This document shows positions 1-37,222 of a stretch of 37,222 nucleotides of DNA, one piece after another. Position 1 is the first letter of the stretch. Every line of letters begins with the position of its first letter. The notes under the pieces are model-generated. The model was not told where the DNA came from. It was given only the letters and a program-made list of their open reading frames with translations, and searched no databases. The translations under genes were made by a program, and so were the position numbers. Source of the stretch: Desulfovibrionales bacterium (lineage in GTDB: Bacteria > Desulfobacterota > Desulfovibrionia > Desulfovibrionales > Desulfomicrobiaceae). The stretch covers positions 1 to 37,222 of the forward strand of contig JAAYCS010000217.1 of NCBI GenBank assembly GCA_012729655.1, given 5' to 3'.

Positions 1-171
1 ATCGCCCTCGCGCCGGACGGCCACCTCGTCGGACTGGGCCAGGGCTTGGCGCATCTCCGCTTCCTGGTTGTCCATCATGCGGCCGATTCCGGCCCCGGCC
101 AGACCGCCGATGGCCGCACCCGCGGCCCGCTTCGGTGCGAACCGCGGTTTCTTGCATGCGGTAAAATGCAA
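1..171 (-). pseudogene. 5'-truncated OmpA-family glycine-zipper protein, fragment at window edge
   Basis: Read on the minus strand, this frame gives a glycine-zipper segment (AAGAAIGGLAGAGIGRMM) followed by DNQEAEMRQALAQSDEVAV, the arrangement found between the lipoprotein N-terminus and the OmpA domain in outer-membrane OmpA-family lipoproteins. The frame runs off the left edge, so any OmpA domain lies outside. Upstream there is no signal peptide, lipobox or first glycine zipper. The frame continues back through about 15 unrelated residues directly to the TAG stop of the cytochrome b gene, only one codon before a possible TTG. The 5' end therefore appears lost or joined elsewhere, by rearrangement or misassembly. 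Family assignment rests on a short segment. Confidence 0.5.
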
Positions 172-174
172 CGG

Positions 175-818
175 CTAACGCTTCTGCTGCACTTCCCAAT
201 CCGCCACTTCGCCCTCCTCCACCTCTTCCCAGCCACTGAACATGGCCGCGATGTGGCTGGTCAGAGTATGGCCGGTGGTTGTCATGTACACATGCACGAT
301 GACAAAGGCCAGAATGGCGAAGGCGCAGCCGAGGTGGATGATTGCCAGCAGGCGCAGGTTCAGAAAGGTCCAGCCCCAGATGGCCCAGTCGTTATACAGG
401 TAATACAGCAAAACCCCGTGCCCATCTGCAGGGTCAACAGAACGGCCGTCAGGCCGAGATAGGTCAAACGCTGCAGGGGGTTGTGCTTTGCTTCTTTGGA
501 TTTTGCCACGGGGTGCGGCAGCCCCTTGAAAATGCCCGAGGAATAATAGCCAATGACTTCGAACAGCTTCTTGGTTGTCGGGATGTACTGCCGCCACTCG
601 CCCGTGGTGAAGACCCAGAAGACAATGAAGATGAAGAGCACGATCCAGGTCAGGCCCAGGAAGTTGTGGTATTCCACTGCATTCTGGAACCCGAAGAGAG
701 AGAACGTGCCATGGACCTCGAATCCGGTCAAAAGGAGCAGGAAGATGAGCAGGGACTGCACCCAATGCCAGAACCGCTCGAATCGCGTGTACAGATAGAT
801 TTTTTTCTTGGCGCTCAT
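175..818 (-). pseudogene. membrane cytochrome b (b561/hydrogenase type), one-base frameshift
   Basis: The first frame starts at 818 behind a good AGGAAGGAG site and reads as a four-helix cytochrome b: FWHWVQ in helix 1, EYHNFLGLTW in helix 2, then a loop and LTYLGLTAVLLTLQMGTG in helix 3. After about residue 134 the match continues only in the -1 frame, with VLLYYLYNDW, then IIHLGCAF and VHVYMTTTGH in helix 4, ending at TAG 175-177. The break lies at a GGGG run followed by TTTT (complement of 411-417); one extra G would restore a protein of about 214 residues. Conserved histidines in helices 1, 2 and 4 suit two b haems. Such subunits pass electrons between quinones and a periplasmic partner, but none lies upstream. 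Either a real frameshift mutation or a homopolymer sequencing error could explain it. Confidence 0.75.
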
Positions 819-962
819 GACTTACTCCTTCCTCCGTCCGGAACCGCTCAACAACCAGCACTGCAGCAACGCAACTCGTTGCGTATCAATGGCAAAATAC
901 AGGAAAAAGTTCAGTGAATGGGATCCTGGTCTGTGTCGGAGGGGAATTTTGCAGTGCAGTAC

Positions 963-1418
963 TTATGCCTTATTGGCCTTCCCAAAAATGGACTGGATGG
1001 AAATCCTGAACACCCGCGCCTTGTCCCTGAACTTTTCGATGTACCGCAATCCTTGGGGGATGAATTGCGCGGAATACTTGCGAACAAGGCCTTCGAGGGC
1101 CAGCTGCTTTTCAGCACCAAAAGCTTCGGAAGCAAGACCGGTGACAATGCAGCTTTCATATTTTGTCCCGAAATCAGCGGGCACGATCTCGGTCTCTCCC
1201 ACCACACAGAAAGAGACCCGGGGGGTGGCAGTTATGTTCTCGATCTTTTTCCCTGTTGTGGCGCAGTGGAAATAAATGCTTTCATCGATGACGCAGTAAT
1301 TGACAGGCACGCCGTATGGCTCGTTCGTGGCGGACGCGGTGCTCAAAATCCCGTACTCGCCCTTCTGGAGAAGGGAAAAAGCTTCTGCTTGGGGCATCAG
1401 TCTGTCCTGTCTGCGCAT
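963..1418 (-). CDS. pyridoxamine 5'-phosphate oxidase-like FMN-binding protein (NimA-like)
   Basis: The 151-residue protein begins MRRQDRLM at 1418, chosen over the ATG 30 codons upstream because AGAGAGG lies at normal spacing. It contains the split-barrel flavin-binding pattern of the PPOx/nitroimidazole reductase family: a short N-terminal helix, GEYGILSTA, PYGVPVNYCV, IYFHCATTGKKIENI, then VSFCVVGE and the C-terminal GLASEAFG and VFRISI strands. Members bind FMN or haem as dimers and often reduce nitro groups or act as flavin reductases; the substrate cannot be inferred here. It is monocistronic, with 144 bases to the cytochrome b start and a long empty region upstream. Confidence 0.85.
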   Translation of the reverse strand: MRRQDRLMPQAEAFSLLQKGEYGILSTASATNEPYGVPVNYCVIDESIYFHCATTGKKIENITATPRVSFCVVGETEIVPADFGTKYESCIVTGLASEAFGAEKQLALEGLVRKYSAQFIPQGLRYIEKFRDKARVFRISIQSIFGKANKA

Positions 1419-1866
1419 GGTGTCCTCTCTGGATATTCTGGGCCATTCCGTTCGCCATGACCGGAAAGCACTCTGGCTGTGGATGAAACAGCTGTCCGCA
1501 ACGTTCACTGTCCGGGATAGTCAAGGAACGAACTTCTGTTCCATGGGAAATTGGATTCATCCGTCTCCTGAACTGAACACGGGCAGGCTCCTGCCAACTG
1601 CCGTGGCTCAGGCTTTGCCCCATTCCGGCCTGTCCATGCCGATGAAGTGGAGGTGGGACTGCCCGCGAGCAAAAGGGAAAGCAACAACCCATGCAGATTG
1701 ACCGGCCTCGAAGCCCCCCGGGCATAGCCTGGTCCATGGCCCGCGCGTTGACGCGGATCAGGGCATGACGGGCTGCCATGGCCAGAAACGCCAAAAAAGG
1801 ACCCCGCGCGGCATTGTGCATGCTGCCGGATGGCCGATTTTTTTTACCGGAAGAACACGAGTGCGT
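1419..1866. other. 448-base intergenic region, no gene recognised
   Basis: Open frames cross this stretch on both strands, but none has a convincing ribosome binding site together with a recognisable protein. Visible structure is limited to a short inverted repeat, GGAAC-8-GTTCC near 1526-1543, and a T8 run near 1838-1845. The region must contain the promoter of the PPOx-like gene and the end of the nucleotide-sugar dehydrogenase transcript. I do not recognise a riboswitch or tRNA. Confidence 0.5.
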
Positions 1867-3582
1867 TCAATTTTCCCCTTTCTGCACCTTTTTCTTGATC
1901 CTCTGGATATGTCCCCGACCCAGCCCCTTCACCTCGCAGCCCAACTCGAAATAGCGTTCGATCTGGGCGTCGCTGAGCATGCCGAAACAGTCGATCACCG
2001 CGGCGCAGGTGCCGATCATGTCCACCACGGCCTCGGGGGTCAGGGCCTTGTAGGGCTGATGGGGCACGGCCAGGACCACCGCATCGACTCCGGCCAGGGC
2101 CTGGGGCAGGGTGTCAGCCATCTTCAGGTCACGCAGGTGGTCCTGATTGCGGAAAAACCGTGCCCAGCTCTTGCCCGAGGCCGGATAGGTTTCCTGTTTT
2201 TCAAACTCCCACCAGTGGCGCACATACGGGTCATGGACAGCGACCTCCGCGCCCATCTCGGCCAGTTTGCGCACGATCATTTCCGAACCGCTGTACCGGG
2301 TGTCCCCCACGTCCTGGCGGTACGAGGCCCCGAGCACAGCGACCCGCGAAGCGGCCACGATTTTGCCCATGTTGCGCAGGGCGTCGCGCACCAGCTGGGC
2401 CACGTGCAGGGAACGCGTATCGTTGATGTCGATGGCCAGGGGGGTGATCTTGAAGATGTCGTCCTCAAACCCCATCAGGGTGTTGTAGGCCCATACCCCA
2501 AGACCTCCGTCCTTGGGCAGGCAGTATCCGCCCACCCCGGGCCCGGGAAAGATGATGTTGTCGTGGGTTGGCCGGACCTTGATGGCCTCAATGACCTTGA
2601 TCAGGTCCACTCCGTTGAGCTCGGCGAACCTGCTCCATTCGTCCAGAAAGGCCAGGATGGTCGCCCGGTAGGAGTTTTCCACGATCTTGCACGTCTCGGA
2701 TTCGATGGGCCGGTCCAGCACGGTCAGGGGGAATTTGTCCACATTGAGCACATTGCCCAGGAAACGCACCACCTTGTCCCGGGCCTCGGCGTTGACCCCG
2801 GAGCAGACCCGCCAGAAATCCCGGATCGAGGCCACGTACTGGCGACCGGGCATGACCCTTTCGTAGGAATGGGCCAGCAGCGGTTCGGATCGGGAGACCT
2901 GGTCAGCCCCCTGATCCTGGACCAGACCGCGTTGGGCAAAGGCCTTTTTCAGAATGGGATAGGCCACATACTCGGTCGTGCCCGGGGGTACAGTGGTTTC
3001 GATGAGTACCAGACAATGGGGCTGAATCTTCTCCCCGACAACCCGAAGGCTCTCCTCCAGGGCCTTGATCTCGGCATGGCCATCGCGCACGTCGCCCAGG
3101 GCGTTCTTGTGGTAGTCGCACTGCACGTCCACGACCACGACATCGGCTAACGCCAGGGCCTCGTACGAGAAGGTCGCGGTCAGGGTCTTCTTGTCCCGCA
3201 CGCATCGCGCGATGAGGGGCGCCACCTCAGGGTCCTCAGCCTCCACCGGGGCCTGACCCCGGTTCAGGTAGGGGATCTTCCAGTAGGACCGCGGGCTTGG
3301 GCGCTGCATGCCCATGACACAGTAGAGCGGCGCCCCCGTGTCCTTGTGCACGGCATCGGCCACCACGCCGGCCATGACCGCGCCCACAAAGCCCACTCCC
3401 ATGACCACCACGATCTCGCGACCCAATGCGCGCTGGGCTTCGACCAGTTGGAGCAGTCGCTGGTTTTCCCTGTCGTAGTCGGCTTGCGTGGGGAGGGGAA
3501 AAACTTGGCCTTCCGGCGACACGGAAACGAGATCGGGATGTATCGCGGGATCGGAGGCAAAATGGTGTGCGGCGTTGGACAT
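1867..3582 (-). CDS. UDP-glucose/GDP-mannose-type nucleotide-sugar dehydrogenase
   Basis: The 571-residue protein starts at ATG 3582 behind AAGGAG. It carries the N-terminal Rossmann motif GVGFVGAVMA (about residues 60-70), the ETTVPPGTTE signature, the helical dimerisation region with ESETCKIVENSYRA, the catalytic-cysteine motif GPGVGGYCLPKD (Cys354), and the C-terminal UDP-binding domain (VAVLGASYRQDVGDTRYS). The family oxidises a UDP- or GDP-sugar C6 alcohol, or an N-acetylhexosamine, to the uronic acid with two NAD+ through a cysteine thiohemiacetal. At 571 residues it exceeds the usual 390-450, with a ~55-residue N-terminal lead and extra sequence between the NAD domain and the PPGT motif. 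It stands alone, so the sugar and the polymer are unknown. A surface polysaccharide role is likely. Confidence 0.9.
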   Translation of the reverse strand: MSNAAHHFASDPAIHPDLVSVSPEGQVFPLPTQADYDRENQRLLQLVEAQRALGREIVVVMGVGFVGAVMAGVVADAVHKDTGAPLYCVMGMQRPSPRSYWKIPYLNRGQAPVEAEDPEVAPLIARCVRDKKTLTATFSYEALALADVVVVDVQCDYHKNALGDVRDGHAEIKALEESLRVVGEKIQPHCLVLIETTVPPGTTEYVAYPILKKAFAQRGLVQDQGADQVSRSEPLLAHSYERVMPGRQYVASIRDFWRVCSGVNAEARDKVVRFLGNVLNVDKFPLTVLDRPIESETCKIVENSYRATILAFLDEWSRFAELNGVDLIKVIEAIKVRPTHDNIIFPGPGVGGYCLPKDGGLGVWAYNTLMGFEDDIFKITPLAIDINDTRSLHVAQLVRDALRNMGKIVAASRVAVLGASYRQDVGDTRYSGSEMIVRKLAEMGAEVAVHDPYVRHWWEFEKQETYPASGKSWARFFRNQDHLRDLKMADTLPQALAGVDAVVLAVPHQPYKALTPEAVVDMIGTCAAVIDCFGMLSDAQIERYFELGCEVKGLGRGHIQRIKKKVQKGEN

Positions 3583-3776
3583 GGATCTACAACTCCTTGC
3601 CGGATTGATGTTTGAAATGCTCAAGGTTCCAGAATCAGGGATTGTGCTTCGGATGTATCCGACGTTCTCCTGCCTGCCCTGCACCAGAGGTAGCCCGAAG
3701 CGACCACGAATGCAAGGCAACCCTTCGTCATACAAGACAAAGATGAATTTTATGGAAGGCACTTCCACGCCGGTGG

Positions 3777-5612
3777 TCAGCACTTCGCATTGGCTGGGAC
3801 TGATCCGAGGGCCCCCAACGCAGCGTGGATGGCCACTGCTTTCCGGAACCCCAGCCCGGGCAAAGCGGCCAGTTCATCCACGGATGCGGCCACCATGGCC
3901 TCCAGACTCCCGAACCGCTCCCAAAGCAGCCGGGCGGTCTTGGGACCGATGCCCGACAGACTGTCCAGCTCGGATTTGAACTGGGTCCCGCGCTTGTGCC
4001 GACGCAGGCGGGAGATGGCGAAGCGGTGGGCCGTGTCCCGCACATGCTGCAGGAAGAGCAGCTCGGGGCTGCCGGCCTTGAGGTGCGCAGGATTCTTGCG
4101 GCCAGGAAGAAACACCGCATCGCCCAGCTCCCCGGCCCGGCGGCTCTCGCCCTTGGCAATGGCGGCCAGAGCGAACAGACCAGCAGCCCCGACCTCGTTC
4201 AGGGCCCGTTCCACGGCCCTGAGCTGCCCCCTGCCCCCGTCGATGAGCAGCAAATCCGGCCAGGGCGGACCTGACTGGACGCGCCGCACTGCGAAACGGG
4301 CCAGGGCCAGATAGTCGTCCGCACTGCCCTCCAGTTCGGGAAAGGCGTAAATGCGGTAGGCCTCCTTGTCCTCCTGTCCGTCGGTGAACGCGACCAGGCC
4401 TGCCCGCATGCCTTCGCCCTGGATGTGGGATACATCCACGCATTCCACGCGACCGATCTCCCTGTCCAGGCCCAGGGCACGGGCCAGCCCCTTGCCGTCG
4501 GCTCCGGCCCGGCGGTGCTGGCGCACGTCGGCCCGGGCGTTGGCAGTGGCGATGTCCACCAATCGGCGCTCCTGTTCTCCCCGGGCCTTGGCCAGGACTG
4601 TTTTGCCTCCACGCAGATCCGACAGGATCTCGCCCACTCCGGGATCCGCCCCGCCCAAAGCCGTGACCAGACGCGCAGGAATGAAGCGCTCAGCGGTGTA
4701 GAACTGCAGGATGAACGCATTGATCACGGTCCGTTCGTCCTCGGCTGTCTGCACTGACGCCCCCGGAAACCAGAAGGTCTGACCGTCGATGATCCGGCCC
4801 TGACGGACGAAAACGACGGCCAGACTGATCCCTGTGTCATGGCTGTGCAGGCCCAGGACGTCCAGATCCCGGCCGTCGGACAGGACCGCAGCCTGGCGCT
4901 CGGTGGTCTCCTGCAGGGACCGGATGCTGTCCCGCAGCCGGGCTGCCCGCTCGAAGTCCAGAGCCTCGGAGGCGGCCAGCATCTCGGTCTCTAAGCCGGC
5001 CACCAGCTCGGCCGACTTGCCGGACAGGAAAAGCTCCACCTGCCTGACCACCTCCAGGTACGCCTCCTGGGATACGGGGAGACAGCACGGCGCCAGACAG
5101 CGGCCGATGTGGTATTGCAGACAGGGCCGGACCCGGTTGGCGAAGACCGTATCCCGGCATTTACGCAAGGGAAAGAGGCGATCGATGACCCGCTTGGTCT
5201 CCCGGGCGGCCAGGGCCGAGGTGAAAGGACCGAAATAGACCGATCCGTCGCGGATGACCCTGCGGGTCAGGCGCAAAGCCGGGAAGGGATGGTTACGGGC
5301 CAGACAAAAGAGAACGTACTGTTTGTCGTCACGCAGAACGATGTTGTATTTGGGCCGGTGCTTCTTGATCAGGCTCGCTTCCAGGAGCAACGCCTCCTTT
5401 TCCGTGGACGTGCACAGGAAGTCGATGCCCTGCACCTTCGGCATCATGGCCCTGACCTTGATCGGCAGGCGGTGGTCAGGCTGGAAATAGGAGGCCACCC
5501 GGCGGCGCAGGTGCTTGGCCTTCCCCACATAAATGATTCTGCCCGCGGCGTTCTTCATCAGATAGACGCCCGGGCAGGTGGGGAAACTGACCAGATCCTC
5601 TCGCAGATTCAT
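3777..5612 (-). CDS. uvrC: excinuclease ABC subunit C
   Basis: The 611-residue product matches UvrC length and order: N-terminal GIY-YIG nuclease (CPGVYLMKNAAGRIIYVGKAKHLRRRV) for the 3' incision, a cysteine-containing linker (CLQYHIGRCLAPCC), the UVR UvrB-binding helix pair (about 200-240, LDFERAARLRDSIRSLQ), the RNase H-like 5' nuclease domain (ECVDVSHIQGEGMRAG, LLLIDGGRGQL) and a C-terminal helix-hairpin-helix pair (LSGIGPKTARLLW, LPGLGFRKAVA). It cuts both sides of a lesion in nucleotide excision repair with UvrB. Its ATG overlaps the pcnB stop by ATGA, so translation is probably coupled. It is the last gene of the nine-gene operon. Confidence 0.98.
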   Translation of the reverse strand: MNLREDLVSFPTCPGVYLMKNAAGRIIYVGKAKHLRRRVASYFQPDHRLPIKVRAMMPKVQGIDFLCTSTEKEALLLEASLIKKHRPKYNIVLRDDKQYVLFCLARNHPFPALRLTRRVIRDGSVYFGPFTSALAARETKRVIDRLFPLRKCRDTVFANRVRPCLQYHIGRCLAPCCLPVSQEAYLEVVRQVELFLSGKSAELVAGLETEMLAASEALDFERAARLRDSIRSLQETTERQAAVLSDGRDLDVLGLHSHDTGISLAVVFVRQGRIIDGQTFWFPGASVQTAEDERTVINAFILQFYTAERFIPARLVTALGGADPGVGEILSDLRGGKTVLAKARGEQERRLVDIATANARADVRQHRRAGADGKGLARALGLDREIGRVECVDVSHIQGEGMRAGLVAFTDGQEDKEAYRIYAFPELEGSADDYLALARFAVRRVQSGPPWPDLLLIDGGRGQLRAVERALNEVGAAGLFALAAIAKGESRRAGELGDAVFLPGRKNPAHLKAGSPELLFLQHVRDTAHRFAISRLRRHKRGTQFKSELDSLSGIGPKTARLLWERFGSLEAMVAASVDELAALPGLGFRKAVAIHAALGALGSVPANAKC

Positions 5613-6877
5613 CTGCGCCGCCGGCGGGAGGGCCGCTTGCGGGGCGGTCTTGGATGTTCGGAACGGAACCCGTCGGATACTGGCCGCTCAGACTCCACTT
5701 CTCTGCGCAGATCCTTCCAGGCTGTGGTGTGGCTTAGGTCGTCGCCGGCCACGCGCAAACCCAGTTCGTACAGGGCCAGAGTCTCGGGAAAACAGTCCTG
5801 GGCCACGAACCCACGCTTGGAAAAACGCTTGCGCTTGTCTGGCTCGAACCGGGTCTGGTTGACCATGATCTGGATCAAACGGGCAGACATCCACTTGGGC
5901 ATACAGATGCGCGTACACAGGGGCGTGAGGAGGTCCGCCAGGAGTTCGGCGAAGACCACCCGCTCGCCCTGGGCCGCGTACCTGTCCGCCACGCGCCGCA
6001 CCGGCGCGAATAAAAGGGCCGCAAAAAGCAGGACCGGTTCGGCCTTGCCCGTGTCCCGGATCCGCTCGTCCAGGTGCGCCAGCCAATCCCACAGCACGGA
6101 GTCCTGACCGTGGTCGTGATCCAGGAATTCGGCCACCTCCGGCAGCATGTCGTGCAGCAGGCCGGTCTTGTACAGCAGGCGGAACGCCTTCTCCCCGCAT
6201 CCGAAGGCGAAGAGCTTCTGCAGCTCCTCGAAGATGCGCGGGGAGGAAGCCTTCATAATTTCTTCGTGGTGGCGCAGGATGGCGTTGTAGGTGACGGGCT
6301 CGATATGGAAGTCGAGCCTGGCGGCAAAACGGATCGCCCGTATCATGCGCACCGGGTCCTCCCGGAAACGGATGTTCGGGTCCCCGATGCTGCGGATGAG
6401 ACGATTGCGGATGTCGCTCAGGCCTCCCACATGGTCGATGATGGTGAACCGTTCAATCTCGTAGAAGAGTCCGTTGATGGTGAAATCCCGGCGCAGGGCG
6501 TCCTCCTCCGGCGTCCCGTAGCAATTGTCACGCAACATATACAGCTCGCCGTCATCGGTCTCCTCTTCCTGCACCGGGCAACGCCGGAAGGTGGCCGTTT
6601 CGATGATGTGGTCGTCAAAACGGATGTGGGCCAGCCGGAACCTGCGACCGATCAGGAAGCAATTCTGGAATATTTTCTTGATCTGGGAGGGAGTGGCATT
6701 GGTGCTGACGTCGAAATCCTTGGGCGTGCGGCCGAGGATGAGATCGCGCACACTTCCTCCCACGAGATAGGCGGTGAATCCTTTGCGCGCCAGGCGGTAC
6801 ATGACCTTCAGTGCGTCAGGATGGATATGCTTGCGGGAGACGGGATGCTCGGAACGCGGGATAATGACGGAAGTCAT
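5609..6877 (-). CDS. pcnB: poly(A) polymerase / CCA-adding-type nucleotidyltransferase (PcnB family)
   Basis: The 422-residue protein has the class II nucleotidyltransferase head: YLVGGSVRDLILGRTPKDFDVST (catalytic aspartates in DFD), ETATFR, RRDFTINGLFYE and the RNA-binding RMIRAIRFAARLDF motif. It ends in a run of arginines and prolines typical of PcnB. The longer body and basic tail favour poly(A) polymerase I, which adds 3' A tails that promote RNA decay, over tRNA CCA addition. Family members are easily confused and some deltaproteobacteria use such proteins for partial CCA addition, so the exact activity is not proven. It overlaps the thioesterase stop and the uvrC start by ATGA at either end. 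Confidence 0.92.
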   Translation of the reverse strand: MTSVIIPRSEHPVSRKHIHPDALKVMYRLARKGFTAYLVGGSVRDLILGRTPKDFDVSTNATPSQIKKIFQNCFLIGRRFRLAHIRFDDHIIETATFRRCPVQEEETDDGELYMLRDNCYGTPEEDALRRDFTINGLFYEIERFTIIDHVGGLSDIRNRLIRSIGDPNIRFREDPVRMIRAIRFAARLDFHIEPVTYNAILRHHEEIMKASSPRIFEELQKLFAFGCGEKAFRLLYKTGLLHDMLPEVAEFLDHDHGQDSVLWDWLAHLDERIRDTGKAEPVLLFAALLFAPVRRVADRYAAQGERVVFAELLADLLTPLCTRICMPKWMSARLIQIMVNQTRFEPDKRKRFSKRGFVAQDCFPETLALYELGLRVAGDDLSHTTAWKDLRREVESERPVSDGFRSEHPRPPRKRPSRRRRR

Positions 6878-7374
6878 GGGCGAAATGTAATCCTTGACGG
6901 TGTTGAGTGTGACCGTTCGGCCAGCCGTTGGGCGCGGCGGGCCAGTGCTTCCTCGTTGCGCCGCCGGTCCTCCTCGGATTCCAGAATCAGCCCCGGAACA
7001 GGTACGGGGCGATGACGGCGGTCAAGGGCCACAAAGGTCAGATAGGCCGAATTGGTGTGCCTGATGGCCCCGGTGAACAGGTTTTCAGCCTCCACCCGCA
7101 CCCCCACCTCCAGTGACGTCGTGCCGACCATGTTCACGCTGGCGAAAAACGTGACCAGTTCTCCGATATGCACCGGCTCGTGGAAAATGGTCCGGTCTAT
7201 GGAAAGGGTGACCACGTTCCCTCGCACATGGCGCATGGCCGCTACGGCGGCCACTGTATCGATCTGATGCAGGATGAACCCGCCGTGCACAATGCCGGCT
7301 GGATTGGCATTCTGCGGCTGCACGGAACAGGAGATGGTCGCCCGGCTGGCGGACACGGGTTTGGATCTATTCAT
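6874..7374 (-). CDS. acyl-CoA thioesterase, hotdog fold (YciA-like)
   Basis: The 166-residue protein shows a single hotdog domain. PAGIVHGGFILHQIDTVAAVAA carries the substrate-binding HGG motif and the active-site aspartate of the YciA/ACOT group, followed by VVTLSIDRTIFHEPVHIGELV and the strand LEVGVRVEAENLFTG. Members hydrolyse acyl-CoA to fatty acid and CoA. The C-terminal 45 residues are charged and rich in arginine and glutamate. The start at 7374 overlaps the stop of the dual-CXXC gene by ATGA, and its own stop overlaps pcnB. Chain-length preference cannot be read from sequence. Confidence 0.9.
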   Translation of the reverse strand: MNRSKPVSASRATISCSVQPQNANPAGIVHGGFILHQIDTVAAVAAMRHVRGNVVTLSIDRTIFHEPVHIGELVTFFASVNMVGTTSLEVGVRVEAENLFTGAIRHTNSAYLTFVALDRRHRPVPVPGLILESEEDRRRNEEALARRAQRLAERSHSTPSRITFRP

Positions 7375-7571
7375 ACGCGATCACAGGGAATGTTGGCCAG
7401 ATACTCCTCCATCAGGTCGTCGAGGGTCGTGCCGAATTCCTGGAGTCCAAAATGCGCGCCACAGGACCTGCAGCGCAGCGACACGGACCGTCAGGTCCGC
7501 CTGACCTGCAACAGGCCCCTGCATGTGGTGCAGCGGAGGTTTGTGCGAAAATCGCGGTGTTCGAAGGTCAT
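7371..7571 (-). CDS. dual-CXXC small protein, probable selenoprotein (in-frame TGA at codon 27)
   Basis: Read through the TGA at 7493-7491 as selenocysteine, this gene gives 66 residues: an N-terminal part ending CTTC-RGLLQVRRT, then Sec27, then RSVSLRCRSCGAHFG and an acidic LDDLMEEYLANIP tail. There are two CXXC pairs, CTTC and CRSC, as in zinc ribbons or thiol redox proteins. Three observations favour readthrough: the ATG overlaps the HDOD stop as ATGA, the final TGA overlaps the thioesterase ATG as ATGA, and a SECIS-like hairpin follows the internal TGA. Stopping at codon 27 would leave one CXXC and an unusual 117-base gap inside a gapless operon. I recall a family of dual-CXXC small (seleno)proteins in this lineage. 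Its biochemical role is unknown; thiol/selenol redox or metal binding is inferred. A decayed gene is the alternative. Confidence 0.85.
7455..7477 (-). promoter_or_regulatory. SECIS-like hairpin downstream of in-frame TGA
   Basis: On the minus-strand transcript, nine consecutive pairs (three of them G-U) form UGCGCUGCA / UGUGGCGCG around a five-base GGUCC loop. The loop begins 22 bases after the TGA. Bacterial SECIS elements lie inside the coding region just after UGA and display a short G/U-bearing apical loop to SelB; the fdhF element of E. coli has a comparable GGUC apex. The stem encodes the second CXXC and the loop lies over the RS between its cysteines. Confidence 0.75.
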
Positions 7572-8416
7572 GAAAACGATGCCTCCACATGCTGGACGCT
7601 CTGCCGCACATCCGGGATGAGAGTGCTGAAATCCGGTTGCCCATCCGGCAGTTCCGCCCCCTCCACCCAGAATCCGTCAGGTTGAACGGGATGGAACGCG
7701 TACTCGGTCATGCTGATGGCGTGCCTGGACAGGCGCAACATGCCGTGCAGGCGCGGATGACTGCCGCGGAACTCCCCAGTGGGCTCTTTATAGCCTGCCA
7801 CGATTTCCGAGAAGGATCTGGGAAAATTCCAGACCTCGAGCACTGCGCGGCCACAGGAAAAATGGTCATGGGGATGAAACCACCTTTGCTCCTGGTCAAA
7901 AAACACTGGCAGTGGCAGATCCTCGTGCCGGGAAAAAAAGTCAAGGAATCGATGGGGAAAATTGGCCAGCAGCACCAAGTACCCGATGTTGTGCAAAAGG
8001 CCCAGACATTCCGCAAACCTTGCCTCCTCCTGGTCGAGGGCAAAGGACTCTGATGCCGCGGCAGTGAGTTTGTGCATAGACACGTTGGTCGCCAGGCTCT
8101 GCAGCCAGATCCGGCGCAGGATGGTGCTGATGGGCTGCGATTCGTGATGGAACGCCCCACGCAGCACGACCTGGAACACGATGCGCCTGACTTCCCGCTG
8201 CCCCAGCCGGAGCAGGGAGGCCAGGATGTCGGTGGATTTGTTCAGTCCGGTATAGGCCGGGGAATTGGCACAGCCAACGATATTGCCGAATATGGCTGGG
8301 TCGAGCTCAGCCTGGACCGCGATCTGCTTCACCGTGGCCCCGGGGGTGTTCAGCAGGGCTATGAGACCCAGACCCACGGGGCTCATGCCAGGAAGATCGT
8401 AACACAGTGAATCCAT
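7568..8416 (-). CDS. HDOD-domain protein
   Basis: The 282-residue protein consists of one HDOD domain, a catalytically degenerate relative of HD phosphodiesterases. Visible features are LGLIALLNTPGATVKQIAVQAELDP, then KILxxxNSPAYTG-like CANSPAYTGLNKSTDI, GLLHNIGYLVLLANFP (HN replacing the catalytic HD) and HDHFSCGRAVLEVWNFP. HDOD proteins act as regulatory or scaffold modules in signal transduction, not as known hydrolases. The start at 8416 has GAGG about ten bases upstream, seven bases after the RuvC-like stop. Its stop overlaps the selenoprotein gene start, so the two are probably translated together. Confidence 0.85.
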   Translation of the reverse strand: MDSLCYDLPGMSPVGLGLIALLNTPGATVKQIAVQAELDPAIFGNIVGCANSPAYTGLNKSTDILASLLRLGQREVRRIVFQVVLRGAFHHESQPISTILRRIWLQSLATNVSMHKLTAAASESFALDQEEARFAECLGLLHNIGYLVLLANFPHRFLDFFSRHEDLPLPVFFDQEQRWFHPHDHFSCGRAVLEVWNFPRSFSEIVAGYKEPTGEFRGSHPRLHGMLRLSRHAISMTEYAFHPVQPDGFWVEGAELPDGQPDFSTLIPDVRQSVQHVEASFS

Positions 8417-8423
8417 ATGGTTC

Positions 8424-8882
8424 CTACCTCAGATCGGGCATGATCCGCCATCCGAGCCGCACTGCTGCCCACAGGCCGATGAGTGCTGCCTCGGCGGCAT
8501 CATGGCCCGGCGTGGTCGGCGAGGACCACCCCTCCCTGCGCAAAATACTGTTGACCAAGGCGCAAGCGGCCGCCTTGGCCTTCTGCCCGCTGACCATCTG
8601 CCGGGGCAGAATGAAGTCTGATCGCCAGTCCTGGGCCTGAATGGCAAGACACGGAACTCCGCGTTTCTGAGCCGCGTGCTCCCAGATCCCCGCGGTCTGC
8701 CCTCCGCCTTCGACCACGATGTACTCCAGCTCCGGCAACTCAAAAAGAACCCGGGCCGCAGCTTTTTTCAATCGCGTGGTGGTGCCCAGATTGTGCGAAC
8801 GGCACCACATCAACCGCCCATGGCGGGAATAGAGTGCCAGTCCAGTGCGCAGTCCGGCATCCACGGCCAGGAGGGCGGACAT
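8424..8882 (-). CDS. RuvC/RNase H-fold nuclease-like protein
   Basis: The 152-residue protein has the order of acidic residues of RuvC-type RNase H-fold enzymes: LLAVDAGLRTGLALY at the N-terminus (Asp8), YIVVEGGG in the third strand (Glu about 58), and a C-terminal helix TPGHDAAEAALIGLWA with the expected His-Asp. RuvC itself is somewhat longer and has an extended arginine-rich DNA-binding surface that is not clear here. It may be a Holliday-junction resolvase relative or an inactive RNase H-fold protein. It lies between murI and the HDOD gene and shares one base with the murI stop (TGATG). Confidence 0.65.
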   Translation of the reverse strand: MSALLAVDAGLRTGLALYSRHGRLMWCRSHNLGTTTRLKKAAARVLFELPELEYIVVEGGGQTAGIWEHAAQKRGVPCLAIQAQDWRSDFILPRQMVSGQKAKAAACALVNSILRREGWSSPTTPGHDAAEAALIGLWAAVRLGWRIMPDLR

Positions 8883-9700
8883 CAGAGGTCCACGATCTCC
8901 ACGTCTTGGGCCTGCAGAGGACGATCGAGAAACACCCCTCCGATGCGCGCAAAGCGTTCCGCCCCGTCCGTAGCCAGAAAGGACAGGGTCCGACTTGCGG
9001 TGGTGGAACAGATGTCCCTCCGGGCAAGCATATCCCGCACGAATTCCGCAGTCGTCCAGGCCGAATCAACCAGGGTCACGTCCGGCCCGACCACGCTCTG
9101 GATGGCTTCGGACAGGACCGGGAAGTGGGTGCAGCCCAGGACCAGGGTGTCGATGCCCGTGTTTTCAACCATGGAGCCGAGGTAGCGGGTAGCGATGAGC
9201 TCGGCGATTTCTCCATTGCACCATCCCTCCTCGGCCAAAGGCACAAAAAGCGGACAGGGCTGGGCGAAAATCTGGGCATCAGGACGCAGGCGCACTATTT
9301 CGCGTTCGTAGCTGCGTCCGTTCACAGTGTTTTCCGTGGCGATGACGCCGATCCGGCCGCTCTTGCTGGCCCGGCAGGCGGCTGCGGCCCCGGGACGGAT
9401 CACGCCCACCACAGGCAGGTCGGGATAGGCCTCGTGCAGGGCATCCAGAGACATGGCTGTGGCCGTGTTGCAGGCGATGACCAGCAGCTTCACCCCCCGG
9501 TCCTTCAACAGGGCCGTGGTCTGCAGGGCATAGCGTGTCACGGACCGCGCGCTTTTGGTCCCATAGGGCAAACGGGCTGTGTCTCCCAGATAGACGAAGC
9601 TCTCCTGGGGCAGGGCCTCGGTCAGGGCCTTGAGAACGGTCAGACCGCCGATACCGGAGTCGAAAACACCAATGGGCAGTGAACAGGTTTCAGCGTGCAT
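8882..9700 (-). CDS. murI: glutamate racemase
   Basis: The 272-residue protein begins MHAETCSLPIGVFDSGIGGLT at 9700, one base after the NUDIX stop. The two-cysteine racemase signature is complete: VIACNTATAM supplies one catalytic cysteine and LVLGCTHFPVL the other, with GDTARLPYG and the substrate-binding ENTVNG region between. It interconverts L- and D-glutamate for peptidoglycan. An upstream in-frame extension to 9853 lies inside the NUDIX gene and was rejected. Location in an operon with DNA repair and RNA tailing genes is not functionally obvious. Confidence 0.96.
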   Translation of the reverse strand: MHAETCSLPIGVFDSGIGGLTVLKALTEALPQESFVYLGDTARLPYGTKSARSVTRYALQTTALLKDRGVKLLVIACNTATAMSLDALHEAYPDLPVVGVIRPGAAAACRASKSGRIGVIATENTVNGRSYEREIVRLRPDAQIFAQPCPLFVPLAEEGWCNGEIAELIATRYLGSMVENTGIDTLVLGCTHFPVLSEAIQSVVGPDVTLVDSAWTTAEFVRDMLARRDICSTTASRTLSFLATDGAERFARIGGVFLDRPLQAQDVEIVDL

Positions 9701-9701
9701 G

Positions 9702-10331
9702 TCAGTCAAAGGCAGCCGGTCGCAGGGGGTCGGCCAGATGCGCACGGACCTCATCCAGAAGCCGCAGGCTGGTGCGGTGCTCGGACAAGGGCGGCAGGTT
9801 GTCGAAATCAAAAAAATCCACGGCCAGGGTCTCCATGCTCGGATTGGCCTCACCGCCCAGAAGTTCGCACAGAAACACGAGCTTCACGGCATGGAAGAAC
9901 ACGCTGGCCTTCTCCCCGCGATTGGCGTCAAAGGCGCCCAGGAGCTTGGCCGCCCGAACCACAAACCCGCTTTCCTCTTGTGTTTCCCGTTCGGCTGTTT
10001 CTGACGGACGGTCACCCACGTCAGCCCATCCCCCGGGCATGGCCCATTTGCCGTCAGCCTTCTCCCGGACCAGCAAAATCCGTCCGTCACGGACGACAGC
10101 AGCCCGGATGTCCACTTTGGGCGTCGCGTACCCAGGCTCCAGGGAAAAGACGCGCTTGATTTCCGGGAATACAAGCTGGGAATGTCCGGCCACGATCTCG
10201 GCCGCGATCTCGGACAGGCGCTCAAAGGTCAGACGGTCGTACTGACTTGTGGTGAAGGCCAGCCCGGTCTGGGCCAGGGCCTGAATTTCTCTGGCCCAGT
10301 CCAGCCAACGAACATTGGAACCCTCGGTCAT
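9702..10331 (-). CDS. NUDIX hydrolase with N-terminal NUDIX-associated domain
   Basis: The 209-residue protein starts MTEGSNVRWLDWAREIQALA, four bases after the aminotransferase stop. Residues 1-60 match the helical domain often preceding this NUDIX group (WAREIQALAQTGLAF... RLSEIAAEIV). The NUDIX box is present as GGWADVGDRPSETAERETQEESGF, with the metal-binding REx2EE intact but aspartate where the first glutamate of the consensus lies. Such proteins resemble ADP-ribose or CDP-choline pyrophosphatases. Substrate is not determinable from sequence. Confidence 0.9.
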   Translation of the reverse strand: MTEGSNVRWLDWAREIQALAQTGLAFTTSQYDRLTFERLSEIAAEIVAGHSQLVFPEIKRVFSLEPGYATPKVDIRAAVVRDGRILLVREKADGKWAMPGGWADVGDRPSETAERETQEESGFVVRAAKLLGAFDANRGEKASVFFHAVKLVFLCELLGGEANPSMETLAVDFFDFDNLPPLSEHRTSLRLLDEVRAHLADPLRPAAFD

Positions 10332-10335
10332 GAGA

Positions 10336-11637
10336 TCAGGCCGAAGCGAGGTAGCGGGCAATGGCTTCCCCGATGGTCTTCCATGTGTAACGACGCTTTT
10401 CGTCGTTCATCTCCAGAAGGGTGACCCGGAATCCCTTGCGGTTACAGCAGAAGCCGGTCAGGGGAACCACGCAGATACCAGTGGCGCCCAGGAGATAATA
10501 GACAAAACGCTTGTCCACCTCCACGCCCTTGACGATTTCCCTCACGTGGGCCCGCACGCGGGGGTTCTGGATGTCCAGAGTCTGATTGGCGTTCAGCACC
10601 CCTTCCTCGAACATGACCGCCATGTAGAAGGCGCCCTGGGGCTTGATGACCCGAATCCCGGACACACCCTGGAAGGCTTCCCATGCTTCCTGGGCGCGCT
10701 TTTCGAACAGCCTGCGCCGGGCGTCCAGGTGCGCCTTGTAGCGCGGGTCGCCCATAACCAGCGGAATGGAGAGCTGGGGCAAGGTGGTGGAGCAGACCTC
10801 CAGCATCTTGGCGTTGAGCAGACTCTTGATGTACGCCTTGAAGTCCGGATTCTTGTCCTTGTTATACACCTCGATCCACCCGCAGCGGCCCCCAGGCCAT
10901 GGGTACTCCTTGGAAATCCCGCGCAGGGCCATGCCCGGCACCTCGCCGATGACCTCGGACAGACTGCAGGTCGGTTGGCCGCTGTACACGATGTTGGCGT
11001 ATATTTCATCGGCCAGGACAAAAATGTTGTAGCGGCGGGCGATATCCACGATCTTCTCGATCAACTCGCAGGGATAGACCGCACCCGTGGGGTTGTCCGG
11101 GTTGATGAACAGGATGCCGGCGATGGAATCGTTGTAGCGGACCTTGTTCTCCAGATCGACCAGGTCCGGCATCCAGCCGTTGTTCGGGTCCAGTTCATAG
11201 GTCAGGTGTTCGTATCCGGAATGGGCCGCTTCGGCCGAAGAATGGGTCGAATAGGCCGGAGACGGTCCAATGACCCGGGCCTCGCGCTTGAGAAAGCCGA
11301 AAATCTTGGCCACGGCGTCACCCAGGCCGTTGAAAAAGATGATATCGTCGGAGGTGACCTGGTAGCTGCCGCGCTGATTGACCAGTTGGGCCACAAATTC
11401 GCGGGTCTCCAGGATGCCCTGCGTGGCGCAGTATCCGTATGATTTATCATCCATGGCCAGGTCGGCGATGATCTCCTTGATCCATACCGGCACCTGCTCG
11501 CCCTTTTCGATGGGATCGCCGATGTTTTCCCAGATGATCTCCAGGCCCAGATTGCGAAGATCCTGGGCCACCGCCACGATGGCCCGGATTTCGTAGGTCA
11601 GTTTTCCCCAACCGACGTGCTCGATATCTCTGCGCAT
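10336..11637 (-). CDS. class I/II pyridoxal-phosphate aminotransferase
   Basis: The 433-residue protein has the fold-type I pattern: YGYCATQGILETREFVA near residue 70, FFNGLGDAVAKIF binding the cofactor phosphate, NPDNPTGAVYP, LADEIYANIVY with the cofactor-contacting Asp, and the Schiff-base lysine in GISKEYPWPGGRCGW (Lys243), with the RV-x-LLE region near the C-terminus. It resembles alanine/aspartate aminotransferases, but PWPGG after the lysine and the long C-terminal half differ from AspC. The amino acid used is unknown. It is the first gene of the operon running to uvrC; the Shine-Dalgarno is weak (CGGAAAAAC). Confidence 0.9.
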   Translation of the reverse strand: MRRDIEHVGWGKLTYEIRAIVAVAQDLRNLGLEIIWENIGDPIEKGEQVPVWIKEIIADLAMDDKSYGYCATQGILETREFVAQLVNQRGSYQVTSDDIIFFNGLGDAVAKIFGFLKREARVIGPSPAYSTHSSAEAAHSGYEHLTYELDPNNGWMPDLVDLENKVRYNDSIAGILFINPDNPTGAVYPCELIEKIVDIARRYNIFVLADEIYANIVYSGQPTCSLSEVIGEVPGMALRGISKEYPWPGGRCGWIEVYNKDKNPDFKAYIKSLLNAKMLEVCSTTLPQLSIPLVMGDPRYKAHLDARRRLFEKRAQEAWEAFQGVSGIRVIKPQGAFYMAVMFEEGVLNANQTLDIQNPRVRAHVREIVKGVEVDKRFVYYLLGATGICVVPLTGFCCNRKGFRVTLLEMNDEKRRYTWKTIGEAIARYLASA

Positions 11638-11762
11638 ATGTTTTTCCGATGGCTGCTGAACGTCACACCAGTTCCGCAGGAAAATGGCGATCCCCGATGA
11701 AGGGATTGATGAAGGACAAAATGGTTATGCCAGGGGACATGGATTGTAAAGAGGGATACAGG

Positions 11763-13184
11763 CTAACGCAGGGCCGACTGCAGGATCGTGCGCAATTCGT
11801 CCACATGGAAAGGCCTGGGCAGCACGGCCACCGTGCGGTGGCGAAATTCCCTTTCCAGACTGGACGTGCCAAACCCGGTCAACAACACAAGGGGGAGTTC
11901 CGGTATCTGGGTCAGGGTGGATCGGATCAGGGATTCCGGCCGGTCACACGAAACAAGCATGAGGTTGCATGTGCCCCGGGATTGCGCAACGCCGCCATGG
12001 GCAGGCATGCAGACCTCCGCGTCATAGCCCATCTCGGTCACGATTTCTTTGAGCATGGTCCTCATCTGCTCATGGTTGGAAAGGACGAGAATGCGATGTT
12101 TGCCTGACCCCTGCGGCGAACGCAGCCTGTCCAAGGGGTGGAGAAAATTGTCCACTGCCAGACGCACCAGCCCAAAGCGATCCCGTACAAAGGCGTAGGC
12201 TGGATTTTCCAACAAATTCTCGCACAATGCTGAGGCCCTGTCGATCAGGGCTACCAGTTCCATGTAGACATCGGGCTGGGAGGAGGACGGGGCTACCCCG
12301 CTCAGGTTGCCCAGCAAGCCCGTCAATCCGAACTCCGGGCGCTGCTTCATGCGGACAACCACGCTCTCGAAAAAAACGGCCGGATCGTTCCTGGTCCATT
12401 CCTTGTTCAGCCTCTCGACCAGGAGCTTGGCCACACCCATGACAGCCTGGCTCGCCGGGAGATCGTCACGCAGGGTGACAAAGGGCATGCCGGCCGCAGA
12501 CATCCTGCGCGCAGTGTTGTCCAAGGGGATGACCCCCAGGAACAGAGGCTTGAGGCCCAGATACTGCTGCACAGTTTCCTGGAACCGGGTGAACAGCTGC
12601 TTGGCCTGCATCCCGGATTCGGCCCGGTTGACCAGCACGAGGGGAGGCCACCACAGGCCGTGTTCCTTGAGGACCTTGATCAAGGCGTAGGCATCCACAA
12701 GAGAGGCGGCCTCGGGATTGAGAATCAGGATAATTTCGCGCGTGGCCAGGCAGAGGGAGACGACCTGTGCGGAAATGCCGGGAGAATTGTCCAGGACGAT
12801 AAAGTCGTAGCCGGACAGGGCCGTGAACTCCCGGACCAGGCGCCGCCGGGCCTCCAGATCCAGTTCGGCCATGCGGGCCACGCCGTTGCTGCCGGAGATG
12901 AGGTCGAATCCCGGACGGACCGGAACCAGACACTCCTCCAATGGCAGCGCCTCGAAAAGTACATGCTCCAGGGTCTTCAGCGGGGCAGGCAGACCCAGGT
13001 GGACCTCGGCGTTGGCCAGACCGAAATCCGCGTCGATGAGGCAGACCGTATGCCCCGCCCGGTTCAGGGCCAGGGCCAGATTCACGGCCACCGTGGTCTT
13101 GCCCGTTCCGCCCTTGCCGCTGGCCAGGGCCAGAATGCGCGTGTGAGCAGATCTGGATGTCGGTGTGGATGTGGAGTGCTGCAT
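11763..13184 (-). CDS. MinD/FlhG-type ATPase with C-terminal degenerate receiver domain
   Basis: The 473-residue protein starts MQHSTSTPTS, 16 bases after the kinase stop. Residues 16-270 are a deviant Walker A ATPase: KGGTGKTT (24-31), LIDADFGLANAEVHLGL, and FIVLDNSPGIS (Walker B). This is the MinD/FlhG/ParA group, which places or regulates cellular structures by ATP-dependent dimerisation. After a helical linker, residues from about 365 read as a receiver-like domain (ILVLSNHEQMRTMLKEI...LMLVSCDRPE...VVLLTGFG...LPRPFHVDEL). It lacks the acidic pair (SN instead of DD) and has Ser at the phospho-acceptor position, so it cannot be phosphorylated conventionally. It is probably co-transcribed with the hybrid kinase and SlyX-like gene. 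Confidence 0.85.
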   Translation of the reverse strand: MQHSTSTPTSRSAHTRILALASGKGGTGKTTVAVNLALALNRAGHTVCLIDADFGLANAEVHLGLPAPLKTLEHVLFEALPLEECLVPVRPGFDLISGSNGVARMAELDLEARRRLVREFTALSGYDFIVLDNSPGISAQVVSLCLATREIILILNPEAASLVDAYALIKVLKEHGLWWPPLVLVNRAESGMQAKQLFTRFQETVQQYLGLKPLFLGVIPLDNTARRMSAAGMPFVTLRDDLPASQAVMGVAKLLVERLNKEWTRNDPAVFFESVVVRMKQRPEFGLTGLLGNLSGVAPSSSQPDVYMELVALIDRASALCENLLENPAYAFVRDRFGLVRLAVDNFLHPLDRLRSPQGSGKHRILVLSNHEQMRTMLKEIVTEMGYDAEVCMPAHGGVAQSRGTCNLMLVSCDRPESLIRSTLTQIPELPLVLLTGFGTSSLEREFRHRTVAVLPRPFHVDELRTILQSALR

Positions 13185-13200
13185 GGTGACCAGGACGGAA

Positions 13201-15975
13201 TCAGGTGTTGGCGGTCGTGCCTGGCTGCATGATCCCGGCAATTTCGGCCAGCAGGCTCTTCAGGTGGAAGGGCTTGTGGATGCATTTGCTGGCCCCAAAA
13301 CGCAACGCCTCGTCAATCTCTTCCGAGGAAGCGTGTCCTGTCAGGACCAGGATGGGAGGATGCGAGCCGCTGCGGGCCAGGGCCTTGAGCAGGTCCAATC
13401 CGGAATGGATGGGCATCCGGATGTCGAGCAGAATCAGGTTGTAGAATCCGGACCGCAACTTGACCATCGCCTCCTCCCCGTTGGTGGCAGTATCCACCGC
13501 ATACCCCGCATCGTGCAGGGTCTCGGTCAGGACGTCCCGGATGTACTGCTCATCATCGACGACCAGAATGCGCCCCTCCGCAGTTTCAGGAGGCGAAGCT
13601 GCGGGTTCCACCACGGCCGCTGTCTTGTCCGGAACGGTCACGGGGGTGGACACAGGCAGAATGACAATCATTTCCGTGCCTTTCCCCAGTTCGCTGGCAA
13701 CCTTGATCTCACCGTAGTGGTTGGTGATGATCCCGTAGGCTGTGGACAGTCCCAGGCCCGTCCCCTTGCCTTCGGCTTTGGTGGAAAAGAACGGGTCGAA
13801 AATGCGGGAGAGATTTTCTGGTGCGATGCCTGTGCCCGTGTCCCGCACGGACACCGCAACCCGTTTTTTGTCGGGCATGAAGGAGGAAACAACGCTGAGG
13901 ACCCCGCCATCCTTCTCCATGGCGTGCTGGGCGTTGATGAACAGATTGAGAAAGACCTGTTCCAGCTGGTTGGAGTCGGCCAGGATGAAGGGCAAATTCG
14001 GGTCAAGTTGCTGGACGATGGGGATGCGGTGGGTGTGGAAGATCGACTCCACCAGCCCGCAGATCTTGGCCAGCAGGGCATTGAGATCGACCTTGCCAAC
14101 CTGCGGGGCATTGGGCCGGGCGAAACCCATCAGGCTTTGCAGGATAGATGAAATGCGCTCGATCTGCTGCGAGATCTGGCGCAGATCCCGGCGTTTTTTC
14201 TCATCCATTTCCCGGTTTTCCAGCAGCTGGGTGCGGGCCGAAATGATGGCCAGGGGGTTGTTGATCTCGTGGGCTGCTCCCGCTGCCAGCTGCCCAACCG
14301 CTGCCAGCCGCTCGGTCTGCAGGAGCTGCAGATTGATCTGCTGATTCTTCCACAAGGCATGGGACAGTTCGTCAGCCCGGATCTGCAGATTGTCAAAGAG
14401 CCTGACCCGGTCCAGGGTGGCTGAAGCCACGCAGGTGACCTGCGAGTAGCCCATGTATTCCTGGGGAGTCATTTTGGGAGGCCTGGATTGGGAGCGCAGG
14501 ATGCACATCTCGCCTGAAAAATCGCTGCCCACCAGCGGGAAGATGTAGTACCCGCTGACCACGAAGAACTGCTTCAGTCTCAACTCCCAATCCATGAGCG
14601 AGGCCCCGCCGTACCGCTGGCGATGGGAAAGCACGATGGACTTGATGGTCTCGGGCAACGGCGTGCCGCCGTGCAAATCAGGAAGTCCGTCTCCATCCAG
14701 GGCGTAGGAAACCGGCCGCTGATTGCCACTCCCGTTCCAGATCAGCCCCTGCATGGTCCGATCGCCCGGGAGGATCCAGTACACGAACCCGCCCCGGATC
14801 CCTGCCGATTCCAGCATGCAGGAGGCTATGGACTCAAAGACGTCACCCGGCACCCTGGCCTTGCTCATCTTCAGTCCGACCATGGATCCCAGGGCAGTGA
14901 AACGGTTGGCGTCCTCCAGGCGGGTATTGATCTGGTCCAGGTCCAGACTCATGCGCAGCAGATGCTGATTGGCCTTCTGCAGGGAGGAAAGAAAAAGCTC
15001 GACCTGGTCGCCTTCCAGATCGAACGGTTCGGCCCGTTCGGCAAATGCCGGGGCAAAAGCGGCCTGGATGGCGAGAAGATCCCTGTCGGTCAGGCCCAGC
15101 ATGGCGACCAGGCCGCTCTGGCGCTGATGCTCACGGACCATGGCCCTGGGTTCATCCATGAGCGTGGCATGGGCCAGGAGATTCGCCAAGGCCACGATGG
15201 CCACCAGGCTGGAGTTCTCCTTCATCACACCCAAGGCGGGCGCGGATTGATGGTGCAGCCAGATGACATCGGCCATGGCTGCTGAAAGCTTCCATTTCTG
15301 GGCAATCCACCGCCCCACTGCCGTGTGGTCTGTCTTGAAAACGGCCTGTTCGGCCTCGAGAGTGGACTCGAACAGTTCTTCCTTGTGGGTCGTGACCTGC
15401 GCGTATTCGTCACTGACATAGAGCTGCAGAAAAATACGGCCGATGTCGTGCATGACCCCAGCGGCAAAGGCTTCGTCCGCCAGAACAGGAAAGGACTTGG
15501 CGGCGATGAGGGACGCATAAACGGCTGTGGCCAGACTGTGCTTCCACAACCCGGCCTGGGTGGTTTCCGCGGCCTTGTCGCCCCAGATGAGGGAATCCTT
15601 GATCAGCACGGACAAGAGCAAGGCCCGCACGACCCTGCTGCCCAACCGGTTCAGACCCTGCTCCACCTGGTTGACTTCTCCCCGGGCGGCATAGATGGCC
15701 CGATTGGAGTAATCAAGAATCTTGACCGTCAGCCCGGGATCGGTCTCGATGACGCGGGCCAGTCTGGAATGCTCGAAATCCTGATTGAGGACCTGCTCGA
15801 AAATGGTGTTGGCCACGGCGGGAAGGGACGGAAGGGCCTCAATCTGCTGCAATATGGCCCGCAGGGAGCGCTCCTCACCCGTCGAGGAGCCGGCTTTGTC
15901 GTCCGCCGTCGGAGTCTGATGGGAAGTGGTGTGCACTTGATCTCCAACCTGCTCAATAATGTGGAGGCTTTTCAT
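13201..15975 (-). CDS. HDOD-GAF-histidine kinase-receiver hybrid sensor
   Basis: The 924-residue protein has, in order: HDOD domain (about 38-250, LPSLPAVANTIFEQVL and GVMHDIGRIFLQLY), a GAF-like sensory region (about 345-510), a HisKA helix with AAGAAHEINNPLAI (phosphoacceptor His569), an HATPase with NLFINAQHAME, DTGTGI and GKGTGLGLSTAYGI, and a C-terminal receiver (ILVVDDE, LLDIRMP with Asp851, KPFHLKSL). No membrane segment is visible, so it should be cytoplasmic. An HDOD domain heading a kinase could relay an intracellular signal. Its start lies 23 bases inside the SlyX-like gene. The signal and target are unknown. Confidence 0.93.
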   Translation of the reverse strand: MKSLHIIEQVGDQVHTTSHQTPTADDKAGSSTGEERSLRAILQQIEALPSLPAVANTIFEQVLNQDFEHSRLARVIETDPGLTVKILDYSNRAIYAARGEVNQVEQGLNRLGSRVVRALLLSVLIKDSLIWGDKAAETTQAGLWKHSLATAVYASLIAAKSFPVLADEAFAAGVMHDIGRIFLQLYVSDEYAQVTTHKEELFESTLEAEQAVFKTDHTAVGRWIAQKWKLSAAMADVIWLHHQSAPALGVMKENSSLVAIVALANLLAHATLMDEPRAMVREHQRQSGLVAMLGLTDRDLLAIQAAFAPAFAERAEPFDLEGDQVELFLSSLQKANQHLLRMSLDLDQINTRLEDANRFTALGSMVGLKMSKARVPGDVFESIASCMLESAGIRGGFVYWILPGDRTMQGLIWNGSGNQRPVSYALDGDGLPDLHGGTPLPETIKSIVLSHRQRYGGASLMDWELRLKQFFVVSGYYIFPLVGSDFSGEMCILRSQSRPPKMTPQEYMGYSQVTCVASATLDRVRLFDNLQIRADELSHALWKNQQINLQLLQTERLAAVGQLAAGAAHEINNPLAIISARTQLLENREMDEKKRRDLRQISQQIERISSILQSLMGFARPNAPQVGKVDLNALLAKICGLVESIFHTHRIPIVQQLDPNLPFILADSNQLEQVFLNLFINAQHAMEKDGGVLSVVSSFMPDKKRVAVSVRDTGTGIAPENLSRIFDPFFSTKAEGKGTGLGLSTAYGIITNHYGEIKVASELGKGTEMIVILPVSTPVTVPDKTAAVVEPAASPPETAEGRILVVDDEQYIRDVLTETLHDAGYAVDTATNGEEAMVKLRSGFYNLILLDIRMPIHSGLDLLKALARSGSHPPILVLTGHASSEEIDEALRFGASKCIHKPFHLKSLLAEIAGIMQPGTTANT

Positions 15976-16153
15976 CAGGATCGGATTCGCTCTGCAACGC
16001 AGAGACTTCTCTGAGCTTGCTGCCCAGAAGAATGACCAGCCGCCGCAACTCCTGGATTTCTTTTTGTTGCTCTATGACAACTGTGCTGAGATCATCAACC
16101 GTTTTTTGGAGATACGAATACCGGATTTCCAGTTTTTCCATGCGCTGATTCAT
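15953..16153 (-). CDS. slyX: SlyX-family small coiled-coil protein
   Basis: The 66-residue protein starts MNQRMEKLEIRYSYLQ and continues as a coiled coil with TVVIEQQKEIQELRRLV, ending in a proline-rich DEKPPHY; this is the SlyX pattern of a short coil and a PPHY tail. A GTG at 16198 would add 15 residues but the shorter form fits the family. SlyX function is unknown. It overlaps the hybrid kinase start by 23 bases. Confidence 0.85.
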   Translation of the reverse strand: MNQRMEKLEIRYSYLQKTVDDLSTVVIEQQKEIQELRRLVILLGSKLREVSALQSESDPDEKPPHY

Positions 16154-16215
16154 GCCGACCCCGGTTGATGCTGTGACTGATGCTTCATTTCCGGCCACCC
16201 CGCATTGATGTCCAC

Positions 16216-16245
16216 TTGACCTGTACCCGGCGTCATGCGTAGGAT
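16216..16245 (+). promoter_or_regulatory. possible sigma70-type promoter for the 126-residue gene
   Basis: TTGACC (16216-16221) and TAGGAT (16240-16245) lie 18 bases apart, about 33 bases upstream of the ATG at 16279. The spacing is good but the -10 is only a partial match. Confidence 0.4.
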
Positions 16246-16278
16246 TTCTCGAACAATCCGGAAGTACAGGAGAAAACC

Positions 16279-16659
16279 ATGACCAATGCGGCCCAGATCT
16301 TCACCCCTGCCTACCTGGATGACGTCTTCCCCCCCTCCAAAACCGCGGCATTCTTCGACGCCCTGTTCGGGGACGCCGAAGAGGGAGCCTACGATATCCG
16401 CCTCCGCTTCCAGGAGCAAAAGGGGCATGAACTCCATTTTGCCTTTCAACTGATCCAGCGTCCAGGCAAGTGCCTGGCCTGCAATTTGACTTACGGGCTG
16501 CCGCAGGTCTTTGCCCGGCACCCTGTGCTGGCCGTGGACAAAATGGCCGCCTCCTTGTGCGGGCAGCTGGGCACGCCCATGGCCTCCTGGACCCTGTCTC
16601 CCACCCGGGAAATCTCCAAATCCCTGCATGCCATTCCCCTGGTCATCAAGACCTCCTGA
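16279..16659 (+). CDS. conserved hypothetical protein, 126 residues
   Basis: The gene starts at ATG 16279 behind AGGAGAAAACC. The protein is soluble, with no signal peptide or membrane segment. Features are FTPAYLDDVFPPSKTAAFFDALFGDAEEGAYDI at the N-terminus, then a strand-rich middle (DIRLRFQEQKGHELHFAFQL) and CLACNLTYGLPQVF, a possible CxxC. I do not recognise a family with certainty, although sequences of this kind occur in sulfate-reducing deltaproteobacteria. The downstream gene is 83 bases away beyond an apparent operator, so it is probably a separate transcript. Confidence 0.8.
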   Translation: MTNAAQIFTPAYLDDVFPPSKTAAFFDALFGDAEEGAYDIRLRFQEQKGHELHFAFQLIQRPGKCLACNLTYGLPQVFARHPVLAVDKMAASLCGQLGTPMASWTLSPTREISKSLHAIPLVIKTS

Positions 16660-16694
16660 GCCCAGGACAACCGCATACAAGGAAAAAAGGAATT

Positions 16695-16708
16695 TTGACG
16701 CAAGTCAA
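16695..16708 (+). promoter_or_regulatory. FNR/CRP-type palindrome upstream of the siroheme-ferredoxin gene
   Basis: TTGACGCAAGTCAA is a perfect TTGAC-N4-GTCAA dyad, ending 34 bases before the ATG at 16743. CRP/FNR-family regulators bind such sites, and HcpR, a nitrosative-stress and sulfate-reduction regulator of this family in deltaproteobacteria, is a candidate. A TTG start at 16695 would fall inside the dyad and is therefore less likely than ATG 16743. Confidence 0.5.
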
Positions 16709-16742
16709 GGATTGCCTTTGCCGGCCATGGCATGCGTGCTCC

Positions 16743-17372
16743 ATGATCCATCCTGATGCCATCATCCCGTCCTTTGGCCTGAAATTCTGCCGGGGCCCCA
16801 AATGCCCCCACGCTGTCGCGACCGACGATCTGGCCCCTGACTTGGAAAAAATCATCCGGGATTCGGGCTGGCCGGAGTTTCTGATCCAACGCCAGTCCCC
16901 CATTCGCCACCATCACCAGTTCCGCGCGGCCGTATCCGCCTGTCCCAATGGCTGCTCGCAGCCCCACATCGCCGATTTCGGCCTCATCGGGGCCGCGCAC
17001 ATCGAGGTCGATACCGGCTCGTGCTCGGCCTGCGGCCTGTGTGTGGGGGCATGCGCTGAAAAGGCCCTGCGGCTTGAGCCAGAAATCGTTTTGGACAGAG
17101 CCCTCTGTCTCGGCTGCGCATCCTGCGCCCGGGTCTGCCCTACCGGAAGTCTGGCCATTGGGCAAAAAGGCTACCGCGTGTTGCTGGGCGGCAAGCTCGG
17201 AAGGCACCCCCGTCTGGCCCATGAGCTGGGCTTTCTTTCCCAGGCCGCGGCCCTTGCCGTTCTCCGCAACACCCTGCACATGTTCATGGCAAACTACAGT
17301 CCCGGCCTGCGCCTGGCGGATCTGGTGACAAGGATGGGACAGGAAAACTTCAACGCGCAGGTCCGACCATGA
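16743..17372 (+). CDS. small siroheme-type reductase-like protein with two-cluster ferredoxin domain
   Basis: The 209-residue protein starts at ATG 16743; no strong Shine-Dalgarno is visible. Residues 1-80 resemble the siroheme/[4Fe-4S] half of sulfite and nitrite reductases: CRGPKCPHA near residue 16 and the C-x3-C motif ACPNGCSQPHIADFG (Cys67 and Cys71). The first pair has C-x4-C, one residue shorter than the usual C-x5-C. A two-cluster ferredoxin follows (CSACGLCVGACAEKAL and CLGCASCARVCPTGSL), and then YRVLLGGKLGRHPRLA, also typical of siroheme reductases. It is probably a small sulfite, nitrite or other oxyanion reductase, electron-coupled to the next gene through its ATGA overlap. No substrate can be assigned. 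Confidence 0.8.
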   Translation: MIHPDAIIPSFGLKFCRGPKCPHAVATDDLAPDLEKIIRDSGWPEFLIQRQSPIRHHHQFRAAVSACPNGCSQPHIADFGLIGAAHIEVDTGSCSACGLCVGACAEKALRLEPEIVLDRALCLGCASCARVCPTGSLAIGQKGYRVLLGGKLGRHPRLAHELGFLSQAAALAVLRNTLHMFMANYSPGLRLADLVTRMGQENFNAQVRP

Positions 17373-18676
17373 TCGCCCTGCTGCGTGTGCTTATGGCCCT
17401 GTGCTCTCTGACCACGGCGGCCCACTTTCTGCGTTTCGGGACCCTGTGGGACGCCGTACCCTGCGTTCTGCCCATGACTGCACTTGCCTGGCCTCGCATC
17501 CTGCCCAGACCTCTGCTCTGCATGGCAGCCCTGGGCGGAGCGTTGCTCTGGGTCGACCACGCTGCAAACTTGGTCCAATGGCGGCTCAGCCTCGGACAGC
17601 CCTGGGTACGCCTGGCCGCAATCCTTGGTTCAGTGTGCGTGGCGCATCTGACCGCCCTGGCCCTGCTTGCTGGTCAAGCCGGACGAAGGCTTTTCGGCGA
17701 CCTGGATGGTGTGGCTTGGTCAAAAACGGCCATATTCGTGCTGGTTTCGGCAACCCTGGTCCTTGCCGGGGCCACAACAAAGATCCCCCTGCTCATGGGG
17801 GAGCGCTTCTTCCCGGATTCAGGTTCCTTCTGGATAGTTGCCTTCGCACTTTACGGTGCAGCCATCGGCGGCCTGCTCCTCGGCAACAGAGCAGACAGGG
17901 TGCGCGGACGGATCTGGACATTGTTTTCGGCCGTGTTCTTCGGACAGTTGGCCTTGGGCCTGGCCGGCTGGTCCGCGTTCCTCATGACCGGCAAGCTGCA
18001 TCTGCCTGTGCCGGCCCTGATTCTGGCCGGGCCCATCTACCGTGGGGAAGGATTCTTCATGCTCACCCTGCTGGCTGTCTCCCTGGCCCTGGTCGGCCCG
18101 GCCTGGTGCAGCCACCTCTGCTATATCGGGGCCTGGGACGACCGTCTGGCCCGCTGGGACTTTGGGCGGCCCAAAACACTGCCGGCCTGGGCCCCTCGAT
18201 TGCGTATGGCCATCCTCGTCGCGACCATTTTGACACCTCTGGTGTTGCGGGCCATGCACATTCCCTGGATCTGGGCCCTAGGATTGGCCGCGGCCTTCGG
18301 CCTGGCCGGGGTCGGGATCATGCTGCTGTGGTCCCGCCGGACCGGCACCATGACCCACTGTACAACCTGGTGCCCCGTCGGTCTCGTCAACAACCTGCTG
18401 GGCAGGATCCTGCCCTGGCGCATCCGCATCGACGCCGGCTGCACCCGTTGCGGGGCCTGCGCCGCGGCCTGCCGCTACAACGCTCTGACCCGGGCGGATT
18501 TGGATCGCAATCGGCCCGGTCTGACCTGCTCCCTGTGCGGGGACTGCCTGCCTCGATGCCTTCACGCGCACATCGGCTATGCCTTTGCAGGCCTTGATCC
18601 CCAACGCAGCCGGCAGCTCTTCGTCGTCCTGGTCACAACCCTGCATGCCGTATTCCTGGCCGTGGCCAGAATTTGA
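17369..18676 (+). CDS. polytopic NapH/NosR-like membrane iron-sulfur protein
   Basis: The 435-residue protein has roughly ten hydrophobic segments, beginning at residue 1 and including LILAGPIYRGEGFFML. In the loop after, GPAWCSHLCYIGAWDD corresponds to the first cysteine motif of NapH/NosR-type proteins, followed by HCTTWCPVGLVNNLLG and a cytoplasmic or periplasmic pair of ferredoxin motifs (CTRCGACAAACRYNAL and CSLCGDCLPRCLHAHIG). NapH-like proteins pass electrons from quinol or between ferredoxins and reductases. Overlap with the siroheme protein by ATGA suggests it delivers electrons to it. It ends 18 bases before the convergent shikimate kinase stop. Confidence 0.85.
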   Translation: MIALLRVLMALCSLTTAAHFLRFGTLWDAVPCVLPMTALAWPRILPRPLLCMAALGGALLWVDHAANLVQWRLSLGQPWVRLAAILGSVCVAHLTALALLAGQAGRRLFGDLDGVAWSKTAIFVLVSATLVLAGATTKIPLLMGERFFPDSGSFWIVAFALYGAAIGGLLLGNRADRVRGRIWTLFSAVFFGQLALGLAGWSAFLMTGKLHLPVPALILAGPIYRGEGFFMLTLLAVSLALVGPAWCSHLCYIGAWDDRLARWDFGRPKTLPAWAPRLRMAILVATILTPLVLRAMHIPWIWALGLAAAFGLAGVGIMLLWSRRTGTMTHCTTWCPVGLVNNLLGRILPWRIRIDAGCTRCGACAAACRYNALTRADLDRNRPGLTCSLCGDCLPRCLHAHIGYAFAGLDPQRSRQLFVVLVTTLHAVFLAVARI

Positions 18677-18694
18677 GGCATACCCCCCAGACTT

Positions 18695-19351
18695 TCAATA
18701 GCGGTCCATGACCCTCTCTTTTTGCCTGTAGTCCCACTCCTTCAGCCCCAGGGCCACGAGCACGTCGTCCACCAGCTCCTCCACGGCCCGGTTGGCCTGC
18801 AGCAGGTGATCCATGCTGGACATGTACAGGGGTTCGCGTTCGGTCATGACGGCCACGACTTCCTCATGCACGTCCAGAGGAGTCAACGGAGGTCGCTGGG
18901 CTGCGTTGGGATCGCGCATCATCCGGCCAACCAACAACCCCGCGTCCGCGGCCAGATAGAAACTGACCCCGGTCTTGCCCATGAGATCCCGGTTGGCCTC
19001 CGAGAGGACAATCCCGCCGCCCGTGGACACCACCTTGCCCGGCAGCCCGGCGGCACTGGCCAGGGCCCCGGACTCCAGCCGACGGAACCCGTCCCAGCCC
19101 TCGGCGGCGACGATGGCCTCGATGCTCCGCCCGGCGGCCTCGACGACCAGGGCGTCGGTGTCCACCCAGTCGCAGCCCAGTGCCACGGCCAGGGCCCGGC
19201 CCAAGGTGGTTTTGCCGCTGGCGCGCATGCCGAGCAGAAAAATGTTCTTTTTTTCCAGAGAAAAGGGCTCGCGCTTGAATTGACCGGGCCGGAAAACCAT
19301 GGTCGCCTCTGCGTCTTCGACCTCAACTTTTTTCTTGACGAATTGCGTCAT
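18695..19351 (-). CDS. aroK: shikimate kinase
   Basis: The 218-residue protein starts MTQFVKKKVEV at 19351 behind AGGAGGGAAT. After a ~35-residue charged extension, the kinase has GMRASGKTTLGR (Walker A), DWVDTDALVVE (the DxD magnesium/shikimate site), STGGGIVLS (shikimate-binding GGG) and QRPPLTPLD (the RPL lid), ending in a helical tail. It phosphorylates shikimate in the chorismate pathway. The name aroK or aroL is interchangeable on this evidence. It is divergent from the TlpA gene. Confidence 0.92.
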   Translation of the reverse strand: MTQFVKKKVEVEDAEATMVFRPGQFKREPFSLEKKNIFLLGMRASGKTTLGRALAVALGCDWVDTDALVVEAAGRSIEAIVAAEGWDGFRRLESGALASAAGLPGKVVSTGGGIVLSEANRDLMGKTGVSFYLAADAGLLVGRMMRDPNAAQRPPLTPLDVHEEVVAVMTEREPLYMSSMDHLLQANRAVEELVDDVLVALGLKEWDYRQKERVMDRY

Positions 19352-19423
19352 ATTCCCTCCTGGGGTCTTCGCGTCCCTGCAATCAGCCAATTGCCCGCAA
19401 AAGGCAATGACCTCTTCCCTCGA

Positions 19424-19453
19424 TTGACTGCCAAACGGCAAACAGGCTAGCAA
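19424..19453 (+). promoter_or_regulatory. possible promoter for the TlpA-DUF1992 operon
   Basis: TTGACT at 19424-19429 is followed, 18 bases later, by TAGCAA (19448-19453), about 34 bases before the ATG at 19487. The -35 is a good match; the -10 is weak. Confidence 0.35.
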
Positions 19454-19486
19454 TCGTGCAACAACAACGGAAACAAGGATTCGCAC

Positions 19487-19957
19487 ATGCACGCCATCAA
19501 AACATTGACCGCGCTTCTCCTGCTGACCTTCTGTCTGAACGGCGCAGCCCTGGCCCAGGGGGTCCGCACGATCGGTCCCCAGGACCTGAAGCAAATCGTG
19601 GACTCCAGCAAGGGACGGGTTCTCATCGTCAATTTCTGGGCCACCTGGTGCGGACCCTGCGTCAAGGAGTTACCCGCTCTGATGGCCACTCGCCAGGAAT
19701 TCCCCGAGCGCGACCTGCATATCGTCGGGATTTCCCTGGATTACAGTCCCAAGGCGGTGGATGCGTTCGTCACCCGGCAGAAGATCAATTTCCCCGTTTA
19801 CATCGACAATGGGGATATCGGCTCCACGCTTTCCGTCAAATCCATTCCCAGGACCATAATTTACAGTCCCAGCGGAGAAATGATCCTGGACCATCTGGGA
19901 ATCATCTCCGAAGAAGGGTTCCGCCACATCGTGAAAAAGGCCTCTCTGATGCGATGA
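19487..19957 (+). CDS. TlpA/ResA-family periplasmic thioredoxin
   Basis: The 156-residue protein has a cleavable signal peptide (LTALLLLTFCLNGAALAQ) and the thioredoxin fold with WATWCGPCVKELPAL, active site Cys-Gly-Pro-Cys, the cis-proline region SIPRTIIYS and the TlpA insert VGISLDYSPKAVDAFV. Such proteins reduce disulfides in the periplasm, often in cytochrome c maturation. Electron donor genes are not adjacent. An AAGGA site precedes ATG 19487. The stop overlaps the DUF1992 gene start (ATGA). Confidence 0.92.
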   Translation: MHAIKTLTALLLLTFCLNGAALAQGVRTIGPQDLKQIVDSSKGRVLIVNFWATWCGPCVKELPALMATRQEFPERDLHIVGISLDYSPKAVDAFVTRQKINFPVYIDNGDIGSTLSVKSIPRTIIYSPSGEMILDHLGIISEEGFRHIVKKASLMR

Positions 19958-20328
19958 AAATTCTTGCTGATTTGGCCGAACAGGCCATTCAGAACGCCCA
20001 GCAGCGCGGAGAGTTCGACAACCTCCAGGGTCAGGGACAACCCCTGACCCTGGACTCGGACCCGTTCATGCCTGAGCATCTGCGCATGGCCTACAAGGTG
20101 CTCAAGAACGGGGGCTATGTGCCCGAGGAAATCCAGACCCAACGCGAAATCCGATCCCTGATCGAATGCCTGGAAAGGGAAACAGACGAAGCGCAAAAAA
20201 TGCGTCAGATCCAGAAAGTCCAACTTGTCATCGCCAAAGCCAAGATCCGCAGTGGCGGGCTGCTCCTGGAAGAAAACGAGGAGTATTTCCGCAAGGTCGT
20301 GGCCCGCATGACCCTCAATTCCGGTTGA
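19954..20328 (+). CDS. DUF1992 / DnaJ-homologue (DNAJC28)-like protein
   Basis: The 124-residue protein starts at the ATGA overlap at 19954. It is highly helical and opens MKILADLAEQAIQNAQQRGEF, the signature of DUF1992, followed by LQGQGQPLTL, PFMPEHLRMAYKVLKNGGYVPEE and a charged coil. The human relative is DNAJC28 but there is no J domain here. The function is unknown. Confidence 0.85.
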   Translation: MKILADLAEQAIQNAQQRGEFDNLQGQGQPLTLDSDPFMPEHLRMAYKVLKNGGYVPEEIQTQREIRSLIECLERETDEAQKMRQIQKVQLVIAKAKIRSGGLLLEENEEYFRKVVARMTLNSG

Positions 20329-20332
20329 TACG

Positions 20333-21388
20333 ATGAATACAGCACGCCGTACCATGCTCAAGGCCTCCCTTGCCCCCCTGCTCCTTCCCTTGCTGAGTCC
20401 GGCGGCCAAGGCGGCCCAGACTCCGTTGTCCGAGGTTTCGGAAATCCGGGTCATCCAGACCAAGGACCCCTCCCGCGTGGTGGGCACGGTTTCCGCACCA
20501 GGATTTGCCCACGCTCTGGCCCAGTCGGTCCTGACCTTTGTCATGGAAAACTACCCCAGCGGCAATCTGCCGGTCTGGAAACAGCCCTTGAGCCAAGTGG
20601 ACCTGCATGCGCGCATTCCGGAGATCTGCCGACACGTGGTCCAGGGGGTCATCCGCAACGCCTCCATCTATCCAGTGGATCCTTGCTGGATCATGGGTCA
20701 GATGATGGCAGAATCCTTTTTTTATGAGTTCGCTGTGTCCTCGGCCCTGGCCGTGGGTCCCTGCCAGTTCATAGCCCCGACGGCCAGGGGGTATGGACTG
20801 ATCTGCGCCGATGCCCACAGTCTCCCTCCTGGGCAGGCCCGCCGGATGGACTTGGAAACTGAATTCGAGCGCGCCTCCAGGCTGCGCGAGCAGATGCGGA
20901 ACATGCGCAGGGACCAATCCGATCTGTTCAACAATCCCGCCAAGATGTTGCGGACTCTGCTCTCCAGACAGGTGCAGGGCCTTCCCTTCGCCGAGGCAGA
21001 CGACCTGAGCCTTGCCCTGGAGCGCATGGATCTGGCCCAGGCCCAGTACACCCAGGCGCGGGACAACTGCCGCCAATACCTCGCCGAAAATTTCCAGGGT
21101 CGCTCCATTTTTGACCCTCAGGATGTGGCATTTTTCGAGAAATTCGAACAGCGCGTGCTCTACTCCCACAGCATCAACGCCATGATCAGGATGATGGCTG
21201 AAAACATGCGCTCCCGCAGCGGGAATATTCTGGCGGCAACGGCCGGATACAACGCCGGACTGGGCAATACGGACTATCAGGCAGGCATATACACAGCCTA
21301 TGGCCGCATCCCCAACTTCGCCGAAACCGTTGACTACGTGAGCAAGATCCTCATCAACCATCACGAAATCAGCCGCCGGATGGTCTGA
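20333..21388 (+). CDS. lytic transglycosylase-like exported protein
   Basis: The 351-residue protein has a signal peptide with an Arg-Arg pair (ARRTMLKASLAPLLLPLL), resembling a Tat leader but without the full motif. The SLT-type domain shows MMAESFFYEFAVSSALAVGPCQF (catalytic Glu127 with the GxxQ motif) and, near the C-terminus, AATAGYNAGLGNTDYQAG. An intervening helical insertion of about 130 residues separates the two halves. Members cleave peptidoglycan glycan strands to anhydro-muropeptides. It lies four bases after the DUF1992 stop. Confidence 0.85.
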   Translation: MNTARRTMLKASLAPLLLPLLSPAAKAAQTPLSEVSEIRVIQTKDPSRVVGTVSAPGFAHALAQSVLTFVMENYPSGNLPVWKQPLSQVDLHARIPEICRHVVQGVIRNASIYPVDPCWIMGQMMAESFFYEFAVSSALAVGPCQFIAPTARGYGLICADAHSLPPGQARRMDLETEFERASRLREQMRNMRRDQSDLFNNPAKMLRTLLSRQVQGLPFAEADDLSLALERMDLAQAQYTQARDNCRQYLAENFQGRSIFDPQDVAFFEKFEQRVLYSHSINAMIRMMAENMRSRSGNILAATAGYNAGLGNTDYQAGIYTAYGRIPNFAETVDYVSKILINHHEISRRMV

Positions 21389-21395
21389 GGACCCC

Positions 21396-21689
21396 TTGAA
21401 CCCGAACAAAGTCAGGCGCGACCGCCTGTCCTCCCTGACCGACCTGCCCAACATCGGACCCGCCATGGCCGAGGACCTGCGACTCCTGGGCTTCGATCGG
21501 CCGGAACAGCTCGCCGGGCAGGACCCGCTGGCCCTCTTCGACCGCCTCTGCGAACTGACCGGAGCGCGGCAGGATCCCTGTATCCTGGACGTTTTCGTGT
21601 CCGTGATCCGCTTCATGGACGGCGACGACCCTCGCCCTTGGTGGTTCTTCACCCCGGAACGCAAGAACCCGTCTGTGCCCCGAACGTGA
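21396..21689 (+). CDS. helix-hairpin-helix protein (Cdd1 / mitomycin-resistance-like family)
   Basis: The 97-residue protein starts at TTG 21396, seven bases after the transglycosylase stop with GAGG five bases ahead; no better start exists. LSSLTDLPNIGPAMAEDL is a helix-hairpin-helix, LGFDRPEQLAGQDPLALFDRLC follows, and the C-terminus has DPCILDVFVSVIRFM and the conserved PWWFFTPERK. This matches the pathogenicity-locus Cdd1 family, small TfoX-like DNA-binding proteins of unknown function. Confidence 0.85.
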   Translation: MNPNKVRRDRLSSLTDLPNIGPAMAEDLRLLGFDRPEQLAGQDPLALFDRLCELTGARQDPCILDVFVSVIRFMDGDDPRPWWFFTPERKNPSVPRT

Positions 21690-21697
21690 GGCAGTAA

Positions 21698-21725
21698 GGG
21701 TTGCGCTGCGGAACATCGGCAACCC
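21698..21725 (+). terminator. inverted repeat after the TTG-start gene, possible terminator
   Basis: GGGTTGC (21698-21704) and GCAACCC (21719-21725) form a perfect 7-base stem around a 14-base loop, nine bases after the Cdd1-like stop. No T tract follows, so terminator function is uncertain. Confidence 0.4.
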
Positions 21726-21881
21726 ATGCATGGCACCTCTTTCAAAACCCCTTCCGATTCCCCCGCCCCGATAACCGACTTTGGCCCTGTCCTTGCTGTA
21801 CGTGTGGTCCCCTTCTTCTGAAGCCGGGAATGCATTCTTTTTTTTCAAATTTGTCATAACAGCCCGGTTTGACGCATCGCC

Positions 21882-21901
21882 ATATGACAGAATTGTCATA
21901 T
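21882..21901 (+). promoter_or_regulatory. perfect palindrome upstream of the glutamate synthase operon
   Basis: ATATGACAGAATTGTCATAT is an 8-base inverted repeat (ATATGACA/TGTCATAT) around GAAT, 55 bases before the ATG. A further half-site, TGTCATA, lies at 21852-21858, and a TTGACG -35-like box at 21869-21874. It is a strong candidate operator for a dimeric regulator of nitrogen assimilation, identity unknown. Confidence 0.6.
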
Positions 21902-21956
21902 TTCTCTGTGCCTCTGCGCGCAATCCGGGATTGAACAGCAAAGGGAGTGATGCGCT

Positions 21957-23087
21957 ATGTGTCGATTATTTGCTCTGACGAGCAGCGATCCCGTCTCCCC
22001 CATGGATGCCATCCGGGCCCTGGATGTCATGCGCGAGGGACACGACGGCTCGGGCGTCGGACTGTACCTGTCGGATCTGGCCGGTCCGTTCGAATCCATG
22101 AAGGACAACCCCGTCCTGTCCGGAATATTCACCGACCCGGGCATGAAACGCCTCGACGAATTCATGGAGGCCAAGGGCTTCACCCTCAGGTACGACATGC
22201 CCATCACCCCCAAGGGGGCGCTGCCGACCTGGACGCCCAAGCGCGATGCCTACGTGGTCCGCGCCTATGACGTTCCCGAGTCCTGGGCCACCCTGACAGC
22301 AGAGGAAAAAGGGCTGGCCTGCCTGAGAACCCGCCTGCAGCTCAAGCACATGGGACTGGACAGCGAGGACATCACTGTCTTCTCCTTCTGGCCGGACACA
22401 ATCATGATCAAGGAGATCGGAGATCCCTTGCAGGTCGGGGAATACCTGGGCCTGGACCGTCCTGAAATCCACAGCCGACTCATCCTGGCCCAGGGTCGGC
22501 AGAACACCAACTATGCCATCAATCTCTACGCCTGCCACCCCTTCTTCATCGAAGGCATCAGCACCATGACCAACGGTGAAAACACCGCATTCGTGCCCAT
22601 CCGGGACTACCTCATGGGCCAGGGCATCCCCGGCTACGAGGGCTACAATTCCGATTCGGAGGTGTTCACGCATATCCTGCACTATGCCTTGAAGAGGCTG
22701 GCCCTTCCTTTCGAGGCATACAAGCACGTCATCACCCCTCTGAAGGATCATGAAATGCATAACCATCCGGACAGGGAATTCCTGACCAAGCTGAAGCAGA
22801 TCTGCCGCCGCCTGATCATCGACGGACCCAACTGCGTCATCGGCTGCCTGCCGGACAAGTCCATGTTCATGGTCCAGGACAGCAAAAAGCTCCGCCCCGG
22901 CGTGGTCGGCGGCAGGCCTGGCCTGTTCGCATTCTCCTCCGAGATATGCGGCCTGGACCTGGCCATCCCGGATCGTGACAGAACCAAGGATTTTCAACCC
23001 ATGCATCTTGACTCGGCCATTGTTGGCCCGGACCGCCAGGAGGTCAGAATATGTCGGCAGTCGCAGCCATTACCCCTTCACAACTGA
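21957..23087 (+). CDS. glutamate synthase, class II glutamine amidotransferase subunit
   Basis: The 376-residue protein begins MCRLFALTSSDPV; removal of Met1 would leave the catalytic Cys2 of class II (Ntn) glutaminases. Further landmarks are HDGSGVGLYL near residue 35, NYAINLYACHPFF and ISTMTNGENTAFV, the substrate-binding NGE site. It is equivalent to domain 1 of GltB and supplies ammonia to the FMN protein encoded next. It ends 37 bases inside the next gene and, from SAIVGPDRQEV on, overlaps it in another frame. The Shine-Dalgarno is AAAGGGAG. Confidence 0.93.
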   Translation: MCRLFALTSSDPVSPMDAIRALDVMREGHDGSGVGLYLSDLAGPFESMKDNPVLSGIFTDPGMKRLDEFMEAKGFTLRYDMPITPKGALPTWTPKRDAYVVRAYDVPESWATLTAEEKGLACLRTRLQLKHMGLDSEDITVFSFWPDTIMIKEIGDPLQVGEYLGLDRPEIHSRLILAQGRQNTNYAINLYACHPFFIEGISTMTNGENTAFVPIRDYLMGQGIPGYEGYNSDSEVFTHILHYALKRLALPFEAYKHVITPLKDHEMHNHPDREFLTKLKQICRRLIIDGPNCVIGCLPDKSMFMVQDSKKLRPGVVGGRPGLFAFSSEICGLDLAIPDRDRTKDFQPMHLDSAIVGPDRQEVRICRQSQPLPLHN

Positions 23088-24685
23088 GTATCAAGGATCT
23101 GCCCTGGCAGATTGTCTGGAACAAGGAACGCTGCACCCTCTGCGGCCAGTGCTGCGCCGTGTGTCCCATGCAGTCCCTGGAACTCGGCACCTTCCGCAAG
23201 CGCAGCATCAAGGTCGCGGCGGGGTTCAAGAACAAGCCCGAGAACGAGCACACCATCTACTACGGCATCCGCCAGCGCACGGCCCCTCACCAGGCCTGCG
23301 TGGGCTGCGGAACCTGCAGCATGGTCTGTCCCAACGATGCCATCCTGCCCATGCACTCGGATGAAAAGGACAAGCTCCGCTTCCATATCAACCTGGGAGG
23401 CCAGCCCCGCACCCGGGGGGGACGCCGCAACGACAACGGCTCGGTCCTGGACCAGATCAAATTCATCCGCATCTCCATGCTGACGGACCCTGCCCTCGAT
23501 TCGGGCCGCCATGAATTCGACCTGAAGACCCTCATCGGCCGCGTGCAGAGCCCCCTGGACGGCTTGGCCACCATCAAGGAACACGGGTGGGCCCCGCCGG
23601 TGCGCGAGATCTACCCGCTGATGATCGGGAGCATGTCCTTCGGCGCCCTGTCACCCAACATGTGGGAAGGCCTGCAGATGGGCGTGGCCTACCTGAACGA
23701 GGAGCTGGGTATGCCCGTGCGCATCTGCACGGGAGAGGGAGGTTGCCCCCCGCGCCTGCTCCGCTCGCGGTTTCTCAAATATGTCATCCTGCAGATCGCC
23801 TCGGGCTATTTCGGATGGGACGAGATCATCCACGCCATACCGGACATGAAGGAAGACCCCTGCGCCATCGAGATCAAGTACGGCCAGGGCGCCAAGCCCG
23901 GGGACGGGGGACTCCTCATGTGGCACAAGGTCAACAAGCTCATCGCGGCCATCCGCGGGGTCCCTCCGGGAGTGAGTCTGCCCAGTCCGCCGACCCACCA
24001 GACCAAATACTCCATCGAGGAGGCCGTGGCCAAGATGATCCAGTCCATGTCCATGGCCTGGGGATTCCGCGTGCCCGTGTACCCCAAGATCTCGGCCACG
24101 AGTACGACCAACGCGGTGCTGAACAACCTCTGCCGCAATCCCTATGCCGCCGGTCTGGCCGTGGACGGCGAGGACGGCGGCACAGGCGCGGCCTACAACG
24201 TATCCATGAACCACATGGGCAGTCCCATCGCCTCCAACATCCGCGACGCCTATCTGACCCTGTGCGCCATGGGCAAGCAGAACGAAGTGCCCCTCATCGC
24301 CGGCGGCGGCATCGGCAAGAACGGCAACCTGGCAGCCAATGCGGCCTCGCTCATCATGCTGGGCGCCTCGGCCGTGCAAATCGGCAAGTACGTCATGCAG
24401 GCCGCGGCCGGATGCGTGGGCTCCGAGTCTGATCGCTGCAACGTCTGCAACATCGGCGTCTGTCCCAAGGGCATCACCTCCCAGGATCCGCGCGTTTACC
24501 GCCGCCTTGATCCGGAAAAGGTGGCTGAGCGGCTGGTGGATCTCTATGTCAGCTTCGATACCGAGCTGAAAAAGGTCTTCGCCCCCCTGGGCAGGTCCAC
24601 ATCTCTGCCCGTCGGCATGTCCGACGCCCTGGGCATCGCCGACAAGGACGCAGCGGACAGACTGGCCATCAAATACGTGGTCTGA
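23051..24685 (+). CDS. gltB: glutamate synthase, FMN-binding subunit with N-terminal ferredoxin
   Basis: The 544-residue protein starts at ATG 23051 behind AGGAGG. It has two [4Fe-4S] motifs (CTLCGQCCAVCP near 28-39, CVGCGTCSMVCP near 83-94), then the TIM-barrel synthase domain with GSMSFGALSPNMW, GEGGCPPR, AKPGDGGLLMWHK, SPPTHQTKYSIEE, DGEDGGTGAAYN and the 3Fe-4S motif CNVCNIGVCPKGI. It transfers ammonia to 2-oxoglutarate using FMN. The ferredoxin domain is the arrangement of archaeal-type GltB and links it to ferredoxin or the next subunit. Confidence 0.95.
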   Translation: MSAVAAITPSQLSIKDLPWQIVWNKERCTLCGQCCAVCPMQSLELGTFRKRSIKVAAGFKNKPENEHTIYYGIRQRTAPHQACVGCGTCSMVCPNDAILPMHSDEKDKLRFHINLGGQPRTRGGRRNDNGSVLDQIKFIRISMLTDPALDSGRHEFDLKTLIGRVQSPLDGLATIKEHGWAPPVREIYPLMIGSMSFGALSPNMWEGLQMGVAYLNEELGMPVRICTGEGGCPPRLLRSRFLKYVILQIASGYFGWDEIIHAIPDMKEDPCAIEIKYGQGAKPGDGGLLMWHKVNKLIAAIRGVPPGVSLPSPPTHQTKYSIEEAVAKMIQSMSMAWGFRVPVYPKISATSTTNAVLNNLCRNPYAAGLAVDGEDGGTGAAYNVSMNHMGSPIASNIRDAYLTLCAMGKQNEVPLIAGGGIGKNGNLAANAASLIMLGASAVQIGKYVMQAAAGCVGSESDRCNVCNIGVCPKGITSQDPRVYRRLDPEKVAERLVDLYVSFDTELKKVFAPLGRSTSLPVGMSDALGIADKDAADRLAIKYVV

Positions 24686-24698
24686 GACGGAGGGCACC

Positions 24699-27080
24699 AT
24701 GCAGAACACATTCATTGCAGGACAGGAAAACGGCGTCCGGCTGGAATCCCGCATCCTCGAGGAGCGCATCCAGGACGCCGTCAAGGCAGGAGCACGCGAA
24801 CTCGTCATCGAGGCCAGAGGCCAGCACGGCATCGGCGGCCGCCTCTGGATCTCCAAAAAGGAACCCGTCAGGATCACCGTGACCGGGGCCGCGGGCCAGC
24901 GGCTGGGCTCCTTCGGTTTTCCCGGCACGACCATCGAGGCCATGGGACCCGGCTCCGACGACATCGGCTGGCTGAACGCCGGGGCGGAAATCATCGTCCA
25001 CGGCAACGCCGGCAACGGCATTGCCAATGCCATGGCCCAGGGCAGGGTTTTCATCGCCGGCAACGTCGGCTCACGCTCCATGACCATGACCAAGCAGAAC
25101 CCCCGCTTCCCTGCTCCGGAATTATGGGTCCTGGGCCATGCAGGAGACTATTTCGCCGAATTCATGGCCGGGGGGGTGGCCGTGGTCTGCGGAGTGGATG
25201 CCGGAGACAACGCCTCGATCCTGGGCTACCGGCCCTGCGTGGGCATGGTCGGAGGCCGCATCTTTTACCGCGGCCAGGAGCAGGCCGTCAGCACCGCCGA
25301 CGCCGTGCACACTCCCATCAACGACGAGGATTGGGCCTGGCTCACGGAAAATCTCAAGTTGTATTTGAATAAAATCAACAGAAGCGGCCTCTTTGATTCC
25401 CTGGCCTCCCGTGATCAGTGGCGGCTGGTGCGCGCCAAGACCCCGTATGAAAAGGTCACCAAGAAACGAAAGTCCATGGCCGAGTTCCACTCTCAGGTCT
25501 GGGACAAGGAACTGGGGCGGGGAGGACTGGTTGGGGATCTGACCGCGGTGGACCGTTCACCCATCGGGCTGATTACCACGGATGAACTGCGCCGCTTCGT
25601 TCCGGTGTGGGAAAACTGCAAGTACATGCCGCCCTGTCAGGCCAGCTGCCCCTCGGGCATACCCGTACAAAAACGCTGGCAGCTGGTGCGCGAAGGCCGC
25701 CTGGCCGAGGCAGTGGACCTGTCTCTGGAATACACACCGTTTCCGGCCACGGTCTGCGGGTATCTCTGCCCCAACCTGTGCATGGAAGGTTGCACCCGCG
25801 GCCTCGGCAATCTCAAACCCGTGGACGCCAAGATGCTGGGCAAGGAAGGTATCAACGCCCACCCGCCCATGCTGCCCATGTCTTCTGACAAAAAGGTCGC
25901 GGTCATCGGCGGCGGCCCTGCAGGCATTTCCGTGGCCTGGCAACTGCGGCTCAAGGGACACAAGGCCTCGGTCTTCGACATGGACGAAAAGCTGGGCGGA
26001 AAACTGCAGGCTTCCATACCGGCCAACCGCATCCCTCCCGAGGTGCTGGCTGCCGAACTGGATCGGGCCCGGGAGATCATTCCCCACGTGCGACTGTCCA
26101 AGAAGCTGTCCAGGGACGACTTTGAAGCCATCAGGAACGACTATGACTTCATCGTCCTGGCCACAGGCGCCCAGCGCCCACGGACCCTGCCGGTGCCCGG
26201 CAATGAACGCCTGGTCACAGCCACCGACTTCCTGAAGGCCTGCAAGCATGGCGATGCCAAGGTCGGGGAGCGCGTCGTCATCATCGGCGCGGGCAACGTC
26301 GGTTGCGACGTGGCCTCCGAGGCCGGACGCCTCGGGGCCAGGAGCATCACGCTCATCGACGTGCAGAAACCCGCCTCCTTCGGAAAGGAGCGCGACGAGG
26401 CGGAAAAGGCCGGAGCGCAGTTCCTGTGGCCCTGCTTCACCAAGGAAATCACGGCCGAGGGCGTGCTCCTGACCGACGGCCGCCTGCTCCCGGCGGACAC
26501 GGTCATCGTTTCCATCGGAGACGTCCCTGACCTGGAGGCCTTTCCGGACAACATTGCCCGGGAGCGCGGCTTCATCCAGGTCAATGACGTGAACCAGACC
26601 ACGGACCCGCGGGTCTTCGCCATCGGCGACCTGGTCAAGCTGGGCCTGCTGACCCAGGCCATCGGCGACGGCCGCCGCGCGGCCCAGGCCATTGACGACA
26701 TCATCTCCGGTCGCCGCCCCCTGTCTGTCACCGAGGACATGGCCGAGGGGCTGAAAACCCGTATCGACTACATGGATCCGGGCAATCACATGTCCGAGAC
26801 CATCGACTACGCGCGCATGAACCTGGCCTACTTCGATCCGCGCATGGCGGGGTTCGAAAGCCTGGACCAATGCGCCGAGGAGTGCTCCTCCTGCGGGGTA
26901 TGCCGGGACTGCGGCATCTGCGAGGCGGTCTGCCCGCGTGGGGCCATCAGCCGCCAGACCCTGCCGGACAATGAATTCGCCATGGTCTGCGACGCAACGA
27001 AGTGCATTGGCTGCGGATTCTGCGCCGGAGCCTGTCCCTGCGGCATCTGGACCCTCATTCCGAACACGCCGCTGGAATAG
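24699..27080 (+). CDS. gltD: glutamate synthase GXGXG domain fused to GltD-like oxidoreductase and ferredoxin
   Basis: The 793-residue protein combines three parts. Residues 1-240 are the GXGXG beta-helix of GltB domain 3 (GARELVIEARGQHGIGGRLW, GNAGNGIANAMAQGRVFIAG). Residues about 290-710 are a GltD-type FAD/NAD(P) oxidoreductase: its N-terminal cysteines (PPCQASCPSGIP, CGYLCPNLCMEGC), FAD motif VIGGGPAGISVAW near 399 and NAD(P) motif IGAGNVGCDVASEAGRL near 525. Residues about 727-785 are a ferredoxin (CGVCRDCGICEAVCPRGA, CIGCGFCAGACPCGIW). It supplies electrons to the FMN subunit. Starts 14 bases after it. It completes a three-gene glutamate synthase. Confidence 0.93.
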   Translation: MQNTFIAGQENGVRLESRILEERIQDAVKAGARELVIEARGQHGIGGRLWISKKEPVRITVTGAAGQRLGSFGFPGTTIEAMGPGSDDIGWLNAGAEIIVHGNAGNGIANAMAQGRVFIAGNVGSRSMTMTKQNPRFPAPELWVLGHAGDYFAEFMAGGVAVVCGVDAGDNASILGYRPCVGMVGGRIFYRGQEQAVSTADAVHTPINDEDWAWLTENLKLYLNKINRSGLFDSLASRDQWRLVRAKTPYEKVTKKRKSMAEFHSQVWDKELGRGGLVGDLTAVDRSPIGLITTDELRRFVPVWENCKYMPPCQASCPSGIPVQKRWQLVREGRLAEAVDLSLEYTPFPATVCGYLCPNLCMEGCTRGLGNLKPVDAKMLGKEGINAHPPMLPMSSDKKVAVIGGGPAGISVAWQLRLKGHKASVFDMDEKLGGKLQASIPANRIPPEVLAAELDRAREIIPHVRLSKKLSRDDFEAIRNDYDFIVLATGAQRPRTLPVPGNERLVTATDFLKACKHGDAKVGERVVIIGAGNVGCDVASEAGRLGARSITLIDVQKPASFGKERDEAEKAGAQFLWPCFTKEITAEGVLLTDGRLLPADTVIVSIGDVPDLEAFPDNIARERGFIQVNDVNQTTDPRVFAIGDLVKLGLLTQAIGDGRRAAQAIDDIISGRRPLSVTEDMAEGLKTRIDYMDPGNHMSETIDYARMNLAYFDPRMAGFESLDQCAEECSSCGVCRDCGICEAVCPRGAISRQTLPDNEFAMVCDATKCIGCGFCAGACPCGIWTLIPNTPLE

Positions 27081-27106
27081 ACTGCGCCGCATGATGAAAA
27101 AACACA

Positions 27107-27128
27107 GGGGGAAGGTGGCTTCCCCCTT
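27107..27128 (+). terminator. rho-independent terminator after glutamate synthase operon
   Basis: GGGGGAAG (27107-27114) and CTTCCCCC (27119-27126) form a perfect 8-base stem around GTGG, followed by TT. An A6 tract a few bases upstream would serve transcription from the other strand too. Confidence 0.8.
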
Positions 27129-27240
27129 GGTTAAGAAGAAGTGAACTCGTCGGGAATTTGCGCGGGAGAACAGCACTCAGATGGTCAGAAATTGAGCCAT
27201 CATTGTGCCCTCTCCAGATTGATTCTCCTCCTTCAGCGAA

Positions 27241-27260
27241 GCGCAAACCGGTTTTTGCGC
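27241..27260 (-). terminator. inverted repeat downstream of the ChaN-family gene
   Basis: GCGCAAA (27241-27247) pairs with TTTGCGC (27254-27260) around a CCGGTT loop. It lies about 80 bases past the end of the minus-strand operon. A terminator role is possible but no T run is present. Confidence 0.4.
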
Positions 27261-27338
27261 GCACAATCACCCTCGAAAAATTCAAGCCTGGGTCTCGCAA
27301 CCTGATCCAGGCCGGGATTCGCTGTGCGTCCGCCGCAT

Positions 27339-28196
27339 TCAGCGGCCCGGAATCAGAAAGTCCGCGTCGGACGTGCCGATGCCGGACCTGTCCCCCTTGA
27401 TCCCTGTTTCCGGCAGGATGGAAATCACGGCGGCCTGCGGCGCCAGACGGCGGACCTGATCAGGTACGGCCGGCTTCCAGGCGTGGACCGAACCGGCCAT
27501 GATGATCATGGTCCGGTCCGGCCTCGTCTTCAGGAAGTCCAGGGCGTGCACGGCCATGGCCGCATCCCAGACCAGCTGGGCCTGACAGAAGCGGTCAAAG
27601 CTCGCCTCGTGGCCGCTCGAGCCCGCAAATCCACGCAGAAAGGCTTCGTACTGCGGGTCGACGCTGCAGGTGATGGGCGGGAGCAGGCCGACCTCCTCGG
27701 CGGTCAGGGCAAAGAAGCCCTCCCTGGCCACCTTGCGGGTGATCTTCAGCGGGACGTTCAGCCCGGCCATGGGGATGCCGTTGTCGCGACAGTAGACAAA
27801 GATGTCCCGGTAGGCCTCCCATGCGATGCTCCAGTTCCGGGAAAACGCCTGAACCATATCTGCTTCCGCAAGGCTTCCGGCGATCCATCGGTCCAGGACA
27901 TTCTGTTCCAGCCGCTGGAACATCTCCAGCCCCACGGACACAGGGTGCCCGGCCTCGTGCAGACCGCGGATGACAGCCAGCTGTGCCTGGTGGTGGAGGG
28001 GGTTGCCATGGGATTCGCCGACCAGGACCAGGTCGGCCTTGGCCAGCTCGGGGGCCAGCTCCGTCAGGCTTGCAGTGCGGGACCGGGCCAGGTCCAGCAG
28101 CGTCAGAGGTGCATTGGAAAACGCCGGGCTGGACGCGACCAGGGCCAGGAGCTGCGCGATGAAGATTGCGATGTATCTGGGCTGCACTGCGTTCAT
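27339..28196 (-). CDS. ChaN-family (Tiki/TraB-like) haem-binding lipoprotein-like protein
   Basis: The 285-residue protein begins MNAVQPRYIAIFIAQLLALV, a hydrophobic leader for export. The ChaN motifs are LVLVGESHGNPLHHQAQLAVIRGL (GExHxxxxHH), VGLEMFQRLEQNVLDRW, GLNVPLKITRKVAREG and a C-terminal IIMAGSVHAWKPAVP (GxxH). The family (DUF399) binds haem or a metal, and related TIKI proteins are metallopeptidases; activity here is unknown. Its ATG overlaps the M1-like gene stop (ATGA) so the two are coupled. Confidence 0.85.
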   Translation of the reverse strand: MNAVQPRYIAIFIAQLLALVASSPAFSNAPLTLLDLARSRTASLTELAPELAKADLVLVGESHGNPLHHQAQLAVIRGLHEAGHPVSVGLEMFQRLEQNVLDRWIAGSLAEADMVQAFSRNWSIAWEAYRDIFVYCRDNGIPMAGLNVPLKITRKVAREGFFALTAEEVGLLPPITCSVDPQYEAFLRGFAGSSGHEASFDRFCQAQLVWDAAMAVHALDFLKTRPDRTMIIMAGSVHAWKPAVPDQVRRLAPQAAVISILPETGIKGDRSGIGTSDADFLIPGR

Positions 28197-30322
28197 GGCT
28201 GGAACTCCACGATCAGCGGTGAATCCAGCGCAGGCCATGCCCCGCGCAGACGGTTCACGCCCTGACTGAAACCAACGAAGCTGTCCCTGCCGTAGTGGGT
28301 GACCCGACGGGCCGCGTCAGCCACGGCTGCCTCCCCCAGCTCCGGGCCGACCTGCAGGACGGCCGCGACCCCCTTGTCGCCGCGCGGGTTGGGCATGGCC
28401 AGGAAGAGGACGTCAAGTTCGGCGCCGGCGGGTTTGTCGCGGAAGGCGAAGCCCCGAGCCCACCGGTCCAGACCATACCCCTCGGGGGACGAAAGCAGGG
28501 TCTGCAGGGCTGCGCTGCGGGGAAAACCGAAAAAGAGCAGGTTCGAGGCCGAGGACGCGATGGCCTGCGCTTCAGATTCGGACACAACACGGGCCTCCTC
28601 CTGGTTCAGGCTGGCCAGAAAAGCGGCGAGGTTGGCACCGGACATGTGCGCGAGGTCGTCGCTGACGACGACGAGCAGGTTGTCCGCGCCCTTGACGCTG
28701 TTCACGGTGGGCGGAATTTCCGACGGGGCCAGCAAACGGAAAATGTGGCGGTCCGGATCCACGCCCAGCCGCAGGGGTCTGGACGGACTGGGGATGGAAA
28801 AACCGGAGCTCTCCCCGTTCAGAAAGATCTGCGTTTCCCGGGGCCCGTCAACGGTTTCGACGCGCACGGTCACAAACAGGTCGTAGAAGGGGGCCTTCTG
28901 GGTGACCGTGCCCTGCGTGACAAAACCCGAAGCCACGGGCGAGACCGTCACCGGACCCAGGGCCAAGTCCGGCGCTCCGGGGGACCGGATCCACTGCCGC
29001 TCGAAGACGTTCCGCTCCCTCAGGTCCCATCCCGCGGCCTCGAAGGCCGCAAGCATGTCCCCCCAGCCCGCCTCGCGGAACAGCCAGCCCGCGTAGAATT
29101 GGCGCAGTGCGGCCCAGAAGCGCTCATCTCCCATGCGCTGACGGATCATGTGCAGGAGGAACATGGCTTTGCCGTAGCCCACCACCTGGGTGGCCGGGTC
29201 GGACCGGAAACGGAAGCCATGGACAGGAAAATCACGGGGGCCTGCGGCCAGCAGGGCATAGTCGCGCAGGATACGCTGGCGGTACTCCCTGGCCGCCTCG
29301 GCAGAGATCTCCTCCTGGGCCAGGTGGTCTGCGACGTAGGTTGTCAGGCCTTCGCTCCAGTTGCCCGTGGCGGAATCGACGAGGACGCCATTGCCCCACC
29401 AGCAGTGGGCCACCTCGTGGCGCAGGCTGGTTGCAGGAATGAAGGGCAGACGCACGACGGAGGAACCCAGCAGGGTGTAGCCGGGCATGCCGTACCCCGT
29501 GGGAAAGAAGTTCTCGACTACGGCGAAATGGTCAAAGGGGTAAGGACCGTGCAGTTTTTCGCAGACGGCCAGGTGGCGGGCCGAGGCCTGCAGGTAGGTC
29601 TCGGCCAGGGCTTGGCTTCCGGAGGAGAAATAGGTCAGCACGGGGACGGTCGGCGTGTCGAGGCGGCCCTGGATGTATTCTCCGGCAGAGAGGGGCAGTC
29701 CCCCGGCCGTACGCCCGGCGCGCCAGCGCGAGAAGGTCCTCTCGCCCAGGTCCTCGTGGCCCAGGAGACGGCCCGCTGTGACGGCCAGGACGCCGCGCGG
29801 CGCGTCAATCTCAAGGTCCAGGACCGGATCGAAGCCCCTGAGCCGGGGGTGCCAGGCGCTCCCGGCCTGGAAAAAGACGCCTTCTTCGGTCACGCTGGCC
29901 TCGACCCCGGAACCGGGATTGTCCATGTCGAACTGTTCCCGGGGAACGGGATTGTGGAAACGGCCCTCATATTCCAGATCCAGCACCCGCTGGTCTCTGT
30001 TTCCGGCAGGCCCGACGTCGGGGCGGAGCATGCCGCCGTCAAAGGAGAACTCCACCGGCCTGCCGTTCAGGCGCACGGAAAGAACCCGCATGTCCGGGTG
30101 CAGGAGGATTGCCGGCCCCCCCGACAGTCCGGGAGGCAGTGGGATGGACCCGTAACCGCGCAGGTGACCGCCCTGAAGATCAAGGACGATGCGCAGCCTC
30201 TGCACTTGGGTTTGGGCCGCGTGCAGCAAAGGCCGGCCCGGCAAACCCAGCACAATCATGGCAGCCAGTACCGCCGTGACTGCGGGTCCGGACCTGTGGT
30301 TCGGCGCGGAATGTGTGTTCAT
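28193..30322 (-). CDS. M1-family zinc aminopeptidase-like exported protein
   Basis: The 709-residue protein starts at ATG 30322 behind GAGGGGAGGG, with a signal segment (VTAVLAAMIVLGLPGRPLLHA). Near residue 302 it has SLRHEVAHCWWGN and then TGNWSEGLTTYVAD, a zinc site HEXXH-18-E (His302, His306, Glu324; catalytic Glu303). In place of GAMEN-type exopeptidase motif it has GYGMPGYTL, as in M1-like non-aminopeptidases. The C-terminal 170 residues form a domain of unknown role. It follows selO by 41 bases and overlaps the ChaN-like gene by ATGA. Probably a periplasmic metallopeptidase. Confidence 0.85.
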   Translation of the reverse strand: MNTHSAPNHRSGPAVTAVLAAMIVLGLPGRPLLHAAQTQVQRLRIVLDLQGGHLRGYGSIPLPPGLSGGPAILLHPDMRVLSVRLNGRPVEFSFDGGMLRPDVGPAGNRDQRVLDLEYEGRFHNPVPREQFDMDNPGSGVEASVTEEGVFFQAGSAWHPRLRGFDPVLDLEIDAPRGVLAVTAGRLLGHEDLGERTFSRWRAGRTAGGLPLSAGEYIQGRLDTPTVPVLTYFSSGSQALAETYLQASARHLAVCEKLHGPYPFDHFAVVENFFPTGYGMPGYTLLGSSVVRLPFIPATSLRHEVAHCWWGNGVLVDSATGNWSEGLTTYVADHLAQEEISAEAAREYRQRILRDYALLAAGPRDFPVHGFRFRSDPATQVVGYGKAMFLLHMIRQRMGDERFWAALRQFYAGWLFREAGWGDMLAAFEAAGWDLRERNVFERQWIRSPGAPDLALGPVTVSPVASGFVTQGTVTQKAPFYDLFVTVRVETVDGPRETQIFLNGESSGFSIPSPSRPLRLGVDPDRHIFRLLAPSEIPPTVNSVKGADNLLVVVSDDLAHMSGANLAAFLASLNQEEARVVSESEAQAIASSASNLLFFGFPRSAALQTLLSSPEGYGLDRWARGFAFRDKPAGAELDVLFLAMPNPRGDKGVAAVLQVGPELGEAAVADAARRVTHYGRDSFVGFSQGVNRLRGAWPALDSPLIVEFQP

Positions 30323-30363
30323 GGCCCTCCCCTCTCCTCTCATACTCCCCTGTACGGGCACCG

Positions 30364-31842
30364 TCACGTCCCGCAGAATGTCCTGTACGGGGCGGCAGCG
30401 GACGGTGGCGGCATGCGATAGGCGTCGTGTTCGCCATGATCGGCGTATGGATTTTTCAGGGCTGCCAGGAGCCGTTCCATGACGGTCATGTCGCCCTTTT
30501 CGGCTGCGGCCAGGGCTTCCTCCACCCGGTGATTGCGGGGGATGACTGCGGGGTTGTGTGTGCGCATGAGGGCCCGCGCCTCCTCCACGCCTTGGCGCTG
30601 GCGGGCCAGTCTGGCCTGCCAGCTCTCATGCCAATGCAGGAACGCCCCGTGCCGGAAGATCGGGACGCCGGATGGGTCTGTCGAGGCCAGGCCGCGCAGG
30701 GTGGAGGTGTAGTCGGCCCCCGCCTCCTGCATGGTCTTGAGCAGGTCCTGGAAGAGCGTCATGTCACCCTCCTCCGCGCTGAAGAGCCCGAGCTTGGCCC
30801 GCATAATCCCGAGCCAGTCCCTCCGAAACATGTCCTGAAAAGATTCTACGGACTGCGTGGCCAGGTCCACGGCCCTAACGTGATCCTCGTGAACCAGGGG
30901 CAGCAGGGTCTCTGCAAAGCGGGTCAGGTTCCACTGGGCCATGTGTGGCTGATTGCCGTAGGCGTAGCGCCCCTGATGGTCGATGGAACTGAAGACCGTG
31001 GCCGGGTCGTAAGCGTCCATGAAGGCGCAGGGACCGTAGTCGATGGTCTCTCCGCTGAGGGCCATGTTGTCGGTGTTCATGACCCCATGGATGAAGCCGA
31101 CATGCAGCCACTTGGCCATCAGGGATGCCTGCCGGCGGATGACTGCGTCGAGCAGGGCCAGAAACGGGTTGTCGGCGGCACGCAGATGCGGGAAGTGGCG
31201 ATCGATGGTGTAGAGGGCCAGGGTGCGCAGATCATCGGGATTGCCCAGGGCGGCCAGGTACTCGAAGGTGCCCACGCGGAGGTGACTGGCCGCCACGCGG
31301 GTCAAAACCGCACCCTGCAGTTCTGTCTCGCGGTACACGGGCATCCCCGTGGTGACCACGGCCAGGCTGCGCGTGGTCGGGATGCCGAGGGCGTGCATGG
31401 CCTCGCTGACGATGTATTCCCGCAACATGGGCCCCAGGGCCGCGCGACCGTCCCCGCGCCGGGAAAAGCGGGTGCGGCCGGAGCCCTTGAGCTGGATGTC
31501 GAAGCGCTCCCCGGCCGGGGTGACCTGCTCGCCCAGCAGGATGGCGCGGCCGTCGCCGAGCATGGTGAAATGGCCGAACTGGTGCCCGGCGTAGGCCTGG
31601 GCCATGGGCAGGGCGCCGTTCGGCACGCGGTTGCCGGAGAGGACGGCGGCGCCCTCGGGCCCGTCCAGGGCCGCGGTGTCGAGGCCCAGGGCGTCGGACA
31701 GCTCGCGGTTGAAGACGACCAGACGCGGGGAGTCCACCTGCACCGGACCCTGCAGGTCGTACAAGTGCTTCGGCAGCCTGGCGTAGCTGTTGTCGAAGTT
31801 CCATCCCTTCCGGGTCGAACGGGCGTTGTCGGCGGATGTCAT
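30364..31842 (-). CDS. selO: SelO-family protein adenylyltransferase (AMPylase)
   Basis: The 492-residue protein starts MTSADNARS behind GGAGCTGAC. It reads as SelO (UPF0061/YdiU) throughout: WNFDNSYARLP, YAGHQFGHFTMLGDGRAILLGE, FDIQLKGSGRTRFSRRGDGRAALGPMLREY, RVGTFEYLAALG, VGFIHGVMNTDNMALSG with the pseudokinase active-site residues, and DYGPCAFMDAYDP. The C-terminus is YRTFCGT, retaining the conserved Cys where eukaryotic SelO has selenocysteine. SelO transfers AMP to Ser/Thr/Tyr of redox proteins. It is the first gene in the set ending at ChaN. Confidence 0.96.
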   Translation of the reverse strand: MTSADNARSTRKGWNFDNSYARLPKHLYDLQGPVQVDSPRLVVFNRELSDALGLDTAALDGPEGAAVLSGNRVPNGALPMAQAYAGHQFGHFTMLGDGRAILLGEQVTPAGERFDIQLKGSGRTRFSRRGDGRAALGPMLREYIVSEAMHALGIPTTRSLAVVTTGMPVYRETELQGAVLTRVAASHLRVGTFEYLAALGNPDDLRTLALYTIDRHFPHLRAADNPFLALLDAVIRRQASLMAKWLHVGFIHGVMNTDNMALSGETIDYGPCAFMDAYDPATVFSSIDHQGRYAYGNQPHMAQWNLTRFAETLLPLVHEDHVRAVDLATQSVESFQDMFRRDWLGIMRAKLGLFSAEEGDMTLFQDLLKTMQEAGADYTSTLRGLASTDPSGVPIFRHGAFLHWHESWQARLARQRQGVEEARALMRTHNPAVIPRNHRVEEALAAAEKGDMTVMERLLAALKNPYADHGEHDAYRMPPPSAAAPYRTFCGT

Positions 31843-31911
31843 GTCAGCTCCGGATTTTGCGCGGCGCAGTGTCGATTTCGCCCTGCTGCGCGGGTAAGAC
31901 GTGTCTGGCAC

Positions 31912-31942
31912 AGTATATTTGCTACTGATTACCATTTGTCAA
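31912..31942 (-). promoter_or_regulatory. sigma70-type promoter of selO
   Basis: On the minus strand TTGACA (31942-31937) is a perfect -35, followed 19 bases later by TATACT (31917-31912). An AATATA at 17-base spacing is the alternative -10. The ATG is 70 bases downstream. Confidence 0.65.
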
Positions 31943-32096
31943 TTGGTCATGGGAGCTCACGGGCGAGGCGTGTTCGTCGACATGCCGCTGGGATCCGTGG
32001 CCGGGAAGGTCCTGCGCCTGAGCCCCGTGCCGCTGCTGACGGCTCTGTTGCCCGTGCAGAGCGCTGCGGGTGAGTCGAAGGCGTTTACGGGAAGGC

Positions 32097-32123
32097 ATGG
32101 ATCCGCGCCTCCACTGGGATGAC
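32097..32123 (+). repeat. REP-like repeat copy 1 (degenerate)
   Basis: A 27-base unit from ATGGATCC to GGGATGAC, with 23 of 27 bases identical to the reverse complement of copy 3. Its stem has mismatches in the arm. Confidence 0.6.
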
Positions 32124-32156
32124 GTTCCTGGAGTGCGGAGGAGGCTCCTGACTGGA

Positions 32157-32183
32157 CATGAGTCACGCCTCCACTGGGATGAC
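32157..32183 (+). repeat. REP-like repeat copy 2 (degenerate)
   Basis: It shares the last 18 bases (CGCCTCCACTGGGATGAC) exactly with copy 1, 60 bases away, same orientation; the first nine differ. Confidence 0.6.
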
Positions 32184-32297
32184 AGCGTACAAGTGCGTCC
32201 TCCGCGCTCACCGCAAGGGGCACCTCTTGTCTAAAAATCCGGAATCCGGCATTGCTCGGGTTCAGACATCTCCCGCCACCAGCCGCCCCGCCTCGAC

Positions 32298-32324
32298 GTC
32301 ATCCCCGCGCAGGCGGGGATCCAT
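32298..32324 (-). repeat. REP-like repeat copy 3 with perfect hairpin
   Basis: ATCCCCGC (32301-32308) and GCGGGGAT (32313-32320) form an 8-base stem around GCAG, with the flanks of the dispersed hairpin repeat common in GC-rich bacteria. It is inverted relative to copies 1 and 2. Confidence 0.65.
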
Positions 32325-32366
32325 TATGCCTTTGAACATCGCACACAGAATATTTTGGAGAAACGC

Positions 32367-33329
32367 ATGAAAATCAACCGCAGATCCTTCCTCGCCTCCG
32401 GCCTTGCCGTTGCCGCGGGGACTGTTGCGGGCCCGGCGAAGGCACGCGCCCAGAGTGACGGCGCCGAGGAGGTCGTCCTGGCCACCCTGCTGGACCTGTC
32501 AAAATGCATCGCCTGCGGGGCCTGCGTGCAGGCCTGCCGCGAGGCCAACGCCCGCAAATACCCCGAGCCCGTCAAACCGTTCCCGAAAATGTACCCGTCC
32601 AGGGTCAAGGCTGCGGACTGGAGCGACAAGCGCCATGTGGACGACCGTCTGACGCCCTACAACTGGCTCTACATCCAGACGGCCTCGGGGACATACGACG
32701 GCAAGCCCTTCGAGCTGAACATCCCGCGGCGCTGCCTGCACTGCCAGAACCCGCCCTGCGCCAACCTCTGCCCCTGGGGCGCGGCGTCAAAGGACGGGCG
32801 CGGCATCGTGGCCATAGACGACGAGATCTGCCTGGGCGGCTCCAAGTGCAAGGACGTCTGCCCCTGGCACATCCCCGAGCGCCAGACAGGCGTGGGCCTG
32901 TACCTGAAGCTCGCCCCCAGCTTCGCGGGCAACGGCGTCATGTTCAAGTGCGACCGCTGCCAGGACCGCGTGGTTGCCGGCGGCACGCCCGCCTGCATCG
33001 AGGCCTGCCCCGAGGGAGTGCAGACCATCGGACCCAGGGATGAAATCCTTGCCCAGGCCAGGAAGCTGGCCGAGGAGAGCGGCGGATTTCTCTACGGCGA
33101 CACGGAGAACGGCGGGACCAACACCTTCTACGTCTCGCCCGTGCCATTCGACGTCCTGAACCAGTCCATCGAGAAGGGTCCTGGAAGGCCGCACCTGGCC
33201 GCCGTGGCGGACCCCTTCACCGCGGAAGACGTCCTGGCCCGCGCTGTCTATGCCGCGCCTCTGGCCGGATTGATGGCCGGGGCCCTGCATCTGATCCGTG
33301 GCGCGACCTCGGAGGGAAAAAATGAATAA
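32367..33329 (+). CDS. Tat-exported four-cluster ferredoxin (DMSO-reductase/HybA-type Fe-S subunit)
   Basis: The 320-residue protein starts at ATG 32367 (behind GGAGAAACGC; a TTG 12 bases upstream was rejected). NRRSFLASG is a Tat signal. Four cysteine groups follow: CIACGACVQACREAN, CLHCQNPPCANLCPWGA, CLGGSKCKDVCPWHI and CDRCQ...PACIEACPEGV, as in FdnH, HybA and TtrB electron-transfer subunits. The C-terminus carries a hydrophobic stretch (AAPLAGLMAGALHLI), a possible membrane anchor. It would pass electrons between a periplasmic enzyme and the membrane partner encoded next, but no catalytic subunit is adjacent. Confidence 0.88.
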   Translation: MKINRRSFLASGLAVAAGTVAGPAKARAQSDGAEEVVLATLLDLSKCIACGACVQACREANARKYPEPVKPFPKMYPSRVKAADWSDKRHVDDRLTPYNWLYIQTASGTYDGKPFELNIPRRCLHCQNPPCANLCPWGAASKDGRGIVAIDDEICLGGSKCKDVCPWHIPERQTGVGLYLKLAPSFAGNGVMFKCDRCQDRVVAGGTPACIEACPEGVQTIGPRDEILAQARKLAEESGGFLYGDTENGGTNTFYVSPVPFDVLNQSIEKGPGRPHLAAVADPFTAEDVLARAVYAAPLAGLMAGALHLIRGATSEGKNE

Positions 33330-33750
33330 GCGAGTTCTCGACATCGTCTTCCGACTGACCGTCTTCGCCCTGCTCTTCACGGGCTTCGCGCAGATGCCCA
33401 TCTTCGCGCGCTACTACCTGGCCGATGTGCCCGGCTTCGCCTGGACCGCCGACTACTACCTGAACCACGTTCTGCACTACGGACTGGCCGCCGTGCTGCT
33501 GGTCTTCCTGGGCTGGCGGCTGCCCCTGGCTATGCGCAGGACTTGGAACGCCGGCGGCATTCTACTGGCCCTGACCTGGGCCGGCGTGGTGAGCACGGGC
33601 CTCGTGCGGGTCATGAAAAACCAGCCCGACGCCTTCTTCTCCCCGACTTTCGTCGTGCTCGTGGACTGGGGGCACCTGGGCTTTGTCATGCTCCTGGGCT
33701 TGGTCAGCCTGGGCCGCGCCCTGGCGATCCGCATGAAACGGTTGTCCTGA
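33322..33750 (+). CDS. small four-helix membrane protein, probable cytochrome b-type partner
   Basis: The 142-residue protein overlaps the Fe-S gene by 8 bases. It has four hydrophobic helices (about 7-24, 49-67, 79-96, 112-130). Histidines at 49 and 52 in helix 2 and 118 in helix 4 could ligate haem. No b561 signature is complete, so haem binding is inferred from position and partner. Together with the Fe-S protein it resembles the quinone-linked half of a periplasmic redox complex, as in Ohc-type complexes of sulfate reducers. Confidence 0.7.
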   Translation: MNKRVLDIVFRLTVFALLFTGFAQMPIFARYYLADVPGFAWTADYYLNHVLHYGLAAVLLVFLGWRLPLAMRRTWNAGGILLALTWAGVVSTGLVRVMKNQPDAFFSPTFVVLVDWGHLGFVMLLGLVSLGRALAIRMKRLS

Positions 33751-33783
33751 ACACCCCCCTGGCCGTCCCCGACCCGTACACCC

Positions 33784-33811
33784 GGCTCTTGTCGGGCCCG
33801 GGCAAGAGGCC
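33784..33811 (+). terminator. hairpin after the Fe-S/membrane pair, possible terminator
   Basis: GGCTCTTG and CAAGAGGCC pair around TCGGGCCCGGG with one bulge. It is 34 bases past the stop but lacks a T tract. Confidence 0.4.
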
Positions 33812-33989
33812 TTCCCGCCGGAACGGCGACGAGACACGGCCTGGCTGCCACTGGATTTGATCGGACAAGAGTCGGGGGCAATGGATTTGAGGACGCAGGG
33901 GGCTTCCGGAGGTCGCGCAGGGGATCACGGGCAGGTTTCGGGCCGCAGCCGGATGTTTTCCGCGACGCGAAAAGAGAGCGGTCCAGCCG

Positions 33990-35033
33990 TTATTTTCCAG
34001 TCCTGGCCGCCGCCTGCGGGTCCGGGTGCAGGGTGCCCTTGCCCGGATAGCCCGTGTCGAACTGCCGTTTGTCTCCGGGGCGCTCGAAGTATCCGTCCTG
34101 GACCGTCTCGGGCTTGCCCATGGCCAGGAGGTCGCTCACGGTCACGAATCGCCAGCCACGATGCAACAGTTCGTCCACGAAGAGCGGAACAATGTCGTGG
34201 GTGTGGCGCGGAACGGCGTTGGCGTGCATGAGCACAATGGATCCGGACCTCACCTCGCCCGCCGCACGCAGGGCCATGTTCCTCGCGGATCCGGCCCCAG
34301 CCTCGCCCAGGACGTCCCACTGCACCACGGGCAACCCCATGGCCGCCAGGCGCTGGAGGGTTTCCGGGGCGTTGCGGCCGTAAGGCAACCGGAAGACCGA
34401 CATGGACATCGGCACCGCCGCCATCTCCGCCTCCAGGCCTCGCGCCTGGGCCCGGCGCGCCAGTTCCTCGCGCAGCAACTCGTACTGGGCCTGGGTCCAG
34501 AGCACCTGGTCGCGGGTCTCGGTCCCGTCGGTCAGAGCCAGGTTGGCGTGGGTCCAGGAGTGATTGCCCAGTTCGAAGAGCGGATCGGCCATGAGCTGCA
34601 TGGTCTGCTTCGGGTGCGAGCGCATCCACTTGCCACCGGCGAAAAAAGTGGCCGCCACGCCCTTCTCTCGCAGACAGTTGACGATCTCGGTGCGGTAGCC
34701 CGTGCGGTTGCTGGCCCGCTCACACAGGTCGAAGGTCAGGGCCAGGACCTTTGCGTCATTGGCAATGCGCACCCTGCGGATGACCCCGCGCAGTCCCTCG
34801 GACGTGGGGTCGAGCTGAATGAGAGGTCCCGTGCGGGCTGGCGGCGAAAGATCGGCAGGGTTTGCATAGGGTCTGGTCACCACATGATCGGCCGGATTGC
34901 CGGCCAGCTCCCCTTGCGTCCACAGGGAACGCAGCAGGCTCTCCGATCCGAACCCGGCCATCGCCCCGAGGGACGGGAAAAACAGACAGGCGCACACCAC
35001 GCAGCAGACACAGGCAACTCTTCTGTGGAACAC
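33990..35033 (-). CDS. exported polysaccharide deacetylase (NodB domain)
   Basis: GTG 35033 is taken as start because GGAGG lies five bases ahead and it gives a signal peptide (MFHRRVACVCCVVCACLF...MA), 347 residues in all; ATG 35072 or 35102 would add 13 or 23 residues. The NodB domain shows KVLALTFDLCERAS (the TFD motif), VAATFFAGG, GNHSWTHANLAL (metal HxxxH), a RLPYG motif near the middle, and IVLMHANAVPRHTHD. Family members remove acetyl groups from chitin-like, peptidoglycan or PNAG polymers. It lies downstream of the 179-residue exported protein and may be co-transcribed with it. Confidence 0.87.
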   Translation of the reverse strand: MFHRRVACVCCVVCACLFFPSLGAMAGFGSESLLRSLWTQGELAGNPADHVVTRPYANPADLSPPARTGPLIQLDPTSEGLRGVIRRVRIANDAKVLALTFDLCERASNRTGYRTEIVNCLREKGVAATFFAGGKWMRSHPKQTMQLMADPLFELGNHSWTHANLALTDGTETRDQVLWTQAQYELLREELARRAQARGLEAEMAAVPMSMSVFRLPYGRNAPETLQRLAAMGLPVVQWDVLGEAGAGSARNMALRAAGEVRSGSIVLMHANAVPRHTHDIVPLFVDELLHRGWRFVTVSDLLAMGKPETVQDGYFERPGDKRQFDTGYPGKGTLHPDPQAAARTGK

Positions 35034-35098
35034 GCCGCCTCCGTAAACAGCGATGCCGCCCTGGGGCGGCATGGCTGAGGAAAATCTTCGTCCGGGGC

Positions 35099-35638
35099 TC
35101 ACTCCTGCCAGTCGAAGATCGTATCCAGATTCGTAAGATACGGCTGCACCGCATCCTGATCCGCCTGTGGGACATTGCGGATTCGTTCAAACTCCTCGAT
35201 GCTCTGCTTCATCCGGGCGACCATCTGTTCCTTGTCTTCCGCCGGAAAATCAGAACTGTCCTCGATGGCGCGCAGGGCATCCTGCAGTTGAGCGGAAATG
35301 TCCTGGCCGTCTTTACCGAACTTGAGCGCCATGTAGGCCTCTGTCACCTGCTGGGAAACAGCGGACCAGCTCGTGGAATCGAAGCTGTACCTGCGCAGCA
35401 CGCCTTCGGCCTCAGTCTGTCCCTGCAACCCTCCGGCCCAATCCCTGACAATGTGCGCCGTGCTCATCGCATCCCCGTCGTCGCCGATTTCGTCGGCGTA
35501 TTTGTCGAAGAGGGGCTTCAACTCCTGCATGACATGCACAAAACCCTTGACCTGGGCCCCGGTCAGGCCGGCAGACCAGACCGGCGTCCACATCATGGAA
35601 GCCGCCACTGCAACAACACAGAAGCTCAGCAATTTCAT
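35099..35638 (-). CDS. hypothetical exported protein, 179 residues
   Basis: The gene starts at ATG 35638 behind GGAGGAAGG. The protein has a signal peptide ([22 protein letters not shown]) and a helical body without cysteines, with [28 protein letters not shown] and a charged C-terminal half. I recognise no family. It is divergent from gcvH and 65 bases ahead of the deacetylase start, so a role at the cell envelope is possible. Confidence 0.8.
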
Positions 35639-35792
35639 CCTTCCTCCTCGAGCATCCCCAAGGATGCATCTTCCATCTCCAGGCCAGCGCATCTCTTTCA
35701 TTGCGCTTTCATGTCATTATATTTATGTCAGCCCAAACTCAAGCGGCAGAAAAAACCTGCCCTATCCACCAAAATTTCAGACGGAGGACGTC

Positions 35793-36173
35793 ATGAACCC
35801 AACAGATCTTCTCTATGCCAAATCGCACGAATGGGTCAGAATAGAAGGCGACATGGCCGTATGCGGCATCACCCATTATGCCCAGGAACAGCTCGGCGAC
35901 CTGACATTTGTGGAACTTCCCCAGCCCGGAGCAGCAGCCCAGGCCGGAACGGAAATCGGCAGCGTGGAGTCGGTCAAGGCGGCCAGCGAAATCTATGCGC
36001 CGGTCAGCGGAGAGGTCATCGAGGTCAACACTGCCCTGGAAAGTGCACCGGAGTTGGTCAACAAGGACGCATTTGGCGCGGGGTGGATGTTCAAGATCAG
36101 GCTCTCCGCCGCACCAGCCGGTCTTCTCGATGCCCACGCCTACGCCGCGCTCTGCGCCGCCGAAGCCCACTAG
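35793..36173 (+). CDS. gcvH: glycine cleavage system H protein
   Basis: The 126-residue protein starts at ATG 35793 behind ACGGAGGACG. It has [26 protein letters not shown] and the lipoyl-lysine motif [15 protein letters not shown] (Lys62), with [13 protein letters not shown] at the C-terminus. The protein carries the aminomethyl group from P to T protein on lipoate. It is 21 bases ahead of gcvPA. Confidence 0.97.
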
Positions 36174-36194
36174 AACAAACAATCTGGAGGCAGC

Positions 36195-37222
36195 ATGCCC
36201 TTCATCCCCCACACTCCGGCAGAACAGCGGGAAATGCTGGACGCCGTCGGCGTCCCGGACATCGAAGCGCTGTTCGAGGACATCCCCACCGCCTTCCGGG
36301 CCAGGGAACTGAACCTGCCCGCTGGGCTGAGCGAAATGGACGTCCGCCAGAAGCTCGACAAGACGGCCGCCAAGAACCACACGGATCTGGTTTCCTTCCT
36401 GGGTGCGGGCTTCTACGACCACTATATCCCCAGCGCCGTTGACGCCCTGTGCTCCAGGGGAGAATTCTACACGGCCTACACGCCCTATCAGGCCGAGGCC
36501 TCCCAGGGCATGCTGCAGGCCATCTTCGAGTACCAGACCGCCATGGCCCGCCTGCTGGACATGCAGTACGCCAACGCATCCCTGTACGACGGAGGCACGG
36601 CACTGTACGAGGCCATCATGATGGCCGTGCGGCACACCAAGCGGACCCGCATTGTCATCTCCGAGAGCGTCAACCCCATCTATCGGGTCATGCTCGACAG
36701 CTACACCACCAACCTGAAGCTCGATCTGGTGACCATCCCGCACAAGAATTGTGACACCGACGTGGACGCCCTCACGGCCGCCCTCGACGACCAGACAGCG
36801 GCCGTCATCGTGCAGAACCCCAATTTCTTCGGCACGATCCAGGATTTCAGCGCCCTGTTCTCCACAGCCCGGGAACACAAGATTGTCTCCATCATGTCGG
36901 TGTATCCGGTTCTGCAGACGGTACTCAAGACGCCTGGCCAGATGGGTGCGGACATCGCCGTGGCCGAAGGCCAGAGCCTGGGGCTGCCCTTGAGCTTCGG
37001 CGGTCCCTACCTGGGCATCATGACCTGCTCCAAACAGCTCATCCGCCAGATGCCCGGGCGCATCGTGGGCCGGACCACGGACAAGAACGGCAGAACCGGG
37101 TATGTCCTGACCCTGCAGGCCAGGGAGCAGCACATCCGCCGCGAAAAGGCCACCTCGAACATCTGCTCCAACCAGGCCCTGTGCGCCCTGCGCGCCCTCA
37201 TGTACGTCAGCCTGCTGGGGCC
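36195..37222 (+). CDS. gcvPA: glycine dehydrogenase (decarboxylating) subunit 1, partial
   Basis: ATG 36195 follows TGGAGGCAGC. The open frame runs off the window after about 342 residues of roughly 445. It matches the N-terminal P-protein subunit: MPFIPHTPAEQREMLDAVG, FLGAGFYDHYIPSAVD, FYTAYTPYQAEASQGMLQA, ASLYDGGTALYEA and FGGPYLGIMTC. The PLP lysine is normally in the second subunit, so this half pairs with a downstream gcvPB that is not in the window. Confidence 0.96.
   Translation, partial: MPFIPHTPAEQREMLDAVGVPDIEALFEDIPTAFRARELNLPAGLSEMDVRQKLDKTAAKNHTDLVSFLGAGFYDHYIPSAVDALCSRGEFYTAYTPYQAEASQGMLQAIFEYQTAMARLLDMQYANASLYDGGTALYEAIMMAVRHTKRTRIVISESVNPIYRVMLDSYTTNLKLDLVTIPHKNCDTDVDALTAALDDQTAAVIVQNPNFFGTIQDFSALFSTAREHKIVSIMSVYPVLQTVLKTPGQMGADIAVAEGQSLGLPLSFGGPYLGIMTCSKQLIRQMPGRIVGRTTDKNGRTGYVLTLQAREQHIRREKATSNICSNQALCALRALMYVSLLG

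Follow-up and report, generated by a model that had tools for sequence, protein, structure and literature searches.

The small gene found on the minus strand of the window, by which we mean the whole 37,222-nucleotide stretch of DNA analysed here, very likely codes for a genuine selenoprotein belonging to the NF041197 family, and for the selenoprotein part of this reading taken by itself we see almost no room for doubt. The window very probably comes from the genus Desulfomicrobium. The family, its Sec residue, and its motif are already in print, and the window gene is one more member: in the accessible portion of a 2026 review (PMC13188914), NF041197 is listed as a predicted selenoprotein family with the Sec motif RxU. 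As far as the retrieved portions of the sources go, literature searches for the family name, the model number, and the old label returned only that review and a paper whose abstract concerns human C1orf123. A class-wide count, a hairpin lying inside the second CXXC, and a leftover hairpin in a Cys copy were not found in searches by family name and selenoprotein terms, which were not aimed at each of these points, and the original paper on OS_HP3, the label of the RxU entry, may describe a SECIS.

Locus and reading frame

Translated from 7571 to 7371 on the minus strand, the gene reads MTFEHRDFRTNLRCTTCRGLLQVRRTURSVSLRCRSCGAHFGLQEFGTTLDDLMEEYLANIPCDRV, followed by a terminal TGA as codon 67, with Sec27 placed between the two CXXC motifs and inside neither (Table 1). 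The first-pass annotation, made from the sequence alone, had described a frame that keeps ATGA overlaps with both neighbors and holds a TGA at codon 27, and both features were recovered: at its 5' end the small gene shares bases with the HDOD stop, at its 3' end with the thioesterase start, and the TGA falls at 7493-7491 (minus strand), in frame of the 66-residue reading. The next two downstream junctions (6874/6877 and 5609/5612) are ATGA overlaps as well. As had also been proposed, reading the codon as Sec gains a second CXXC (C34-RS-C37) 3' of the TGA and a coherent C-terminus, the sequence after the TGA being conserved as protein across related genomes. Nucleotide differences 3' of the TGA lie mostly at the third codon position (857/556/1660 for positions 1/2/3, counted over 39 codons and all pairs of 15 copies, 14 from the same genus plus L071, whose genus is not established). 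This downstream conservation and the third-position bias argue that the in-frame TGA reading is more than chance.

Standard calling with table 11 gives the 26-residue stub that had been foreseen, and no ORF in this frame appears among the listed ORFs of 60 aa or more; any gene caller ignorant of Sec would truncate the gene in this way. The plus-strand reading of the same stretch, a different and unrelated product, was rejected. Directly upstream of the HDOD gene, the window carries at 8424-8882 (minus strand) a 152-residue ORF without a hit in NCBIfam or Pfam at E 1, whose sequence we take to be reminiscent of RuvC/RNase H-like proteins.

Table 1. Coordinates in the window of the predicted selenoprotein gene, its elements, and the genes of the same run
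Feature	Position	Strand	Basis
uvrC, same run	3777..5612	-	ORF and family scan
Poly(A) polymerase family gene, same run	5609..6877	-	ORF and family scan
4HBT thioesterase gene, downstream neighbor	6874..7374	-	ATGA overlap; Pfam scan
Gene of the predicted dual-CXXC small selenoprotein (66 aa; Sec codon 27; terminal TGA)	7371..7571	-	Translation; NF041197 match of 77.5 bits (cut-off 40)
SECIS-like hairpin of 10 bp (simple pairing, G-U counted) with GGUC at 7465-7468	7455..7477	-	Comparison of Sec and Cys copies
Second CXXC, C34-R-S-C37	7461..7472	-	Codons inside the SECIS-like hairpin; cysteines invariant in alignment A1
In-frame TGA, codon 27 (predicted Sec), motif R-T-U-R	7491..7493	-	Translation; column Cys or TGA in 72/72 distinct homologous copies
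First CXXC, C14-T-T-C17	7521..7532	-	Cysteines invariant in alignment A1
HDOD-domain gene, upstream neighbor	7568..8416	-	ATGA overlap; Pfam scan

Family match and the Sec/Cys column

The dual-CXXC small (seleno)protein that the first-pass annotation had named proved to be a real family, NF041197, which bears the name dual CXXC motif small (seleno)protein; in the NCBIfam scan, with C substituted for U, the match covers profile positions 1-53 of 53. A comparison of homologues, looking for Cys or U at column 27, had been suggested, and it gave a uniform answer: the 72 distinct copies hold TGA (21 copies), TGC (41), or TGT (10) and no other codon. Each of these copies scores at least 50 bits with our own profile, and they stem from the class loci with the best scores, those of the window's own family, single loci retrieved for each of many genera, and L071, the only distinct addition among three loci found in a contig search; L058 and L105 (17.8 bits) were dropped, and the other loci of the second group described below gave no match to this profile. 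Fourteen of the 21 Sec copies come from a single genus, that of the window. In 40 further Sec loci TGA occupies the column throughout, at the same index in 39 and one residue further along in L154; these loci were chosen for a reported TGA and are uninformative on the frequency of Sec.

The residue two before Sec/Cys is R in 70/72 copies and H in the other 2/72, R25 of R25-T26-U27 being that of the window protein, and among the 40 further copies it is R in 32 and otherwise K, Q, I, Y, or V, so that RxU is not universal. In the alignment of 61 homologues (A1), C14, C17, residue 27, C34, C37, and R65 are invariant. Except for R65, these positions show no exception among all 112 copies, of which 110 end in [DN]R, the exceptions at R65 being L149 (H) and L158 (K), both absent from A1. 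Sec and Cys have replaced each other repeatedly, the best tree needing 7 changes, of which the well-supported branches force only 2, and these swaps offer a natural experiment on what Sec contributes to a small zinc-ribbon-like protein.

These data leave little to the reading of the TGA as a true stop, which would yield a 26-residue peptide or a decaying gene with the remainder untranslated: this organism uses TGA as a normal stop codon, also at the end of this very gene, but 51 of the 72 distinct copies read through the position with Cys, the protein sequence downstream is conserved, the ATGA junction is kept in the window, and TGA stands at the column in many genera, which together make this reading highly improbable. 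A sequencing or assembly error for TGC or TGT, despite an assembly fragmented into 226 contigs and a Cys at the column in the congeneric genome G126, is very unlikely and the least probable reading of all, since 14 of the 15 congeneric genomes with the gene (the window's own included) hold TGA at the codon, among them the single-contig genomes G138, G170, and G181.

Distribution

Of 297 genomes sampled from the class, 253 gave a family match (250 over the cut-off), as did 21 of 22 genomes of the Desulfomicrobiaceae, the window's own family within the order Desulfovibrionales (20 over the cut-off), whereas sampling at the level of the phylum gave a match in 112 of 395 genomes (88 over the cut-off) and 14 named control genomes gave none. 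Some of the matches under the cut-off are of a second, GxU type, and a few genomes, e.g., G260, carry the GxU type only. In the congeneric genome G166 (2.3 Mb, 99% complete) the gene was not found, and selB and selD are present.

Selenocysteine machinery

The presence of the sel genes, which the first-pass annotation had proposed to search for, was established for three of the four: selA (628.1 bits), selB (367 bits), and selC (83.4 bits) are all over their cut-offs in the genome, but selD reaches only 36.8 bits, under its cut-off, in an assembly that is 88.6% complete. Across the 16 genomes of the genus, the window's own among them, selD is over the cut-off in 13, each time with one in-frame TGA, and not over it in G000, G126, and G215. 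G126 (L041, L101) is also the sole congeneric genome whose copy has Cys, and its selB is over the cut-off. Experimental work on the Sec system exists for Desulfomicrobium baculatum, an organism described as non-pathogenic, according to the accessible portion of the report (PMC3035215).

We propose that the ribosome would decode UGA codon 27 as selenocysteine by means of SelA, SelB, tRNA-Sec, and SelD, that this read-through would be directed by a hairpin located just 3' of the codon and overlaid on the codons of the second CXXC, and that the second UGA, codon 67, would then terminate translation.

SECIS-like hairpin

The window hairpin is located 14 to 36 nt after the TGA and, taken alone, is not unusually stable (z -0.82; 38 of 200 shuffles fold equally well). 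In the comparison of Sec and Cys copies, the mean length of the longest stem 3' of the codon is 8.1 bp for the 21 Sec and 4.8 bp for the 51 Cys copies, and the 40 further Sec copies, with a mean of 7.1 bp, also exceed the Cys copies (p 2e-08, relatedness ignored). Moreover, over 59 Sec segments the share of paired cells at nine stem positions is 81% versus 73% after shuffling, with 0 of 2000 shuffles as high, whereas 50 Cys segments give 56% versus 57%. Upon exclusion of the window's genus, the remaining 47 Sec segments still give 78% versus 70%, again with 0 of 2000 as high. The 59 segments comprise 19 distinct and 40 further ones, and the shuffling was applied to the 3' halves with kinship uncorrected. 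When hairpins of at least 4 bp with an early loop G are counted, 43 of 50 Cys and 59 of 59 Sec segments have one, and at a length of at least 7 bp the same class is found in 12 of 50 Cys versus 47 of 59 Sec segments; the Sec copy L055 has a stem of only 4 bp. Fold z-scores of the whole segment part Sec from Cys weakly (mean -1.04 versus -0.49, p 0.02).

An [AG]GUC apex at a single fixed place is shared by 19 of the 21 Sec copies versus 2 of 51 Cys copies, and among the 40 further Sec copies it is present in 12, of which 7 have it at that place. Since the apex drops from 19/21 to 12/40, we consider it mostly a feature of the window's order, while the hairpin as such is, as judged by these sequence comparisons, general among Sec copies. 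Despite this limited reach of [AG]GUC, our confidence in the selenoprotein reading is unchanged, because the Sec/Cys column and the sel genes are unaffected and stems are longer outside the genus too.

The hairpin spans the codons of the second CXXC, which reads C[RKG]SC in 19 of the 21 Sec copies (those of the order) and in 7 of the 40 further ones; CPxC takes this place in 32 of 51 Cys copies versus 0 of 21 and 2 of 40 Sec copies. In one Cys copy, L083 (G100, minus strand), GGGUC and CGSC are kept as in its Sec relatives L084 and L106 and the hairpin letters are nearly theirs, probably as the leftover SECIS of a Sec-to-Cys change in the recent past.

A second group of predicted small selenoproteins

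A further set of small proteins (L174-L183, L185, L186, L188-L190, L192, L193, L157:9048-9254, and L057-L060) has G-x-U between two CXXC motifs, with Sec at the column except in L181, which has Cys, and often shares a genome with the RxU type; in L157 (G520 contig C5) the two types are encoded on one strand, some 4 kb from each other. The group differs from the window type in that G-x-U is mostly followed by A and the C-terminal DR is missing (21 aligned, A2). It falls on one side of the tree with an SH-aLRT of 81, which is not strong support, and 4 of 7 scanned members are over the NF041197 cut-off. We had considered it as an undescribed selenoprotein family and dropped this idea, the review (PMC13188914) already listing, in the portion available, a hypothetical protein DW with the motif GxU under the same model; the accessible part of the deep-Sep paper (PMC12013277) is where DW originates. 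DW is of the same size and has two CXXC motifs with Sec between them, and the presumed link between our group and DW is drawn from the shared model and motif. Three loci fetched with this group, L184, L187, and L191, are of an R-x-U-S type with a different first CXXC (C-G or R-C-G start) and a C-terminus CDR[LVI]; their NF041197 match is weak or just over the cut-off (41.5 bits for L187), and they were left out of A2 and grouped with the second group in the tree.

Structure, neighbors, and possible function

The AlphaFold2 model built from 61 sequences is of modest confidence (pLDDT 66.9, pTM 0.45), with strands at 9-13, 20-25, 30-34, and 40-42, short helices after 43, and residue 27 in the turn that joins the second strand to the third. 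A Foldseek search against the PDB gave nothing significant, its best hit being the small zinc-finger protein ZifS at E 0.33. Because of the cysteine pairs we propose a structural zinc: C14, C17, C34, and C37 would bind one zinc as a zinc ribbon, and Sec, at the beta-hairpin turn between the pairs and flanked by R25 and R28, would be the reactive selenol.

We tentatively favor a role in redox or electrophile chemistry, i.e., thiol-disulfide exchange or the reduction of peroxides or electrophiles, with Cys doing the same job elsewhere. A reactive selenol or thiol is argued by the strict Sec/Cys column, which mostly stands beside basic residues. The neighbors do not point to a partner. The survey covered 71 loci after removal of near-duplicates, from which 51 upstream and 60 downstream same-strand ORFs were collected, 36 and 40 of them being Pfam scanned with near-duplicates and short ORFs excluded. 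The commonest were an acyl transferase domain (6 of 36 upstream; FabD type by our interpretation) and tRNA pseudouridine synthase (5 of 40 downstream), the rest being mixed; the neighbors, a mixture of genes that differs between lineages, were rejected as pointers to a partner. Gene calls by greedy longest ORF, which select wrong-strand ORFs in GC-rich DNA, were set aside. Since these neighbors are tightly joined yet depend on the lineage, the gene seems to occupy various housekeeping runs and not one pathway.

A selenoprotein without redox turnover, in which Sec and the cysteines serve solely as ligands or carriers of a soft metal or a chalcogen (zinc, mercury, persulfide, or selenide), would account for five invariant thiol/selenol positions in about 60 residues and for a weak resemblance to HypA and LysW. 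We regard it as unlikely, though still a serious competitor, given that the model, at its modest confidence, places Sec at a hairpin turn and that no metal-transport or chalcogen family is prominent among the neighbor families listed (25 of 37 and 25 of 42).

Somewhat less probable again is a catalytic or sensing Sec zinc ribbon, in which a rigid arm kept across this class of sulfate reducers would hold the selenol beside arginines at the hairpin tip, with the SECIS inside the zinc knuckle. With the SECIS written into the knuckle, gain or loss of Sec would also rewrite the knuckle; a proline follows the first Cys of the second CXXC in 32 of 51 Cys copies and in 2 of 61 Sec copies.

Finally, the protein could be a zinc ribbon that binds nucleic acid, polymerase, or ribosome and senses oxidation through the Sec at the hairpin tip. 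The R-x-U-R turn is basic in the window protein, weak zinc-ribbon matches include RNA polymerase and ribosomal proteins, and RNA genes occur among the neighbors, with the poly(A) polymerase family in 3 of 40 beside the 5 of 40 for tRNA pseudouridine synthase; the polymerase and ribosomal matches, however, are at E 0.0035 or worse and the RNA-gene neighbors are a minority, and we judge this reading to be rather improbable.

Comparison with known systems

Set against the published RxU entry of NF041197 (hypothetical protein OS_HP3), the window protein shares a score over the cut-off, two CXXC motifs, RxU, the Sec/Cys column, and the C-terminal CDRV, and no difference that would exclude it was found. 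Among solved structures, the best relative by profile is PDB 2jrp (E 3e-05), one of two YfgJ entries with 2jne (E 0.00048); 2jrp is presumably a double zinc ribbon. No Pfam zinc ribbon was over its cut-off for the window protein, Zn_ribbon_6 reaching E 0.0012 and 19.2 bits (cut-off 25). We take both YfgJ and Zn_ribbon_6 to lack Sec and to have two zinc sites. The zinc ribbon of TFIIS holds acidic residues at its tip, whereas the rigid-arm reading proposed above would place a selenol beside arginines there. The closest parallel for the hairpin is the SECIS of Escherichia coli fdhF, where UGCAGGUC likewise follows closely 3' of the UGA; counted on the 47-base fdhF stretch used for comparison, GGUC is 4 nt further from the UGA in the window gene. 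This stretch, which holds UGCAGGUC, matches 5368 of 5426 E. coli genomes, with fdhF annotated in the 2 matches listed.
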